From Bacteroidota bacterium (GTDB lineage: Bacteria; Bacteroidota; Bacteroidia; Chitinophagales; LD1): 64,000 nt of DNA. Location: assembly GCA_947479455.1 (NCBI GenBank), contig CANJZE010000002.1:162222-226221 (forward strand), written 5' to 3'. The position numbers and the translations under genes were made by a program. This document shows positions 1 through 64,000 of the stretch, in pieces; the first letter of the stretch is position 1; each line of letters starts with the position of its first letter. The notes under the pieces are model-generated. The model was given only the letters and a program-made list of their open reading frames with translations, did not search any database and was not told the DNA's origin.

Positions 1-1609
1 TGTTGCTTACATTATTATCTCCCGCTGTGGGCGTAACATTTACATCAAAACAAATTTGCGAGCCGAGTGGCGCGGTGGTATCAGTTTGCACTACTATATT
101 AAAATCTGCATTAGGGTTTACAGCCGACCAGTTACTAATGTTATAAGTAAGCGTATTACCCGCAACGCTTGGTATAAGCGCACCACCCGCAGCAGAAACA
201 AACGTAGCCGCACCGCTTATAGTAGTAACCAACTGACCGCTTAAATTATTGGTGTTGCAGTTTTGCCCCCAAAACTGCGCCCAGTCTCCTGCGGGAATAT
301 TTACATAAGCGTTATGTGCAGGCTGAAAAGAATTTGAAACCAAACTCCATGCACCCACATCAAAGCCGGGTTTGCATTGCATCGCAAAATCTTTATCGTA
401 ATCAAATGAATCGAGCGCGGTAATAACCGAAGTATCAAAGCGGCTGGCGGGGCAAAGAATATCAAAAGGAACACCTGTGGTATCTATGGTAGTTTCATAA
501 GTTCCCATATCGGTATCAAACGAATAAATACCATAACCACCGCTATAGTTTTGTTGGGTAAGCACACCGTTTTCATACAGGTTTACTTTCATATTCTGCA
601 CATTGGTTTCTCCTGCATCTTTTATGCAATTGCCGCTGGTATCGTTGTAAACTTTGCCGTTGATGTTCCAATACACCGAGCAGCCGTTTGCGTTGAAGGG
701 GTCGCAGAGGGGAATGGAATCTAAGGAAGGATTACTAAATGAATTTGATTGGGGATAATTGGTTAGGCAGGTGATACCGGTATTAGCAAAGTAAAAATTG
801 ACTATCTTTTTTAGCTCGGGCAGACAATACAAATTAGGATTATAAAAGCAAAAGAATGAAGTTAATGAGTCTGGCAGGTCAGGAACACTACTAAGTAAAT
901 TACCACCACAACTTAACTTAGTTAAGCCATTGGGCAAAATTGGAAGTACAGTAAGTTGATTCCAACCGCAATCGAGTTCTATTAATGAATTTGGTAAAGA
1001 CGGTAAAAGTGAAAGTTGATTATTGCTGCAAATAAGCACATACAAGAAATTTGGTAACGTTGGTAAAGAATTTAATGAATTACCATTACATAACAATCTA
1101 CCTAAGGAACTTGGCAAATCAGGTAATGAACTAAGTAGATTGTTGCGACAATCAAGGAATGATACCGAACTTGGCAGTACAGGCAATGAACTGAGCAGAT
1201 TAGTTCCACAATTAATGGCTATCAATGGGTTTAGCAAAGGTGGTAAAGATACCAGCTGGTTACTCTGGCAATCTAGTTGACTCAAGGAACGAGGCAAAGA
1301 AGGAAGTGAAGTAAGTTGATTATTACTACAATCAAGTAATTGAACATTTGAGAAATATTGGACTCCACTTAGGTCATGAATATTAGCCGCAGAGCAAAAC
1401 ATGCCACCCGCATTCACCACCGCATTACAAGTAGTATCCATCTGCCATCCCACAGTATTATTTCCTTGCAAACAAGTTGAGTAACCATTTGCATTCAACC
1501 ATGTTCCAAAATTCGTATCTGGTATGCTCACCCACTGTGCCTTCAAATCTAATATTGAAAATTGAAGAAGTAATATTGAAATGCAAATGCAGAGGAGGTG
1601 TTTCTTCAT
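1..1609 (-). CDS. LRR and SD-domain surface protein, C-terminus cut by window edge
   Basis: Open reading frame running off the left edge, so the C-terminus (where a T9SS sorting domain would be expected) is not visible. The ATG gives a signal peptide (MKKHLLCIC..., cleavage likely after LKAQ at residue 25). Residues 82-265 hold nine leucine-rich repeats of 20 residues with the pattern LPxLPxSLxxLxCxxNxLxS, the short bacterial type also known from YopM/IpaH proteins, each with a central Cys. After them, around NGKVYNDTSGNCIKDAGE, an SdrD B-like domain begins, followed by Asn/Gly-rich beta-sandwich sequence. Probably an exported surface or adhesion protein; ligand unknown. Its predicted promoter lies in a 70-bp direct repeat immediately upstream. 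The hydrophobic core of the signal peptide is encoded by a heptamer repeat tract. Confidence 0.85.
   Translation of the reverse strand, partial: MKKHLLCICISILLLQFSILDLKAQWVSIPDTNFGTWLNANGYSTCLQGNNTVGWQMDTTCNAVVNAGGMFCSAANIHDLSGVQYFSNVQLLDCSNNQLTSLPSLPRSLSQLDCQSNQLVSLPPLLNPLIAINCGTNLLSSLPVLPSSVSFLDCRNNLLSSLPDLPSSLGRLLCNGNSLNSLPTLPNFLYVLICSNNQLSLLPSLPNSLIELDCGWNQLTVLPILPNGLTKLSCGGNLLSSVPDLPDSLTSFFCFYNPNLYCLPELKKIVNFYFANTGITCLTNYPQSNSFSNPSLDSIPLCDPFNANGCSVYWNINGKVYNDTSGNCIKDAGETNVQNMKVNLYENGVLTQQNYSGGYGIYSFDTDMGTYETTIDTTGVPFDILCPASRFDTSVITALDSFDYDKDFAMQCKPGFDVGAWSLVSNSFQPAHNAYVNIPAGDWAQFWGQNCNTNNLSGQLVTTISGAATFVSAAGGALIPSVAGNTLTYNISNWSAVNPNADFNIVVQTDTTAPLGSQICFDVNVTPTAGDNNVSN
815..1366 (-). repeat. 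LRR array, nine 60-bp units
   Basis: Nine consecutive 60-bp units coding for 20-residue leucine-rich repeats (LPxLPxSLxxLDCxxNQLxS). The last unit has one extra residue. Period and consensus can be read directly in the translation. Confidence 0.85.
1552..1579. repeat. Heptanucleotide tract inside LRR signal peptide
   Basis: Four 7-bp units (atattga, aaattga, agaagta, atattga). Read on the minus strand they encode residues 11-20 of the LRR protein, the hydrophobic core of its signal peptide. The unit is close to the ttcaatt/aattgaa units found upstream of the NtrC-like gene at 52495-52529. Confidence 0.7.
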
Positions 1610-1645
1610 CTGTTTTAATTTTAACCCCGCCTTTGTAAAACTTCA

Positions 1646-1715
1646 GCAGGCAAGTAAAAGTAAACGGTTTTGTTTGAGTTCAAATTTTTGAGATGGAGAA
1701 ATGAAGGAAGATTTA
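1646..1715. repeat. 70-bp direct repeat, copy 1
   Basis: Matches 2511-2580 at 67 of 70 positions without gaps; the differences are at repeat positions 30, 39 and 40. Lies between the LRR gene start and the 55-residue ORF. The two copies are 865 bp apart and bracket a two-gene unit. Sequence on either side of the copies is not similar. Confidence 0.95.
1655..1684 (-). promoter_or_regulatory. Predicted promoter of LRR gene (in repeat copy 1)
   Basis: Minus strand shows TTTG (1684-1681), an 18-nt spacer and TACTTTTA (1662-1655), close to the Bacteroidota TTTG/TAnnTTTG consensus with the last base off. The start codon is 46 nt downstream of the -7 element. The identical arrangement is present in the second repeat copy. 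Confidence 0.45.
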
Positions 1716-1719
1716 GTAT

Positions 1720-1734
1720 GTGCAAAATTTGCAC
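1720..1734. other. Short perfect inverted repeat
   Basis: gtgcaaa-a-tttgcac: seven paired bases around one central base, between the direct repeat and the end of the 55-residue ORF. No U-run follows on either strand, so it is more like an operator-type palindrome than a terminator. Function unknown. Confidence 0.4.
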
Positions 1735-1782
1735 AAGTTGAATTTCGTAAGTTTAGTGGTGAACTAAAATCCGATTCAACGT

Positions 1783-1950
1783 TTACGCTATTGTTTTTAC
1801 TTTCTTGTTTTTTACCGCGCGTAGTTTTCTCATCGCATTCTTAGCCTTTATTTCAGCCATTAGTTTTCTGAAGTCGCGAAGTTCTTCTGCTGTCCAAGGT
1901 TTTGATTGAACGGTAAAGTCAGCATTTTTTGATTCTCTGATTAGTCCCAT
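1783..1950 (-). CDS. Small basic protein (55 aa), partner of GNAT-like gene
   Basis: ATG at 1950, TAA at 1783-1785, giving 55 residues that start MGLIRESKNADFTVQ and include KPWTAEELRDFRKLM, then a Lys/Arg-rich tail (KLRAVKNKKVKTIA). It begins 5 bp after the stop of the GNAT-like gene, so the two are almost certainly co-transcribed and translationally coupled. From memory, Bacteroidota genomes contain similar short proteins opening MGLI-(R/K)-E...DF next to GNAT-like genes, which supports a real gene; this was not searched. No signal peptide or membrane segment. Role unknown; a toxin-antitoxin-like or binding-partner role is only inference from size, charge and coupling. Confidence 0.65.
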   Translation of the reverse strand: MGLIRESKNADFTVQSKPWTAEELRDFRKLMAEIKAKNAMRKLRAVKNKKVKTIA

Positions 1951-1955
1951 GTTGA

Positions 1956-2480
1956 TTATGATTTAAAGTATTGAGCAATTAGTCGCAAAGCTGCCTTTGT
2001 TTCTATAAACATTCTCAAGCCGCGAAAGTGTGTGGCATAAAGCGATTCCTGATAGTGCTTGATTAGTGCGGTCTTGGCATCAAACGCAAGGAAACCTTCA
2101 TAACCCTTATCTACAGAAACCTTACAGGCAAACGCTACAAGATTTCCCGGAACTCCCAAATAAACTTTGTCTTTGTATTTGTTGAATTTTGCGCTTTCAA
2201 TCAGGTGCATGAAAACGTGGTCTTGTTTATCTTCTATGCTTATTAAGCCCTGAATAATGGTTGGATTGTTTACTGTGGTAAGTTTGTAAACTTCCTTGGT
2301 CTTGTCTTTGGTTTCTTTTGTCCAGTCAAATTTCCAATCAGTCTTATTAATTTGTTTTAAATCAGCCGCGGACATTCTTACTACTTCTGTATCGAACACC
2401 TCACCGGTAGAAGTGTTTTCAATAGAGTTGGTGAGTTTGTCAATCACAAAGTCAAGAGGTCTTTTTCTTGATTTCTTCAT
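1956..2480 (-). CDS. GNAT-like protein of two-gene cassette
   Basis: 174 residues. The N-terminal third (LTNSIENTSTGEVFDTEV) resembles leaders of uncharacterised Bacteroidota GNAT-like proteins. The C-terminal half reads like an acetyltransferase fold: a strand pair around NNPTIIQGLISIEDKQDHVF, then YLGVPGNLVAFACKVSVDK, GYEGFLAFDAKT and a final alpha segment with LRMFIETKAALRLI. A clear acetyl-CoA P-loop (Q/RxxGxG/A) is not obvious, so catalysis is unproven. No signal peptide, so presumably cytoplasmic. First gene of a two-gene operon with the 55-residue ORF. The unit is bounded by 70-bp direct repeats and its promoter sits in the upstream copy. Proximity to hicBA suggests a small mobile or toxin-antitoxin-rich island. 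Confidence 0.7.
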   Translation of the reverse strand: MKKSRKRPLDFVIDKLTNSIENTSTGEVFDTEVVRMSAADLKQINKTDWKFDWTKETKDKTKEVYKLTTVNNPTIIQGLISIEDKQDHVFMHLIESAKFNKYKDKVYLGVPGNLVAFACKVSVDKGYEGFLAFDAKTALIKHYQESLYATHFRGLRMFIETKAALRLIAQYFKS

Positions 2481-2510
2481 AATTCCAAAGCTAATAAAAA
2501 AAGTAGTTGG

Positions 2511-2580
2511 GCAGGCAAGTAAAAGTAAACGGTTTTGTTGGAGTTCAAATTTTTGAGACAGAGAAATGAAGGAAGATTTA
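2511..2580. repeat. 70-bp direct repeat, copy 2
   Basis: Second copy of the element at 1646-1715 (67 of 70 identical). Lies upstream of the GNAT-like gene and directly before the hicBA promoter. Confidence 0.95.
2520..2549 (-). promoter_or_regulatory. Predicted promoter of GNAT-like operon (in repeat copy 2)
   Basis: Minus strand TTTG (2549-2546), 18-nt spacer, TACTTTTA (2527-2520), with the ATG 40 nt downstream. Identical boxes to copy 1; one of the three differences between the copies falls in the spacer. Confidence 0.45.
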
Positions 2581-2583
2581 GCT

Positions 2584-2615
2584 GTTGCGATTTTTGATTT
2601 AGATATTTATCTTTG
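2584..2615 (+). promoter_or_regulatory. Predicted hicBA promoter
   Basis: TATCTTTG at 2608-2615 is a perfect TAnnTTTG -7 element, 16 nt before the hicB ATG, with GTTG at 2584-2587 in the -33 position. The same -7 sequence occurs before the DUF433/DUF5615 pair. Confidence 0.55.
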
Positions 2616-2630
2616 TTCAAACAGTATAAC

Positions 2631-2867
2631 ATGAAAGCAAATCCCACCTATACAGCCGTAATGATGCAAGCCAAAGACGGCACTTTTACCGGCTACATTG
2701 AAGAAGTGCCTGCGGTTATTTCGCAAGGCAACAACGAACAGGAGTTACGCGAAAATTTATTAGATGCCCTGCAAATGATGTTGGACTACTATAAAGTTGA
2801 GGCACGCAAATTTTTTCGCAAAACCCCTTCCCTTCAACGTAAAAGAGAAATTCTTTCCCTTGTATGA
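2631..2867 (+). CDS. hicB: HicB-family antitoxin
   Basis: 78 residues from the ATG at 2631. The sequence YTAVMMQAKDGTFTGYIEEVP...SQGNNEQELRENLLDAL is the compact beta-alpha HicB fold that binds the HicA toxin; the C-terminal KREILSLV fits the short antitoxin ends typical of this phylum. As antitoxin it would neutralise HicA and probably repress the operon. The stop overlaps the hicA start as ATGA (2864-2867), the usual translational coupling. HicB-before-HicA order is the reverse of the E. coli arrangement but is common elsewhere. An in-frame upstream start at 2613 would fall inside the predicted -7 box and is unlikely. Confidence 0.85.
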   Translation: MKANPTYTAVMMQAKDGTFTGYIEEVPAVISQGNNEQELRENLLDALQMMLDYYKVEARKFFRKTPSLQRKREILSLV

Positions 2868-3052
2868 AGCGGAACTTTTTTCTGAAGCATCTAAAGCTGC
2901 ACAATTGTGTTTTAGCTCGAGAAGGTTCAAAGCATTCCATCTTTAAAAACTTGGGCAACAACAAAGCCACTACTGTTCCCCGCCATGCAGATTTGAACGA
3001 CATTACCTGCCGTATGATTTGCAAACAATTAGAAATTCCATTTGTGAAATAA
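2864..3052 (+). CDS. hicA: HicA-family mRNA interferase toxin
   Basis: 62 residues, the complete dsRBD-like HicA fold: basic N-terminal helix (MKRNFFLKHLKLHNC), the REGSKHSIF strand with the catalytic His (H24), and the PRHADLND segment before the C-terminal helix. HicA toxins cleave mRNA and tmRNA when freed from HicB. Starts within the hicB stop codon (ATGA). No truncation visible; residues key to the family are retained, so the pair is probably functional. Confidence 0.88.
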   Translation: MKRNFFLKHLKLHNCVLAREGSKHSIFKNLGNNKATTVPRHADLNDITCRMICKQLEIPFVK

Positions 3053-3203
3053 ATTTCTGCTGCGCATAATATCGGCAAGGCAAACATTTTCTTGTCCCAT
3101 TTCTATCGTCCAAAAATATTCTTTCGTTCACACACAATAACTCAAAACTCATTTGCGTTAAGTGGTATCGCTCATTTTAATATTTCGACTTTCGTCCTGT
3201 TAT

Positions 3204-4523
3204 ATGCCTTCGCAAAATTATCTCCCACAAACGCTTAAAGGAACTGCTCTTGTTATTGCTGCGCTGCTCGTGCTTGGTATAATTCCTGAATTTGATTTAG
3301 GCAGTTTTCATTGGAAGCGAGTGAATATTCTGCATGATATTTTTACAAAACAAAAGGATGTGGTGAAAATTGATTCGTCTCAAATCATAAAACCAATTTA
3401 CGTAGATACCTGTAAGAAGGGAGTGCTTTGCGTGGAGGATTATAGCAAAGACACTAGCGGCTTGAATGTCTTTCTTTCCGCACTTGATTCATCTAAAAAA
3501 AGAATTGTGCGCATCGCCTGGTTTGGCGATTCGTATGTAGAAGGCGATATTCTTCTCGACCCTTTGCGCGATTCGATGCAGGCAATCTTCGGTGGAAGCG
3601 GTGTTGGTTTTGTTCCTATAACTTCCGAAGTAGCGGGCTTTCGACAAACGATTATTCATTCGTATGATAACTGGAAAACTTTTGCAATCGTGGGAACAAG
3701 AGATGCCGAACATCCGCTTGGTCCTGCAGGTTTTTCATTTGTAGCTGAAGAAGGAAACGCAGTTTCTTATACTGCTGAAAAAAGAATTCGCCTCAACAAT
3801 TTTCCTACTGCAAAATTGTATTACGGAAACTGCGATAGTGCTCTAGTAACCGCAAACGGAAATGAAATTGGGTTAGCCACAGTAAAATCTGTTCATCAAA
3901 AAAACCTTGGAGAGAATCTTTCATCATTGAAATTATCTGTAAAAGGCAAAGCAGATTTATATGGTGTTTCTCTCGAGAGCAAAACAGGAATTTGTATTGA
4001 CAATTTTTCGATGCGCGGTAATTCAGGAATAGGATTGAATTATGTGAACGAAAAAATGTTCCGTGATTTTGATTCCATTCATCCTTACGATTTGATTGTG
4101 CTTAGCTATGGTTTGAATGTGGCGAATGAAAAATCGAAAAACTACGATTGGTATACGCGCAGCATGAAGCCAACTATCGCTATGATGAAGCGCTCTTTTC
4201 CTCACAGTTCAGTTTTAGTTATCGGGTGCAGCGATAGAGCAGAGAAAATAGATGGCGAATTACAAACCATGCCTTCGGTAAAACGATTGATTAACGTGCA
4301 GCGCAAAATGGCGGCTGATAATGAAGTTTGCTTTTGGAATTTGTTTGAAGCTATGGGCGGTGACTCAACGATGATTCGCTGGGCAAATATGCCGAAACAT
4401 GCTTTAGCCAATAAGGATTATACGCACTTAAGTTTTTACGGAGGAAGGAAAGTGGCGAACATTTTTTTACAAACGATTTTATACGAGAGAGAAAAATATG
4501 AACGCAGGCGAATTAGTAAATGA
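3204..4523 (+). CDS. Membrane-anchored SGNH-fold hydrolase/acyltransferase
   Basis: 439 residues from ATG 3204 (a GTG at 3162 is possible but adds only poor sequence). An N-terminal hydrophobic segment (TALVIAALLVLGIIP) suggests export with membrane anchoring. SGNH blocks are visible: block I WFGDSYVEGD with the nucleophile Ser, block III SYGLNVANE, and block V DYTHLSFYGG with Asp and His. In this context such proteins act as esterase or acyltransferase partners of MBOAT proteins, moving acetyl or other acyl groups onto exported polysaccharide (compare AlgJ/AlgX, PatB). Followed 20 bp later by a second SGNH gene and then the MBOAT gene, a three-gene operon. Confidence 0.8.
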   Translation: MPSQNYLPQTLKGTALVIAALLVLGIIPEFDLGSFHWKRVNILHDIFTKQKDVVKIDSSQIIKPIYVDTCKKGVLCVEDYSKDTSGLNVFLSALDSSKKRIVRIAWFGDSYVEGDILLDPLRDSMQAIFGGSGVGFVPITSEVAGFRQTIIHSYDNWKTFAIVGTRDAEHPLGPAGFSFVAEEGNAVSYTAEKRIRLNNFPTAKLYYGNCDSALVTANGNEIGLATVKSVHQKNLGENLSSLKLSVKGKADLYGVSLESKTGICIDNFSMRGNSGIGLNYVNEKMFRDFDSIHPYDLIVLSYGLNVANEKSKNYDWYTRSMKPTIAMMKRSFPHSSVLVIGCSDRAEKIDGELQTMPSVKRLINVQRKMAADNEVCFWNLFEAMGGDSTMIRWANMPKHALANKDYTHLSFYGGRKVANIFLQTILYEREKYERRRISK

Positions 4524-4552
4524 GCAAATTTGAAAATGAATAAATGAATAAT
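4518..4552. repeat. Heptanucleotide tract between SGNH genes
   Basis: Five degenerate 7-bp units (such as aaatgag, gaaaatg, aataaat, gaataat) covering the end of the first SGNH gene and the start region of the second. Contiguous, apart from 3 bp, with the agtccga tract. Confidence 0.55.
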
Positions 4553-5803
4553 AAAAGTCCGAAGTCCGAAGTCCGAAGTCCGAACGCGAACATCCGAGTT
4601 GTTGCGGCTGTTGTCTATTGTCTATTGTCTAACATCTATAGTCTAACTGCACAAACGAAATACCCCTTCATTCACGAAGAGCGAAACGAAATAGTTGGCG
4701 ATAAAGTGCTTGATGGTTTTTTTGAAAAGTTATATCAACAAAAAACCAACAACAATCAACGTATTAACGTATTGCAGATTGGCGATTCGCATATTCAGGC
4801 AGATATGTTGAGTGGAATTGTGCGCAGTAATTTTCAAACCGATTTCGGAAACGCAGGAAGAGGTTTGGTTGTGCCTATACGCGTAGCGCGAAGTAACGAA
4901 CCCTCTAACTATAAAATTACGAGCAATGTGAAATGCTATGGTAAACGTTGCGTATACATTGGCGATTCGCTTGATTACGGCATTGGAGGTTTTGTGGTAA
5001 AGACCAGTGACGACACCGCGCAGTTCCGTATTCGCACTTTCGATTATGGCGCGTTGAATTATTCCTTTCATAAGGTCACTTTGTTTTACCAGCAAGATTC
5101 TTCTTACAATTTTTCTATTGAAGATACTTTGGGAAACCTGCTCGCTTCAATTCAAAAAGATTCTTCTACACGAAATGTTTCTACTACAACACTTTCAATA
5201 AACACCAATGACATTATTCTCAAAGCGCATCGCAACGATTCTTCGCAAAACAGTGCCACGCTTTATGGTTTAAATTTAGAAAACGACAGCAACGGTGTAA
5301 TTTATCATGCTATCGGTGTAAATGGTGCAGAAGCATTTCAATATGTGCAAGCCAAATATTTTTCAGAACAAACACAAATGCTTCGCCCCGATTTGATTAT
5401 TGTTTCTCTCGGCACTAACGAAGCTAATCGCAGACCATTCAATAATGAATTGACTGCCGCGCGTTTAGATTCATTAGTAAAACAATTGCAAAAGTACAAT
5501 CCGAACACTCCAATACTTTTAACCACACCGCCCGATTCTTATTACGGTCGCAAATATTACAACCCAGCGGTTTCTGCTATGCACGTTATTATAGTTGATT
5601 ATGGTAAAGAGCATGACCTGCCCGTGTGGGATTTATTTTCCGCCACCGGTGGTTTTAAAAGCTGCTACCAGTGGAAGAAATATAAGTTGATGCGTAAAGA
5701 TGGCGTTCACTTTTCGCGCGCGGGTTATGAATTGCAGGGAAATCTTTTGTATGAAGCGTTGATGAAATCTTACAACAAATATGTCAGCGTTCGACCTCAA
5801 TAA
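4544..5803 (+). CDS. Secreted SGNH-fold hydrolase/acyltransferase
   Basis: 419 residues. SGNH block I QIGDSHIQAD (nucleophile Ser), block III SLGTNEANR, block V KDGVHFSRAGY (Asp-x-x-His). Exported: signal peptide with cleavage near SLTAQ. No other in-frame ATG exists before the mature domain, so the start at 4544 is forced, although the first 35 residues are encoded by two heptamer tracts (agtccga x4 and tgtctat-like x5). Overlaps the MBOAT start by 23 bp. Predicted to work with the preceding SGNH protein and the MBOAT to acylate a surface glycan; donor and acceptor unknown. Confidence 0.82.
   Translation: MNNKSPKSEVRSPNANIRVVAAVVYCLLSNIYSLTAQTKYPFIHEERNEIVGDKVLDGFFEKLYQQKTNNNQRINVLQIGDSHIQADMLSGIVRSNFQTDFGNAGRGLVVPIRVARSNEPSNYKITSNVKCYGKRCVYIGDSLDYGIGGFVVKTSDDTAQFRIRTFDYGALNYSFHKVTLFYQQDSSYNFSIEDTLGNLLASIQKDSSTRNVSTTTLSINTNDIILKAHRNDSSQNSATLYGLNLENDSNGVIYHAIGVNGAEAFQYVQAKYFSEQTQMLRPDLIIVSLGTNEANRRPFNNELTAARLDSLVKQLQKYNPNTPILLTTPPDSYYGRKYYNPAVSAMHVIIVDYGKEHDLPVWDLFSATGGFKSCYQWKKYKLMRKDGVHFSRAGYELQGNLLYEALMKSYNKYVSVRPQ
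4556..4583. repeat. agtccga x4 perfect heptamer repeat
   Basis: Four perfect tandem copies of agtccga in the 5' coding end of the second SGNH gene (residues 5-14). A gain or loss of one unit would shift the frame, so it could in principle phase-vary expression. Confidence 0.9.
4612..4646. repeat. tgtctat-type heptamer tract in signal peptide
   Basis: Five units (tgtctat, tgtctat, tgtctaa, catctat, agtctaa) encoding the hydrophobic core of the SGNH signal peptide (VYCLLSNIYSLT). Related units occur at 15443-15470, 62502-62536 and, inverted, at 47944-47978. Confidence 0.85.
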
Positions 5804-7250
5804 ATTCTTTTACCAGTTTGCGTACCACCGCAACGAGCCGTTGATTTTCAGCACGGGTCTTTTCCTGTGGATGTTCCTGTTTTTCGTTGGTGGCTTTTAT
5901 TTGCTTCGCAAAAGGCGCGACCCAAAACTGATATATGTAATTCTGTTTTCGCTTTACTTCTATTACAAAAGCAGCGGAATTTATTTTCTGTTACTCATTC
6001 TTTCAACTGTAGTTGATTATACCCTCGCCAATTTTATTTATACCGCTAACACTCAAAACATAAAACGCGCGTGGTTAATTTTTAGTTTGACTTTAAATCT
6101 TGGCTTGCTTGCGTATTTCAAATACACCAACTTCCTCTACGAAATTTTCTGCAATCTCACCCAACATCATTACGACCCGTTCAGTATTTTCTTACCTGTA
6201 GGTGTTTCGTTTTTTACCTTTCAATCGCTTAGTTATACCATTGAAATTTATCGTGGCGATTTAAAACCTGTGAAACGAATTCTTGATTACGCTTTCTTCG
6301 TTTCCTTTTTTCCGCAGCTCGTGGCGGGGCCTATTGTGCGCGCAAAAGATTTTTTGCCGCAAATAAATTTGCCCACGATTGTTACACAAGCCATGTTTGG
6401 TGAAGGAGTTTTTCTGATTGCAACCGGTCTGTTTAAGAAGGCTGTCATCTCCGATTTTATTTCCATCAATTTTGTTGATAGAATTTTCGACAACCCCACG
6501 CTTTACACCGGTCTCGAAAATCTTTTTGGCGTGTATGGTTACGCGCTGCAAATCTATTGCGACTTCAGCGGTTATAGCGACATGGCAATTGGCATCGCAC
6601 TTCTCTTTGGATTTAAACTTTGTTTGAATTTCGATTCGCCATATCAAAGTTCGAGCATTACAGAATTTTGGAGACGTTGGCATATTTCTTTGTCGAGCTG
6701 GCTTCGCGACTACCTCTATATTTCATTAGGCGGAAATCGCAAAGGCCGCCTGCGCACTTACCTCAATCAGTTTCTCACTATGTTGCTCGGTGGCTTGTGG
6801 CATGGTGCTGCTTTTCGCTTTGTGCTTTGGGGTGCACTTCATGGTGTGGCTCTCGGCATTGATAAATTCATCAAAGAGCAATTCAAAATTCCCGACACCA
6901 AATTTTTCAAAATTGCTGGCGTGTTCATCACGTTTCACTTCGTTTGTTTCTGCTGGATATTCTTCCGAGCAGATACTATGGCGCTCGCAGGCGATGTGCT
7001 TTCGCAAATTGCTTTTCACTTCACGCCTTCTGTGTTTTTCAGTTTCATCACGGGTTACAAAAACATTTTGTTGGTGATGTTGCTCGGCTATGTGCTTCAT
7101 TTTGTTCCCAAAAATATTGAACTCAAAACCCGCGCATGGGTAACCGATATGCCACTACAAGCCAAGGTTGCTTTAATGGTAGCGGTGATTGTGCTGGTGA
7201 TTCAGGTAAAGAGTTCAGAGATACAGCCGTTTATTTATTTCCAGTTTTAG
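5781..7250 (+). CDS. MBOAT-family O-acyltransferase (AlgI/DltB-like)
   Basis: 489 residues, about ten membrane segments. Family signature: PVGVSFFTFQSLSYTIEIYRG, PQLVAGPIVRAKDFLP, FCDFSGYSDMAIG-type motif (IYCDFSGYSDMAIGIALLFG), EFWRRWHISLSSWLRDYLYI and the essential His region GGLWHGAAFRFVLWGALHG (H341, H354). These integral membrane enzymes carry acyl groups from the cytoplasm across the membrane to periplasmic SGNH partners. The start overlaps the upstream SGNH gene by 23 bp; the alternative Met would remove part of the first membrane segment. Part of a three-gene operon for acylation of an exported glycan. Confidence 0.92.
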   Translation: MSAFDLNKFFYQFAYHRNEPLIFSTGLFLWMFLFFVGGFYLLRKRRDPKLIYVILFSLYFYYKSSGIYFLLLILSTVVDYTLANFIYTANTQNIKRAWLIFSLTLNLGLLAYFKYTNFLYEIFCNLTQHHYDPFSIFLPVGVSFFTFQSLSYTIEIYRGDLKPVKRILDYAFFVSFFPQLVAGPIVRAKDFLPQINLPTIVTQAMFGEGVFLIATGLFKKAVISDFISINFVDRIFDNPTLYTGLENLFGVYGYALQIYCDFSGYSDMAIGIALLFGFKLCLNFDSPYQSSSITEFWRRWHISLSSWLRDYLYISLGGNRKGRLRTYLNQFLTMLLGGLWHGAAFRFVLWGALHGVALGIDKFIKEQFKIPDTKFFKIAGVFITFHFVCFCWIFFRADTMALAGDVLSQIAFHFTPSVFFSFITGYKNILLVMLLGYVLHFVPKNIELKTRAWVTDMPLQAKVALMVAVIVLVIQVKSSEIQPFIYFQF

Positions 7251-7267
7251 AAAATATTACTAACACC

Positions 7268-7360
7268 ATGAGCGGTAACAATGATAACGCCCTTCTCGAA
7301 ACTTTTTTCGATGGAGTAATTGCTATTACTTTAGGCATTGACAAAACGTTTTATCTTTGA
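7268..7360 (+). pseudogene. Possible TMEM175 (DUF1211) N-terminal remnant
   Basis: A 30-codon frame contains NALLETFFDGVIAITLGID, which looks like the first-helix signature of TMEM175 potassium channels (RLEAFSDGVIAIxITL). It stops at a TGA where the predicted promoter of the following toxin-antitoxin pair begins. No continuation is visible. Could be chance, but the match covers the conserved F-x-DG-V-AI core. Confidence 0.35.
7330..7359 (+). promoter_or_regulatory. Predicted DUF433/DUF5615 promoter
   Basis: TATCTTTG at 7352-7359 is a perfect TAnnTTTG -7 box 16 nt before the ATG; TTTA at 7330-7333, 18 nt upstream, is a one-mismatch -33 element. Same -7 sequence and same distance to the ATG as for hicBA. 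Confidence 0.55.
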
Positions 7361-7375
7361 AATAAATACAAACCT

Positions 7376-7603
7376 ATGAATGAGTTTCTTCAATACATTT
7401 CTATTAATCCCGATATACGGTTTGGCAAACCATGTATAAGGAATACGCGCATTGCAGTAGTAGATATACTTCAATGGCTGGCATCAGGCATGAGTTTTCA
7501 GGAAGTATTAGAAGACTTTCCTTCTCTTAAAGAAGAACATATCCGCGCTGCCTTAGCTTTTGCTGCTCATCGCGAAATGCACACCAAACTTTCGGCTGCG
7601 TAA
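7376..7603 (+). CDS. DUF433-family antitoxin
   Basis: 75 residues. Typical DUF433 sequence: YISINPDIRFGKPCIRNTRIAV, DILQWLASGMSFQEVLEDFPSL, EEHIRAALAFAA, a winged-helix-like DNA-binding fold used as antitoxin for PIN-like toxins. Two bp separate its stop from the DUF5615 gene, and a strong -7 box lies 16 nt upstream. Expected to bind its toxin and autoregulate the operon. Confidence 0.85.
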   Translation: MNEFLQYISINPDIRFGKPCIRNTRIAVVDILQWLASGMSFQEVLEDFPSLKEEHIRAALAFAAHREMHTKLSAA

Positions 7604-7605
7604 CC

Positions 7606-7941
7606 ATGAAATTATTGATAGATGCAAATTTATCGTGGCGCTTAGTTGGTTTGCTGCAAAATAATTTCGCGCAAATTACACACGTCATTAATACCGGTTT
7701 GAATGAATCTTCAACCGATACCGTCATTTGGAATTACGCACAACAAAACCATTACAGCATTATTACGAACGATGATGATTTCTATTTACTCGCATTAGCT
7801 AAAGGATTTCCGCCTAAAATTATTCTGCTTAAAACAGGAAACCAAAGTACAAAATACATTGCGGAAATATTAGTGAAGCACAAAACTGAAATAGAAAATT
7901 TTATGGCTAACGAAGAATATGGTGTCTTAGAAATTTATTAG
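7606..7941 (+). CDS. DUF5615 PIN-like toxin
   Basis: 111 residues. Acidic PIN-like pattern: N-terminal LLIDANLSWRL, central STDTVIWNYAQQN, TNDDDFYLLALAKGFPPKIILLKTGNQST. The conserved Asp residues (D6, the TNDDDF cluster) would bind Mg/Mn as in VapC-like ribonucleases; target RNA unknown. Second gene of a toxin-antitoxin operon with the DUF433 protein. Complete in length for the family. Confidence 0.85.
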   Translation: MKLLIDANLSWRLVGLLQNNFAQITHVINTGLNESSTDTVIWNYAQQNHYSIITNDDDFYLLALAKGFPPKIILLKTGNQSTKYIAEILVKHKTEIENFMANEEYGVLEIY

Positions 7942-8009
7942 ACAACCATGAGCCACAAGAAAGATTTACAGAAACAAACATCTAGTGTGTTTTCTTCCTT
8001 TCAAAAAAA

Positions 8010-9536
8010 CTACAACTCAAATTTTATTCCCTGTGCAAGCGGCAACTTTGTTCCGTAATTAATAGTGTTGGTTTGTCTGCGCATATAATTCTTCCATGCA
8101 TCGCTTCCACTTTCTCTTCCACCACCTGTTTCTTTTTCACCACCAAAAGCTCCGCCAATTTCAGCACCGCTGGTACCTATGTTCACGTTTGCAATTCCGC
8201 AATCGCTGCCGTTGGCAGAAAGAAAAGTTTCTGCTTCGCGCATGTTGTTTGTCATGATACTCGAAGACAAACCTTGCACCACTCCGTTTTGCAGCGCAAT
8301 AGCTTCATCAAGGGTTTTGTATTTCATGATATAAAGAACTGGCGCAAAAGTTTCGTGCTGCACAATGCTCATTTCATTCTTCGCTTCAATCACACACGGC
8401 TTAACATAGCAACCACTCTCGAAATTTTTTCCTTTCAATATCCCGCCTTCCACTAAAATTTTTCCTCCTTCTTTCTTTGCTTGTGCAATAGCATCTGAAT
8501 AAAATTTCACTGCTTGTTTATCAATCAGCGGGCCCACATGATTTTTTTCATCCAATGGATTTCCGATTTTAAGTTGTGCGTATGCTTTTACAATCCGCTT
8601 CTTCAACTCTTCATATTTGCTTTCGTGAATGATTAGTCTTCGCGTAGTAGTGCAACGCTGACCCGCAGTTCCCACAGCACCAAACACAGTTGCAACCATC
8701 GCAATATCTAAATCGGCATCAGGGGTAATGATGATAGAATTGTTTCCACCCAGTTCCAATAAACTTCTTCCTAATCGTGCGGCAACATTTTGCGCTACTG
8801 CTTTTCCCATTCGTGTTGAACCCGTAGCAGAAACCAATGGAATATTTTTATCGTTCGAAAGCAACTCACCAATTTTATAATCACCATTGATTAAACACGA
8901 AATACCTTCTGGTAAATCGTTACGCTTGAAAACTTTCGCCACAATATTCTGACACGCAATTCCGCACAACGGAGTTTTTTCTGACGGCTTCCACACGCAT
9001 ACATCACCACATACCCACGCCAACATGGCGTTCCAGCTCCAAACCGCCACAGGAAAATTGAAAGCAGAAATAATTCCTACGATTCCCATCGGGTGATATT
9101 GTTCATACATTCTATGATTAGGTCGTTCGCTGTGCATGGTTAAGCCATGTAACTGGCGCGAAAGCCCAACAGCAAAATCGCAGATGTCAATCATCTCTTG
9201 CACTTCGCCCAAACCTTCTTGCAAACTTTTCCCCATTTCATACGAAACCAATTTGCCGAGCGGTTCTTTTTGTTTGCGCAGTTCATCACCAATTTGTCTT
9301 ACAATTTCTCCGCGCTTTGGCGCAGGAATATTTCTCCAAACTGCAAATGCTTTTTGCGCTTCGCTTATCACTTCATGATACTGCTTTTCAGAAGTAGAAA
9401 TTACAGAGCCAATCAGTTTGCCATCAACAGGCGAAAAAGATTTGAGTTCTTCTGCCTTGCTTTTAAACCATTTGTTACCGGTAGAAGTTCCTGAATTACT
9501 ATTGGCAATGCCGAGTTGTTTTAAAACTTTTTTCAT
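8010..9536 (-). CDS. ALDH7-type aldehyde dehydrogenase (aminoadipate semialdehyde / piperideine-6-carboxylate)
   Basis: 508 residues, very close in pattern to human ALDH7A1 (antiquitin) and bacterial L-piperidine-6-carboxylate dehydrogenase. Landmarks: IPAPKRGEIVRQIGD, VGIISAFNFPVAVWSWN, ELGGNN with general base E261, GTAGQRCTT with nucleophile C295, and the C-terminal SGAEIGGAFGGEKETGGGRESGSDAWK segment in two parts. It would oxidise alpha-aminoadipate semialdehyde (lysine catabolism) with NAD, although ALDH7 enzymes also detoxify other aldehydes. Cytosolic. Monocistronic by context: 63 bp from the M1 peptidase gene upstream, converging on the toxin gene. No other lysine-degradation gene is in the window. 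Confidence 0.92.
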   Translation of the reverse strand: MKKVLKQLGIANSNSGTSTGNKWFKSKAEELKSFSPVDGKLIGSVISTSEKQYHEVISEAQKAFAVWRNIPAPKRGEIVRQIGDELRKQKEPLGKLVSYEMGKSLQEGLGEVQEMIDICDFAVGLSRQLHGLTMHSERPNHRMYEQYHPMGIVGIISAFNFPVAVWSWNAMLAWVCGDVCVWKPSEKTPLCGIACQNIVAKVFKRNDLPEGISCLINGDYKIGELLSNDKNIPLVSATGSTRMGKAVAQNVAARLGRSLLELGGNNSIIITPDADLDIAMVATVFGAVGTAGQRCTTTRRLIIHESKYEELKKRIVKAYAQLKIGNPLDEKNHVGPLIDKQAVKFYSDAIAQAKKEGGKILVEGGILKGKNFESGCYVKPCVIEAKNEMSIVQHETFAPVLYIMKYKTLDEAIALQNGVVQGLSSSIMTNNMREAETFLSANGSDCGIANVNIGTSGAEIGGAFGGEKETGGGRESGSDAWKNYMRRQTNTINYGTKLPLAQGIKFEL

Positions 9537-9599
9537 GTTTAAAAAATTGAGAAGGCAATAATAAAGAATAGAATGAAAGGGGAACTCAATCGTTGACGA

Positions 9600-12500
9600 C
9601 TATCCAACAAATCTTCTTATCAACTGCATAGGTTTTTGCATTTGCCATTTCAAGGTGAACGTAAATTTCTGATACCATTTAGTAATGCCCATTACCTTTT
9701 GGTTTTCGGAAATATTTTTGGTGGTTACAAGCGGTAGGTGAATCTCCACCATATCTTTTATCAAAACCAAACTCAAACCTACTTCGGCAGCCAGTTCTGC
9801 TTTTTTCAAATCGTTGAGTACAAGTGCCATGTTTGCAAATGGCTGAACAGGAAAAAAACGATGTGTAGTTGAAGTGATATTAAGTGAAGTCAAAAATTTA
9901 TTGGTTGCACCAAACGAAGTGAGCGAACGAAACGCGCCATCGGTCTTGGCAATTTGTCGTCCCAAAATATTATTACGTCCGTTGCGGTCTAAGTAATTTT
10001 CATCGAGCATGTAATCTTTTTGCAACCAGTAAGCGAAAGTGTTTGTAGTGCTGTTGCTCAAATAAAATTTTGGATTGGGTGCCGAAATATCATTCGAAGG
10101 TTTTGAGTTGATGATAAACCCACCCGCAAAAATGCGCACCGACAGTCCTTCATTTTTCTTTTTGTAGCTAATCGTAAAGTTGGCTTCGGCAGAAAGGTTT
10201 ACAAACGAATTTCCCTCGCGCAACGTTGCCTGCACGCTAAACGGATTGCGCGTAGTGTTTCCTTCCACGCGGTATTTTATTTCGTTTACGAAATATTTTT
10301 GCGCTTCTTTTTTTCCATTGTCAAAACGAATCCAGTCTACCCATGCAATTACACTGCGCATATTTAGCGAGTGTGTGTACGGTGAACGTGGGTCTTTCTT
10401 TTTGAACTCAACATTGATATAAGGTTCAATTTTATTGAACATTAAATTTTGCGGCTCGCTCAAATACGAGAAACGTTTGCCTGCCACACCAACGGTAATG
10501 CGCTGCATGTTATTGTCAGGATAAAAATTGTAACTCAATCTTCCAAAACCGATAAACTGTTTCGAGCCCGTGCCGAATGCCGGCACTAAAAGATAGTTGA
10601 ATTTGCGTTGAGGAATTAATGTGTTGTAAAACACAAATCCAATTTGAAATTTATCGTAGTAATTACCACCTATATAAGGCGCAAAGAAAACCTGTGTACG
10701 GTTTTGATTTTCTACAGAGCCTAGAAACTGAAAACGAAGTTTTTCAAAATGATGAGCAGCTTTGTTGAGTTTGTAAGTATTGTTCTTACGATTGATTTCC
10801 GGAATTTGCAACAACGGGTCAATTTGAATTTTGTCTCCGCCTTCAGTATTCACTTCAATGTTTTTCTTTCCCACAAAACCATCAACCCAAATCGTTCTGA
10901 GAATTGAATCGTGTTTCAAAACAGCAATAGAAACTGGAGAAACAATCTCTCCAACATTCTTTAAAGACACACTTGTATTACTTTGTAATTTGTAATTCGT
11001 ACTTCGTATTTTATAATCCACTTTCTTCTTCGTCTTTATCAAATCATCAAAAAACCAACTCAGGTTTTTTCCGGTTTCAGTTTCAAAAACATTGCGAATA
11101 TCTTCGGGCTGCGGGTGTTTGTATTTCCAGGTGTCGAAATATTTTTTCATTACTCTATCAAAAACTTCTGTTCCTAAATACGCTTCCAGATAACTGAAGA
11201 TGAGCATGCTTTTTCCATACACCATTACTCCGTAATTAAAGTCCGTAAACTTTGATGCTATTTGTTCCAATGCCTGGTCATAATTTTCACGCGCTTGAAA
11301 CTGATAGCCCAAATCGTATAAATATTTGTGGCGATATTGATTTACATCAAATGCCTTACCAATACCGTTTGAAATTCTACTCATCACTTTTTGATTCGGA
11401 TATTTGGTGCGGATGTATCGTTCTTCATAGTAAGAATTGATTCCTTCATCCATCCAAGCATGGTCGCGTTCGTTGCTGCCAAGCATACCATAAAACCAAT
11501 TGTGCCCTACTTCATGTGTAATTACATCATCCAATGAAAACGCATCGCGCTCCTCTCCTATTACTGTAACATTCGGATATTCCATTCCACCACCTGCACT
11601 AATGGTTCCATCGACAGCAGTAATCTGCTCATAAGGATATTCACTAATCCACTGACTGTAATAAAATATTGCATCGTGCAAATATTCCGGTGATTTGCTC
11701 CACAACTTCGCCTGATTATCGGTAAACAAACTCCAAGTGGTTACTTTCTTTTTACTATAAGGCAATTCCACTTCACCTTTCAATACACGAAAACGTTTAT
11801 CGGCAAACCATCCGAAATCGTGAATGTTGGTTTGTTTGTAGTTAAGTGTTTTAGTTTCTTTTGATGAAACAGGAAATTTTTGATTCGGATTATCTACGTA
11901 CGTAACAATCTTCTTGGTTGCTTCTGAAAGTGAATCGAGCCATTTTCTTTCGTCTTCATTTTGCAAATCGCCTGTAGCACCAACCACATAATTTTTAGGC
12001 AACGTAATGCTTACATCAAACGAACCAAACTCACTATAGAACTCTCCCTGGTCGAGATACGGAATGGCATGCCATCCGATTTTATCAAACACTGCCGGCT
12101 TTGGATACCATTGCGAAATCTGATAACTCTGACCAATGTGCCCCATGCGCGAAAAAGCTTCGGGCAATTTTACACGGAAGGGAGTAGTGATGCGAACACT
12201 CTCTCCTGTTCTTAAAGGCGCATTCAAATTAAGCTTTGCAATTTCAAGTGAAGCAGAATCATAATCCCATTGGCAAGCTTCAGCATTTATTTTAAAATCT
12301 AGATGGTCAATAAAACCGCGTTGCTCAGGTTTGCAGAAATAGAAATCTGTTTTTCCATTTTCTAAAAGTTGTTTGGCAAACGGTGTGGTTTGATCGCGGT
12401 AAGCATTAGGCCATAGGTGAAATAAAATATAGTTGAGCGGCTGCGGAGAATTGTTTTTGTAATCAATAGTTATAAAACCATCGAGCGAATGAAGTGTGTC

Positions 12501-12605
12501 GTTGAGTGTTACTTCAATTTTATAATCAGTTTGCTGCTGCCAGTAAACTTGTGATGAAGTAACAAGTGACGAGACGACAAGTAAAAGCGCGAAGAAATGT
12601 TTCAT
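9600..12605 (-). CDS. M1-family metallopeptidase with barrel-like C-terminal extension
   Basis: 1001 residues with signal peptide (cleavage around TSSQ). The M1 catalytic domain spans roughly residues 25-520: exopeptidase motif GGGMEYPN and zinc site HEVGHNW (H364, E365, H368) with E387 in WMDEGINSYYEE. After a linker at about 525-560 comes a beta domain, and from about 640 to the end the sequence is alternating amphipathic strands with aromatic residues (FFAPYIGGNYYDKFQIGFVF, GRLSYNFYPD), ending without a T9SS sorting domain. This looks like an outer-membrane-barrel or large beta domain fused to the protease. Part of the linker (531-541) is encoded by a heptamer tract. Probably cleaves N-terminal residues from peptides in the periplasm or at the cell surface. 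Confidence 0.88.
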   Translation of the reverse strand: MKHFFALLLVVSSLVTSSQVYWQQQTDYKIEVTLNDTLHSLDGFITIDYKNNSPQPLNYILFHLWPNAYRDQTTPFAKQLLENGKTDFYFCKPEQRGFIDHLDFKINAEACQWDYDSASLEIAKLNLNAPLRTGESVRITTPFRVKLPEAFSRMGHIGQSYQISQWYPKPAVFDKIGWHAIPYLDQGEFYSEFGSFDVSITLPKNYVVGATGDLQNEDERKWLDSLSEATKKIVTYVDNPNQKFPVSSKETKTLNYKQTNIHDFGWFADKRFRVLKGEVELPYSKKKVTTWSLFTDNQAKLWSKSPEYLHDAIFYYSQWISEYPYEQITAVDGTISAGGGMEYPNVTVIGEERDAFSLDDVITHEVGHNWFYGMLGSNERDHAWMDEGINSYYEERYIRTKYPNQKVMSRISNGIGKAFDVNQYRHKYLYDLGYQFQARENYDQALEQIASKFTDFNYGVMVYGKSMLIFSYLEAYLGTEVFDRVMKKYFDTWKYKHPQPEDIRNVFETETGKNLSWFFDDLIKTKKKVDYKIRSTNYKLQSNTSVSLKNVGEIVSPVSIAVLKHDSILRTIWVDGFVGKKNIEVNTEGGDKIQIDPLLQIPEINRKNNTYKLNKAAHHFEKLRFQFLGSVENQNRTQVFFAPYIGGNYYDKFQIGFVFYNTLIPQRKFNYLLVPAFGTGSKQFIGFGRLSYNFYPDNNMQRITVGVAGKRFSYLSEPQNLMFNKIEPYINVEFKKKDPRSPYTHSLNMRSVIAWVDWIRFDNGKKEAQKYFVNEIKYRVEGNTTRNPFSVQATLREGNSFVNLSAEANFTISYKKKNEGLSVRIFAGGFIINSKPSNDISAPNPKFYLSNSTTNTFAYWLQKDYMLDENYLDRNGRNNILGRQIAKTDGAFRSLTSFGATNKFLTSLNITSTTHRFFPVQPFANMALVLNDLKKAELAAEVGLSLVLIKDMVEIHLPLVTTKNISENQKVMGITKWYQKFTFTLKWQMQKPMQLIRRFVG
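10982..11016. repeat. In-frame heptamer tract within M1 peptidase gene
   Basis: Five 7-bp units (tttgtaa, tttgtaa, ttcgtac, ttcgtat, tttataa) inside the coding region, encoding YKIRSTNYKLQ at about residues 531-541, between the catalytic domain and the following beta domain. Confidence 0.8.
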
Positions 12606-12619
12606 GGTATAGAGGTAAT

Positions 12620-12647
12620 GAAACGAAAATAGAAAAATAGAAACGAG
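12620..12647. repeat. Degenerate heptamer tract upstream of M1 gene
   Basis: Four A-rich 7-bp units (gaaacga, aaataga, aaaatag, aaacgag) in the 48-bp spacer between the M1 start and the upstream lipoprotein gene. Weaker than the other tracts because of its A-richness. Confidence 0.4.
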
Positions 12648-12653
12648 ACAAAA

Positions 12654-13115
12654 TTACTGATGAATCGTCAACACATCGGTAGTAATGGTGTTGCTCTGAT
12701 TGCCCTGCCGGTCTTTTATATAGATGGTGTAAGTAGCAGTTTCTGTAATATGCGTGTCGTCAATAAAACCTTGAGCAGGTAGTTCAAATGCCTGATTACC
12801 TTTTATAATTATGTTGGCGTTATCTGGAGCTAACTGCGGAATTCGATACTCATACGTAACGCTGTTGCGACTATCCGTGCAAAAAAGATTTTTTGCATCA
12901 GGAGTGTTATCACCGAGGTCGCCATTGCCGTCAATAAATTCAAAAGTGATAACCACTTTGTCAGAATTCTTGAGAGCAGAAGATGGAGTAATGGAAACAA
13001 ATTTAATAGCAGGCACATGTGAAATTTCCTCCCGTTTCTTGGTAGCATCACTGCAACCCGAAAACATAAAAAGCAAAATTGTTGCCGGTAAAAAAAAGCC
13101 TAGCGCTTTCTTCAT
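12654..13115 (-). CDS. Small lipoprotein of DUF1501/cytochrome cluster
   Basis: 153 residues. Lipoprotein signal with lipobox FSGC, so the mature protein begins at Cys-21. The mature part is a single beta-sandwich-like domain: VKFVSITPSS-like strands (AIKFVSITPSSALKNSDKVV), an acidic turn FIDGNGDLGDNTPD that resembles a Ca-binding loop, and an Ig-like end TATYTIYIKDRQGNQSNTIT. Unrecognised beyond that. Last gene of a run of five minus-strand genes with 16-86 bp gaps that also holds a cytochrome-like lipoprotein and a DUF1501 protein, so it is probably an exported accessory of that complex. Confidence 0.7.
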   Translation of the reverse strand: MKKALGFFLPATILLFMFSGCSDATKKREEISHVPAIKFVSITPSSALKNSDKVVITFEFIDGNGDLGDNTPDAKNLFCTDSRNSVTYEYRIPQLAPDNANIIIKGNQAFELPAQGFIDDTHITETATYTIYIKDRQGNQSNTITTDVLTIHQ

Positions 13116-13131
13116 AATTCTTGAATAGATT

Positions 13132-14088
13132 TTACTGCCTTATAAAACTCCAAAACGTTTTGTAATAAAAAATAGTTTCTGTGCGTGGAAACTCAGTGTT
13201 GTTTGGATGGTGACCATCATTAACATAATAGCGAATAAACAAAGTATCGTGAGCAGGCAATGTACTCGCAGGTATTGTTGCTACTAAAAATGAATCTCCA
13301 CCGGCTGCAAAGTACGTTGCGGTGTAAGAACTTGCGCTGCTAAAGTCATCTTCCTTAGTTGAAATTTTAAGCTTGTTATAAGTAAGGTTGCTCATGCCTG
13401 TATGGTCATCACTTGCTTTCATTGCCATAAAAAAAGAAGTAACCGATAAAGGCACCACAAACGGACTATAAGGAATAGCAGTATCCATTCGGGTAGTTGA
13501 ATAATTGGTTTGATAATCGGTACTAATACCAAAAACTAGCGGAGAAATTACCGGTTCCGCATCGGGTTCAGTCATAATATTTCCTGAAATATCACGTGCA
13601 CCATGCATAATCCACGAAGCTATTAAGTTGATGCTTGAATCAGGAAGTGGTATACCAATACCATCTTGCGGCATGCGATCATCGGTAGTAACAAAACAGC
13701 AATTGGTAATGCGCTCGTAAAGCACCGAACGATTCGTATCATTTGGAATTACACGATACTTAAATTGATTAGCCACATTATTTTTATTGATAAGCGCATA
13801 AACCATTGTAGAAAAAGAAGATTGCGGTGTTCTAAAATCGGGTTCAAAATTTCCTACATGGCAGCCCGGCAGTGCGCAGCGCGTTGACAAAACTTTTTTG
13901 TGCACGTAAGCAATCGTAAGTGAATCTAAAGGCACACCATACAAAGTAGTATCACCGCGATGAATATCTTCATAGGGGTTATGCGGCACTACATTATTGT
14001 CAATGGTTTTATTGCACGCATTGATAAGCAACATACTCACTGTAAAAAATATTGCGCCTATAAAAAACAATCGATACTTCAAATTCAT
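13132..14088 (-). CDS. Cytochrome-c-like lipoprotein
   Basis: 318 residues. Lipobox LINAC gives an outer-membrane or periplasmic lipoprotein. Residues about 65-170 form a c-type-cytochrome-like domain: haem motif CALPGCH (C-x4-C-H rather than C-x2-C-H), LRT-like FRTPQSSFSTM, and a distal Met candidate in DDRMPQDG followed by LIASWIMHGARD. This layout matches the haem domains that accompany DUF1549/1553/1501 proteins in planctomycetes. The C-terminal half is a beta-sandwich (LTYNKLKISTKEDDF...ATIPASTLPAHDTLF). Lies 15 bp from the DUF1501 gene and 16 bp from the small lipoprotein, so co-transcribed. Haem attachment is an inference from the motif. Confidence 0.7.
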   Translation of the reverse strand: MNLKYRLFFIGAIFFTVSMLLINACNKTIDNNVVPHNPYEDIHRGDTTLYGVPLDSLTIAYVHKKVLSTRCALPGCHVGNFEPDFRTPQSSFSTMVYALINKNNVANQFKYRVIPNDTNRSVLYERITNCCFVTTDDRMPQDGIGIPLPDSSINLIASWIMHGARDISGNIMTEPDAEPVISPLVFGISTDYQTNYSTTRMDTAIPYSPFVVPLSVTSFFMAMKASDDHTGMSNLTYNKLKISTKEDDFSSASSYTATYFAAGGDSFLVATIPASTLPAHDTLFIRYYVNDGHHPNNTEFPRTETIFYYKTFWSFIRQ

Positions 14089-14103
14089 TTCCTGTTGTTT
14101 TAA

Positions 14104-15387
14104 TTAGGTGTATGCTTCGTTTAAAACTCTTCCGCTCAACATGCCTCCCGGTATATCTGAACCAAAGCCGAGTATATCAGCAACAGTAGGAACAATATCA
14201 ATCGTTTCTCCTTGAGGTGTGCTGAATACTTGACCTTGTTTAATTCCTGCACCTGCCATCAAACAAAATATTTCGCGACTCATAGCATCATTATTGTGAT
14301 CAAGTGCTTTTCTGCCATAAGCATCCACAACTGTATTAGGCAATTGGTTTCTTCCGTGTTCAGGTACTACAATTAAAACGGTATCATTTGCCAGGCCGCT
14401 TGTTGTTTGAATCGTATCCCACAACTTGTACAGTGCATAATCTGCCAACCCAATTGCATTTACATACTTGGTGTAATCAAAGTGCGCAATATCAATGTCG
14501 GTAATATTGATAACCGTAAGTTCGGGTTTAAATCGTTTCAGAATTTCAATACCAAAATAAATATTCTTCATGTCACCCGTCATACTAGCGCCTACTCCCC
14601 ATGGATCTTGAATAGTTGGCAATAGTGCCATCATGTCGTTCAAAAACAATTGCAGTTGTTCTGCATCGGCAAGAGAGTTTACCATTCCCGATGAAACTGC
14701 TTGTGTTGGAATTTTGAATTGGCCATTGGCAAAATCGCGCATCATATCGCACTTGGCTTTTTCTGCACTTGTAAACGAAACCGGGTTTGCCAACGAAGGG
14801 TATTGACTGAAAAATGAAATGGGTTGAATCATATTTGCGCCATAAGCTGCACCATATCCATCGAAAGTGCTATAGTTCAAATAAGGATACGGACCTAAGG
14901 AGTTGCTCACCCACCAGGTATTGAGTGCATTGTTAGTTGGCGAATTATGTTTGCGGTAATATTCAAAAACTGTAGGGAATGGAGGTGGTTGCTTTAGCTG
15001 AATAGATTGGTCGCTGTAAACGCCCGTTATTGCTGCCGCGTGTGCGTTGTAATGTCCGGTTGGTCCAGAAGCATATCTGAATTCTTTGAAAAGCGTTCCC
15101 GTATTTTGCAAAGGCGTTGAAGCCAGAGTGGGCAAGATAGTAACACCTGGTGCTATATCCGGTGTTATAGATTCAGTTCCGTTCAGCATGTTTCTCATTA
15201 GGTTTCCCTCTGCCTTTTGAACGCTCTCCAAATTTCTTACACCACCTGCAAACATACAAACCACTACGTGGTTGGCTCTACGCGTTCCACTACGTGCAAA
15301 CAATCTTCCGCTAGGCAGAATGTACGGCACCACCATACTTCCCGCTGCGGTGAGTGCTGCATTTTTTATAAACTGTTTTCTTTTCAT
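14104..15387 (-). CDS. DUF1501-family exported protein
   Basis: 427 residues. The N-terminus MKRKQFIKNAALTAAGS is a Tat-like leader with KRK in place of the twin arginine. The body belongs to the DUF1501/alkaline-phosphatase-sulfatase-like group: GPTGHYNAHAAAITG, a central INITDIDIAHFDYTKYV, and VLIVVPEHGRN...DHNND with candidate metal-binding His/Asp. The biochemical role of DUF1501 proteins is not established. It sits between two repeat-type lipoproteins upstream and a cytochrome-like lipoprotein downstream, the same partnership seen in planctomycete DUF1501 loci. The 86-bp spacer upstream is filled with two heptamer tracts. Confidence 0.8.
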   Translation of the reverse strand: MKRKQFIKNAALTAAGSMVVPYILPSGRLFARSGTRRANHVVVCMFAGGVRNLESVQKAEGNLMRNMLNGTESITPDIAPGVTILPTLASTPLQNTGTLFKEFRYASGPTGHYNAHAAAITGVYSDQSIQLKQPPPFPTVFEYYRKHNSPTNNALNTWWVSNSLGPYPYLNYSTFDGYGAAYGANMIQPISFFSQYPSLANPVSFTSAEKAKCDMMRDFANGQFKIPTQAVSSGMVNSLADAEQLQLFLNDMMALLPTIQDPWGVGASMTGDMKNIYFGIEILKRFKPELTVINITDIDIAHFDYTKYVNAIGLADYALYKLWDTIQTTSGLANDTVLIVVPEHGRNQLPNTVVDAYGRKALDHNNDAMSREIFCLMAGAGIKQGQVFSTPQGETIDIVPTVADILGFGSDIPGGMLSGRVLNEAYT

Positions 15388-15395
15388 GAAGAGAG

Positions 15396-15423
15396 TATTG
15401 AGTAGTTAGTATTGAGTATTGAG
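15396..15423. repeat. Heptamer tract upstream of DUF1501 gene
   Basis: Four units tattgag, tagttag, tattgag, tattgag ending 8 bp from the DUF1501 ATG, in its predicted 5' leader. Confidence 0.85.
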
Positions 15424-15442
15424 AAAAGGCATTTTAAAGTCC

Positions 15443-15470
15443 ATTGTCTAAAATCTATCGCCTATTGTCT
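15443..15470. repeat. attgtct-type heptamer tract
   Basis: Four units attgtct, aaaatct, atcgcct, attgtct ending 3 bp from the stop of the upstream lipoprotein gene. Same family as the tract in the SGNH signal peptide (4612-4646). Confidence 0.85.
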
Positions 15471-15473
15471 GTT

Positions 15474-15974
15474 TTAATAGTATCGGTATTCATCACTGGT
15501 CATTAACGAGTAGTAAATCATCTTTGGTGTTATGTCGACATTTTTTTCAATCATGTCTTTTACTTTCCATGCTTCAAATTCATTGGGCTTGCGATTGTAA
15601 AAACGCAGATAAGCATTTTGCACAAAAGCGGGAATATCGCTGCGCATAACCGTGTTGGATGGAATAAGCGAATTTGCCTGCTGCAAAAAGTTTTTAATAA
15701 TCATGTCCTCAATAATTTTTTTATCGCCTAACGACTGATAAGCAATGTCGAGTTTATTGAGTTGGTCGTTGGTAATGCTGGTATTATATAAATCGCTGTA
15801 AGCAATAGAAACAAACTGTGTAGTGGTTTTAAGCGTTTGCTTTTGCGAAGCAGTTTGATAAATCTCCTGTGTTTGCACTTCGTAGACATACCGTTTGTTG
15901 CAGCCGGTATACAACAACACAACAAACACCAGAAACACCATTGTCGAACCTCTGAATAGTTTAACCGTTTTCAT
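15474..15974 (-). CDS. Small lipoprotein with DUF4214-like segment
   Basis: 166 residues. Lipobox YTGC; mature protein from Cys-25. The C-terminal third, AYLRFYNRKPNEFEAWKVKDMIEKN...YYSLMTSDEYRYY, resembles one DUF4214/linker-like repeat (R-x-P-x-x-x-E-x-x-x-W ... S-x-E-Y). The gene upstream has three such segments, so they are probably related. 29 bp from that gene and in the same operon. Function unknown; likely a structural partner of the DUF1501 protein. Confidence 0.7.
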   Translation of the reverse strand: MKTVKLFRGSTMVFLVFVVLLYTGCNKRYVYEVQTQEIYQTASQKQTLKTTTQFVSIAYSDLYNTSITNDQLNKLDIAYQSLGDKKIIEDMIIKNFLQQANSLIPSNTVMRSDIPAFVQNAYLRFYNRKPNEFEAWKVKDMIEKNVDITPKMIYYSLMTSDEYRYY

Positions 15975-16003
15975 TGTATCTGTTTTTGTTGGTTTAAAAT
16001 GGT

Positions 16004-16864
16004 TTAGTGAACTCCTGCGTATTCATTCAATGAAAAAATTTCGAGCTGCAAATCTTTATAGTTATCGTTTGCTTTATAAATGCCTGCATAGTAGGCCATC
16101 TCGGCAGAATTTGGTTCGCGGAATAAATACTTTTTATAAATGTAGCGCACCTGCCCTTCGTAAAAATCGTTCGTGCTAAAGAAGATACCGAGGTAATCAT
16201 TTTTGTTCTTTCCCGTTTGCAGAAACGCCAGTGAGTTTTGCCCGTCAACCATAATTTTACATTCTGTCAATTCATAAGTAGTAGGATAACGGAAAAGAAA
16301 ATTCTGATAAGTAGAAACCACAAAATTTTCGGTGCCCATGTTCAACTGGTCATAGAAATAATTATTGACACATCTGCGCAACATTTCTTTGTAAGAGCAG
16401 GTGCCGGAATTCATGTCATTCAACGTATTTTGCAGTGTATCGAGACGGTTTATCTCTATATGAATAAGCCCGTAAAACGGAGCCAGTTCGGGAAGAGTCA
16501 ATCCGTTTTCATAAACAAAAATCTGTTGCGCAATATCGAGCGTATCGGTATTACCTAAATATTCGGTGCGCGAAATGGTAACGAGGTAGGCATTGTATTC
16601 GGGTTTTGAAAACAGGGTTTGCACAAACTGTTTGCGGTCTTCTACTGAAAAATTATGCTGACGCAAAATGGTAAGCGCACTGCTTTTTTCGTTGCCCACG
16701 GGCTCTCGTCCGGCAATATTGATATACGCTTTGTTGATGTAAATATTGATGGTAGAAGAATCAACACTGTAATCGGGCGGAGGTACATTGTCGGGAATAA
16801 TAACTTCCTTAGTACAACCGGAAATGCAAAACACCAATAAAAGAAGGAATGAAATATGACGCAT
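16004..16864 (-). CDS. Lipoprotein with three DUF4214-like segments
   Basis: 286 residues. Lipobox ISGC. Three repeated helical segments can be seen: INKAYINIAGREPVGNEKS, STYQNFLFRYPTTYELTE and YIYKKYLFREPNSAEMAYY, each with an aromatic-L-x-R-x-P core followed by an acidic helix. This resembles the DUF4214 repeat of exported matrix proteins and also the N-terminus of DUF1549-type proteins. First gene of the minus-strand cluster; its promoter must lie in the 116-bp region shared with the divergent cytochrome-like gene. Function unknown. Confidence 0.7.
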   Translation of the reverse strand: MRHISFLLLLVFCISGCTKEVIIPDNVPPPDYSVDSSTINIYINKAYINIAGREPVGNEKSSALTILRQHNFSVEDRKQFVQTLFSKPEYNAYLVTISRTEYLGNTDTLDIAQQIFVYENGLTLPELAPFYGLIHIEINRLDTLQNTLNDMNSGTCSYKEMLRRCVNNYFYDQLNMGTENFVVSTYQNFLFRYPTTYELTECKIMVDGQNSLAFLQTGKNKNDYLGIFFSTNDFYEGQVRYIYKKYLFREPNSAEMAYYAGIYKANDNYKDLQLEIFSLNEYAGVH

Positions 16865-16980
16865 GGGTTATTTCTGTAAATCCAAAATACACGAAATGAT
16901 TTAAGAAGACAAATCAACCTTTTCAACAAAGTGATTCACAGTTATAATTGCTGCCTAATTAAAATCAAAAAACAATTTTT

Positions 16981-17367
16981 ATGAAGAACCTTTTGTTTGT
17001 TGCTGCCTTAATGTTGTTTGTTTTTTATGCGAGTTCGTGCAAAAAAGAAAGTACTACAGCGCTTAGCCAATACACCGATGCCGTAACCTGCAATGAAGCA
17101 GATGATAACTTGAATACCTACAGTCAAAAAATAAGCACTATCCTAAATAATAGTTGCGCTACGGCTGGTTGCCACGATGCTGTTACTAGGGAAAGTGGTA
17201 AAGATTATTCCAGTTATTCTACAGCAAAATCGGGAATGGATGCAACAGGATATTGCAGCATTAATCACGGTAGCGGATGCAAAACAATGCCTCGTAGTTT
17301 GCCTAAACTTACCGATGCAGAAATTCATGACCTTACTTGTTGGGCAAAAAATAATTATCCGAATTAA
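16981..17367 (+). CDS. Small cytochrome-c-like lipoprotein
   Basis: 128 residues. Lipobox YASSC. One haem-like domain: CATAGCH (C-x4-C-H), a Tyr/Ser-rich middle, CSINHGSGCKTMPRSLPKLTDAEIHDLTCWAKNNYPN with a candidate axial Met in TMPR and a C-terminal amphipathic helix. Four further Cys could form disulfides. Divergently transcribed from the DUF4214/DUF1501 cluster, whose own cytochrome-like protein has the same unusual spacing, so a shared electron-transfer role is likely but unproven. Followed by a strong terminator, so a single-gene transcript. Confidence 0.72.
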   Translation: MKNLLFVAALMLFVFYASSCKKESTTALSQYTDAVTCNEADDNLNTYSQKISTILNNSCATAGCHDAVTRESGKDYSSYSTAKSGMDATGYCSINHGSGCKTMPRSLPKLTDAEIHDLTCWAKNNYPN

Positions 17368-17379
17368 TACGGTTACTTA

Positions 17380-17412
17380 AAAAAACGCTGCTCCAAACGG
17401 GCAGCGTTTTTT
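17380..17412 (+). terminator. Rho-independent terminator
   Basis: A perfect 12-bp stem (17380-17391 with 17401-17412) around a 9-nt loop, core cgctgc/gcagcg, with an A-run before and a T-run after. Located 13 bp after the cytochrome-like gene stop. Confidence 0.9.
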
Positions 17413-17426
17413 ATTTTCGGTGCATC

Positions 17427-18335
17427 ATGAGCATAGAAGAAAACGTTGCCAAACTTGATGCCCTCGTAAAAATTATTGCTCCGGGAATTTTTGCACTCAC
17501 CGTGGCAATGGTTTTATTGGAAGTAGTCGTTCTTATGCTGCGTAAGGTTCAAATGAACCACAAAGGCGGAGTGGTGAGTTTAATTTCGGGAATAGGAGTT
17601 TTTGGTTTCGAAGCCGTGGCTGATTTCTTTTTTTATCTCGCGCTTAGTTATTGGATGTATGCGCATCGCATTTTCGAACTTGGTTTTAAGTGGTATGTGT
17701 GGTTGGCTTGTTTTCTGCTCTTCGATTTTATTTTTTACTGGAGTCATCGCATACAGCATGAAGTGCGCTTGCTTTGGTGTTTTCACTCTCCGCATCACAG
17801 CACACCCGAAATGCGGCTCTCCTCTGCCGTGCGCGGTTCGGTAATTGAATTTATAATGACACCATGGTATTTTATTTGGATGTGTGCGCTGGGTTTTCAT
17901 CCGCTTATGTTTATTACGGTGCGAACTTTTTCACGTGTATGGGGCGTGTTAGAGCACGTGCATGAATCGTTTGTGGGTTATCATCCCTGGCTCAACAAAA
18001 TTTTCATTACACCCGATGTTCATCGCGTGCATCATGGCACCAACGTGCAATACTTAGACCGCAACTATTCTGAAATACTTTCCATTTGGGACAGAATGTT
18101 TGGCACTTATGAAGAGTATAATGCGAAACCCGTTTACGGCATCATGAAAAAAATTGACACCGATAATTTTGTTCAAGTGCAAACTCATGCATGGATTGAT
18201 TTGTGTAATGATTTGAAACAAACTGCAAGTTGGAAGAACAAATTGAAGTTACTCTATATGCCGCCCGGTTGGTATCCCGATGGACGAGATTTTACAGCGA
18301 ATACATTGAAAAAAAATTTAGCTGGAGTTAGTTAA
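17427..18335 (+). CDS. Sterol desaturase / fatty acid hydroxylase family protein
   Basis: 302 residues with three to four membrane segments and the di-iron His boxes SHRIQHE (H107, H111), HSPHHS (H120, H123, H124) and HRVHHG (near 205-210). Family members hydroxylate or desaturate lipid substrates at the membrane using O2. In Bacteroidota they are often linked to lipid tail hydroxylation or carotenoid/ornithine-lipid modification; the substrate here cannot be told. Own promoter probable after the terminator. Overlaps the end of the convergent TPR gene by 4 bp. Confidence 0.9.
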   Translation: MSIEENVAKLDALVKIIAPGIFALTVAMVLLEVVVLMLRKVQMNHKGGVVSLISGIGVFGFEAVADFFFYLALSYWMYAHRIFELGFKWYVWLACFLLFDFIFYWSHRIQHEVRLLWCFHSPHHSTPEMRLSSAVRGSVIEFIMTPWYFIWMCALGFHPLMFITVRTFSRVWGVLEHVHESFVGYHPWLNKIFITPDVHRVHHGTNVQYLDRNYSEILSIWDRMFGTYEEYNAKPVYGIMKKIDTDNFVQVQTHAWIDLCNDLKQTASWKNKLKLLYMPPGWYPDGRDFTANTLKKNLAGVS

Positions 18336-19243
18336 CTCATCAAACTTTTAATTTCCTGCAAAAGTTCATCGGCTTGTTTTAGCGAAGCTTGATTATCAAT
18401 TCGAACTAAAATTTCGCGACTTTTATTTAAATAATCGAGGGCAAGCGGGTATTTTTTCTTTTGTCTATTTAGCTCGGCCAAATTGAAATACGAAATTGCT
18501 AAATGCTCAGGTGTACCTACTTTGATTCTAAGATCAAGCGCTTTGTTTAAATACCCTTCGGCCTTTTCCAAATTCATCAATCTCAAATAACTTCCTCCCA
18601 AATTGCTATAGCAGGCGGCCATGTTTAGCAAGTCGTAGTCATCTTCAGAAATTTTTAGCGCAGGCAAATAGTACGTTAATGCTTTTTCATAGTTACCCGC
18701 TTGTACACAAAACATTCCTATGCCGTTAAGACTTGAAGCTTTTCTTGTAGGAACAGATTCTGTTTCTGGCATTTCCAAAATTTGCTGCAGGTACGCAACT
18801 GAAATTTTTGAATCGCCACCACGATAATGATTGTTGATTGCTAAGGAATACAACACGTTAGTTTTTTGTGCGTAAGGCACCGGAGAAAAATCTTCCAGCA
18901 ATTGTAGTGCTTGTAACAAATAATTTTCGGCATGTATATGCTCACCAATATGAGCGTAGGCATGTCCTGCTAGCCAATGATGCCTTTCAATTAAACTTGT
19001 GTGATTTGATGCCTTAAATTTTTCAATTGCTTGTAGCGAGTTTTCGATGGCTTTGGCATACTGCGAGTAAAAATGAATTTGTGCCAAACCTTGATTGAAC
19101 GCTAAACTCAATTGAACTTCCTCATCTGCATGATTGGAATACTGCAAAGCCAAATCATGCAGATCGTTCAATGCAAAATCGCTATTGCGTTGCAAATATT
19201 CGCGATTCGTTTTTAATAATTCTAGAATCTGAGAACTGGTCAT
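18332..19243 (-). CDS. TPR-repeat protein
   Basis: 303 residues without signal peptide. From about residue 80 onward consists of tetratricopeptide repeats, the clearest being GIGMFCVQAGNYEKALTYYLPAL, CYSNLGGSYLRLMNLEKAEGYL and SYFNLAELNRQKKKYPLALDYL. Predicted cytoplasmic protein-protein interaction scaffold. No kinase or DNA-binding domain is attached. Stands alone between the giant surface protein gene and the desaturase gene; role unknown. Confidence 0.85.
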   Translation of the reverse strand: MTSSQILELLKTNREYLQRNSDFALNDLHDLALQYSNHADEEVQLSLAFNQGLAQIHFYSQYAKAIENSLQAIEKFKASNHTSLIERHHWLAGHAYAHIGEHIHAENYLLQALQLLEDFSPVPYAQKTNVLYSLAINNHYRGGDSKISVAYLQQILEMPETESVPTRKASSLNGIGMFCVQAGNYEKALTYYLPALKISEDDYDLLNMAACYSNLGGSYLRLMNLEKAEGYLNKALDLRIKVGTPEHLAISYFNLAELNRQKKKYPLALDYLNKSREILVRIDNQASLKQADELLQEIKSLMS

Positions 19244-19321
19244 AAAATTTTGAGATCGCGAATATAGGTTTGTTGAACCTATTACATAAACGTAAATCTA
19301 TCTAATTGTGGAGTTTCAAAA

Positions 19322-19355
19322 CAAAAGTCCTTCACATTTCTGCGAAGGACTTTTG
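19322..19355 (-). terminator. Terminator of giant SprB gene
   Basis: Perfect 12-bp stem (caaaagtccttc with its complement at 19344-19355) with a 10-nt loop, 41 bp past the stop of the minus-strand gene, T-rich on both sides. Could act in both directions for the TPR gene promoter region. Confidence 0.75.
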
Positions 19356-19395
19356 AATTTTAATCAGCCGTCTATACTCTTAGAATTGATGTTGT

Positions 19396-22300
19396 TTATT
19401 TCATCAAAGTTACGGTGCTGGTAATCTCTACAAAAACATCATCAAAGTAGGTGATCTTAATTTTGTAAACGTAAGTATCCAACGGACAAATCTTTCCGTC
19501 CTTCGTTCCATCCCATCCGCTGTTCTGATTCATTCCATTCACTTGATTATCGTTATGATAAACTACATCGCCCCAACGGGTGTAAACGGTAACATCCAAT
19601 TTTTTAGCTCCTAAAACATCAAATTCAAAATGGTCGTTCAATCCATCACCGTTAGGTGTAAATGCTGTAGGAATAAATTTAGAAGCCTCGTTGTTTACAT
19701 AAATAGTAATGGTATCGCTAGCGTAACAAGAGTCTGAATTCATTGCTAACACCGTAAGTGTGGTAGTGGTGCGCGGTGCCGCAAATGGATTATCGCAAAC
19801 TGCTGGGTCACACTGTGTAAAATCAAACAATGAATCAGGGCTCCAGAAGTAATTCAAGATTTGCTGTGCCGGACTTACGGTAGCAAAAATTTGAGTTTGC
19901 ATTCCCGTAAGAATGGTGTTTTGCTGTGTGCTTAACGTAACAGTAAACGAAGCCGGTTGCGAAATAGTAAATGTATCGGTTCCTTCGCATCCGTTGGCAT
20001 CAGATACAATAACCAAATAATTACCCGCTCCTACTGCTGTAAAGGTGTTCGTCAATTGCGCTAAGCCGTTCAGTTCATAAATGTATGGTGCCAAGCCACC
20101 ATTCACATCCACTATCACTCGTCCATCTGAAGTATTTGAACACTTCGTAGCAGTTGCATTTACATCCACCACAATAGCCGAAGGTTGACTTAACGTTTGC
20201 GTAGCTGTTACAGAACATCCTTTGGAATCGGTTACCGTAACTGTGTAATCACCGGCAGTTAAGTTAGCAGCCGAAGCGGTGGTTTGTGCAGGAGTTGTAC
20301 TCCATGCGTACAAGTAACCCGGAACACCTTGTGATGCTACTACCGATAATGAACCATTGGTGCTTCCATTGCAACTAGGTTGATTGGAAAGCAAGCTCAA
20401 ATAAATTTCTGTTGGTTGAGTTATCGAATAAACCGCAGCTTTTACACATCCTTTCGAATCGGTTACAATTACAGTATCGTTTCCTGCAGGTGCGTTCGCC
20501 AAATCTTCACTGGTGCTTCCGCCTGTCCATGCAAAAGTGTAGGTAGGTGTTCCGCCCAAAACAGTAATATCAATTGCGCCAGTAGTTCCACCATAGCAAG
20601 TTTCATTCGTTACAGTTCCCGAAATAGAAATATCGATTGGTTGCGCCACATCAGCAGTATCTGAATTGTAACAGCCAAATGAATCGGTTACTTGTAGAAC
20701 GTAATGACCTGCCATTACGTTAACAATAGAAGCAGTGGTATCGAATGTACTCCAGAAGAAACGATAAGGTTGAACACCTCCAGTAGCAGACCCGGTGAGT
20801 GTTCCATTATTTCCTCCAAAGCAGCTTACATCAGTGGCAATTGCGTTTACTACTATGGCAGCTGGGTTAACAAGCGTTTGGGTAAACTGTGCTATACAGC
20901 CATGCGCATCAGAAGCGGTAACACGGTAGGTGCTATCTCCCTGAAGGTCGTATAAATCTTCGGTTGTACCTCCGTCATTCCATGTAAAGCTATATGGCAA
21001 TGTGCCTCCGTAAGCTGTTACATCTACATAGCCATCGCTAAAGCCGTGGCAAGTAGGATTTCTATAAAAATCGGAAATGAAGAATGAACCAGGTTCGGTT
21101 ACTGTAATGGTATCATAAGCCATACAACCTCTTACATCGGTCACTATAACTGTATATACACCTGCGCTTATTCCCGAAATATCTTCGGCTATTGAAATGA
21201 CCGCACCAGCACCATTTTTCCATTCGTAACTATAACTTGGCGTTCCTCCCGAAGGAATTAAATCAATAGAACCATTTGCATCGGCATTACACAAAGGTGT
21301 TTGAATAACGTTATTCAATGTAAGCAACGAAGGTCTTGCAATGTTTACAGCATGCGAAGCTGTGCAGCCATTTGCATCGGTAACATTCACTACATAGACA
21401 GCATCGTTCAATCCCGTAATGTCTTCGGTTGTTGCACCGTTACTCCACAAGTACGAGTAATTTTGCGTTCCGCCAACTACGCTTATGTAAATAGCCCCAT
21501 CGTTATTGCTAAAGCAACTAATGTTTGAAGAAGAATCCACTGAGATAATCAGTGGTGAAGGTTCGTTGATAATTACTGAATCGCGATGGGTACAGCCGTT
21601 CGCATCTGTAATGAGCACGTAATAAATTCCGCCATCCAAATTCGCAATGTTTTGTGAACCCTGGAAATTACTCCAGAAGAAAGTGTAAGGTAGAATTCCA
21701 CCTGTAACGGTCAACGTAGCTGTTCCGTTATTTGCACCTTGGCACGATACATCGGTTCTGGTAACTGTTGAATTAATTCCTGTAGGTTCAGTAATTGTAT
21801 AGGAAGCTGTAACCGAACAAGCATTCAAATCATTCACCGTAACAGAATAAGTTCCTTGCGATAAATTCTGCACATCTTCCGAAGTAGCACCATTGCTCCA
21901 AGTATAAGAGTATGGTGTAGTTCCACCACCCACTGAAATATTTACCGAGCCATCGTTACCACCAGAGCAATGAACATTCGTTGCGCTTCCTATAAGTGTT
22001 AAAGCTGTAGGTTGAATAATTGTTGCAGCAACAGAAGCGGTGCAACCATTTCCATCGGTAACTACTACAGTATAAGTTCCAGCAGCAACACCAGTAATGT
22101 CTTCTGTAGATGCACCATTATCCCAGGCATAAGAATAGTTGAGCGTACCACCGCTAACGGTTAAGTCAACATCGGCCGTTCCGCCATTGCACGAAATAGT
22201 AGTTGTTGTAATTGAAAGCACCAAAGCCGAAGGCTCAGCAATAACTACTGAATCGCGATGAGTGCAACCATTAGCATCGGTTATAATCACGAAGTAAGTA

Positions 22301-25300
22301 CCGCCAGTTAAGTTGCTTATGTTTTGACTCACTTGGAAATTGCTCCAAGCAAAACTATAATTAGGAGTTCCTCCGTTTATAGTAAGAATTGCAGAACCAT
22401 TTGCCGCTCCATGGCAAGTAACATCAGTGCCGCTAGTTGATGAAGTAATTGGTGTAGGCTCATCAATAGTAAACGAAGCAGTAACTGTGCAACCGTTTCC
22501 ATCTGTGGTAGTACAGGAATAAGTTCCCACAACTAATCCTGTCAGGTCTTCGGTAGAAGCTCCATTACTCCAAGCAAAAGTATATGGAACAACGCCACCG
22601 CTAATGCTGATGTTGATAGTTCCGTTATTTCCACCATTACAACTTACATCGGTTGAATTTCCGGTTAGTAATAAGGCTGTTGGTTGAGTTATTGTTGCGC
22701 TTGCAGTAGCAGTACATCCGTTGCCATCTGTAATTGTTACCGTATAAGTTCCGGCAACTACACTCACTAAATCTTCGCTGTTAGTTGAGTTACTCCAAGC
22801 AAAAGTGTAAGAGCCGGTTCCACCTGTTACAGTTAAATCAACCGAGCCGTTTCCGCCATTGCATAAAACATTTGTAACAACAATCGTAGCCGCAATAGCT
22901 GTAGGTTCAGCCACAACTTGCGAAGCAACTACAGAACATCCATTTGCATCATGAACAAGAACGGTGTAGGTGCCACCTGCTAAACCACTAAGGTCTTCAG
23001 TAGTTGAACCGTTTGTCCAGAAATAAGTATATGCTGGCACACCGCCTGTAACGGTTAAATCAACCGCTCCGTCATTGGCTCCGTGGCAACTCACATCGGT
23101 TGCACTAGTTGAAGCAGTAAGAGCTGCAGGTTCAGAAACAGTGAAAGAAGCACTAAGGGAACATCCGTTAGCATCCACAACAGTTACTGAATAATTTCCT
23201 CCACTTACATTATGAATATCTTCGGTTGTAGCCAAGTTACTCCATGAATAAGAATATGGGAAGACACCTCCTTGCACCGTAATATCTACTGAGCCATTTG
23301 CACCACCAGCGCACGCAACATTGGTTATAGTTGAGTTGAGTACTAAAGCGGCAGGTTCAGTAATTATAGCAGTTGCGCTTGCTGTGCATCCGTTTCCATC
23401 AGTAATACCTACTGAATAATTTCCCGCAGCAACACCCGATAAATCTTCGATAGTTGCACCATTGCTCCAAGCATAATTAATAGTTGGAGTTCCGCCATTC
23501 ACCGTTATATCAACCGCTCCGTTGGCATCGCCATTGCATAATACATTTGTAGTAAGAACCGAAATAGTAATAGCAGCCGGCTCAGTAATAATTACTGAAT
23601 CGCGATGTGTACATCCGTTGGCATCTGTAATAATTACGCGATAAAGACCTCCGCTTAAATTCGTAAGATCTTCGGTATTATCAAAAGTATTCCATAAGAA
23701 AGTATATGGAGTAACTCCACCACTCACTGTTAAATCTGCAACACCACTGCTATCGCCATGGCAAAGCACATTGGTTCCCACAACAGTTGAAGTGATAGCA
23801 GCAGGTTCAGCAATAGTAAATGCTGCTGATGCTGAACATAAATTAGCATCGGTAACAATTACAGAATATGCACCTCCGCTTAATCCGTTAATGTCTTCAG
23901 AACTTGCTCCGTTGCTCCAGCTAAATGTGTAAGGAGTTGTTCCTCCTAATACTGTAACATTAACTGCCCCGTTTGCCCCACCATTACAATTTACATCGGT
24001 AGTTGTTCCGCTTACGGTAAGTGCTGCCGGTTCAGTAACTGTGAATGTTGCGGTTGCGGTGCAAAGGTTCGCATCAAAAACAGTAACTGAATAAGTTCCT
24101 GCAACAACGTTGCTTTGGTCTTCGCTGCTGGTTGAATTGCTCCAAACAAAAGTATAACCAGCGGTTCCTCCACTTACTGTAATGTCAATAAATCCGTCAC
24201 CTACTGCGTTACAACTTAAATTAGTAACTACTCCGCTCACCACAATTTGTGCAGGCTGAGTAATGGTTGTTGTGGTAATTTTTTGGCAACCATTTGCATC
24301 GGTTACAATCACTACATAGTTTCCTGCAGTAAGCGAGCTAAGATCTTCTGTAGTAGCAAAAGTTGACCACAAATAAGAGTAAGGAATTGTTCCACCTGTT
24401 ACTGTTAAATCTGCGGTTCCATCATTTCCTCCAAAGCAACTTACGTTGGTTGGGGAGATAGAAGTGGTAAGTGCACCGGGTTCATTAATGGTTGCTGAAG
24501 TTGTTGTTGAACATCCGTTTGCATCGGTAATAGAAACTGTGTAAGTGCCCGCGGTCAATCCGCTAATGTCTTCGGTAGTTGGGCCATTGCTCCATACAAA
24601 AGAGTAAGGTTGCGTTCCACCTGTTAGAGTAAGATTTGCACTTCCGTTTGTACCGCCATTGCAACTCACATCGTTTACAACTACAGAAGTATTAAGTGCC
24701 TGATTAGGTTGCGAAATTGTTCCGCTAATAGAAGCGGTGCAACTGTTACCATCTGTAACTACTACTGTATAAGTTCCTGCTGTCAATCCCGAAATATCTT
24801 CAGTAGTTGCTGAATTGCTCCATACAAATGAATAGCCGGGAACTCCGCCCGATACGGTTAAATCAATTGCGCCATCACTTGCTCCATTACATAAAACATT
24901 AGTGATAGAAACAGAAAGTGCAATTGCCGTTGGCTCTAATATTATTACAGAATCGCGTTTGGTACAACCATTAGCATCAGTAACAATTACATAGAAAGTT
25001 CCGCCATTAATATTGGTAAGGTCTTGTGTATTTAAGAAGTTGCTCCATAAATAAGTGTACGGTGGTGTTCCATCGTTCACCGTTAAATCAGCAGCTCCAT
25101 TTGCCGCACCGTGACAAGTTACATCGGTGCCAACAACCGAAGTAGTCATAGCCACTGGTTCTGAAACTGTGAACGATGCAGTAAGAGAACATCCGTTGGC
25201 ATCGGTAATAGTTACGGAATAATTTCCTCCGCTTACGTTATGAATATCTTCGGTGGAAGCTAAATTGCTCCAAGCAAAAGTATATGGGAACAATCCGCCC

Positions 25301-28300
25301 TGCACAGTAATATCCACAGAACCATTTGCTCCACCTGCACATCCTACATTGGTAACTGTTGAGTTCATGACCAATGCAGCTGGTTGAGTAACGGTTGCTG
25401 TTGCACTTGCGGTGCAACCGTTTGCATCGGTAATAGTTACAGCATAATTTCCGGCAACTACACTTACTAAATCTTCACTGCTGATTGAATTGCTCCAGGT
25501 AAAAGTAATTGTTGGTGTTCCGCCATTTACTGTAATATCTACAGCACCGCTTGCATCGCCATTACAAAGTACATTTGTAGTAGCCACAGAAATAGTAATA
25601 GCCGCTGGTTCTGTAATAATTATTGAATCGCGTGTTTGACATCCATTAGCATCTGTAATTATTACATAGTATGTACCACCACTCACGTTTAATAAATCTT
25701 CTCCGTTTTGGAAAGTACTCCATAGGAATGTGTATGGCGTGCTTCCGCCACTTACAGTCAAGTCAGCCGAGCCATTAGCTGCACCGTTACAGGTAACATT
25801 ACTTCCTACAATACTTGTAACAATTGGATTGGGTTCGTTGATGGTGTAGCTGGCTGTCACAGAACAACCATGCGCATCGGTAATGGTTACATCATATGTG
25901 CCTCCAGACAAGCCGCTCAAATCTTCTGAACTTGAATTGTTGTTCCAACCAAAAGTGTAAGGAGTAGTTCCACCGGTTACTGTGTTATTAATTGAACCGT
26001 TTGAGTTTCCGCTGCAATTTACATCGGTTGTTACACCAGTTACACTAAGTACTGTAGGTTGAGTAACTGTATAACTCGCAGTTGTTGAACAACCGTTCTC
26101 ATCTGTTACTGTCAATGAATAATTTCCGGCTACCAAAGAACTTTGGTCTTCGGTGGTTGATGAATTATCCCAACTATAAGTGTATGCACCAATTCCTCCC
26201 GTAACGGTAACATCAATTGCGCCATCGTTTACTCCGTTGCAACTAACATTTGTTATGGAAGAAGTAACCCCCAATGGTGCTGGTTGACTGATGACAATGC
26301 TGGTGATTGTTTGGCAACCTTTAGAGTCGGTTACTATGGCCGTATAAGTTCCTGCCACAAGATTGATAAGGCCCGATGTAGTTGCAAAGTTTGACCACAA
26401 ATAAGTGTATGGAGGATTACCTCCGCCTACATACAATTGAATTCCACCATCGTTACCTCCATAGCAAGTTACGTCACCCGATTCAAAAGTGGTTTCTAAA
26501 ACAGCAGGTTCGTTCACAATAGAACTTCCCGTAATGCTACATCCGTGAGCATCGGTTATTGTTACTGAATATGTACCTCCCGCTAAGCCGCTAATATCTT
26601 CGGTAGTTGCAGCATTGCTCCACAAGAAAGTGTAGGCTTGTGTTCCTCCATTTACAGTAAGGTTAACACTTCCGTTATTTGCACCAAAGCAAGTAACAGC
26701 AGTTGGTGTGAAACTTGCAACCAATGCTTGCGAAGGTTGGGTGATGGTAACAGCAACACTTGCACTGCATCCATTATTATCAGAAACGACTACGGAATAT
26801 CCTCCCGCAGTTAATCCTGTTCTATCTTCATTTTGATCGCCATCGCTCCATAAATAAGTATAACCCGGAGTTCCACCAGTTACCGTTAAATCTATTGCGC
26901 CTGTTGCATCACCAAAGCAAAGCACATTCGTAATAGAAGTAGTTAATCCTAAACCTGTAGGTTGACTAACTGATGTATTGTTGGTATTGATACAACCGTG
27001 TGCATCAGTAATTATAACAGAATAAGTTCCGGCACTTACGTTTGTCAAATCTTCATTCGTTGTAGCATTACTCCACTGGAAAGTATAAGGAAGCGTTCCT
27101 CCATTCGGTGTTAAATCAACTGTGCCATTACTAACTCCATTACAAGAAACACTTGACCCCGAAATAGTAGAAGTAAGTTGTGTCGGCTCAGTGAGTGTTT
27201 GTGTAATAATTTTTTCGCAAAGATTATTGTCATTAATGGTTACCGTATATGTTCCCGCATGAAGTCCCGTTAAATCCTCGGTAGTTGCACCGTTGCTCCA
27301 TACATAGCTATATGCCGGTACACCACCACTTACCGAAACATCAATTGAACCGGTCGAGTCATTGTAACAATTCAAATTATGGAAAGATGCAACGTTTACA
27401 AAAAGTTGAATCGGTTGTGAAACCGTTGCACCTGTGAAAGCCGTGCATCCTTTAAAATCGGTGATTGTTGCTGTGTATGTTCCGGCAAGCAAACTGTCAA
27501 CATCTTGTGTTGTATCGCCATTACTCCAGAAATAAGTAAACGGTGCAGTACCTCCATTTACACTAATAAAAATTTCTCCGGTAGCAGTTCCATTACAACT
27601 AACACTATTCACCACATCTACAATTGCAGATAGTTGTGCTGGTTGAGTAATGCTAACCGGTTGGAATGCTGTGCACCCTTTTGAATCACGAAGAATTACC
27701 ACGTAATTTCCTGAAGTTAATCCGGTAAAAATTGGAGAAGCCGAGAAGATTGTACCGTTGATGGAATATTGATAGGCTGGAATGCCACCAACTATCTGAA
27801 CCGTTACAGCACCATTGCTTCCGCCAAAACAAGAAACGTTAGTTTGAGAAACAATAAAAGAAGAAACGTTGTAAGAATCATTTATTAAAACGTGTGAAGT
27901 ATCAACGCAACCATTCACATCATATACATAGACTATATAAGTGCCCGATTGTAAACCGGTAAATTGACTTCCAACTTGTGTTGGTCCGCCATTGAGCGAG
28001 TAAGCATAAGGTGCTACACCGCCCGAAGCAAACACATCTATTTTTCCATCAAACACGTTGGCGCAACTTGCGTCAGTAACTGTAGTGGTGTGGTCAAGGA
28101 GAGTAGGTTGAGTTACTACTACAGGATTTAAAGCGTATGGTGTTGAACAAGTTTGCACATCACGTACTATAACCGTGTAACTTCCTGCTATAAGATTGTT
28201 GAAGAAATTCGAAGATTGATATGTAGCTCCGTTATCTATTGAGTAAGATAATGGAGGAGTTCCGCTGGTAGCAGTAATAGTAATAGTTCCGGTATTTCCA

Positions 28301-31300
28301 CCAAAACATAAAACAGCCGTAGGGTTTACTGAGTTTACTGTGGGAAGTGGTGTAACTGTTATTACAACAGTACTGGTTGCCGCTAAACAAGGTCCAACTC
28401 CATCAGGGTCATTCGTAGTTAAGGTCAAGGTTACATTACCCGAAGTAATAGAAGGAGAATAAGTAGATGTGAGTGAACTAGCGTTCGAGAAAGTTCCCGT
28501 TGGTGCTGTCCACGTTGAACTTGTTGCACTGCCACCTATACTTCCAGCAAGTGTAATTGTTCCATTTTGACAAACTGTTTGTGCGCTTCCTGCATTAGCA
28601 GTAGCTGCTTGATTAACGGTAATAACAACGGTGCTTACCGCTGCTGAACAAGGTCCTGCTCCATCCGGATCGTTTGTAGTTAAGGTAAGTGTTACTGTTC
28701 CCGAAGTAATAGAAGGTGTGTAAGTTGACCCTAAGGAATTAACATCCGAAAAAGTTCCGCTTGCTGCGCTCCATGTTGATGAAGTAGCACTACCTCCAAT
28801 TGTTCCTGATAGAGTTATGGTATTACCTTGACAAGTGGTTTGTGGCACACCTGCATTTGCACTTGCGGCTAGGTTCACAGTAATAATAACTGTACTTGAA
28901 ACAGCAGCACATGGCCCTGCACCATCAGGGTCATTTGTTGTAAGTGTTAATGTAACTGTACCCGATAAAATAGAAGGAGTATAGGTTGATGTCAATGAAT
29001 TTACATTGGAAAAACTTCCCGTTCCTGCACTCCATATTGCACTAGTTGCGCTTCCACCTATGCTTCCTGCTAGAGTAATTATTCCGCCTCCGCATACTGT
29101 TTGTGCACTTCCGGCACTCACTGTTGGTGCTTGGTTTACGGTAATTACAACCGTGCTTATTGCTGCCGAACATGGGCCTGCTCCATCGGGGTCATTAGTA
29201 GTTAATGTAAGTGTTACGGTTCCTGAAGTAATGCTAGGCGTGTAGGTTGAAGTAAGTGAACTTGCTAAAGAGAAAGTTCCGCTTGGTGCACTCCATGTCG
29301 ATGTTGTAGCACTACCACCAATACTTCCTGCAAGCGTAACCGAACCACCTTCACAAATGGATTGTGCAAATCCTGCATTCGCAGTAGCTGCTTGATTCAC
29401 TGTTATAACCACCGTACTTGAAACAGCAGAACAAGGTCCTGCTCCATCAGGATCATTTGTAGTAAGTGTAAGAGTTACAGTTCCTGAAGAAATTGACGGG
29501 GTATAGGTAGATGTAAGTGAAGAGGCGTTTGAAAAACTTCCTGTACCTGCACTCCATGTTGAACTCGTTGCACTCCCGCCTCTACTTCCCGCTAGAGTTA
29601 CTGTTCCTCCTCCACAAACTGTTTGTGCACTTCCGGCACTTACTGTTGGAGCCTGATTTACCGTAATAATTACAGTGCTAATAGCTGCCGAACAAGGACC
29701 CGCACCATCCGGATCATTTGTTGTAAGTGTAAGTGTTACCGAACCCGATGTTATAGAAGGGGTATATGTCGAAGTAATTGAACTTGCCAATGAAAAAGTT
29801 CCGCTTGGCGCACTCCATGTCGATGTTGTAGCACTACCACCAATACTTCCTGCTAAAGTAACTGAACCGCCTTGACAAACCGTTTGCGCAAATCCTGCAT
29901 TGGCAGTTGCAGCAGCATTTACTGTAATTAAAACCGTACTTGTAGCAGCCGAACACGGACCACCTCCATCAGGATCATTTGTAGTAAGCGTTAAGGTAAC
30001 AGTACCCGATGAAATTGATGGAGTATAAGTTGAAGTGAGTGAATTTACATTGGAGAAACTTCCTGTTCCCGAACTCCAGGTCGAGGAAGTTGCGCTACCG
30101 CCAATAGTTCCGGCCAAGGTTATAGAACCTCCTGCACAAACTGTTTGTGCAATTCCGGCATTGGCTGTAGCTGCTTGATTATTGGTAAGTACGACACTAC
30201 TCGATGAAGTTGCACAGGGGCCTCCTGTTGACACGGTCCATGTTAGTGTTGCACTGGTTCCCGCTGGTACACCCGTAATGGTTGTTGTTGCCGAATTAGC
30301 CGATGTAATAGTCGCTGTGCCGCTCGTAACAGTCCATGTGCCGGTTCCTACGGCTGGTGGTGTCGCAGCCATTGTAAACGTGCCATTGTTACACTGAGTT
30401 TGAGCAGATCCTGCAACTGAAGTAGAAGGAACTCCATAAGCAGTAAAAGAAGTAGTAAAACTACATGCGCCCAAAGTAGCACCTAAAGTTACGAGTTGAC
30501 TGCTTCCCGAAACTCCCAATGCGGTATAAACAACTCCTGAAATAGACCCCGGACCGGAAACAACAGACCAGTTAACCGCAGGAGCGCCAGAAAAGGTGCC
30601 TCCATAAGTTACCGCTAAATTACGAGTAGAACCATCACCACAAATACTTGCCGTACTAGTAGCATTTGTTATGGTAGTATTTTGTCGAACTTCAAGTAAT
30701 GCAGAAGTACCAGGCCAAACAGAACCGCAGGCATATCTGTCAACCATTATTTTTACAGTACCAGTGAAATAGGCAGTCCAATCGAGCGATGCACGAGTAG
30801 TGGCGCATACAGAACCGTTATCATCATTATAAAAAGTGCCTCCCGCAGTTGGTGATGTTTGTCCCGAAGCAATAAAACTATTTCCGGCATCGTATCCCGA
30901 TATTTCCGAATCCCATCCGCTGGCACAAGTAGAAACAGAATAATTTACTCCTGTTACCGCAGTGAAAGAAGCATAGGCCGTAGATGGAATACTTAACTGC
31001 CCTCCAAATGCATTGCAACCTGGAGTTACGTTACCAGCACTAGAGCCTGTTAAAGGACATGGTGGACCAACCGGAGGAGGAGGTGGTGGTGGTGCTGTTG
31101 CCGTTACATACATTGGCATACAGGTAGTATTCGAAATACAATTATACTGGTCAATCAGAACATTCATGGTGCCGCTATAGCCGGCTGTAACCGTAAGTTG
31201 CGATGATAAACCGTTAGTGCCGCAAGCATCGTCATTGTAACCCAAAACAGTATTGCCTGCCGCATTATAAACCGTAATTTGCGTGTCAAAAGCTGTTGAT

Positions 31301-31551
31301 GAACAGGTAGAAAAAGTGTAGGTGCCACCAGCCACTACAGTCATGGTCATTAAATCTCCTCCAAAAAAACAACCGTTTGCTAGGTGCGGAGCACCATCAT
31401 AAACAGGAACATAATTAATGTAAAAGGTGTTATTGTAACCGCATTGTGCTAACCCTTTTGATGGGGAGAGCAACAAGAACAACAAACCAAGAATAATTGT
31501 TGAGGAAAATAATTTTGTTGCACGTTGAGATAGAAAGTTGACGTTTATCAT
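19396..31551 (-). CDS. Giant SprB-repeat surface protein, T9SS type B
   Basis: 4051 residues. Order: signal peptide (cleavage near KGLAQ, residue 36); two PPC-like beta domains separated by a Pro run; a linker domain; seven 87-residue Ig-like repeats (about residues 457-1067); about 37 SprB repeats of 75 residues (about 1070-3860), consensus VSCNGxxNGxxDLTVxGGxxPYTYxWSNG...DANGC with two conserved Cys; and a gliding-motility-type C-terminal domain FIPTAFTPNGDGLNDHFEF...WDG...YVYKI typical of T9SS type B cargo. Such proteins are exported by the type IX system and act as mobile adhesins or matrix proteins. Monocistronic, with its own terminator. No por/spr secretion gene is in the window. Motility itself cannot be concluded. 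Confidence 0.93.
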   Translation of the reverse strand: MINVNFLSQRATKLFSSTIILGLLFLLLSPSKGLAQCGYNNTFYINYVPVYDGAPHLANGCFFGGDLMTMTVVAGGTYTFSTCSSTAFDTQITVYNAAGNTVLGYNDDACGTNGLSSQLTVTAGYSGTMNVLIDQYNCISNTTCMPMYVTATAPPPPPPPVGPPCPLTGSSAGNVTPGCNAFGGQLSIPSTAYASFTAVTGVNYSVSTCASGWDSEISGYDAGNSFIASGQTSPTAGGTFYNDDNGSVCATTRASLDWTAYFTGTVKIMVDRYACGSVWPGTSALLEVRQNTTITNATSTASICGDGSTRNLAVTYGGTFSGAPAVNWSVVSGPGSISGVVYTALGVSGSSQLVTLGATLGACSFTTSFTAYGVPSTSVAGSAQTQCNNGTFTMAATPPAVGTGTWTVTSGTATITSANSATTTITGVPAGTSATLTWTVSTGGPCATSSSSVVLTNNQAATANAGIAQTVCAGGSITLAGTIGGSATSSTWSSGTGSFSNVNSLTSTYTPSISSGTVTLTLTTNDPDGGGPCSAATSTVLITVNAAATANAGFAQTVCQGGSVTLAGSIGGSATTSTWSAPSGTFSLASSITSTYTPSITSGSVTLTLTTNDPDGAGPCSAAISTVIITVNQAPTVSAGSAQTVCGGGTVTLAGSRGGSATSSTWSAGTGSFSNASSLTSTYTPSISSGTVTLTLTTNDPDGAGPCSAVSSTVVITVNQAATANAGFAQSICEGGSVTLAGSIGGSATTSTWSAPSGTFSLASSLTSTYTPSITSGTVTLTLTTNDPDGAGPCSAAISTVVITVNQAPTVSAGSAQTVCGGGIITLAGSIGGSATSAIWSAGTGSFSNVNSLTSTYTPSILSGTVTLTLTTNDPDGAGPCAAVSSTVIITVNLAASANAGVPQTTCQGNTITLSGTIGGSATSSTWSAASGTFSDVNSLGSTYTPSITSGTVTLTLTTNDPDGAGPCSAAVSTVVITVNQAATANAGSAQTVCQNGTITLAGSIGGSATSSTWTAPTGTFSNASSLTSTYSPSITSGNVTLTLTTNDPDGVGPCLAATSTVVITVTPLPTVNSVNPTAVLCFGGNTGTITITATSGTPPLSYSIDNGATYQSSNFFNNLIAGSYTVIVRDVQTCSTPYALNPVVVTQPTLLDHTTTVTDASCANVFDGKIDVFASGGVAPYAYSLNGGPTQVGSQFTGLQSGTYIVYVYDVNGCVDTSHVLINDSYNVSSFIVSQTNVSCFGGSNGAVTVQIVGGIPAYQYSINGTIFSASPIFTGLTSGNYVVILRDSKGCTAFQPVSITQPAQLSAIVDVVNSVSCNGTATGEIFISVNGGTAPFTYFWSNGDTTQDVDSLLAGTYTATITDFKGCTAFTGATVSQPIQLFVNVASFHNLNCYNDSTGSIDVSVSGGVPAYSYVWSNGATTEDLTGLHAGTYTVTINDNNLCEKIITQTLTEPTQLTSTISGSSVSCNGVSNGTVDLTPNGGTLPYTFQWSNATTNEDLTNVSAGTYSVIITDAHGCINTNNTSVSQPTGLGLTTSITNVLCFGDATGAIDLTVTGGTPGYTYLWSDGDQNEDRTGLTAGGYSVVVSDNNGCSASVAVTITQPSQALVASFTPTAVTCFGANNGSVNLTVNGGTQAYTFLWSNAATTEDISGLAGGTYSVTITDAHGCSITGSSIVNEPAVLETTFESGDVTCYGGNDGGIQLYVGGGNPPYTYLWSNFATTSGLINLVAGTYTAIVTDSKGCQTITSIVISQPAPLGVTSSITNVSCNGVNDGAIDVTVTGGIGAYTYSWDNSSTTEDQSSLVAGNYSLTVTDENGCSTTASYTVTQPTVLSVTGVTTDVNCSGNSNGSINNTVTGGTTPYTFGWNNNSSSEDLSGLSGGTYDVTITDAHGCSVTASYTINEPNPIVTSIVGSNVTCNGAANGSADLTVSGGSTPYTFLWSTFQNGEDLLNVSGGTYYVIITDANGCQTRDSIIITEPAAITISVATTNVLCNGDASGAVDITVNGGTPTITFTWSNSISSEDLVSVVAGNYAVTITDANGCTASATATVTQPAALVMNSTVTNVGCAGGANGSVDITVQGGLFPYTFAWSNLASTEDIHNVSGGNYSVTITDANGCSLTASFTVSEPVAMTTSVVGTDVTCHGAANGAADLTVNDGTPPYTYLWSNFLNTQDLTNINGGTFYVIVTDANGCTKRDSVIILEPTAIALSVSITNVLCNGASDGAIDLTVSGGVPGYSFVWSNSATTEDISGLTAGTYTVVVTDGNSCTASISGTISQPNQALNTSVVVNDVSCNGGTNGSANLTLTGGTQPYSFVWSNGPTTEDISGLTAGTYTVSITDANGCSTTTSATINEPGALTTSISPTNVSCFGGNDGTADLTVTGGTIPYSYLWSTFATTEDLSSLTAGNYVVIVTDANGCQKITTTTITQPAQIVVSGVVTNLSCNAVGDGFIDITVSGGTAGYTFVWSNSTSSEDQSNVVAGTYSVTVFDANLCTATATFTVTEPAALTVSGTTTDVNCNGGANGAVNVTVLGGTTPYTFSWSNGASSEDINGLSGGAYSVIVTDANLCSASAAFTIAEPAAITSTVVGTNVLCHGDSSGVADLTVSGGVTPYTFLWNTFDNTEDLTNLSGGLYRVIITDANGCTHRDSVIITEPAAITISVLTTNVLCNGDANGAVDITVNGGTPTINYAWSNGATIEDLSGVAAGNYSVGITDGNGCTASATAIITEPAALVLNSTITNVACAGGANGSVDITVQGGVFPYSYSWSNLATTEDIHNVSGGNYSVTVVDANGCSLSASFTVSEPAALTASTSATDVSCHGANDGAVDLTVTGGVPAYTYFWTNGSTTEDLSGLAGGTYTVLVHDANGCSVVASQVVAEPTAIAATIVVTNVLCNGGNGSVDLTVTGGTGSYTFAWSNSTNSEDLVSVVAGTYTVTITDGNGCTATASATITQPTALLLTGNSTDVSCNGGNNGTINISISGGVVPYTFAWSNGASTEDLTGLVVGTYSCTTTDGNGCTVTASFTIDEPTPITSSTSGTDVTCHGAANGSAILTINGGTPNYSFAWSNFQVSQNISNLTGGTYFVIITDANGCTHRDSVVIAEPSALVLSITTTTISCNGGTADVDLTVSGGTLNYSYAWDNGASTEDITGVAAGTYTVVVTDGNGCTASVAATIIQPTALTLIGSATNVHCSGGNDGSVNISVGGGTTPYSYTWSNGATSEDVQNLSQGTYSVTVNDLNACSVTASYTITEPTGINSTVTRTDVSCQGANNGTATLTVTGGILPYTFFWSNFQGSQNIANLDGGIYYVLITDANGCTHRDSVIINEPSPLIISVDSSSNISCFSNNDGAIYISVVGGTQNYSYLWSNGATTEDITGLNDAVYVVNVTDANGCTASHAVNIARPSLLTLNNVIQTPLCNADANGSIDLIPSGGTPSYSYEWKNGAGAVISIAEDISGISAGVYTVIVTDVRGCMAYDTITVTEPGSFFISDFYRNPTCHGFSDGYVDVTAYGGTLPYSFTWNDGGTTEDLYDLQGDSTYRVTASDAHGCIAQFTQTLVNPAAIVVNAIATDVSCFGGNNGTLTGSATGGVQPYRFFWSTFDTTASIVNVMAGHYVLQVTDSFGCYNSDTADVAQPIDISISGTVTNETCYGGTTGAIDITVLGGTPTYTFAWTGGSTSEDLANAPAGNDTVIVTDSKGCVKAAVYSITQPTEIYLSLLSNQPSCNGSTNGSLSVVASQGVPGYLYAWSTTPAQTTASAANLTAGDYTVTVTDSKGCSVTATQTLSQPSAIVVDVNATATKCSNTSDGRVIVDVNGGLAPYIYELNGLAQLTNTFTAVGAGNYLVIVSDANGCEGTDTFTISQPASFTVTLSTQQNTILTGMQTQIFATVSPAQQILNYFWSPDSLFDFTQCDPAVCDNPFAAPRTTTTLTVLAMNSDSCYASDTITIYVNNEASKFIPTAFTPNGDGLNDHFEFDVLGAKKLDVTVYTRWGDVVYHNDNQVNGMNQNSGWDGTKDGKICPLDTYVYKIKITYFDDVFVEITSTVTLMK
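19955..28340 (-). repeat. SprB array, about 37 units of 225 bp with 675-bp super-period
   Basis: Units counted by the (V)xC...G...GG...W core. In the middle (units 9-31) they fall into three classes in strict rotation. The class A Cys codons lie at 26464, 25789, 25114, 24436, 23761, 23086, 22414 and 21742, spacings 672-678 bp. Class A units carry WS(N/T)F and often RDSVII-EP ends, class B ends mostly in QP, class C in TASFT-EP. Confidence 0.9.
28345..30180 (-). repeat. Seven Ig-like repeats of 261 bp
   Basis: Seven tandem units of about 87 residues (AGxAQTVCxGGxxTLAGSIGGSATxSTW...TLTTNDPDGxGPC...STVVITV). The conserved GPC site recurs every 261 bp (28387, 28648, 28908, 29169, 29430, 29691, 29952). 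Units 2/4 and 3/5 are closest to each other, a dimeric duplication. Confidence 0.9.
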
Positions 31552-31954
31552 ACGAGGAGTTTTTGTGAGGTACCGGTAAAAGTTTTTGATTCCTTCTGCT
31601 TAATACTTTTGGGATAACAACCTATATTGGTTAAGTGTGTTTTTTAAAAAAAAGTTTGTGTCCAAATTTCGATTTTGTACTTGGTTGAAAGTAATGGCTG
31701 GTTGTTATACCCGCAAAATTAGAGATGCGCGGACTAGAAAAAACAGCAACCAAGTTACAGGCAGATTTTTTTACCATAATAGTCTATATCAATCGAAGTT
31801 GTGTGTCAAGGACTTTTTAAAGCAAGATAATTATCCATAACTTTTTTCGTTTCACCAAACTTTGAACACTAAAACAAGATTTATAAAGCTAGACTATTGC
31901 AGGTTTACACAAAATCCAAAATTCAATTAGGTTTGGCGCACCGAACTTGTTCGT
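31552..31954. other. 403-bp intergenic region
   Basis: Between the divergent starts of the giant surface gene and the nitrilase-family gene. Nothing coding is convincing: a 67-codon GTG frame at 31637-31840 has no recognisable features. Holds the predicted promoter of the nitrilase gene at its right end; no good TAnnTTTG element was seen for the giant gene. No tRNA seen. Confidence 0.6.
31904..31935 (+). promoter_or_regulatory. Predicted promoter of nitrilase-family gene
   Basis: TAGGTTTG (31928-31935) fits TAnnTTTG exactly, with TTTA at 31904-31907 and a 20-nt spacer. The ATG follows 19 nt after the -7 box. Confidence 0.5.
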
Positions 31955-32794
31955 ATGAAAAAACTAAAAATAGGTATGGCGCAATTACTCGTAGAAGGCA
32001 CCGAGCCCGAACGAAATTTCGCACGCGCAGAAATTTTGGTCAAGAAAGCCAAACAAGAAAATTGCGATTTAGTTCTACTTCCTGAAACGATTGACTTTGC
32101 ATGGACACATCCCGATGCAATTAATCAAGCTCAACCAATTCCCGGTATTTATAGTGACGTTTTTTGTCGCATGGCGCGCGAACAGCAAATTTTTATTTGT
32201 GTAGGCTTAACCGAAAAGCGTGGAGAAAAAAGATTCAACACTGCAGTTTTGGTAGACGACACAGGAGCAATTATTTTGAGTTACTCTAAAATAAATTTGC
32301 TCGAAGTAGAATTTCCTTTTTATGAAATTGGTACAACACTAAATGTAGTGGATACAAAGCTTGGGAGAATAGGCATAAACATTTGTGCCGATAACTATGC
32401 AGAGAGTACACACATTGGTAAAACGCTAGCGTGTATGGGTGCTGATATTATTCTTTCGCCTGCCAGCTGGACTGTCGATTATTCAATTACTGAAGCCGAT
32501 GACCCCTATCGTGAAAAATGGATTAAACCACTGACGAACATTGCACGCCTGTATGATGTAACAGTGGTGAGTGCAACGAGTGTGGGCTATATTGTAGGCG
32601 GTCCTTATGAAGGAAAAAAAATGGTGGGATGTTCGCTTGCAGTAAATAAAAACGGCATTATCGCACAAGGGCAGTTCAATGAATTTGCAGGTCAATTGGT
32701 TTGTTTCGAAACTGAATTGAAAACCGAAAAATTAAAAGGAACACAAATAGGAAAACGGGTAAGAGAGATGGGAGTTGATTTTGAAAAGGAGTAA
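31955..32794 (+). CDS. Carbon-nitrogen hydrolase (nitrilase superfamily)
   Basis: 279 residues. Catalytic triad visible: E44 in LLPETIDFAW, K112 in YSKINL, C144 in NICADN. This is a cytosolic amidase or related C-N hydrolase; nitrilase family members are often omega-amidases or N-carbamoyl amidases, but no substrate motif is decisive here. Stands before a sugar amidotransferase/carbamoyltransferase pair, separated by an inverted-repeat element of 150 bp, so joint transcription is uncertain. ATG chosen at a good distance from a -7 box. Confidence 0.88.
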   Translation: MKKLKIGMAQLLVEGTEPERNFARAEILVKKAKQENCDLVLLPETIDFAWTHPDAINQAQPIPGIYSDVFCRMAREQQIFICVGLTEKRGEKRFNTAVLVDDTGAIILSYSKINLLEVEFPFYEIGTTLNVVDTKLGRIGINICADNYAESTHIGKTLACMGADIILSPASWTVDYSITEADDPYREKWIKPLTNIARLYDVTVVSATSVGYIVGGPYEGKKMVGCSLAVNKNGIIAQGQFNEFAGQLVCFETELKTEKLKGTQIGKRVREMGVDFEKE

Positions 32795-32943
32795 GACACG
32801 AATTGCACGAATTACACGGATAAATACAAGTGAAATTCGCAAGAAGAAAAAATGGCTATTAATTTTAAAAACAAACTATTCGGAGAAAGAGATTTAGTTC
32901 AATTGATGCAAAACAATTCGTGAAATCTGTGTAATCCGTGTCT
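32794..32943. repeat. Inverted-repeat element with 9-bp internal period
   Basis: Left arm 32794-32821 and right arm 32915-32943 are inverted copies (22 of 28 pairs match); each arm is itself made of 9-bp units such as gcacgaatt and acacggata. The arm starts on the last base of the nitrilase stop codon. The 90-bp centre holds a 23-codon frame (32851-32922, starting MAINFKNKLFGERD) that ends in the right arm. Looks like a dispersed non-autonomous repeat; the ORF may be chance. Confidence 0.7.
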
Positions 32944-33000
32944 TTATAATTCTATTCAATGAGTGTAGTTGTAAATGGTATAAAAAAAGAGTCTTTGCAA

Positions 33001-34152
33001 ATGCAAACATGCACGCGCTGTGTGCAAGACATTACCGTCCCCGGAATTTATTTCAACCAAAAAGGCGAATGCAATTTCTGCGAGCTGCACGATAAAATGG
33101 AATTGCTTTTTCCGAACGGAGAAAAGGGGAAACAATATTTGGAGAAAACATTTGCCCGCGTGCGCCAAGAAGGCAAAGGCAAAAAATACGATTGCATTGT
33201 AGGCATGAGTGGAGGAAGAGACAGCACTATTCTCCTCTGGAAAGTAGTGAAGGAATGGAAACTGCGACCGCTTGCCGTTCACTTTAACGATGGCTTCGAC
33301 AATCCGGTGGCGGGTGAAAACATGGTAAACGCGGTGAACAAATTAGGTGTAGAACTGCGCACGATTACTTCCGATTGGCGCGAAGCGAAAGATTTAAAAA
33401 TTACTTTCCTAAAAGCATCTACACCTGATTTAAATTTAGGAACCGACATTGGTATTGCCTCATCTTTGTATCAAGCAGCTTATGTAGAAAATGTAAAAAC
33501 AATTTTAATCGGTCAATCATTTCGTACCGAAGGCGTGAAGCCTTTATCGTGGTCTTTTTTCGATGGTGATTATCTGCGAAACGTGCAAAATCAATTCGGC
33601 ACTGTAAAACTCCGTTCATGGAAACCCGAAGATCCGGGCTTTAATTTAGGTATGAAAGAACTTGCGTATTACACCGTGTGGAAAGGAATAAAAACCATCA
33701 CCCCTATGTATTCCAGCGATTATATTCGCGAGGAAGCCGAGAAAATTATTGTGCCCGAATTGGGTTGGGTATATCCGGGCGCACATTACTTTGATGACCT
33801 TTACCACAGCCTGATAAAATATGTTCATCGCGTAAAATTCAATATAGACATGAACATGAATTCAGATTCGGCACTAGTGCGCAGCGGACAATTAAATCGC
33901 GATGTTGCCTTAGCGCGCGCGCATGGTGTTTATCAAATTGAAAGTGATAGAATTATTGATTTGTGTTTGAAGCGTCTGGGTTTAAAGCATGAAGAATTTG
34001 ATGAGATGATGAAGTTACCACCCAAAACTTTTCGTGATTACGCTACTTCTTATTCATTAATGCGATTGTTTAAATATCCAATTTGGTTAGCATCGCGATT
34101 AAACTTTGTGCCAAAGGTGGCTTACGACAAATACTTTAACTGCGGAGCATGA
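33001..34152 (+). CDS. N-acetyl sugar amidotransferase (WbpG/PseA-like)
   Basis: 383 residues from ATG 33001, where family members usually start (MQTCTRCVQD); an upstream ATG at 32959 would add 14 residues. A CxxC pair at the N-terminus and CNFC nearby form a probable zinc site. The PP-loop SGGRDST binds ATP for substrate adenylation. C-terminal part typical of the WbuX group (YPGAHYFDDLYHSLIKY). These enzymes convert an acetamido group of a nucleotide sugar into an amidine, normally with HisF/HisH-like partners; none are in this window. Overlaps the carbamoyltransferase by 4 bp (ATGA). Confidence 0.88.
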   Translation: MQTCTRCVQDITVPGIYFNQKGECNFCELHDKMELLFPNGEKGKQYLEKTFARVRQEGKGKKYDCIVGMSGGRDSTILLWKVVKEWKLRPLAVHFNDGFDNPVAGENMVNAVNKLGVELRTITSDWREAKDLKITFLKASTPDLNLGTDIGIASSLYQAAYVENVKTILIGQSFRTEGVKPLSWSFFDGDYLRNVQNQFGTVKLRSWKPEDPGFNLGMKELAYYTVWKGIKTITPMYSSDYIREEAEKIIVPELGWVYPGAHYFDDLYHSLIKYVHRVKFNIDMNMNSDSALVRSGQLNRDVALARAHGVYQIESDRIIDLCLKRLGLKHEEFDEMMKLPPKTFRDYATSYSLMRLFKYPIWLASRLNFVPKVAYDKYFNCGA

Positions 34153-35762
34153 TCATACTTGGAATAAATGGCGGTGTGCGCGCGGGCTATCAGGATGTTT
34201 CAGCCGTGCTGTTGCACGAAGGTAAACTGATTGCTGCAGTAGAAGAAGAGCGATTAAGTCGTGTGAAACATTCACCCGGACAATTACCTTTTTTAGCAGT
34301 GCATGAAGTGTTGAGCCTTGGAAATATTTCCATTCGCGATGTGGATGTTATAGCTACTCACGGTAGTACTTGGGGCAACCAATACGATGAAGTGTTGAAC
34401 AGTTATTTCACCAACACCTTTGGTTTTTGTCCACGTACTGTTCGCTATCATCATCATCAATGTCATGCGGCAAGCGCCTACTACGCTTCGGGTTTTGAAG
34501 ATGCGATGATTCTAACCATTGATGCATCGGGCGATGGAATTTCTTTGCAAAAAGCCATTGGTAAGAACGGAAGTATAAATGTTGTTGAACAAATTTCTCG
34601 CGATAATAGTTTGGGAATTTTTTATGCGATGATGACACAGTTCTGCGGTTTTCATCGTGATACGGATGAATACAAACTGATGGGACTTGCGCCTTATGGT
34701 AACGCCAACGAAATTGATTTATCATTTTTGATTGAACTCTCGAATGGAGATTTTAAAACTAACAGCGACTACAAAATAAATTATGCTGTAGGTCAACCGC
34801 AAGGCTCGCGGCAGCAAGTTGTTTTTAACCAAAACTTAATTGACAAACTTGGTTCACCGCGAATTCCAAATAGTGCAGTGTCGCAATTTTATAGAAACGT
34901 TGCCGCTTCTACGCAGCAATTGCTTGAAGATGTTTTATGCGATGTGGTAAAAAAGTTTTCTGCCGAAACAGGATTAAAAAAATTGTGTTTAGCAGGTGGT
35001 GTGGCGTTGAACTGTGCCGCCAACCAAAAGCTGTTGCAGTTAGATTGTGTAGAAGAGATTTATGTTCAACCCGCAGCAAGCGATGCGGGAATTTCTCTCG
35101 GTGCCGCATATCTCGCCTCTGCTGAATTTGATTGTGTTCCCGAAGCTATGACTACTGCAAAACTTGGACGAGCATTAAACGATGATGAAATAGAAGCGCA
35201 ACTAAAAATGCTTGGTATCAAGTATGAAAAAGTAGCAGAATCATATTCAGTTGCTGCCGATTTAATTTTGAAAGACAAAATTATTGGTTGGGTAGAAGGC
35301 AGAGCGGAGTTTGGTCCGCGCGCTTTGGGAAGCAGAAGTATTCTTGCCTCCGCATTTAACCCGAACATGAAAGAAATTATCAACCAAAAAATAAAATTCC
35401 GCGAAGGCTTCCGACCGTTTTGCCCTTCGGTTTTAGAAGAAGATTTTTCAAAAGCATTTTCATCAAAACAAAAAACACTGCCTTATATGACAGTGAACGT
35501 AGATGTAATCTCCAACGATTATCCGTCTATCACACACGTCAACAAAACCGCACGTGTGCAAACAGTTTCGAAAAACGAAGTAGGAAATTTTCCGAAATTG
35601 TTGGAAGCTATTCAACAACAAAAAGGAACAGGCATTGTGGTAAACACAAGTTTCAATCGCAATCGCGAACCCATGGTGTATAATACTATGGATGCTGTAT
35701 CTGCTTTTTATGGCAGTGGAATGGATGCGTTAATTGTAGGAAGTTTTCTGGTAAAGAAGTAG
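34149..35762 (+). CDS. Carbamoyltransferase (NodU/CmcH family)
   Basis: 537 residues. N-terminal ASKHA/Kae1-like domain: ILGINGGVRAGYQDVSAVLL, the metal site HHHQCHAASAYYAS, TIDASGDG, CLAGGVALNCAANQKLL. C-terminal YrdC-like carbamoyl-binding domain: VEGRAEFGPRALGSRSILA, FRPFCPSVLEED, VNTSFNRNREPMV. Transfers carbamoyl phosphate-derived carbamoyl groups to a hydroxyl of a small molecule or sugar. Translationally coupled to the sugar amidotransferase, so it probably decorates the same nucleotide sugar or surface glycan. Confidence 0.92.
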   Translation: MIILGINGGVRAGYQDVSAVLLHEGKLIAAVEEERLSRVKHSPGQLPFLAVHEVLSLGNISIRDVDVIATHGSTWGNQYDEVLNSYFTNTFGFCPRTVRYHHHQCHAASAYYASGFEDAMILTIDASGDGISLQKAIGKNGSINVVEQISRDNSLGIFYAMMTQFCGFHRDTDEYKLMGLAPYGNANEIDLSFLIELSNGDFKTNSDYKINYAVGQPQGSRQQVVFNQNLIDKLGSPRIPNSAVSQFYRNVAASTQQLLEDVLCDVVKKFSAETGLKKLCLAGGVALNCAANQKLLQLDCVEEIYVQPAASDAGISLGAAYLASAEFDCVPEAMTTAKLGRALNDDEIEAQLKMLGIKYEKVAESYSVAADLILKDKIIGWVEGRAEFGPRALGSRSILASAFNPNMKEIINQKIKFREGFRPFCPSVLEEDFSKAFSSKQKTLPYMTVNVDVISNDYPSITHVNKTARVQTVSKNEVGNFPKLLEAIQQQKGTGIVVNTSFNRNREPMVYNTMDAVSAFYGSGMDALIVGSFLVKK

Positions 35763-35774
35763 CTTATTAAATTT

Positions 35775-36989
35775 CTACTTTACTCCTGCTGCTTTATATT
35801 TCTTCAATAAATAAGCAACTGTTACCGCACCAATCGTAAACATAATGATGGAAATAATTTCGCTTTGGCGAAACTGAATTCCGAAGAAACCATAGGTATC
35901 ACGTCCGCTTACATCGCGCCATTGTTCAATGGCAAAACGTTGCACTCCTATCAACATCATAAAGATGAAAAACAAAATACCTGGTTGGTAAGAATATCGT
36001 TTGCGTAAACTCCAAAGAATAAAAAAGATAGCTGTGCACATTATCAATTCATAAAGCGGAGTTGGATAAGCAGCATGCGCTAAATAGGTACAGTGCTCTT
36101 CCACACAATTTGGAATAACATTCATTGGTTCGGCATCAATAATATTGTGGGCATAATCATTGCTCCATAAAAATTGTGGAAACCACGAGGGTTTATTATA
36201 CGGATTAGCTAAACCCCAATCGCCATCTCCGGCTACATGACAACCAATTCTTCCAATGCCATTTGCCAAAATAAAACCGGGTGCTACTGAATCAAAAAAA
36301 TGTAGAATGTTGAATTTTTTCCAATACGCATAAAGACCAAATCCCAAGCCCGCAAAAATTAAACCTCCATAAACAGAAAGACCACTGAACATAGAACCGA
36401 ATGGATCTTGCCAAAAGTTTACATAGTCACCTGGGTTTTCTAAGTAGTTGAAAAAATTCGCCCCTGACACACCAAGCACAGCGGCAATCACAACCAAATC
36501 GCCAATGCCATCAGAAGGATAAAGTGTAATCTTTTTCTTTTGTGGGGTTAGGAGTTTGTCCTTATTCTTTGTGTGATAGAAATACCAACACAAACCAACA
36601 GCCCCTAAAATTCCACCAACAAAACTTCCTAGATTAAATGAAGTGAGATAATTTTTAAGGTTTAAAACTCCTGTGCTTAACTCTGGTTGATATATTAACA
36701 AACCCGCGATTTTAAAAAACACCACAAAGCCAATCAAAAAGTAAATAACAAGCTCAGTAATAGTTGGTGCTTCGCCTATTGTAATTTCTGCATCATTGCC
36801 TTTGAGTAAACCAAGTGATTCTCTTCTGCGCATTTCATTTACCGAAAGTATTGAAGCGACAAAAAAACCTGTAGCCACGCAAAATCCGTAACTAAAAATG
36901 GGAATGAAACGATAATCTGCCGCTGGTGCATGATTAAAAAACTCGTAAATAAAATCGGTAATTTTAGGATAACAGCGAAGAAGAATCAT
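35775..36989 (-). CDS. lgt: Prolipoprotein diacylglyceryl transferase
   Basis: 404 residues with about seven membrane segments. Lgt core: YGFCVATGFFVA with the key His replaced, FNYLENPGDYV, LSVYGGLIFAG, and the signature LANGIGRIGCHVAGDGDWG. Adds diacylglycerol to the lipobox Cys of prelipoproteins; at least six predicted lipoproteins are in this window. Longer than the usual 260-300 residues because of about 60 extra residues before and between the first segments. A heptamer tract lies directly upstream of the start. Tail-to-tail with the carbamoyltransferase (12 bp). Confidence 0.85.
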   Translation of the reverse strand: MILLRCYPKITDFIYEFFNHAPAADYRFIPIFSYGFCVATGFFVASILSVNEMRRRESLGLLKGNDAEITIGEAPTITELVIYFLIGFVVFFKIAGLLIYQPELSTGVLNLKNYLTSFNLGSFVGGILGAVGLCWYFYHTKNKDKLLTPQKKKITLYPSDGIGDLVVIAAVLGVSGANFFNYLENPGDYVNFWQDPFGSMFSGLSVYGGLIFAGLGFGLYAYWKKFNILHFFDSVAPGFILANGIGRIGCHVAGDGDWGLANPYNKPSWFPQFLWSNDYAHNIIDAEPMNVIPNCVEEHCTYLAHAAYPTPLYELIMCTAIFFILWSLRKRYSYQPGILFFIFMMLIGVQRFAIEQWRDVSGRDTYGFFGIQFRQSEIISIIMFTIGAVTVAYLLKKYKAAGVK

Positions 36990-36992
36990 GAA

Positions 36993-37027
36993 GATTGAAT
37001 AGTAAATGGTGAATAGTAAATAGCTAT
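36993..37027. repeat. Heptamer tract in lgt leader
   Basis: Five units (gattgaa, tagtaaa, tggtgaa, tagtaaa, tagctat) starting 3 bp from the lgt ATG. Confidence 0.8.
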
Positions 37028-37068
37028 GCGAAAGTGATAAATAATTTGAATGAATGTAGTTTGTATTG

Positions 37069-37094
37069 AAGTCCCCTTTAGGGGATTTAGGGGT
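37069..37094. repeat. 26-bp dispersed repeat, hairpin core tcccctttagggga
   Basis: Identical over 26 bp to 52201-52226 inside rnpB. The core folds as tcccc-ttta-gggga, followed by a second GGGG. Directly abuts the stop codon of mtaB. Confidence 0.9.
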
Positions 37095-38429
37095 TTATGC
37101 AATCGAAAACTCCAAATGCTTAGTCCCTTTTACATAACCGAAATCTGAAACTTCTTTCAATGAAATAGTTTGAATGGTGTTCCACATTTTCGCTTCGTAA
37201 GGAATACCTACTTTGATATAATTATCGGTGAAGCCGTATCGAATACCATTGTCATTTTCGGCTTCGAATAAAACTTTGCGTTCTGTATTCACATGCTCAG
37301 CATAAAATTTTCGTTTCTTCTTTTCAGAAAGTATGCGTAGCATTTTGTTGCGTTCTTTTCTTTCAGGTATTGGAACTACAGGAGAAATATTCAGCGCGCG
37401 CGTATTGGCGCGTTCGCTATAGGTAAACACATGCAGATACGAAACATCCAAATCGTTCACAAAGTTGTAGGTTTCTAAAAACTGTTCGTGTGTTTCACCG
37501 GGGAAACCAACAATGATATCTACGCCAATGCAAGCGTGCGGCATCACTGCTTTTATTTTTCCTACGCGCTCCTGATACAACTGGCGCAAATATTTTCTGC
37601 GCATCAGTTTTAAAATTTTATCGGAGCCGCTTTGCAAAGGAATATGAAAGTGCGGCATAAACTTTTGGCTGTTGGCTACAAAGTCAATGATCTCATTGGT
37701 CAACAAATTCGGTTCAATAGAAGAAATGCGAAAACGCTCTACAGCAACATTTTTTTCTAACTCTTTTATCAGCAGTAAAAAATTTTCTTCTGTTCGCTCA
37801 TTGCCGTCAGCCGACTTTCCGAAGTCACCAATATTTACACCCGTTAAAACAATTTCCTTCACTCCGGTGGCTGCGACTTTCTTCGCCACTTCAACGGTGT
37901 GTACAATCGAATTACTTCTGCTCTTTCCTCGAGCTAATGGAATAGTACAGAACGAACAAAAATAATCGCAACCATCCTGCACTTTTAAAAAACTGCGCGT
38001 TCGTTCGCCTTGAGAATAAGCATCGGCATAAAACTCAACGTTATTTATATCGCCACTTATAACTAATGGCTCCTGTTGTTCTTCGAGTTGTTCCAGGTAT
38101 TCATGAATCTTAAATTTTTCATTGGCCCCAAGCACCAGATTCACGCCTTTTATTTTCGAAATTTCTTCCGGCTTCAATTGAGCGAAGCATCCAACGATTA
38201 TAATCTTGGCTTCGGGGTTTGTCTTTAAAGCGGTCTTTACTACATACTTCGTTTCCTTGTCTGCATTTTCTGTAACCGAACAGGTATTAATAATGTAGTA
38301 ATCGGCTCTATCGCTGAATTCAACTTTTTGAAAACCCTGCTCTATAAGAATGCGCGCTATAGCCGAAGTTTCGGAAAAATTCAGCTTGCAGCCGAGTGTG
38401 TGAAGAGCAACTTTACGATTGTAAAACAT
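37095..38429 (-). CDS. mtaB: tRNA t6A37 C2-methylthiotransferase
   Basis: 444 residues. MTTase domain with three Fe-S Cys in HTLGCKLNFSE, NTCSVTENAD and VGCFAQ; radical SAM CDYFCSFCTIPLARG (CxxxCxxC); PGETHEQF and a C-terminal TRAM domain. The LGCKLNFSE opening and length mark it as MtaB rather than MiaB or RimO. Makes ms2t6A at position 37 of ANN-decoding tRNAs. Cytosolic, probably monocistronic; head-to-head with the oxidoreductase gene. Confidence 0.93.
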   Translation of the reverse strand: MFYNRKVALHTLGCKLNFSETSAIARILIEQGFQKVEFSDRADYYIINTCSVTENADKETKYVVKTALKTNPEAKIIIVGCFAQLKPEEISKIKGVNLVLGANEKFKIHEYLEQLEEQQEPLVISGDINNVEFYADAYSQGERTRSFLKVQDGCDYFCSFCTIPLARGKSRSNSIVHTVEVAKKVAATGVKEIVLTGVNIGDFGKSADGNERTEENFLLLIKELEKNVAVERFRISSIEPNLLTNEIIDFVANSQKFMPHFHIPLQSGSDKILKLMRRKYLRQLYQERVGKIKAVMPHACIGVDIIVGFPGETHEQFLETYNFVNDLDVSYLHVFTYSERANTRALNISPVVPIPERKERNKMLRILSEKKKRKFYAEHVNTERKVLFEAENDNGIRYGFTDNYIKVGIPYEAKMWNTIQTISLKEVSDFGYVKGTKHLEFSIA

Positions 38430-38560
38430 GGAGCGCGAAGATAATTATTTGCTCATAGCCGCTATTCAAATTCCATTTCAACCTACAATCCACAAAATCA
38501 TTTGCAAACTATTACGTACCGTTTACTTCGAGCATACTCGCTCCCTTTTACATTCGTTAC

Positions 38561-39565
38561 ATGGCAAAAGCAGTTCGCATCGGTATTTTCGGAGTGGGAC
38601 ACCTCGGAAAAATTCACGTTAAACTTCTGAAAGAAATTTCGGGGTTCACCATTGTGGGCTTCTACGACCCCGATGATAAAAATGCCCACAAAGCAGAGGA
38701 AGAATTCGGAATCAAACGTTTCGATTCACCAAAAAAACTCATAGAGAGTTGCGATGCCATTGATATTGTGTCGCCTACCACCACACATTTTGAAATTGCA
38801 AAAGACGCTATCAAAAAAGCGAAACATATTTTTATTGAAAAGCCATTGTCAAGTACGGTTAAAGAAGCAAAGGAATTAGTGGAGTTAGTTGATGAAGCGC
38901 GGATTAAAGCGATGGTAGGTCACGTAGAAAGATTTAATCCTGCTTTACTTTCGCTCAACAAAAAAAACATGAAGCCCATGTTTATTGAAGTGCATCGGCT
39001 GGCAGAATTTAATCCGCGAGGCACTGATGTTTCGGTAGTGCTCGATTTAATGATTCACGACCTCGATATTATTTTGAGTTTGGTAAAAGCCAATGTGAAA
39101 AAAGTTTCGGCAAGCGGTGTGGCTATACTTTCTAAATCGCCCGACATAGCCAACGCGCGAATTGAATTTGATAACGGTTGTGTTGCCAACGTTACTGCTA
39201 GCCGTATTTCGGTAAAGAGCATGCGCAAAATGCGCATCTTTCAGCCGGGAGCTTATATCAGTATGGATTTTTTGAAAAAGAAAAGCGATGTGTTTCGCAT
39301 TGAAGATGCTCCGCCTTCAAACACAGAAACCAATCACTTTGAAATTGATTTGCCCGACAACAGCAAGAAATATATAACCTACGAAACTGCCGAGAAGAAA
39401 GATGTGAACGCCATTCAAATGGAATTAGAATTGTTTCACAAATCAATTACCCAAAACAAACCGGTTGCAGTCAGCGTGCTCGAAGGGTACAACGCCATGC
39501 ATTTGGCACAACAAATTCTCGATAAAATAAATGCGCAGTTAGTAACCCCCAAGTCAACGAAGTGA
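38561..39565 (+). CDS. Gfo/Idh/MocA-family oxidoreductase
   Basis: 334 residues. Rossmann motif IGIFGVGHLGKIHVKLL, the EKPLS motif (HIFIEKPLSSTVKEA) with the catalytic Lys, and GHVERFNPALLSL. Family enzymes are NAD(P)-dependent sugar dehydrogenases/reductases; this subgroup resembles UDP-N-acetylglucosamine 3-dehydrogenase-type proteins (WbpB/WlbA), but the substrate is not certain. It opens the plus-strand polysaccharide gene run up to 44.8 kb. Confidence 0.87.
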   Translation: MAKAVRIGIFGVGHLGKIHVKLLKEISGFTIVGFYDPDDKNAHKAEEEFGIKRFDSPKKLIESCDAIDIVSPTTTHFEIAKDAIKKAKHIFIEKPLSSTVKEAKELVELVDEARIKAMVGHVERFNPALLSLNKKNMKPMFIEVHRLAEFNPRGTDVSVVLDLMIHDLDIILSLVKANVKKVSASGVAILSKSPDIANARIEFDNGCVANVTASRISVKSMRKMRIFQPGAYISMDFLKKKSDVFRIEDAPPSNTETNHFEIDLPDNSKKYITYETAEKKDVNAIQMELELFHKSITQNKPVAVSVLEGYNAMHLAQQILDKINAQLVTPKSTK

Positions 39566-39652
39566 GTTTAGAGAAAAGCACACGGGTGGTTTTTTTTCTT
39601 TTTATTCGCAATCTTTTTAAACAACCAACGTTTATTGCCCGACTATTTGCGA

Positions 39653-40465
39653 ATGAAATTCTTCATTACACTTTTTCTTTTTGCTGCTGTCGTTAGCTTA
39701 TCTCCTTCCTGCAATAAAATGCCGAATGGCGGTGTGCCTTTTTACATGCGCATGGATTCTGCTGCCACCTCATCGCCTTCTGCAGGAGAAAACGGCATTA
39801 AAGATGTTTGGGTAGAAGCCAACAGCACCAATTTAGGCGCGTATGAAATGCCTTGCAATTACCCTGTACTTGCTTCAGGTAATGTTCGATTTGTGGTGAG
39901 TGCAGGTATTTATGAAAGTGGCCAATCCAATACGCGTGTAATTTATCCCTTCTATCAACCCGATACGTTTTCAATTAATGCCCTCAATGCAACTCAATAC
40001 AATCATCATCCGGTTTTTACTTACAAAACCGGAGCAAAATTTCCTTTTGTTACGGAGACTTTTAGCGTAGCAAGTGGGTTTGGTACCAACATGCAACGGA
40101 TTGACACACTGGGAATTTCATTCGGAAGAATTACTGCCATAGCCGATTCTAACGTGGAAGCAGCACAACTAAATACGTATGCACTACCTTTTGACAGAGA
40201 TGTTTGGTTAGAATTTGATTACAAATGTGAAGTTCCTTTTTACACCGGTTTCTATGGTTCGTTTGTGAGTGGTGCAAGTGTCGTTCGTTTCCCGGTTTTG
40301 TTTCTTACTCCACGTTCCACCTGGACAAAAATGTATTTGAAACTAGCTGACCAAATTAATGCCGTGCGGGCAGATAAATACAACCTCTTTTTTGAAGCAC
40401 TTAGACCTTACGGCTCTTCGGGTGGTAGTGTTTGTATTGACAATGTAAAGTTGGTTTACTTGTAA
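39653..40465 (+). CDS. Predicted lipoprotein, beta-sandwich
   Basis: 270 residues from ATG 39653 (TTG 39635 possible). Signal peptide with lipobox SPSC; mature protein begins CNKMPNGG. The rest is strand-rich with conserved aromatics, ending VCIDNVKLVYL, reminiscent of carbohydrate-binding jelly-roll domains where a final D-N-V/I strand closes the fold. No catalytic motif. Only 10 bp from the sugar-phosphate transferase gene, so probably co-transcribed with surface-glycan assembly genes. Confidence 0.7.
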   Translation: MKFFITLFLFAAVVSLSPSCNKMPNGGVPFYMRMDSAATSSPSAGENGIKDVWVEANSTNLGAYEMPCNYPVLASGNVRFVVSAGIYESGQSNTRVIYPFYQPDTFSINALNATQYNHHPVFTYKTGAKFPFVTETFSVASGFGTNMQRIDTLGISFGRITAIADSNVEAAQLNTYALPFDRDVWLEFDYKCEVPFYTGFYGSFVSGASVVRFPVLFLTPRSTWTKMYLKLADQINAVRADKYNLFFEALRPYGSSGGSVCIDNVKLVYL

Positions 40466-40475
40466 TTTTGGGGAG

Positions 40476-41894
40476 ATGAAAAAAAGAAAATCCATTATTC
40501 CTCTTTATGTTTTATGCGATACCATCGCTTCGGTAGTGGCTTGGTATTTCCTTTTTCAGTTTCGAAAAATTACGATTGAAAATCTTCCATTCCATTTCAA
40601 TTTACCTTTTACCGATGACAATTTTTTTGTGGGCTTGGCTGCTATTCTCGTCATGTGGATTGGTTTTCATTATATCACTGGAACTTATACAGACCTTTAC
40701 AAAAAATCGCGCCTTCAGGAACTTGCAAAAACTTTTATCGTTTCGTTTATAGGTAGCATCATCATCTTTTTTGCGTTTTTGCTCGATGATTTAGTAAGAA
40801 AATATTCCGACTACTATCTCACGTTCTTCGTTTTATTTTCGTTTCAATTTTTCTTCACCGCTTTTTTTCGGTTGACAATTCTTCATATCGTAAAGAAGAA
40901 CATTCGCAAAGGCAAAACAGGTTTCAATACTTTAATAGTTGGAAGTAGCGGAAGAGCGAACGAGTTATATATCGATTTAAAGAAAAAGGAATTGGGCTTT
41001 GGTTTTTATTTCGTTGGCTACATCGAGCTGAATGGCAAAGCAACAAACATACTCACCACCGAACTTGCTGAACTCGGCAAACTTAGCGACCTCGAAAAAA
41101 TTATTGACAGTAACCTTGAAATAGAAGAAGTAATTATTGCAATCGAGTCTTCGGAACATCATCAGCTAAACGACATTCTCAATCGTTTAGCCGATAAGAA
41201 TGTAACTATCAGAATCATTCCCGATATGTATGATATTCTCTCAGGAACGGTACGAATGAATCATGCTATTGGAGAAGCGTTTATTGAAATTCGTCCGCAA
41301 CTTTTAAATGAATGGGAACGAATTACAAAACGCTGGTTCGATATTGTTGCCTCTGTATTTGCCATTCTTATCACGCTCCCAATTACTATTACTGTTGCAT
41401 TTAGAATCTGGACGATTGACCGCGGACCTGTTTTTTATTTTCAGGAACGCTTAGGTCAGTATGGTAAACCTTTCCGCATCTTCAAATTCCGCTCCATGAA
41501 GTTGAATGCCGAAAGCAGCGGACCTCAACTCACTTCTGAAAATGATGACCGCATAACTTCCATCGGAAAAATAATTCGGAAATACAGAATAGACGAACTA
41601 CCTCAATTCATCAATGTAATAAAAGGTGAAATGAGTATTGTAGGCCCGCGTGCAGAAAGAAAATTTTTTGCTGACCGTATTGTAAAACTTGCTCCTTACT
41701 ACCGTCACGTTTTTAAAGTTCAGCCCGGAATTACTTCACTCGGTATGGTAAAATACGGTTACGCCTCTGATGTAACTGAAATGGTGAAGCGATTGAAATA
41801 CGATATCATTTATATCGAGAACATGAGCATCGCTATGGATTTGCGGGTGATGATTTATACCGTCCTTACCATTCTTTACGGCAGAGGTCAATAG
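40476..41894 (+). CDS. Polyprenyl glycosylphosphotransferase (initiating sugar transferase)
   Basis: 472 residues. N-terminal four to five membrane segments, a central Rossmann-like CoA-binding-type domain (NTLIVGSSGRANELY), and a C-terminal bacterial sugar transferase domain (PF02397): KRWFDIVASVFAILITLP, FYFQERLGQYGKPFRIFKFRSM, RKYRIDELPQFINVIKGEMSIVGPRAE. Transfers a sugar-1-phosphate onto undecaprenyl phosphate to start a repeat unit for capsule, O-antigen or exopolysaccharide. Best marker that the flanking genes form an envelope-polysaccharide operon. Confidence 0.92.
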   Translation: MKKRKSIIPLYVLCDTIASVVAWYFLFQFRKITIENLPFHFNLPFTDDNFFVGLAAILVMWIGFHYITGTYTDLYKKSRLQELAKTFIVSFIGSIIIFFAFLLDDLVRKYSDYYLTFFVLFSFQFFFTAFFRLTILHIVKKNIRKGKTGFNTLIVGSSGRANELYIDLKKKELGFGFYFVGYIELNGKATNILTTELAELGKLSDLEKIIDSNLEIEEVIIAIESSEHHQLNDILNRLADKNVTIRIIPDMYDILSGTVRMNHAIGEAFIEIRPQLLNEWERITKRWFDIVASVFAILITLPITITVAFRIWTIDRGPVFYFQERLGQYGKPFRIFKFRSMKLNAESSGPQLTSENDDRITSIGKIIRKYRIDELPQFINVIKGEMSIVGPRAERKFFADRIVKLAPYYRHVFKVQPGITSLGMVKYGYASDVTEMVKRLKYDIIYIENMSIAMDLRVMIYTVLTILYGRGQ

Positions 41895-41958
41895 CTTTTC
41901 ACTTTCTCCTTCCCATTCAGAATTTGGAACGCACTCAACCTTTTATAAATTGCGTTCT

Positions 41959-42186
41959 ATGTTACTCGAAGAATTTGTAGAAAAATTTGCCGACTGTTTC
42001 AACCAAACAAGTGCAGCAGCATTCAAACCCGAAACAGAATTCAAAAAACTAAGTGAGTGGGGCTCCATGCTCGTGCTTATTGTAATTGCTATGGTTGATG
42101 CTGATTATGAAAAAGTAATTACAGCCGAAGATTTAAAATCTGCTGTCACAGTCGAACAACTTTTTGAAATTGTAAAAAGCAAATAG
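41959..42186 (+). CDS. Acyl carrier protein-like protein
   Basis: 75 residues from ATG 41959. Acidic four-helix ACP pattern: EEFVEKFADCF, PETEFKKLSEWGSMLVLIVIAMVDADYE, TAEDLKSAVTVEQLFEIV. The phosphopantetheine Ser would be S36 in WGSM, where canonical ACPs have DSL. Ends 1 bp before the KAS III gene. Likely a dedicated carrier for an acyl group used on a sugar. Confidence 0.75.
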   Translation: MLLEEFVEKFADCFNQTSAAAFKPETEFKKLSEWGSMLVLIVIAMVDADYEKVITAEDLKSAVTVEQLFEIVKSK

Positions 42187-42187
42187 C

Positions 42188-43240
42188 ATGGCCGTATTCT
42201 CAATACCGAATATTAAGTTGAGCGGATTGAGCGCCTGCGTTCCAAAGCACACCGAGGACAACAAAAACTTCTCCCTCATTTCTGAAGAAGACCGCGAAAC
42301 ATTCATCAATACCGTTGGCATTCGTTATAGAAGAGTCGCTGCTGATGGAGTTACCGCATCAGATTTATGTTTTACCGCTGCCGAAAAATTACTGAACGAT
42401 TTAAACTGGAATCGGGAGGAAATAAAAGTTCTTGTTTTCGTTACTCAAACACCCGACTATTTAATTCCGAATACATCATCGCTGTTACAGGAAAAATTAA
42501 AGCTTTCGAAAAATTGTTTAGCGTTTGATGTGAACCTCGGTTGCTCAGGTTATGTGTATGGTCTTTCAATTGTATCGAGTTTGTTGCAAAACATGCCGGG
42601 GGGCAAAGCATTGCTTTTGGTGGGTGATATTTCTACCAGAACAATTTCGATGAAAGATAAAAGCACGGCTCCACTTTTTTCAGATGCCGGCACTGCCACC
42701 GCTGTTGAATTTTCTAGCAGTCATCAAATTCATTTCAATTTACAAACTGACGGAAAAGAATTTGACGACATCATTATCAGCGATGGCGGTTATCGGAATC
42801 CCGTATCCAAAAATTCATTTACAGAAACTGAATACGAAAAAGGAATTGTGCGCAATAATTTACAGATGAAATTAGACGGAGCTAAAATTTTCAATTTTGC
42901 GCTTCGCGAAATTGCTCCAAACATCAACACGCTTTTAACCGAAAAGCAAATTGAAAAATCAACGATTGATTATTTTGTTTTTCACCAGGCAAACAAACTA
43001 ATGATTGAAAGCGTTCGCAAAAAATTGAAAGTGGAACCGGAGAAAGTGCCTTACAGTTTGTATGACTTTGGCAATACAAGTTCTGCTACAGTGCCCTTGA
43101 CCATGCTGGTAAAATTGCGCGAACAATTAGTTTCGCAAAAGTTGAATTTACTTTTATCGGGTTTTGGAGTTGGCTTATCGTGGGGCAGTTGTTATCTTGA
43201 AACCGAAAAAATAATTTGTTCTGAACTCATTGAAATTTGA
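42188..43240 (+). CDS. KAS III-like ketoacyl-ACP synthase
   Basis: 350 residues. Thiolase fold with full Cys-His-Asn triad: C119 in NLGCSGYVYG, H266 in VFHQANKLM, N296 in FGNTSSATVP. Condenses an acyl-CoA with malonyl-ACP. Because it directly follows a private ACP and lies among glycan genes, it more likely makes a short 3-oxo or hydroxy acyl group for a sugar than housekeeping fatty acid. No ketoreductase is next to it. Last codons overlap the upstream alternative start of the GT2 gene. Confidence 0.88.
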   Translation: MAVFSIPNIKLSGLSACVPKHTEDNKNFSLISEEDRETFINTVGIRYRRVAADGVTASDLCFTAAEKLLNDLNWNREEIKVLVFVTQTPDYLIPNTSSLLQEKLKLSKNCLAFDVNLGCSGYVYGLSIVSSLLQNMPGGKALLLVGDISTRTISMKDKSTAPLFSDAGTATAVEFSSSHQIHFNLQTDGKEFDDIIISDGGYRNPVSKNSFTETEYEKGIVRNNLQMKLDGAKIFNFALREIAPNINTLLTEKQIEKSTIDYFVFHQANKLMIESVRKKLKVEPEKVPYSLYDFGNTSSATVPLTMLVKLREQLVSQKLNLLLSGFGVGLSWGSCYLETEKIICSELIEI

Positions 43241-43241
43241 A

Positions 43242-44171
43242 ATGAACTTTACGCCTGATTTTTCCATTGTAGTACCGGTTTACAACAGCGAAAACACGCT
43301 GGATGAATTGTGCACTCGTGTGGAAGAAACCTTCATTAAAATGAATTCGACTTTCGAAATTATTTTAGTGAATGACATGAGTAGCGATGGAAGCTGGTGG
43401 AAAATAAAATCGCTGAAAGAAAAATATGGCGAGCGCCTACTTGGCATTAATCTTCGAAAAAACTTCGGGCAACACAAAGCTTTGCTTTGTGGTTTTCAAT
43501 TTGCAAAAGGCAAATACATTGTAACCATTGATGATGATTTACAATTCTTTCCTGAAGATATTTCATTGCTTATTGACCGAGCTAAATCTACTTCTGCCGA
43601 TTTAGTCTATGGTATTTACGCAGAGGAAAGACAACACTCACCATTACGTAAATGGGGAAGCAATTTTGTTGGCTACATGTTTGAAAAATTCGGAAACACC
43701 ACAGGGCAGGGTTCAAGTTTTAAAGTAATTCATCATAGCGTAATTGATAAAATCAAAGACTATAATCACTCCTTCACTTTTGTAGATGAAATCCTTTCGT
43801 GGCACACCACAAGAATCGAGTGGGTGCCAGTTCGGCATGCGGAGCGCAAAGAAGGATCATCGGGATACAGCGTTCCAAAACTTACGTTGCTTTCACTAAA
43901 TTTAATTCTCTCTTACACTACTATTCCGCTTCGTTTTATGACTTGGTTTGGTTTAATATCGTTCCTTATTAGTTTAGTTTTAGTAGGTATTTTCATCTAC
44001 CAAAAAATGGTCTACGGCTCACCGCTCGGCTTTACTGCGCTCATCGTTTCTATTTTTATGTCGAGCGGTTTAATTCTTTTTTCGTTGGGCATTATTGGCG
44101 AATACCTCAATCGTTTATTTGCGTTGCAGCATCGTAAACCACCTTATCAAATTCAGGAAATATTGCGATGA
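43242..44171 (+). CDS. Family 2 glycosyltransferase, membrane-anchored
   Basis: 309 residues from ATG 43242 (TTG 43230 less likely). GT-A domain with FSIVVPVYNSENTL, ILVNDMSSDGSW, IDDDLQFFPED (DxD), then two C-terminal membrane helices (MTWFGLISFLISLVLVGIF and the VSIFMSSGLILFSLGIIGEY segment), the layout of polyisoprenyl-phosphate glycosyltransferases such as ArnC/DPM1-like proteins. Could load a sugar onto undecaprenyl phosphate or extend a lipid-linked glycan. Overlaps the GNAT gene by 4 bp. Confidence 0.9.
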   Translation: MNFTPDFSIVVPVYNSENTLDELCTRVEETFIKMNSTFEIILVNDMSSDGSWWKIKSLKEKYGERLLGINLRKNFGQHKALLCGFQFAKGKYIVTIDDDLQFFPEDISLLIDRAKSTSADLVYGIYAEERQHSPLRKWGSNFVGYMFEKFGNTTGQGSSFKVIHHSVIDKIKDYNHSFTFVDEILSWHTTRIEWVPVRHAERKEGSSGYSVPKLTLLSLNLILSYTTIPLRFMTWFGLISFLISLVLVGIFIYQKMVYGSPLGFTALIVSIFMSSGLILFSLGIIGEYLNRLFALQHRKPPYQIQEILR

Positions 44172-44824
44172 AAATCACGCGCTACGGAATTTCGTTACAA
44201 CGAATGACACAACTCGATGCGGAACTTGTTCGCCAATGGCGCAACGACAAAAAGATTTCGCAGTTTATGTTTTACAAAGGAGAAATTACCACAGCCATGC
44301 AGGATGAATGGTTTTCTTCCATCGACAACGAACAGAATTTTTTCTTCATCATCAGCCATAAAAATGTTCCAGTAGGCTTAATCAATATTTCATCCATTGA
44401 CTGGGAAAACAAAACAGCTTACACAGGTCTGTTTATTTACGAAGACAAATTTCTTAGCACCGACATTCCAGTAATGGCATCCCTCGCGATGCTCGATGTT
44501 TTTTTTCTGCTCTTCGATATTCAGTTGGTATATGCAAAGGTGAAAGGAAATAATAAGGTAGCGCACAACTACAATTCATCACTTGGCTTTGCACGCACTA
44601 AAAAAATCGAATTTGGTTTGGGCTATGAATACATGTTACAGAAAGAAATTTATTTGCTCGAGGCCAAACAAATTCGCAATGCTGCTATTCACTTAAAGGG
44701 AAACAAAACTACGATTGAACTAAGCCCCTCACCTATTGATGAGTGGTTGAAGAAAAAAATCAGTGCGGCAAAAAAGAATGTGTTTAAAAATTTGGAAGTG
44801 GATTTGAAAACTTCAGAAGCTTAA
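44168..44824 (+). CDS. GNAT acetyltransferase, PseH-like
   Basis: 218 residues. N-terminal GNAT pattern LVRQWRNDKKISQFMFYKGEITTAMQDEWF is typical of PseH-type sugar N-acyltransferases, followed by FFIISHKNVPVGLINISSIDW. The C-terminal 50 residues are a Lys-rich extension not usual in the family. Likely acylates an amino group of an activated sugar, possibly using the acyl group made by the ACP/KAS III pair. Overlaps the GT2 gene (ATGA) and the convergent GH1 gene (4 bp). Confidence 0.8.
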   Translation: MKITRYGISLQRMTQLDAELVRQWRNDKKISQFMFYKGEITTAMQDEWFSSIDNEQNFFFIISHKNVPVGLINISSIDWENKTAYTGLFIYEDKFLSTDIPVMASLAMLDVFFLLFDIQLVYAKVKGNNKVAHNYNSSLGFARTKKIEFGLGYEYMLQKEIYLLEAKQIRNAAIHLKGNKTTIELSPSPIDEWLKKKISAAKKNVFKNLEVDLKTSEA

Positions 44825-46251
44825 TCTTTCAAAAACTCACTGAACCATTTTCCGCTTGCTTTAATAGTTCGTTGTTGCGTTTTAAAATCAACGCCTACCA
44901 AGCCAAATCGCGGACGGAAACCTTCGGCCCATTCGAAATTATCCATAAAACTCCAAATGAAATAACCACCAACATCCACTCCTTCTTGCTTGGCTTTTAA
45001 AACCTGTTTCAAATAATCTTTAAGGAATTGAATTCGCTTGGTGTCGTTAATTTCTCCGTTTACATTTGCATCGGGAAAGGCGGCCCCATTTTCTGTAACA
45101 ATAATTTTAGGTATGTTTTTATACGCGCCAAATTTTTTGATGAGTTTGTAAATTCCCTCCGGATAAACTTCCCAACCCATATCGGTAATATCATGACCGA
45201 GTTTCTTGGCAGGTACATTTGCAAAATGAATGATGGGAATTAAACCCAATTGATAAACTACCATGCGCGAATAATTCTGCAAGCCAATGAAATCAAAATC
45301 GAATTTCATTTTCTCTGCATCGCCAACGAGCATGTGCTTTTCAATATGCTTACATGCCGGCAAATCTGCTTTCGGATATCCCAAGCCCAACACAGGATCA
45401 ATAAACAAACGATTGATAAAAGCATCTGCTCTTTTTGCAGCTTTTACATTGGCGGGTTTGTTGTTAGTTGCATCTACATGGCTACACGAAAATGTAGTAC
45501 CAATAGTTGCATCCTTCACGTTCGTTCGTAAAATTCTTCCGCCCGCACCGTGACACATAGTTACATGATGCACGGCTTTATAAAACTTATTGAAATTTAC
45601 ATAGCCGGGTGCATGCACACCAATTAAATATCCCAGTGGAACAAACGCCATTGGTTCATTGAACACCATCCAGTTTTTCACTTTGTCGCCATACTCTTTT
45701 GAAATTACGTTCACATATTCCTCGAACCATTTGATGGAATCGCGATTTGCCCAACCACCTTTATCTTCCAACGCCTGTGGCAAATCCCAATGGTAACAAG
45801 TCACCCACGGCTCTACATTTTCTTTCAAACATTTATCAATAACTCGATGGTAAAAATCAATTCCTTTTTGATTTACAGCACCAGTGCCCTGCGGCAAAAC
45901 ACGCGACCAGCCTATCGAAAACCGCGATGCGGGAATATTCATTTTGTGCATCAATTCAATATCACTTTCGTAGCGGTGATAAAAATCGCAAGCCACATCG
46001 CCCGTTTCGTGTGTTTTTATTTTGCCATTATGATGATGAACAAAATGGTCCCACACACTTTCTCCTTTACCATCTTCGTTCCAACCGCCTTCAATTTGAT
46101 AAGCAGCAGTAGCTGTTCCCCAAACAAAATCTTTCCCGAAATCGTTTCGCTTCAAATCTTCAGCCGAAAATATTTCAGCTAATAAATTATGTGGCAATAA
46201 AGTTCCTGCCGTAAGAATGGAACTGAGTTTTAAGTATTGTTCGCGTGTCAT
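44821..46251 (-). CDS. Family GH1 beta-glucosidase-like
   Basis: 476 residues. GH1 signatures: FVWGTATAAYQIEGGWNEDGKG, acid/base Glu in WMVFNEPMAFV, nucleophile Glu in IIVTENGAAF, and the aglycone/glycone end SFMDNFEWAEGFRPRFGLVGVDF. The first 35 residues (MTREQYLKLSSILTAGTLLP) look like a Tat-type leader lacking the second Arg, so localisation is uncertain. Hydrolyses beta-linked glucosides or related sugars. Upstream leader contains a heptamer tract. Confidence 0.9.
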   Translation of the reverse strand: MTREQYLKLSSILTAGTLLPHNLLAEIFSAEDLKRNDFGKDFVWGTATAAYQIEGGWNEDGKGESVWDHFVHHHNGKIKTHETGDVACDFYHRYESDIELMHKMNIPASRFSIGWSRVLPQGTGAVNQKGIDFYHRVIDKCLKENVEPWVTCYHWDLPQALEDKGGWANRDSIKWFEEYVNVISKEYGDKVKNWMVFNEPMAFVPLGYLIGVHAPGYVNFNKFYKAVHHVTMCHGAGGRILRTNVKDATIGTTFSCSHVDATNNKPANVKAAKRADAFINRLFIDPVLGLGYPKADLPACKHIEKHMLVGDAEKMKFDFDFIGLQNYSRMVVYQLGLIPIIHFANVPAKKLGHDITDMGWEVYPEGIYKLIKKFGAYKNIPKIIVTENGAAFPDANVNGEINDTKRIQFLKDYLKQVLKAKQEGVDVGGYFIWSFMDNFEWAEGFRPRFGLVGVDFKTQQRTIKASGKWFSEFLKD

Positions 46252-46260
46252 GGTAGAAGT

Positions 46261-46288
46261 TTAAAGGGTTAAATGGCTAAATGTTTAA
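46261..46288. repeat. Heptamer tract upstream of GH1 gene
   Basis: Four units (ttaaagg, gttaaat, ggctaaa, tgtttaa) in the 44-bp gap between holB and the GH1 gene. Confidence 0.65.
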
Positions 46289-46295
46289 ACGGAGT

Positions 46296-47447
46296 TTAAT
46301 CAACAACTACTTCTTCGTTCTTGAATACAGAAGCAATTTTGAAAGAATTGCTCATGAATAAAATTTTCGGATTGGCATTTCGCTCAATGTGATAATACAT
46401 GCGATTGAAAATTTTTGCCATGGTTTCTGTTTGTTCGGAACGAAGCTGTTTCGAAAACTTAGTGGCAAAAGCCAATTCCTCTCCATCCAACTTCTCTGAG
46501 TTTCCTATCAAAGAAATCATGGCGCACTCGCGTAAAAAGAAAAGCGCGTATTTCAAAAATAATTTTTGATTTTCTCTACCCGCTTTCGAAAAATCTTCCA
46601 CCCAATCGATCAAATTTTTTGTGTTATCACTGCTTGGTTTTAGTTTCAAACTATAGCAACAAAGCAACCAGGTTCGAAGTGTTTTGTCGTTAACGTTTTC
46701 ACCATCGGTCATGGAAAGTGCTGAATTAAAATTTCCGTCTGCCATGCGCGAAATTCTTTTCGCGCTGCCTTCATCCATTTCAAATTTTTGTAGCAACGCA
46801 AGTTTTATGTCTTCATCTTCAATCTGGTTCACTTTCAAAATCTGAACGCGGGAAATGATCGTATTCAAAATCATTTCTCCGTTTTCGGCAATCAAAATAA
46901 AAATGGTGTTCGGAGGTGGTTCTTCGAGCACCTTCAAAAGTATATTGCCTTCGTTACCTAAAAACTCAGTCAGCCAAATGATTTGAATTTTATACCCGCT
47001 CTCATAGGTTTTCAAACTCAGCTGGTGAATTATTTGTCGACATTCTTCCGCTGTAATATTTCCTTGTTTGTTTTCTGCACCAATATTCTGCATCCAGTCG
47101 TAGTAACTCATGTACACATTCTGTTGCAACGCACTGCGCCATTCCACAATAAAATCGGCACTTACAGCAGGAGAAGTTTTCTTCTCGGGTTTTATAACCG
47201 GAAAAGTAAAATGCAAATCGGGATGAATGAATTTTTGATTCTTTAAACAGGCAGAACAGGTTCCGCACGAATCATCTTCGGTTTTGTTTTCACATTGAAT
47301 AAACTGTGCAGTGGCAAGAGCCAGTGCGAGGTTTCCATTGCCTTCGGGCCCGAGCAACAGCAAAGCATGCGGAACTCTTCCTGCACTCGCCATGCCTATG
47401 AGTTTTCGTTTAACTTCTGTTTGCCCTATTACTTCTTTGAACTGCAT
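46296..47447 (-). CDS. holB: DNA polymerase III delta-prime subunit
   Basis: 383 residues. AAA+ clamp-loader pattern: IGQTEVKRKL, PHALLLLGPEGNGNLALALA (P-loop degenerate, as in delta-prime), zinc Cys cluster CENKTEDDSCGTCSACLKN, NILLKVLEEPPPNTIFILIAE (sensor), SRVQ. Part of the clamp loader with DnaX and HolA that places the sliding clamp on DNA. Ends 44 bp from the GH1 start; 1 bp after the glutathione peroxidase stop, so co-transcribed with it. Confidence 0.9.
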   Translation of the reverse strand: MQFKEVIGQTEVKRKLIGMASAGRVPHALLLLGPEGNGNLALALATAQFIQCENKTEDDSCGTCSACLKNQKFIHPDLHFTFPVIKPEKKTSPAVSADFIVEWRSALQQNVYMSYYDWMQNIGAENKQGNITAEECRQIIHQLSLKTYESGYKIQIIWLTEFLGNEGNILLKVLEEPPPNTIFILIAENGEMILNTIISRVQILKVNQIEDEDIKLALLQKFEMDEGSAKRISRMADGNFNSALSMTDGENVNDKTLRTWLLCCYSLKLKPSSDNTKNLIDWVEDFSKAGRENQKLFLKYALFFLRECAMISLIGNSEKLDGEELAFATKFSKQLRSEQTETMAKIFNRMYYHIERNANPKILFMSNSFKIASVFKNEEVVVD

Positions 47448-47448
47448 T

Positions 47449-47928
47449 TTATTTTTCTATCAGACTGATTACTTCTTCACTCAACGGGTCAACTGGTGCA
47501 CCAAAAATTTTTATCACGTTTCCGTTTTCATCAATTAAGTATTTCTGAAAATTCCATTTCACTTCGCTATCGCGATAACCATTGAGTTCTTTCTTCATCA
47601 AAAATTCATATAGAGGATGCGGATTGGTTCCGAGAATTTTCACTTTCTCTGTCAGTGGAAATGTAACTCCGAAATTCACTTCGCAGAATTGCTCGATTTC
47701 TTTTTCTGTTCCCGGCTCCTGCTCACCAAAATCGTTGCACGGCAAACCAATCACTTCAACTTTCCCTTTCAAATTCTGATATAGTTCTTCCAACTGTTTG
47801 TATTGTGGAGTAAAGCCGCAAGCCGAAGCGGTGTTTACCAATAAAATTTTTTTGCCTTTGAATTTTGAAAGATTCAGCTCGTTGCCTTTGATGTCTTTCA
47901 GCGGATAATCGTAAACTGTTTTGCTCAT
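47449..47928 (-). CDS. Glutathione peroxidase-family thiol peroxidase
   Basis: 159 residues from ATG 47928; longer in-frame starts up to 48000 would translate an intergenic heptamer tract and are rejected. Motifs: NTASACGFTPQY with the peroxidatic Cys (Cys instead of Sec), GLPCNDFGEQEPG with the resolving-Cys region, VKWNFQKYLID with Trp and Asn of the tetrad. Bacterial members usually use thioredoxin to reduce lipid or organic hydroperoxides. Followed by holB. Confidence 0.92.
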   Translation of the reverse strand: MSKTVYDYPLKDIKGNELNLSKFKGKKILLVNTASACGFTPQYKQLEELYQNLKGKVEVIGLPCNDFGEQEPGTEKEIEQFCEVNFGVTFPLTEKVKILGTNPHPLYEFLMKKELNGYRDSEVKWNFQKYLIDENGNVIKIFGAPVDPLSEEVISLIEK

Positions 47929-47943
47929 GCCGTGAAAATAGAA

Positions 47944-47978
47944 AAAGACGATAGACCTTGGACAGGAGAGATTAGACA
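47944..47978. repeat. Heptamer tract between gpx and divergent gene
   Basis: Five units (aaagacg, atagacc, ttggaca, ggagaga, ttagaca), the inverse complement family of tgtctat. Lies in the 74-bp divergent promoter region. Confidence 0.6.
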
Positions 47979-48002
47979 CCACAATTTTTAGATTTGCCAT
48001 AC

Positions 48003-48911
48003 ATGAAAATTGCGCACGTTATCAATCCTGTAAAGTTCAAGCCTGCATCTGAATTGCATGTGGCGCAGCCCATAACTTTTGAGAGCATTCGTGTGGCAAA
48101 AGAATTTGCACAAGGAAAAACGGAAGTGGAACTCTTTGCAATTAGCTATGAAGAAGACAACGAAATTGTTCCATCGTTCTTCAAACAACTTTCGAATTTA
48201 AATCGCTCAATTCTTGATTTTGGAAAGTTTTCTGACCCGAAAAAATATCCGCTGCTCAACGATGTGTTTCTTGCTTTATATAATGCCACCGATGCCGAGT
48301 ATCTCATCTATACCAATATTGACATTGCACTAATGCCGCAGTTTTATGTGGCAGTTTCAGAAATTCTGAAACAAGGACATGATGCGTTGCTTATCAATCG
48401 CAGAGGAATTTCAACTCATTACAAAACTGTAGAAGAACTGCCGTTGATGTATTCCGATTTCGGAAAACCACATCCCGGTTTCGACTGCTTCGTTTTCAAA
48501 AGAGAATTACTCAACAAAATTATTCTTGAAAACATTTGCCTTGGTGTTTCATTTAGTGAAGTGGCGGTGGTTCATAATTTTATTGCCTTTGCCGAAAATT
48601 TGAAATTGATAGACGACCTGCATCTCACTTTTCATATCGGCACTGAGGTAATGCCACCGCTCGTCCAGGAATATTATTGGCACAACAGAAATGAATACGA
48701 ACAAAAAATTTATCCGCGCATCAAGCATCTCCTTAGCATTGAAAAATTCCCTTACAGCCATTTACCGTTTCACAAACGAATACTGAAATGGATCTTGAAT
48801 CCGAATTTTAGAACCAAACAAGTTTTAGAACTCGAAGGCAAAAGTTTCGGCAGAAGGATGAAACACAAAATTGATTCCTTGCGGTTTTCATTGCTCGAAA
48901 AAACCAAATAA
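48003..48911 (+). CDS. Hypothetical protein, glycosyltransferase-A-like
   Basis: 302 residues from ATG 48003. Not a recognised family. Features: opening MKIAHVINPVKF, a middle YLIYTNIDIALMPQFYVAV with a D-x-D-like IDIA, and GKPHPGFDCFVFKRELL, together reminiscent of nucleotide-sugar-dependent GT-A transferases that report sightings of DxD metal sites. No membrane segment. C-terminal basic region KRILKWILNPNFRTKQ. Lies just before uvrC with a 16-bp gap. Function unproven. Confidence 0.6.
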   Translation: MKIAHVINPVKFKPASELHVAQPITFESIRVAKEFAQGKTEVELFAISYEEDNEIVPSFFKQLSNLNRSILDFGKFSDPKKYPLLNDVFLALYNATDAEYLIYTNIDIALMPQFYVAVSEILKQGHDALLINRRGISTHYKTVEELPLMYSDFGKPHPGFDCFVFKRELLNKIILENICLGVSFSEVAVVHNFIAFAENLKLIDDLHLTFHIGTEVMPPLVQEYYWHNRNEYEQKIYPRIKHLLSIEKFPYSHLPFHKRILKWILNPNFRTKQVLELEGKSFGRRMKHKIDSLRFSLLEKTK

Positions 48912-48927
48912 TTATTTTCTCCTCTCA

Positions 48928-50742
48928 ATGACTCCCGAAGAATTTAAAACTTATCGTGAATCGCTACCGAATCAGCCGGGCATTTATAAATACCTCAATG
49001 AGCAAGGTGAAATTATTTACATAGGCAAAGCGAAAGATTTAAAGAAGCGCGTAAGTTCCTACTTCACCAACAACATGCACTCGAACCGTATCAAGCGCAT
49101 GATTCATTTCATTACCAAGTTTGAATTTGTAATTGTTGATACAGAGCAAGACGCTTTTTTGCTCGAGAATTCGCTGATTAAAAAATATCAGCCGCGCTAC
49201 AATGTAATGCTGAAAGATGACAAGACCTATCCATTCATTTGCATTAAGAAAGAACCTTTCCCGCGTGTGTTTTTCACCCGAAGAATAATTAAAGATGGCT
49301 CTGAATATCTCGGACCTTATACCTCTATGTATAACGCGCGCATCGTGTTGGATTTAATGCGTGAAATTTTTCCATTGCGCACCTGCAACTTAAACCTTTC
49401 GCAAAAAAATATTGAAGCCGGAAAATTTAAAGTGTGTTTGGAATATCATTTGAAAAATTGTCTCGGTCCTTGTCAGGCATTGCAAACGGAGGAAGACTAT
49501 GATGAAGAAATTCAGCAAATCAGAAATATTCTGAAAAGCAATTTTGGCTCGGTGAAAAATTATTTAAAAAAGAAAATGACTGAATATGCCGACCAAACGC
49601 TTTTTGAAAAAGCAGAAGAGTTTCGGCAGAAACTGGAAATACTTACGGGTTTTGAAAACAAATCGACCATCGTAAATCCACGACTTACCGATATAGATGT
49701 GTACGGTTACACCGAAAATGAAACCGATGCATTTATGAATTACCTGAAAATTGTAAACGGAACAGTCGTAAAAACACGCGCTATAGAAGTGAAGCGCGTG
49801 TTGGATGAAACCAAAGAAGAATTGTTGCTACGAGCAATTCTCGAACACTCGATGGAAGAAACAGAACCAGCAAGCGAATTGCTTGTGCCGTTTGAAATTG
49901 ATTTTCCTTTTGAAAACATAAAACTCACCGTGCCGCAGGCAGGTGACAAAAAACGTTTGCTCGATTTAGCGGTGAAGAATGCGCTTTACATGCGGCAGGA
50001 ACGTGTGAAACAAAACATGACTGCCGAGGAAAAGAAACCGAGTTTCAGAATTATGAAAACGCTTAAAGACGATTTGAAACTCAAAGACCTGCCGCGCCAT
50101 ATTGAATGCTTCGACAATTCAAATATTCAGGGAACGAATCCGGTGAGTGCCTGCGTGGTTTTTAAAGACGCCAAGCCATCGAAAAAAGATTACCGCCATT
50201 TCAATATTAAAACGGTGGAAGGTCCCGATGATTTTGCTTCGATGCATGAAGTAATTACACGCAGATATAAACGAATGATTGATGAAGAGCAGGAACTTCC
50301 GCAACTGATAATTGTGGATGGAGGCAAAGGGCAACTTAGTAGCGCAGTGGATGCGCTGAAACAACTGGATTTGTATGGAAAAATTCCCGTCATAGGAATA
50401 GCGAAACGTTTAGAAGAAATTTATTTCCCCGAAGATTCATTGCCTTTATACATCAACAAAAAATCTGAATCGCTGAAGTTGATTCAGAAAATGCGCGATG
50501 AAGCACATCGCTTTGGAATAACTCACCACCGTCAACGCAGAAGTAACGCTTCGTTGCATTCTGAACTGATAGATATAAAAGGTGTGGGTGAAAAAACGTT
50601 TGAACTGCTGATGAAAAAATACAAGAGCGTTAAAAAACTTCGTGAAGTTGAACTGGCAGAATTAACGGAGTTAATAGGCGAGAGCAGAGCCAAACTTTTG
50701 AAAGAATATTTTGCGGGAGAATCGAATACAAATGCCGTTTAA
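48928..50742 (+). CDS. uvrC: Excinuclease ABC subunit C
   Basis: 604 residues from ATG 48928. Domain order: GIY-YIG nuclease (PGIYKYLNEQGEIIYIGKAKDL), Cys-rich/UVR region (DQTLFEKAEEFRQKLEIL), UvrC RNase H endonuclease (HIECFDNSNIQGTNPVSACVVF, IVDGGKGQLSSA) and tandem HhH at the end (IKGVGEKTFELLMKKYKS, LTELIGESRAKLL). Makes both incisions in nucleotide excision repair with UvrB. Stop overlaps the convergent Uma2 gene by 4 bp. Confidence 0.96.
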   Translation: MTPEEFKTYRESLPNQPGIYKYLNEQGEIIYIGKAKDLKKRVSSYFTNNMHSNRIKRMIHFITKFEFVIVDTEQDAFLLENSLIKKYQPRYNVMLKDDKTYPFICIKKEPFPRVFFTRRIIKDGSEYLGPYTSMYNARIVLDLMREIFPLRTCNLNLSQKNIEAGKFKVCLEYHLKNCLGPCQALQTEEDYDEEIQQIRNILKSNFGSVKNYLKKKMTEYADQTLFEKAEEFRQKLEILTGFENKSTIVNPRLTDIDVYGYTENETDAFMNYLKIVNGTVVKTRAIEVKRVLDETKEELLLRAILEHSMEETEPASELLVPFEIDFPFENIKLTVPQAGDKKRLLDLAVKNALYMRQERVKQNMTAEEKKPSFRIMKTLKDDLKLKDLPRHIECFDNSNIQGTNPVSACVVFKDAKPSKKDYRHFNIKTVEGPDDFASMHEVITRRYKRMIDEEQELPQLIIVDGGKGQLSSAVDALKQLDLYGKIPVIGIAKRLEEIYFPEDSLPLYINKKSESLKLIQKMRDEAHRFGITHHRQRRSNASLHSELIDIKGVGEKTFELLMKKYKSVKKLREVELAELTELIGESRAKLLKEYFAGESNTNAV

Positions 50743-51311
50743 AAATCTTTTTTGAAAATATCTTTAAGATTAGCAGTAAAGCCCTTGAGTATTTTTGATT
50801 CCACTTTTCCCTTTACTTCTGCGGTGGAAAAAAGTTGATACTTCTTTTTTACGATGGTGAAAATTTCTACTGTTTGATTGGCTGGGTCAACAATCCAGTA
50901 TTCTGGAATTTGAAAACGCTCATATAACTCCATCTTCTTCACACGGTCATAACGCATATATCCGGGAGAAATAATTTCAACCACACAGTCGGGAATTCCT
51001 TTGATAGCTTTTTCAGTAATTATTTCAAAATTCTCTTTTGCTACAAAAAGAATATCAGGTTGAACCACATTTTCTCTGCTTAAAACAACATCCATTGGAG
51101 CGATTGTAATAGTCCCAATTTTTGTTTTCTTACAAAAGGTTCTCATCAGCACAGTTAAGTTTAGCGATGAGTTTTGGTGTGTGAAACTTGGTGCTGGTGC
51201 CATAAAAAGAGATTGGTCAATAATTTCGCAACGCAGTTCTGCCGGAAGAAAAGCATAGTCTTCATAGCTCCATTTGGCTTTTTCGCGTATTGCTGCTTTG
51301 GTCATTATCAT
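50739..51311 (-). CDS. Uma2-family putative endonuclease (DUF820)
   Basis: 190 residues from ATG 51311 (51305 also possible). PD-(D/E)xK-like fold pattern: DYAFLPAELRCEIIDQSLFMAPAPS, VVQPDILFVAKEN, DCVVEIISPGYMRYDRVKKMELYERFQIPEYWIVDPANQTVEIF. Acidic residues of the putative metal site are kept. Family function is unclear; the fold is that of restriction-like nucleases. Starts 5 bp after the upstream methyltransferase stop, so they form a small operon. Confidence 0.85.
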   Translation of the reverse strand: MIMTKAAIREKAKWSYEDYAFLPAELRCEIIDQSLFMAPAPSFTHQNSSLNLTVLMRTFCKKTKIGTITIAPMDVVLSRENVVQPDILFVAKENFEIITEKAIKGIPDCVVEIISPGYMRYDRVKKMELYERFQIPEYWIVDPANQTVEIFTIVKKKYQLFSTAEVKGKVESKILKGFTANLKDIFKKDF

Positions 51312-51315
51312 AAAG

Positions 51316-51969
51316 CTAAGATAGATTTTTGGTAGCCACAATCAAATAATGGTCGAAGAAAAATTCGTGTTTCAAACGAATTGATTTCAGAATTTTAATT
51401 CCCCGCCTTTCAAGAAATGATTGGTACTCCGCCAAATCAAATTGATGCGGATGAAGGATATCTCCGGGAATCAAACGAAATAGATTTTTGAAGAAAGCGT
51501 GGTTATGCGCATCTATGGTGAGCACCAAATTTCTTCGCTCGCCTACACAATCCACCAATACATCCATCGCCTTTTCAAAATCGCGCACATGGTTAATGGC
51601 ATTCATACAAAAAACGAAATCGAATTTTTCTTTCGGTTCAAATTCTTCAATAGTTGCTTTCACGAACTTCACGTTCTTAAAATCCTTTCTGCTGAAAAAT
51701 GGAATCTGCTTTTCGTATTCCTCTATTAAAGGGTCAACAGCCGTTACATCATAAGCGCCATACATCATAAACACTCCCGATGGACCGCATCCTAAATCAA
51801 TAATTTTTGCATCGCTCCAAATCTGCATTTCATCGGGCAACATGGAGAGGATGGCGCCCCACCATTGTTTCTTCCAAGCCAAATATTCCTCTACGTTTTT
51901 TTCACGCGAATAATTTTTCCACCAGCGCAGTTCAAACCATTGAGCAATTTTCCATCTAATAAATGTCAT
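51316..51969 (-). CDS. Class I SAM-dependent methyltransferase
   Basis: 217 residues from ATG 51969. SAM motif I IIDLGCGPSGVFM, motif II region VTAVDPLIEEY, post-I VKFVKATIEEFEP and FDFVFCMNAINHVRDFEKAMD. Small-molecule or natural-product type methyltransferase; substrate unknown. A GTG start at 51993 would add residues encoded by a repeat-like sequence and is not preferred. Confidence 0.85.
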   Translation of the reverse strand: MTFIRWKIAQWFELRWWKNYSREKNVEEYLAWKKQWWGAILSMLPDEMQIWSDAKIIDLGCGPSGVFMMYGAYDVTAVDPLIEEYEKQIPFFSRKDFKNVKFVKATIEEFEPKEKFDFVFCMNAINHVRDFEKAMDVLVDCVGERRNLVLTIDAHNHAFFKNLFRLIPGDILHPHQFDLAEYQSFLERRGIKILKSIRLKHEFFFDHYLIVATKNLS

Positions 51970-51990
51970 ACTGAGTCTTATCGAAGTATC
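51964..51990. repeat. Dispersed repeat-like palindrome at methyltransferase start
   Basis: Contains catact-gag...tcga-agtatcc with complementary ends (atact/agtat). It resembles, from memory, a palindromic repeat common in Bacteroidota intergenic DNA; only one copy is in the window, so this is weak. Confidence 0.35.
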
Positions 51991-52031
51991 CACAATAATC
52001 TTTTAAAATTTCCACAAGGCTCGTAAAAAAG

Positions 52032-52061
52032 TTTGTCCATTAAATTAACCGTCTATTTTCG
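52032..52061 (+). promoter_or_regulatory. Predicted rnpB promoter
   Basis: TTTG at 52032-52035, 18-nt spacer, TATTTTCG at 52054-52061 (near TAnnTTTG), 6 nt before the expected RNA 5' end. Confidence 0.55.
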
Positions 52062-52067
52062 CCTACT

Positions 52068-52453
52068 GTTGCATGCTGCTTCATCGTTCTTTGCAAAAAG
52101 GAAAGGAAAGTCCGGACAATACAGAGCACCGCATCCCGATAACATCGGGACTTCCGATAAAACGGAATGAGATAGTGCCACAGAAAATAACTGCTATTCA
52201 AAGTCCCCTTTAGGGGATTTAGGGGTGGTGAGGGTGAAAACGTGCGGTAAGAGCGCACGGGTAATTACAGAGATGTATTTACAGGGTAAACCTTGCAGAT
52301 TGTAAGCCCACGTATATCAACGCTTGAGTGCTGCTCGCACGAGTTGAGGGGTTGGGTGCAACAGGTAGTAAGCAATTGCTATCGCAGATAAATGATGAGG
52401 GCTTTGATTTATTTCAGAGAACAGAATCCGGCTTACAGGCATGCAGCTTTTTT
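52068..52453 (+). ncRNA. rnpB: RNase P RNA (bacterial type A)
   Basis: Catalytic RNA of RNase P, which matures tRNA 5' ends. P1 pairs gttgcatgc (52068-52076) with gcatgcagc (52439-52447), 9 bp with one G-U. Conserved core: gaaaggaaagtccggac (52101 onward), gatagtgccacagaaaa, gtgaaaacgtgcggtaag, and acagaatccggcttac near the 3' end. U-run at 52448-52453 with an inverted repeat soon after for termination. Odd point: the P8/P9-region hairpin is the same 26 bp as an intergenic repeat at 37069-37094. Confidence 0.93.
52201..52226. repeat. 26-bp dispersed repeat inside rnpB
   Basis: Same 26 bp as 37069-37094, placed between the conserved cacagaaaa and gggtgaaaa segments of RNase P RNA, where its hairpin takes the place of a variable helix. 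Confidence 0.9.
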
Positions 52454-52471
52454 GATTTAAAATTTAAAATT

Positions 52472-52529
52472 GAAGATTGAAAATTCCAATGGTATTCAAT
52501 TTTCAATCTTCATTATTCAATATTCAATT
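52472..52529. repeat. Inverted repeat plus ttcaatt heptamer tract
   Basis: A perfect 14-bp stem (52472-52485 with 52498-52511) and five heptamers (ttcaatt, ttcaatc, ttcatta, ttcaata, ttcaatt; 52495-52529) between rnpB and the NtrC-like ATG at 52536. May act as the rnpB terminator and as a leader structure. Confidence 0.75.
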
Positions 52530-52535
52530 TAAAAA

Positions 52536-53891
52536 ATGGCAAACATTCTAATAGCAGATGATGAAAAAAGCATCCGCAAAACACTGCGCGAAATTCTTGA
52601 GTACGAAAGTTACAAAGTAGATGAAGCGGCTGATGGCGCACAGGCATTTGAAATGTTGAAGGATGGCGATTACGCTTGCGCCTTACTCGATATTAAAATG
52701 CCGAAGATGGATGGACTTGAAGTGCTCACAAAGTTGCAAGGCACCGATTGCGAAACTCCCATTATTATGATTTCGGGACACGGCACCGTGGAGAATGCCG
52801 TTGAAGCCACTAAGAAAGGAGCGTTTGATTTCATCAACAAGCCACCCGATTTAAATCGATTGCTGATTACCGTTCGCAATGCACTGGATAAATCAAACCT
52901 GGTTACGGAAACAAAAGTTTTGAAGAGAAAAGTGAGTAAGACCCGCGAAATGATTGGCGACTCACCGGCTATCATAAAAATTAAAGAAACCATTGAGCGT
53001 GTTGCGCCTACCGAAGCGCGCGTAATGATTACCGGTGAAAACGGAACAGGAAAAGAATTAGTAGCGCGCTGGATTCATGAAAAAAGTAATCGTGCAAATG
53101 GTCCTTTAATTGAAGTTAACTGTGCGGCAATTCCTACTGAACTAATCGAAAGCGAATTGTTTGGTCACGAGAAAGGTGCGTTCACTTCGGCTATTAAACA
53201 ACGTATCGGAAAATTTGAATCGGCTAATGGCGGCACCCTTTTCTTAGATGAAATTGGCGACATGAGTTTGAGTGCTCAGGCAAAAGTTTTGCGCGCGTTG
53301 CAGGAAAGCAGAATTACCCGTGTAGGTGGCGATAAAGATATAATGGTAGATGTGCGCGTGATCGCTGCCACCAACAAAGACCTGCTGAAAGAAACTGAAG
53401 AAGGAAGATTCCGCATGGATTTGTATCACCGTATCAGCGTAATTTTAATTCACGTTCCATCATTGAATGAAAGAACAGATGATGTGCCAATGCTGGCAGA
53501 AAGATTTGTAAAAGAAATTTGCGAAGACTATTCTATTCCTAAAAAGTTGATTACACCTAAAGCTTTTGAAGAATTAAAAACAATGAACTGGGAAGGAAAC
53601 ATTCGCGAGTTGCGAAATGTAATTGAGCGTTTGGTAATTCTCTCTGACCAAAAAATTACAGAAGCCGAAGTGCGTGCTTTCGTTACCAATACACAGGCTA
53701 AGGATACACCGACAGATTTGTTCGAACAGTTCGACAAGTTTCAGGATTTTAAAGAGCATATCGAAAAATTGTTCATTGAACACAAACTCAAAAAGTTTGG
53801 ATGGAACGTTTCGAAAACTGCCGAGGTGCTCGATATTCAACGAAGCCACCTTTACAACAAAATTGAAAAATACGATTTAAGACGTCAGTAA
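52536..53891 (+). CDS. Sigma-54-dependent response regulator (NtrC family)
   Basis: 451 residues. Receiver domain with acceptor D52 ([11 protein letters not shown]); AAA+ domain with Walker A GENGTGKE (167-174), Walker [12 protein letters not shown] (232-242), R-finger region, [17 protein letters not shown]-terminal HTH ([24 protein letters not shown]). The sigma-54 contact loop reads GAFTSA (214-219) rather than GAFTGA. Activates sigma-54 promoters after phosphorylation; its sensor kinase is not in the window. Leader region carries the heptamer tract described nearby. Confidence 0.93.
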
Positions 53892-53900
53892 TTTTTACCA

Positions 53901-54860
53901 ATGAAAACAGCTTTGGTTCTTGGGGCGGGCGGCTTTATCGGAAGCCATTTGGTGAAGCGGCTGAAACAGGAAAACTATTTTGTAAAGGGAGTTGACCTCA
54001 AGCATCCCGAGTTCAGCAAAACTGCTGCCGATGAATTTGTAGTTGGCGATTTGCGCAATCAAAATTTTTGCGCTGAAATTTTCAATCAATCATTTGATGA
54101 AGTATATCAACTGGCTGCCGACATGGGCGGAGCAGGATATATTTTTACAGGCGATAACGATGCTGATGTGATGTATAATTCATCGCTCATCAATTTGAAC
54201 GTGGTTAATCTTTGTGTCGAAAAGAAAATTGGGAAAGTTTTCTATTCCTCTTCTGCATGTGTTTATCCCGCTTACAATCAGGAAGACCCCGACAATCCAA
54301 AATGCAGTGAGGACTCTGCTTATCCCGCTGCTCCCGACAGTGAATATGGATGGGAGAAACTTTTTAGTGAGCGTTTGTATTTGAACTACGCACGCAATTA
54401 TAAATTGAATGTTCGCGTGGCGCGGTTCCACAATATTTTTGGACCAGAAGGAAGTTGGAAAGGCGGAAAAGAAAAAGCACCAGCAGCTTTGTGTCGTAAA
54501 ATTGCTGAAGCAAAAAATGAAAGTGCCATCGAAGTTTGGGGAGATGGAAGACAAACGCGCTCGTTTCTTTTTATAGATGAGTGCATAGAGGGAATCCTGA
54601 AAATGATGAACGGAAACTTTGAAGGGCCTTTAAATATTGGTTCAGAAGAAATGATTTCGATAAACGAACTTGCCAAAATGATTGGAGAGATTTCGGGGAA
54701 GAATATTTCTATAAAAAACATAGCGGGTCCCACTGGTGTACGCGGAAGAAACTCTGACAATAAATTGATTTCAGAAAAACTGAATTGGAAACCAAACTAC
54801 CTGCTTAAAGCAGGAATTGAAAAAACATATCGTTGGATTGAAGAGCAGGTAAAATCTTAA
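53901..54860 (+). CDS. NAD-dependent epimerase, GDP-mannose 3,5-epimerase-like
   Basis: 319 residues. SDR fold: LGAGGFIGSHLVKRL, catalytic YGWEK (Y-x-x-x-K). Notable match to plant GDP-mannose 3,5-epimerase hallmarks: ADMGGAGYIF, SSACVYP, RFHNIFGPEGSWKGG, KEKAPAALCRK, WGDGRQTRSFLFIDECIEG and GVRGRNSDN. Would convert GDP-D-mannose to GDP-L-galactose and GDP-L-gulose for surface glycans. 9 bp after the regulator gene; the FabI gene follows 27 bp later. No GDP-mannose biosynthesis gene is next to it. Confidence 0.87.
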   Translation: MKTALVLGAGGFIGSHLVKRLKQENYFVKGVDLKHPEFSKTAADEFVVGDLRNQNFCAEIFNQSFDEVYQLAADMGGAGYIFTGDNDADVMYNSSLINLNVVNLCVEKKIGKVFYSSSACVYPAYNQEDPDNPKCSEDSAYPAAPDSEYGWEKLFSERLYLNYARNYKLNVRVARFHNIFGPEGSWKGGKEKAPAALCRKIAEAKNESAIEVWGDGRQTRSFLFIDECIEGILKMMNGNFEGPLNIGSEEMISINELAKMIGEISGKNISIKNIAGPTGVRGRNSDNKLISEKLNWKPNYLLKAGIEKTYRWIEEQVKS

Positions 54861-54887
54861 TTTGGCATCACACAACAACTCTAACTT

Positions 54888-55703
54888 ATGTCGAACCAAT
54901 TATTATCAGGTAAACGCGGTATTATTTTCGGAGCATTAGATGAAAATTCCATTGCATGGAAAGTTGCGTTGAAAGCGCACGAACAGGGAGCAAAATTTGT
55001 TTTGTCAAACGCGCCTGTAGCGTTGCGCCTTGGTGAAATAAATAAACTGGCAGAGCAATGCGGCACTGTCGTAATACCGGCAGACGCAACTTCAGTGGAA
55101 GATTTGGAAAAACTGATAACTCAATCGGTTGAACATTTAGGCGGCAAATTGGATTTCATTTTACACTCCATCGGCATGAGCCCTAATGTGCGCAAAGGCA
55201 AGGCTTACACCGATATTAATTACGAGTGGTTTCAAAAAACTTTAGACATCTCTTCTCTTTCGCTTCACAAACTTCTTCAAACATGCATGAAGCAGGATGC
55301 GATTAGTGAATGGGGCAGTGTTGTCGCGCTTACTTACATTGCAGCTCAACGGGCTTTCCCTGGTTATGGCGATATGGCTGATGCAAAAGCCACGCTTGAA
55401 TCTATTGTGCGCTCGTTTGGTTATTATTATGGCAATGCCAAAAAAGTGCGTGTCAATTCCGTTTCACAATCGCCCACTGCCACTACTGCGGGTTCAGGCA
55501 TAAAAGGTTTTGATTCTTTTTTCGGCTTTGCTGATAAAACAAGTCCACTGGGAAATGCGCCAGCCGAAGATTGTGCAAATTATTGCGTTACACTCTTCAG
55601 CGATTTAACGCGATATGTTACCATGCAAAATCTTTTTCACGATGGTGGATTTTCGAAAATGGGAATCAACGAATTGGTGGTGAATGAGTTTACGAAGAAG
55701 TAG
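54888..55703 (+). CDS. fabI: Enoyl-ACP reductase (FabI)
   Basis: 271 residues. SDR variant with nucleotide-binding GIIFGALDENSIAWKVA, LHSIGMSP, LTYIAAQRAFPGYGDMADAKATLES with catalytic Y160 and K167 and the second Tyr Y150, as in E. coli FabI (Y156, K163, Y146). Final step of each fatty acid elongation cycle. Probably co-transcribed with the epimerase upstream; converges on the M4 peptidase gene. Confidence 0.94.
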   Translation: MSNQLLSGKRGIIFGALDENSIAWKVALKAHEQGAKFVLSNAPVALRLGEINKLAEQCGTVVIPADATSVEDLEKLITQSVEHLGGKLDFILHSIGMSPNVRKGKAYTDINYEWFQKTLDISSLSLHKLLQTCMKQDAISEWGSVVALTYIAAQRAFPGYGDMADAKATLESIVRSFGYYYGNAKKVRVNSVSQSPTATTAGSGIKGFDSFFGFADKTSPLGNAPAEDCANYCVTLFSDLTRYVTMQNLFHDGGFSKMGINELVVNEFTKK

Positions 55704-55716
55704 AATCGTTGCGTGC

Positions 55717-58700
55717 TTATTTGCTTACGACAATTTCCTTGACAACTTTTTCATCTCCCTGTTTTACTTCGAGCATATAAACTCCTGCTGCCAGCAGCGA
55801 TAAATCAATTTTAGTTCGTGTGGTTGAAATAATTTCAGAAAATAAATTCTGTCCTAAAACATTTTTCAAAGTCAATGTTGTTTGGCTACTCAACTTACTG
55901 AGTTCCACAAAAATTTCGTTCGTTGCAGGATTTGGGAATACACTAAAAACAAAATCTTGATTCGCAGAAATTATACCTGTTACATTCTGCACCACCACAC
56001 TTGCGGTTACTGAACAGCCATTCGTATCGGTAGTAGTTACTGTATAAGTTCCCGCCAATAGATTTGAAATCGTTAAAGTCGTATCGCCTGTGCTCCACAA
56101 ATAAGAATAAGGAACAACACCACCGCTCGTGGTGTCAATAAATGCAGTTCCGTTGTTTTGTCCATTAGTAGAATTTGCTGAAGAAGTAATTAGCTGCAAA
56201 GAATTAGGTTGGGAAATATGAATGGTTGTAGTCGTTGTGCAGTTATTCAAATCAGTAATAGTTACCGTACAAACTCCCGCTGAAAGATTTTGGACTACTG
56301 GATTTGTTTCTCCATTACACCATTCGTATGAATAGTTTTGTGTGCCACCTGTTACATTCAAACTTGCTGTTCCGTTTTGTTCGCCAAAACAAATTGCATC
56401 GGTCGAAGTTGAAGCAACTGAAAGCAGTGCAGGTTCGTTCACAGTAAATGATGATGAGGTAGAACAATTATTCGCATCAAAAACAGTAACCGAATAATTT
56501 CCTACAGTAATATTTCCAATCGAATCTGTTGTTCCAGCATTACTCCACAAATAAGAATATGCACCCGTTCCTCCGCTTGCTTGCAACGAAATATTTCCGT
56601 TGCTGTTTCCTGCACATAATGGCTCAACAATATTTTCGATTGCGGTTATTGCAGTTGGTTGACTTACTGTAATGGTTGCTGACGATTGACATTGATTGGC
56701 ATCTACAACCGTAACCGAATAAACGCCTGCTGCAAGATTTGTCAATGAGGAAACACTTGCACCATTGCTCCATGAATAAATAAAAGGTGTAGCTCCGCTA
56801 TTGATAATCACATCTGCACTTCCATCATTTCCTCCATTGCAATTTGTGTTGCTTGAAGTCGCACTCAAAACCACACTCCCGCTACTTCCTACCAATACAC
56901 TTGTTGAAGTAGAACATGTATTCGCATCAGTTACGGTAACAAAATAATTTCCCGCTTGAAGATTACTCAAAGCATAACCGTTAGCTCCGTTACTCCAATC
57001 ATAAGTAAATGCGGTGGTTCCACCGTTCACCTGTAAAGAAATTGTTCCATCGTTTCCTGCACAGGTTGCATTGGTAGATGTAACGGTTGTTTGAAGCGCT
57101 GACACTGGTCCGGTAATAGTGAAACCGGAAGTTGCTGAACAACTATTGGCATCTGTAACGGTTACAGAATAATTTCCTACGGCAAGATTGCTGATAGAAG
57201 AGTTTGTTGTTCCGTTATTCCAGCTATAGACAAATGGTGTAGTTCCCGAAGTAATACTCACGCTTGCATTGCCGTTGTTATCGCCAAAGCACAAAACACT
57301 ACTGGATGTAGGAACGAGAACCACGTTCACCGGATTATTGACTACAGCATTTGCCGAAGCACTACAATTATTCGCATCCGTAATTACAACCGAATAATTT
57401 CCTGCGGAAATATTATTGAGTGATGGAGTTATAGCTCCTGTATTCCATAAATAAGTATATGCTAAAGTTCCTCCGCTTACTTGCGTATTAATGCTTCCAT
57501 TGTTACCTACACAAGTTGCATCAACTGTTGCTGCTGAAATATTTAATGGAGTTGGTTCTGTAATAGTAAAATTCGCAGTAATTGAACAATTATTTACATC
57601 GCTAACCGTAACCGAATAATTTCCTACAGAAATATTGATTAGCGAAGCTGAAGTGTTTCCATTACTCCAACTGTAAATGATTGGTGTAGTTCCCGAATTG
57701 ACTGTTACAGATGCGCTGCCTGAAATTCCTCCGCTACATAAAACATTTGATGAAGCACTCGTAATGTTTACACCTGCAATAGAATTTACAACTGTGTTTG
57801 CAGAAGCAGTGCAACTGTTTGCATCAGTTATTGTAACCTGATAGTTTCCTGTTGCAAGATTGCTGATTGAAGAAGTTGTTGCAGCATTACTCCACAAATA
57901 AGAATATCCTGAAACACCACCGCTTGCCTGAACAGACGCTGTTCCATTATTGTTTCCGCAAATAGTTGAAGTGGAAGAAGCTATGAGTGTAAGTGCCGAT
58001 GGCTCTGAAATATTTTGAGAAGACGTCACAGAACACCCTCCGCCATCAACTATTGTCAGCGAATAGTTTCCTGCTGATAGATTACTAATAACAGAACTTG
58101 AAGCGTTATTACTCCAATGATAAATCACATTCGGAAATCCTCCCGTTACTGTGGCTGTTGCACTTCCCGTGTTTCCACCATTGCATAAAACATTCACCGA
58201 TGTAGTAGAAAGTGAAAGAGTGCCGCTTACCGAATTAACTATAGCAGTTGCACTGCTTGTGCAGTTGTTTGCATCAGTAATCGTAAGCGTAAAATTTCCG
58301 GCCGATAAATTATTGATTGATGAAGAAGTTTGTGAATTACTCCAGTTGTAAGCGTAGTTTGTGGTGCCTCCGCTTACCGTTGAAATTATTTTTCCTGTTC
58401 CGCGACCACATGTATCAGCCGTGGCTAAAGTAGCTAGCGAAAGCGCAAGGGGTTGAGTTATAGTTTTAGTGGCCGTAGCTGAACAGCCGCCTCCATCTGT
58501 TACAGTAACCGAATAATTTCCTGCAATAAGATTGCTTATGGCAGAACTTGATGCGTTATTGTTCCAATGGTAAATCACATTTGCAAAACCACCCGTTACG
58601 TTCGCTGTTGCACTTCCCGTGTTTCCACCATAGCATAAAACATTTGTTGAAGTTGCATTGAGAGAGAGGTTACTGCTCATAGCATTTACAACAGTACTTG

Positions 58701-61700
58701 CACTCAACGAACAATTATTCGCATCGGTAACAATAAGTGTAAAATTTCCTGCTGATAAATTATTAATCGAAGCACTGGTTTGCGCATTGCTCCAGTTATA
58801 AGAGTAGTTGGTTGTTCCTCCACTTACCGTTGAAATTATTTTGCCAGTAGAACGATTGCAGGTGTCAGCAGTTGTTGTTGTGGTTAATGAAAGGGCTAGA
58901 GGTTGTGTGATTGTTTGGGTTGATGTTGCAGAACATCCTGCTGCATCATTTACGGTTACATTGTATGTTCCGGCTATTAAATTATTAGCAGTTGTTGTTG
59001 TTGCTCCCCCTGTCCACATATAAGAAAAACTTGGAGTTCCTCCACTTGCGCTCACCGTTGCGGTTCCTGTGTTTGCACCATTACATAAAACATTGGTATG
59101 CGATGATGAGACAACAATTGCCGGATTAATGGTAGCCGTTACCGCCTTGCGAAGCGAAACACAATCGGTAGCTTTTATCACCCAATCGTAGAAATAATAG
59201 TAGTATCCCGCTGTTCCGTTTGTTCCTGTAATGGAAACCAAACCCGCTAATGTGTAAGGATAAACAGCGCCTGCTGTATTGCGAAAAAGATTTGCTGTAC
59301 CATTTACAGCCAATCGCAATTTATTTGCAACGGGTAGAACAAAATTTAGAGTAACAATATTTAAACCGGAAGCAAGATTCACGGTTAATGTGCGCAGAAT
59401 AACTCCAGTTGAATCGCGCAAAACAATTGTTCTATTGCCGGAACCTTGCGCATAAACTTTTACTGTTTTTAAAGTGCAAGCGGCAAGACAGTTAAAAACT
59501 AAATAGCGATCAGTGCTGTTTGAATAGTTGCCTGCGGCTCCTATGCTATCATTCAACGGACCAACGCGTGCTGTTGTTCCCGGTACAATATCTTCTGCAT
59601 AAAAAGTTGTAGTAGTACTAAGCGAAGGAGTTACAAACGGATTACTTATAGCAACCAATGTGGTATCTGTTGCATTCGCATACCATTTTATGGTATCGTT
59701 AGAAGTTACTGCGAGCGTAACTGTTCCATTACCACAACGGCTTGCATTTACAGCTAAGGGAGCCGAGGGTTTATTAATAGTGATGTAATTGTTCTTTGTG
59801 TTCGTGTTATTGCCGTAAGCATTGGTTGCTCTTAGCGAAACCGTAAATGTGCCATTTGTAAAATAAGTGTGTGAAGGATTTTGCAAAGTGGAAGTTCCGC
59901 CATCTCCAAAATTCCAAAGCCATGAAGTAGGCGCAGCTGTAGAAAGGTCAGTGAAATTTATTTTTCCGTTGCAAGAATTTGTTACATCTGCTCTAAAATT
60001 TGCTACTGGTGGTACTGTTGGGGAGGTACATGACCATTGAATTGTATAGCCCGCTGCCACCACCCCAACATCGGATGTTTGTCGAATAGTAAGTGAACCT
60101 CCCGAAGAAGTTATATCTGCCGGAATTGTTGTTCCGGTGTAAGCGCCAATTTGAGGACTTGCAGTAGTAGGACCATCGTAAACATAAAGAAAATCGTAGG
60201 TGTTCTCCATGTTAAACTGCGTGAAATGAAACCTAACCTGTGTGGCCCCAACGGGAGAAATGGTGAGCACACTGTTTGTGTTGTCAGTATAATTTCCGGT
60301 AGGACCTCCACTATCGTAAATTGTGCCTGTGCAAGAAGTTTGCGTTTGATAAGTTCCTGTTGTTGGCATCACCACCACACATGGATTCGAAGTGCTGATG
60401 TCGATATAATTCGTGCGAGTCAAACTATCAATGCCGCACGTACCACCGTTCGAAATTAATTTTACGGTGTAAGTTCCAAGAGTAGTATAAGTATGTGAAG
60501 GCGCTTGTGCGGTAGAAGTAGTTCCATCGCCAAAATCCCACGTAAAAGTAGAAGCATTGGTACTGGTGTTTGTAAAATTAACGACAAATGGAACCTGACA
60601 TCCTGCAGTTTGCGAAGCAGTAAACTGGGCATCAACTCCAAAAGTAAATTGCGCACCTACACCCACTGCATACCATGCATTCGTAGTTGCAATTGCTTCA
60701 GCGGAACAAGTACCGAACAAATCATTCGCTGATTGAATGGCATAAAATCTGGCATCAGCATACTCTGAATTATTGGTTAAATAGAAAACCATATTTCGCC
60801 AGGCAATCTGAGTGGCTTTATGTCGCGAAATTCCTGTAACTGTGTAAGCATTTCCAATATCGTTTGTTCCTGTTCCACCTTGCGAAAGAAGATAACACCA
60901 AAAATTCTGAACGCTTGAATTGGTATGCACTCCGCCATTATCACCTGTGCCAGTATACCAATTTGTTCCCAGGTAAGTATCAGGGTCGCCATAAGTAGTT
61001 GGATTACTCATGGAACGAAACGGTGAGCCAATGTCCTCGCCTATCGTCCAGTTGCCCAAGGTAGAATCTGCATACCACTCCACAGCGGTTCCAAAAATAT
61101 CGCTGAACGATTCGTTCAACGCACCCGGTTCATCCTGATAAGTGAGGTTAGCTGTAAGTTCATCTAAGCCGTGCGAAATTTCGTGCCCTGTAATGTCAAG
61201 CGATGTGAGCGGATTGTTGGTTGCATTTCCATCACCAAAAGTCATTCGTGTTCCATCCCAAAAAGCGTTTACATAATTTGTGTTGTAATGCACATAAAGA
61301 TTCAACGGATAGCCAGCATTGTCAATTGAATTTCTGCCCATGGTTTGATAAAAATCGTATGTCATTTCTGCTCCCCAGTGGGCATCGCCAGCGTACTGAT
61401 CTTTGTTTGCATTTACATTACTCCAAACATTATTGGCATCTAAAAATTCAACGGCTGCACCATAGTTGGTTCCTTTTTGCATGTTGTACGTGTGAATGCC
61501 TAAGCCTCGCGTAGTTTCATACAACCGATATTGCCCTGTGTAACTATCAGCCACAATTGCACGCGAACCACGATATGCAGTAACGGCAGTACCAGGGGTA
61601 TTAGCATTGTAAATACGTGGATTTTTTTTCAGCACCTCTCCTGTTTCTGCATCCACAAAAATCTCATTGCGGCTCATTGGTTCATGTGCGTAAATGTCGA

Positions 61701-62328
61701 ACTTCCAAGCAAGACGAAAACTATTTGAATGATTGTTCGGTTGCACAATTTCTAATTGTCCCTTCGGAAAATAAGTTGCAGAAGCATCGGTATTCGTTTG
61801 TTTGAGTGCTTCTTCTTCTTCTTCAATTTGCCATTTGTAAACTTGTGCGCTTATATTTTTCAACGCAGAAACAAGAGCAGCAGGTTCGGTAAGCAAGGCA
61901 GAAGCACCAACCGTAATACTCTTAAATAACGAACCATTGAACTTTTTCACCTTGCCGTTTTGTAAGTGGGTTATAAAAATGCCTTCGGTAACTGGAATAC
62001 TATTTACAAGAAGCTGAAACCGGTGATGCTCCCAACCTATTGCATCTTTTTCGTTGTCAAGCAATAGAAATTGATAAGTTAAAGGAAGATTGAATTTCTT
62101 TTTAAGCAGTAAGAAGAAAGTGGTTTCATCGGTTTCGTTGCCGCTTCCAAACTCAATAAAAGCAGGAACAGCATTCTCTTGTTTTAGCCAAACATGTTGA
62201 GCGTTTGGAAAAATGGCCGATGCCTCTGCTCCGAACTTTTCATTGTACAGCATTGGTTTTTGCGCCAACGAAGCTGAAGTGATAAAACTTAAGATAACTA
62301 TTGTAACTACAGAATAAAAAGTACGCAT
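55717..62328 (-). CDS. Secreted M4 metallopeptidase with PKD, CUB and SprB repeats, T9SS type A
   Basis: 2203 residues. Signal peptide (cleavage near SLAQ), FTP/propeptide region to about 230, then the thermolysin-like domain: HEISH zinc site (H382, E383, H386), third ligand E406 in GALNESFSD, catalytic His in GGVHTNSSVQNFW. Then PKD (FTWDFGDGTTST), a CUB-like Cys-containing segment (YDFLYVYDGP), a second PKD, an Ig-like domain, about 14 SprB repeats and a T9SS type A sorting domain (FSVFPNPATNEIFVEL...GVYMLEVKQG). A secreted protease tethered or released at the cell surface. Monocistronic. The SprB array has a dimeric super-period. Confidence 0.93.
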   Translation of the reverse strand: MRTFYSVVTIVILSFITSASLAQKPMLYNEKFGAEASAIFPNAQHVWLKQENAVPAFIEFGSGNETDETTFFLLLKKKFNLPLTYQFLLLDNEKDAIGWEHHRFQLLVNSIPVTEGIFITHLQNGKVKKFNGSLFKSITVGASALLTEPAALVSALKNISAQVYKWQIEEEEEALKQTNTDASATYFPKGQLEIVQPNNHSNSFRLAWKFDIYAHEPMSRNEIFVDAETGEVLKKNPRIYNANTPGTAVTAYRGSRAIVADSYTGQYRLYETTRGLGIHTYNMQKGTNYGAAVEFLDANNVWSNVNANKDQYAGDAHWGAEMTYDFYQTMGRNSIDNAGYPLNLYVHYNTNYVNAFWDGTRMTFGDGNATNNPLTSLDITGHEISHGLDELTANLTYQDEPGALNESFSDIFGTAVEWYADSTLGNWTIGEDIGSPFRSMSNPTTYGDPDTYLGTNWYTGTGDNGGVHTNSSVQNFWCYLLSQGGTGTNDIGNAYTVTGISRHKATQIAWRNMVFYLTNNSEYADARFYAIQSANDLFGTCSAEAIATTNAWYAVGVGAQFTFGVDAQFTASQTAGCQVPFVVNFTNTSTNASTFTWDFGDGTTSTAQAPSHTYTTLGTYTVKLISNGGTCGIDSLTRTNYIDISTSNPCVVVMPTTGTYQTQTSCTGTIYDSGGPTGNYTDNTNSVLTISPVGATQVRFHFTQFNMENTYDFLYVYDGPTTASPQIGAYTGTTIPADITSSGGSLTIRQTSDVGVVAAGYTIQWSCTSPTVPPVANFRADVTNSCNGKINFTDLSTAAPTSWLWNFGDGGTSTLQNPSHTYFTNGTFTVSLRATNAYGNNTNTKNNYITINKPSAPLAVNASRCGNGTVTLAVTSNDTIKWYANATDTTLVAISNPFVTPSLSTTTTFYAEDIVPGTTARVGPLNDSIGAAGNYSNSTDRYLVFNCLAACTLKTVKVYAQGSGNRTIVLRDSTGVILRTLTVNLASGLNIVTLNFVLPVANKLRLAVNGTANLFRNTAGAVYPYTLAGLVSITGTNGTAGYYYYFYDWVIKATDCVSLRKAVTATINPAIVVSSSHTNVLCNGANTGTATVSASGGTPSFSYMWTGGATTTTANNLIAGTYNVTVNDAAGCSATSTQTITQPLALSLTTTTTADTCNRSTGKIISTVSGGTTNYSYNWSNAQTSASINNLSAGNFTLIVTDANNCSLSASTVVNAMSSNLSLNATSTNVLCYGGNTGSATANVTGGFANVIYHWNNNASSSAISNLIAGNYSVTVTDGGGCSATATKTITQPLALSLATLATADTCGRGTGKIISTVSGGTTNYAYNWSNSQTSSSINNLSAGNFTLTITDANNCTSSATAIVNSVSGTLSLSTTSVNVLCNGGNTGSATATVTGGFPNVIYHWSNNASSSVISNLSAGNYSLTIVDGGGCSVTSSQNISEPSALTLIASSTSTICGNNNGTASVQASGGVSGYSYLWSNAATTSSISNLATGNYQVTITDANSCTASANTVVNSIAGVNITSASSNVLCSGGISGSASVTVNSGTTPIIYSWSNGNTSASLINISVGNYSVTVSDVNNCSITANFTITEPTPLNISAATVDATCVGNNGSINTQVSGGTLAYTYLWNTGAITPSLNNISAGNYSVVITDANNCSASANAVVNNPVNVVLVPTSSSVLCFGDNNGNASVSITSGTTPFVYSWNNGTTNSSISNLAVGNYSVTVTDANSCSATSGFTITGPVSALQTTVTSTNATCAGNDGTISLQVNGGTTAFTYDWSNGANGYALSNLQAGNYFVTVTDANTCSTSTSVLVGSSGSVVLSATSSNTNCNGGNDGSADVIINSGATPFIYSWSNGASVSSLTNLAAGVYSVTVVDANQCQSSATITVSQPTAITAIENIVEPLCAGNSNGNISLQASGGTGAYSYLWSNAGTTDSIGNITVGNYSVTVFDANNCSTSSSFTVNEPALLSVASTSTDAICFGEQNGTASLNVTGGTQNYSYEWCNGETNPVVQNLSAGVCTVTITDLNNCTTTTTIHISQPNSLQLITSSANSTNGQNNGTAFIDTTSGGVVPYSYLWSTGDTTLTISNLLAGTYTVTTTDTNGCSVTASVVVQNVTGIISANQDFVFSVFPNPATNEIFVELSKLSSQTTLTLKNVLGQNLFSEIISTTRTKIDLSLLAAGVYMLEVKQGDEKVVKEIVVSK
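55985..59100 (-). repeat. SprB array with about 450-bp dimeric period
   Basis: Fourteen SprB units of about 75 residues in two alternating classes: odd units (VLCxGxNxG...TQP-type ends) and even units (xTCxxxxGKI...VVN-type ends). Odd-class Cys codons at 59083, 58633, 58183, 57736, 57289, 56839 and 56389, spaced 447-450 bp. Confidence 0.88.
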
Positions 62329-62501
62329 GAAAAGGAAATTAACGGGATCAATTGATAATTTTTGCAGTACGAATGTAAGTAGCTTATTCTACGAAGTAAC
62401 TTATCATACCAAACGGAAAACAAGATTGTAAAATACCTGAAAAACGAGTAGCAATACCAAAAAATTATAGCCCGAAACTTTTCCCCCGTCACGACTTTGT
62501 T

Positions 62502-62536
62502 TTGTCTGATTGTCTATGGCCTATTATTCTATTTTA
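62502..62536. repeat. attgtct-type heptamer tract before BatA-like gene
   Basis: Five degenerate units (ttgtctg, attgtct, atggcct, attattc, tatttta) ending 5 bp from the ATG at 62542. Confidence 0.6.
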
Positions 62537-62541
62537 GCCGC

Positions 62542-64000
62542 ATGCAATTTGTTTTTCCATTTTTTCTGTTTGCGTTGGCGGCAATCGCCATTCCTGTCAT
62601 TGTGCATCTCTTTAATTTCAGAAGGTACAAAACAGTTTATTTCAGCAATGTGAAATTTTTACGTGAAGTGGAGTTGGAAACTTCTTCGCGTAATAGGATT
62701 AAACATTTTTTGGTGCTTGCAGCTCGAACGCTGGCGCTTTTATTTTTAGTTCTCGCTTTTGCGCAGCCCTATATTCCAAGCAAGAACAACAACGTTTCTA
62801 CCGGAAGAAAATATGTGAGTATTTACCTTGACAATTCTTACTCCATGAACGCGGTAAGCGATGGAAGAAGTTTGTTCGATAAAGCAAAAATTGCTTCGAA
62901 AGAAATTGCACGTAACTATTCTGCCGATGATGAATTTCAATTATTGACAAATGATTTTGAAGGGAAACATCAGCGACTGGTTGGCAAAGAAGAGTTCATC
63001 AGCATGGTTGATGAATTGGAAATTTCTCCTGCGGTGCGCAATCTTTCTGAAATCACGAAACGCCAACGCGATGCGCTTAGCAGAGAGAACGGCAAAAATC
63101 AAATTGCTTATCTGCTTTCCGATTTTCAAAAAGGTATGGGCAACTTGAGTATTGATTCCTCTGTTGCTTATAACTTAGTTGCGTTGGCTGCCGATGCTCA
63201 AGCAAACGTTTATATAGATACCGTTTGGTTCAACGAGCCCGTTCAGTTGTTGAATCAACCCGCAAAATTGATTGTAAAAATTTCGAACAGCGGGGAGAAA
63301 GCAGTGGAGAATAATCGGCTTGTTTTAAAACTGAATAATCAAACCAAGAGCATGGCCGATTTTTCCGTGGCGGCAAACTCTTTCATTTATGACACTATGA
63401 ATTTTGTTTTGAACCAGCCAAACTGGAACAAAGCCGAATTGCAAATTCAGGATTATCCGATTTCTTATGACGATAATTATTTTCTCGCGTTCAAAGTGAT
63501 TGAAAAAATAAAAGTGCTTTCGCTGAGCGAGAATCGGTCCAATCAATTTTTAGATGCGCTCTTTAAAGACCAGGCTGAGTTTGATTACACCGCTTCACTC
63601 GTTTCAAATTTTGATGCAAACAGTTTAAACGGAAATCAGTTGGTGATTCTCGATAATCACAGAAGCATTTCTTCTTCGTTAGCGGCAAGTATCAATTCGT
63701 TTGTAACCGATGGCGGAGCGGTAGCTGTTTTTCCTGCTGATAAATGCGATATGGAATCATACAATCGGTTCTTGAATAATTTACAGGCAAATTCTATTGC
63801 TGCATTTTCAGAACAGGCGCAGGATTTGGCGGGCATCAATCTTCAGCAAAATATTTTCAAAGATGTTTTTGAGCGAATTCCCGAAAACATGAACTTGCCG
63901 CATGTAAAAAAATATTATCAGTTCACGCGTTCAACTGCTTCTAATGAAGAAACAATTCTCACATTGAAAGATGGCAATTCGTTTTTAAGTCGCTATCCGC
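62542..64000 (+). CDS. BatA-domain protein (aerotolerance-type), 3' end cut by window
   Basis: 486 codons visible, open at the right edge. N-terminal BatA domain: FPFFLFALAAIAIPVIVHLFNFRRYKTVYFSNVKFLREVE and a second membrane helix ARTLALLFLVLAFAQPYIP. Then a VWA-like domain with MIDAS-like YLDNSYSMN and LLSDFQKG, followed by beta sequence. Inner membrane protein of the kind found with MoxR/Bat operons in Bacteroidota, whose role in envelope stress is only partly understood. Its neighbours lie outside the window. Heptamer tract directly upstream. Confidence 0.85.
   Translation, partial: MQFVFPFFLFALAAIAIPVIVHLFNFRRYKTVYFSNVKFLREVELETSSRNRIKHFLVLAARTLALLFLVLAFAQPYIPSKNNNVSTGRKYVSIYLDNSYSMNAVSDGRSLFDKAKIASKEIARNYSADDEFQLLTNDFEGKHQRLVGKEEFISMVDELEISPAVRNLSEITKRQRDALSRENGKNQIAYLLSDFQKGMGNLSIDSSVAYNLVALAADAQANVYIDTVWFNEPVQLLNQPAKLIVKISNSGEKAVENNRLVLKLNNQTKSMADFSVAANSFIYDTMNFVLNQPNWNKAELQIQDYPISYDDNYFLAFKVIEKIKVLSLSENRSNQFLDALFKDQAEFDYTASLVSNFDANSLNGNQLVILDNHRSISSSLAASINSFVTDGGAVAVFPADKCDMESYNRFLNNLQANSIAAFSEQAQDLAGINLQQNIFKDVFERIPENMNLPHVKKYYQFTRSTASNEETILTLKDGNSFLSRYP

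Follow-up and report, generated by a model that had tools for sequence, protein, structure and literature searches.

A candidate GNAT toxin–short antitoxin pair of Bacteroidota, probably inserted with a 71-bp target duplication

Results

Two adjacent ORFs lie between the copies of a 71-bp direct repeat

The window, that is, the whole 64,000-nucleotide stretch analyzed here (contig CANJZE010000002.1 of a Bacteroidota genome, positions 162,222 to 226,221), contains two adjacent minus-strand ORFs bracketed by a direct repeat. The features of the locus, in window coordinates, are as follows.

933–1340, minus strand: LRR-like gene, recognized by eye, to the left of the unit
1646–1716, no strand: left direct-repeat copy, between the LRR-like gene and the pair; matches 2511–2581 at 68 of 71 positions; putative target duplication
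1717–1782, no strand: spacer from the repeat to the partner stop codon; unconserved (identity 0.28–0.32 past the partner stop in close relatives)
1783–1950, minus strand: ORF of the 55-aa partner, proposed antitoxin or immunity protein
1956–2480, minus strand: ORF of the 174-aa protein with a predicted GNAT fold, proposed toxin (from the ORF and the predicted structure)
2481–2510, minus strand: 30-bp segment with a TAGCTTTG box, likely the -7 element of the pair promoter (from the sequence)
2511–2581, no strand: right direct-repeat copy, upstream of hicB; matches the left copy
2631–2867: hicB (UPF0150, 22.7 bits, below the cut-off)
2864–3052: hicA (HicA_toxin, 38.1 bits, above the cut-off)

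The 55-aa ORF begins 5 bp past the stop codon of the 174-aa ORF. The LRR-like gene has internal repeats at multiples of 60 nt.

Positions 1646–1715 and 2511–2580 are identical at 67 of 70 bases, extension to 1716 and 2581 gives 68 of 71, and the starts of the copies are 865 bp apart. Such identity is far beyond chance. A search of the whole genome with the repeat (3.76 Mb, 70 contigs) recovered the two copies (E 3.9e-31 and 6.4e-27) and no third one. Realignment and this search bore out the preliminary description of a two-gene unit with that repeat spacing and identity, and the hicB and hicA matches at 2631–3052 confirmed its placement of hicBA beside the pair. The repeat was absent from the other members of the genus when 18 genomes were searched with a query containing one copy. 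Folding of the repeat was equal to that of shuffled sequences (z 0.2 to 0.7, both copies and both strands), and therefore it is not attC-like. Rfam at gathering scores gave no match in window positions 1–6000, and the ORF list of the unit contained no transposase-like ORF.

Conservation ends at the partner stop codon

The ends of the unit were compared among relatives that are at least 78% identical. Conservation between relatives stops at the partner stop codon, and the only conserved non-coding sequence is the 30 bp before the first ORF (identity 0.60 and 0.50, compared with ∼0.3 further out). The -7 consensus of Bacteroidota promoters is TAnnTTTG, and we take the TAGCTTTG box at 2481–2510 to be such an element. 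The inner unit measured 794–977 bp in the 14 loci, at whose inner ends no shared sequence was seen by eye.

The 174-aa protein has a predicted GNAT fold

Searches of Pfam, PADLOC, NCBIfam and PHROGs returned no credible family for either protein, and the PADLOC library, searched for a defense role, gave 0 families for the pair. A sequence profile of the 174-aa protein found nothing credible in the PDB (best E 0.19). An AlphaFold model of the protein, built with 24 sequences (pLDDT 60.5, pTM 0.60), has its secondary structure elements in GNAT order. The top Z-scores were obtained with the tRNA-acetylating toxins TacT3 (Z 11.9, rmsd 2.8, 140 aligned residues) and AtaT (Z 10.8); KacT and GmvT were also among the best, and the GNAT-Xre toxin PacT (PA3270, 1yre) scored 10.6. 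Foldseek placed TacT3 first (E 1.4e-4), and its top rows were mostly spermidine acetyltransferases (SpeG).

On the strength of this model, whose confidence is modest (pLDDT 60.5), the fold is GNAT, and a toxin class is favored. What had been a guess from reading the sequence, the label 'GNAT-like', thus gains support from the fold matches to TacT3 and AtaT and from Foldseek. All 24 diverse members compared have Tyr143 (Y143), which lies in the penultimate helix of the model, the position expected for the general-acid Tyr. PDB titles name AtaT Y144 and KacT Y145 as mutants, and we infer from the model that Y143 is equivalent to these residues.

An ordinary metabolic acetyltransferase operon, non-toxic and flanked by repeats that arose by chance or from IS elements, would account for part of these results: no TA family model matches, GNAT folds have many functions, SpeG proteins make up most of the top Foldseek rows, and the model confidence is modest. 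The best Z-scores, however, come from tRNA-acetylating toxins.

A short partner gene is conserved behind the 174-aa gene

After exclusion of the loci followed by a long ORF, 116 remained, and a profile search detected a matching short ORF in 110 of these, with a profile made from the same ORFs that it scored; this frequency also argues against a metabolic operon. An intact first ORF was accompanied by the short partner in 95 loci and a broken one in 15, while the rest comprised one intact first ORF without partner, two broken ones without partner, and three contig edges. The long gene was thus broken and the partner kept 15 times, and the reverse was found once. The 15:1 asymmetry fits the loss of a toxin before its antidote, but it does not reach significance when gene length alone defines the null (p 0.075), and some of the 15 retained partners are weak or damaged (L035, L050).

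The order, long gene followed by short partner, is conserved. The median pN/pS was 0.13 for the first gene, and for the partner 0.15 over the first 36 codons and 0.34 overall (17 close-relative loci; 78–104 of 136 pairs within limits). Both genes of the pair are under purifying selection. Pfam and NCBIfam revealed no RHH, XRE or other credible domain in the 55-aa partner. Outside Bacteroidota, the short partners have position and size in common with the 55-aa protein, without clear sequence similarity to it.

The pair is patchily distributed and a phage homologue is fused to a MuF protein

Homologues of the 174-aa protein were found at 35 loci on GTDB contigs, whose record titles place them in Bacteroidota. 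With a cut-off of E 1e-20, homologues were detected in 60 of 396 genomes from the order and in 23 of 395 from the phylum; with E 1e-3, 14 of 60 near relatives had one. One congener has seven homologues of the 174-aa gene in a single genome (G011). Seven plasmid records, six from Paenibacillus and one from Treponema, carry a homologue; those covering at least 80% of the query are 33–39% identical, and a short ORF follows the gene in both records inspected. The search with the 174-aa protein gave one match among phage records, and no viral contig matched the protein of the window, that of Treponema or that of the relative L104. Two adjacent conserved genes and a patchy spread, both features of TA modules, are thus present.

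In Fusobacterium phage phiPaco (L209:1756-3503), a Phage_Mu_F minor head protein has the homologous domain at its C-terminal end, and there is a 4-base overlap between the stop codon of this fusion and a 58-aa ORF. The same domain (95–100% identical) and the same small ORF are present in five IMG/VR contigs, where the long ORF is 524 aa with a similar N-terminus in three and is represented by ORFs of 302 and 164 aa in two. The anatomy of a MuF toxin is therefore found in the Fusobacterium phage homologue and not in the stand-alone window gene. Fusion to a phage MuF protein speaks against a metabolic operon. On the phage side, the MuF protein with a GNAT-like domain and the 58-aa gene (L209, L210-L214) form a possible GNAT toxin/immunity pair.

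The most distant homologues (group B, with L054, L097 and L141 among them) are followed by a longer gene, which contains HTH_3 in L054. Judging from their gene content, group B loci look like GNAT-Xre modules.

The preliminary description had offered two ideas, a toxin–antitoxin-like cassette or a small mobile unit. The conserved gene order, the GNAT fold and the MuF fusion with its small gene support the former.

Bracketing repeats recur at relatives of the pair

A locus was scored as bracketed when a direct repeat scoring 40 bits or more was present within 400 bp on both sides. L051 (no tblastn match) and L056 (same place as L053) had been left out beforehand, and nine more were dropped, five because no partner was called and four because their flanks were short, leaving 107. 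L058, one of the five partner-less loci, has a repeat of more than 40 bits, and L023 is not counted, as its partner ORF extends into the repeat. Bracketing was detected at 25 of 107 pair loci with the window as one of them (24 of 106 without it), and 82 loci had no bracketing repeat of 40 bits. At control positions in the same loci, 13 of 706 were bracketed. Fisher's test gave p ∼9e-15 with the window included and the positions treated as independent, which the control positions are not, as the 13 matches cluster in only 6 loci. A first, smaller test at 30 bits gave 13 of 53 pair loci and 12 of 429 controls. None of 17 group B loci (next ORF >100 aa, mostly XRE-like) was bracketed.

The 25 bracketing repeats measure 25–200 bp, with copies 71–100% identical. 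Because identity falls as low as 71%, many of the insertions would be old. The repeats are mutually unrelated, except for those of L021 and L028. By eye, the repeats of L021, L028, L048, L111 and probably L106 are attC-like, and that of L085 is an IS-like piece; with these cases removed, 19 of 107 pair loci remain bracketed.

The attC-like cases raise the question of an integron, in which the pair would be a cassette within an array and the repeats its attC sites. Besides the four relatives that lie between such repeats by eye (L021, L028, L048, L111), this explanation is favored by the folding of the L021 repeat (-21.3 kcal/mol, z -2.7) and by a crude attC scan, in which 4 of 110 pair loci (L021, L028, L034, L109) and 0 of 140 controls reached a score of -12 or lower with a finder that missed sites attC-like by eye. 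The window repeat, however, folds no better than shuffled sequences and occurs in just two copies in its genome, and at seven pair loci the repeats sit in ordinary host genes. An integron origin is therefore very improbable for the window unit.

Repeats span the ends of host genes, and one relative has an empty site

Pfam-named genes hold the repeats at those seven pair loci, six of the 25 bracketed ones plus L023:

L003: 78 bp, Ku
L104: 86 bp, RarA/MgsA
L041: 114 bp, ABM monooxygenase
L127: 200 bp, ExbD
L130: 159 bp, IMS polymerase
L095: 139 bp, luciferase-like monooxygenase
L023: 42 bp, FtsX permease

Each of these seven repeats covers or abuts either the start or the end of its host gene, and consequently one full gene remains. 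The remaining repeats, that of the window among them, have no assigned gene.

The insertion point of the L104 module is the start of rarA. In the sister genomes G479 and G502, the matches to its two flanks have an 82-bp overlap, that is, one repeat copy is present and the module is absent. Among five further genomes of the L104 genus, the flank matches are 34 and 232 bp apart in two, ∼0.8 and 2.0 kb of unaligned sequence separates them in another two, and one has no match. At L130, the sisters G052 and G032 have the Pol IV end once, and the other flank differs. No empty site was found at L041 (same genus as the window), where the right flank is conserved and the left one is not.

A search of 18 genomes of the genus with window positions 2511–3300 revealed no empty site for the window copy; only a GDSL locus, from ∼3102, was common with the window. 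An empty site with a single repeat, for which the preliminary description had suggested a search, was thus found for the relative L104, in G479 and G502, and none was found for the window copy itself. In six sister loci (2.8–6.5 kb compared in each), neither the LRR gene nor the pair nor hicBA is present. Synteny breaks at ∼3102 (window 2631–3102), the downstream GDSL gene being common to the six sister loci. From the gene arrangement, hicBA may have arrived separately.

The repeats might also have existed before the pair, which would then lie between two intergenic copies or have entered by Campbell-type integration of a circle that carried a single copy. Such a circle would yield an identical anatomy, and L034 and L046 are bracketed by short-palindrome repeats that are REP-like by eye. 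Three observations speak against it: the window repeat is not dispersed in its own genome, the rarA site is single-copy in two sisters, and different loci have unrelated repeats, bar one attC-like pair. We consider this origin unlikely.

Together with the patchy spread and the 25 of 107 bracketed loci, the L104 empty site supports the suggestion of a small mobile unit.

HicA and ParE loci are bracketed as well

Other families were analyzed alike, with three gap geometries and 40 bits for all groups. Loci whose flanks were truncated at a contig end were dropped, which left 104 of 111 pair loci, 27 of 30 HicA, 25 of 30 ParE and 25 of 30 non-TA Acetyltransf_3 loci of the same order; the 30 loci of each of the latter three families were the best matches rather than a random sample. 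Group B was cut from 17 to 15 by excluding L134 and L139, which are not clearly XRE-partnered. Bracketing was found at 26 of 104 pair loci, 5 of 27 HicA loci and 6 of 25 ParE loci, the HicA and ParE counts pooling possible target duplications, IS pieces and attC sites. Only one of 15 GNAT loci with an XRE-like partner was bracketed, by tandem paralogues, and none of the 25 Acetyltransf_3 loci was (pair versus Acetyltransf_3, Fisher p 0.004). A separate HicA run covered 28 of 30 loci.

Some repeats at the HicA loci (L177-L206) and the ParE loci (L215-L244) may be IS or dispersed pieces, and the 217-bp repeat of L219 resembles a transposase fragment by eye. Near the modules of L012 and L177 there is similar sequence, which by eye resembles a group II intron end.

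The pair is not alone in having this scar, because loci of two unrelated TA families, HicA and ParE, are bracketed too. The absence of bracketing at the Acetyltransf_3 loci argues further against a metabolic acetyltransferase operon, which we regard as improbable. This contrast could also reflect mobility as such and not TA nature, the Acetyltransf_3 family being presumably mostly non-mobile.

Discussion

These data suggest that (i) the window pair belongs to a new family in which a putative GNAT toxin is combined with a short putative antitoxin; and (ii) the pair was inserted with a 71-bp target duplication. We assign this reading a probability of roughly two in three. The likeliest origin of the repeats is long target duplication, as has been described for restriction-modification genes.

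The following sequence of events is proposed. The GNAT-fold toxin would acetylate aminoacyl-tRNA or a similar amine and thereby halt growth, and the ∼55-aa partner would neutralize it. The unit would carry its own short promoter, and neither a transposase nor conserved ends were seen in it. Insertion between the LRR-like gene and hicB would have duplicated 71 bp of the target and left one copy on each side, most simply by a replicative template switch or by staggered-break repair. The insertion would then have been retained because of the addictive nature of the gene pair. Recombination between the repeat copies could later delete the unit, and clean removal of the pair in this way is plausible.

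A broader proposal, to which we would give slightly less than even odds, is that unrelated TA modules of Bacteroidota (the GNAT pair, HicA, ParE) spread as transposase-free units of 0.8–1 kb with duplications of 25–200 bp, through a shared host process, and become fixed by addiction. Neighboring genes would stay whole as the duplication covers the start or the end of the gene. The movement of transposase-free TA modules is, to our knowledge, an open question. If the proposal is true, TA modules would be a class of mobile elements with a recognizable scar of their own, as proposed for restriction-modification genes. Such a scar can be counted (pair 26/104, HicA 5/27, ParE 6/25, Acetyltransf_3 0/25), which makes TA movement testable. 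The pair itself would extend the GNAT toxins by a family that has a very short antitoxin and is missing from the four family libraries searched, and would link chromosomal modules to a phage-borne MuF protein.

Comparison with known systems

A literature search with coverage of few subscription journals gave, among the matches listed, no description of the pair or of a TA scar. Flanking direct repeats are noted for one mycoplasma TA pair in a passage of PMC8562856.

The predicted GNAT fold and the two-gene module liken the window pair to the GNAT type II TA systems TacAT, AtaRT and KacAT, to whose toxins, however, the window protein is only about 10–17% identical. Unlike GNAT-DUF1778/RHH modules, the window pair has the toxin gene first and a ∼55-aa partner without RHH. 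The pairs listed by Makarova et al. (2009) include both GNAT-RHH and GNAT-Xre ones, for which the relevant passage considers resistance likelier than a TA function (PMC2701414). A GNAT-Xre pair that has been tested experimentally is PacTA, whose toxin PacT is described as acetylating aminoacyl-tRNAs and causing translation arrest (PMC9561280). The window pair resembles this class in that PacT is among the structural matches and the distant homologues have an XRE-like gene behind; in contrast, the window pair has no HTH protein, and 0 of 17 group B loci are bracketed.

One recognized class of phage toxins consists of MuF proteins whose C-terminal toxin varies (Jamet et al., 2017; PMC5576092). 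The phage homologue, with its C-terminal homologous domain and a small gene behind, is similar to these polymorphic toxins, whereas the window version is stand-alone. A term search of the main text of Jamet et al. (2017) found neither 'GNAT' nor 'acetyltransferase'. Phage polyvalent proteins with GNAT domains, and enzymatic domains fused to MuF, are described in passages of PMC5512222, which contain no MuF-GNAT fusion.

Long direct repeats, read here as probable target duplications, are the feature that the locus has in common with a further class of insertions: they measure 71 bp in the window and 25–200 bp in relatives, and flank the unit on both sides. Nobusato in 2000 and Furuta in 2010 reportedly described the insertion of restriction-modification genes with long target duplication. 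According to a section of a review, some of these genes have long duplications of variable length, of the order of 100 bp (PMC3874152), and the part of a paper on restriction-modification mobility that concerns duplications mentions only short ones (PMC4615327). The window unit differs from such insertions in having no restriction-modification genes; it resembles them as a module that is free of any known mobile element and flanked by long, probable target duplications of variable length.
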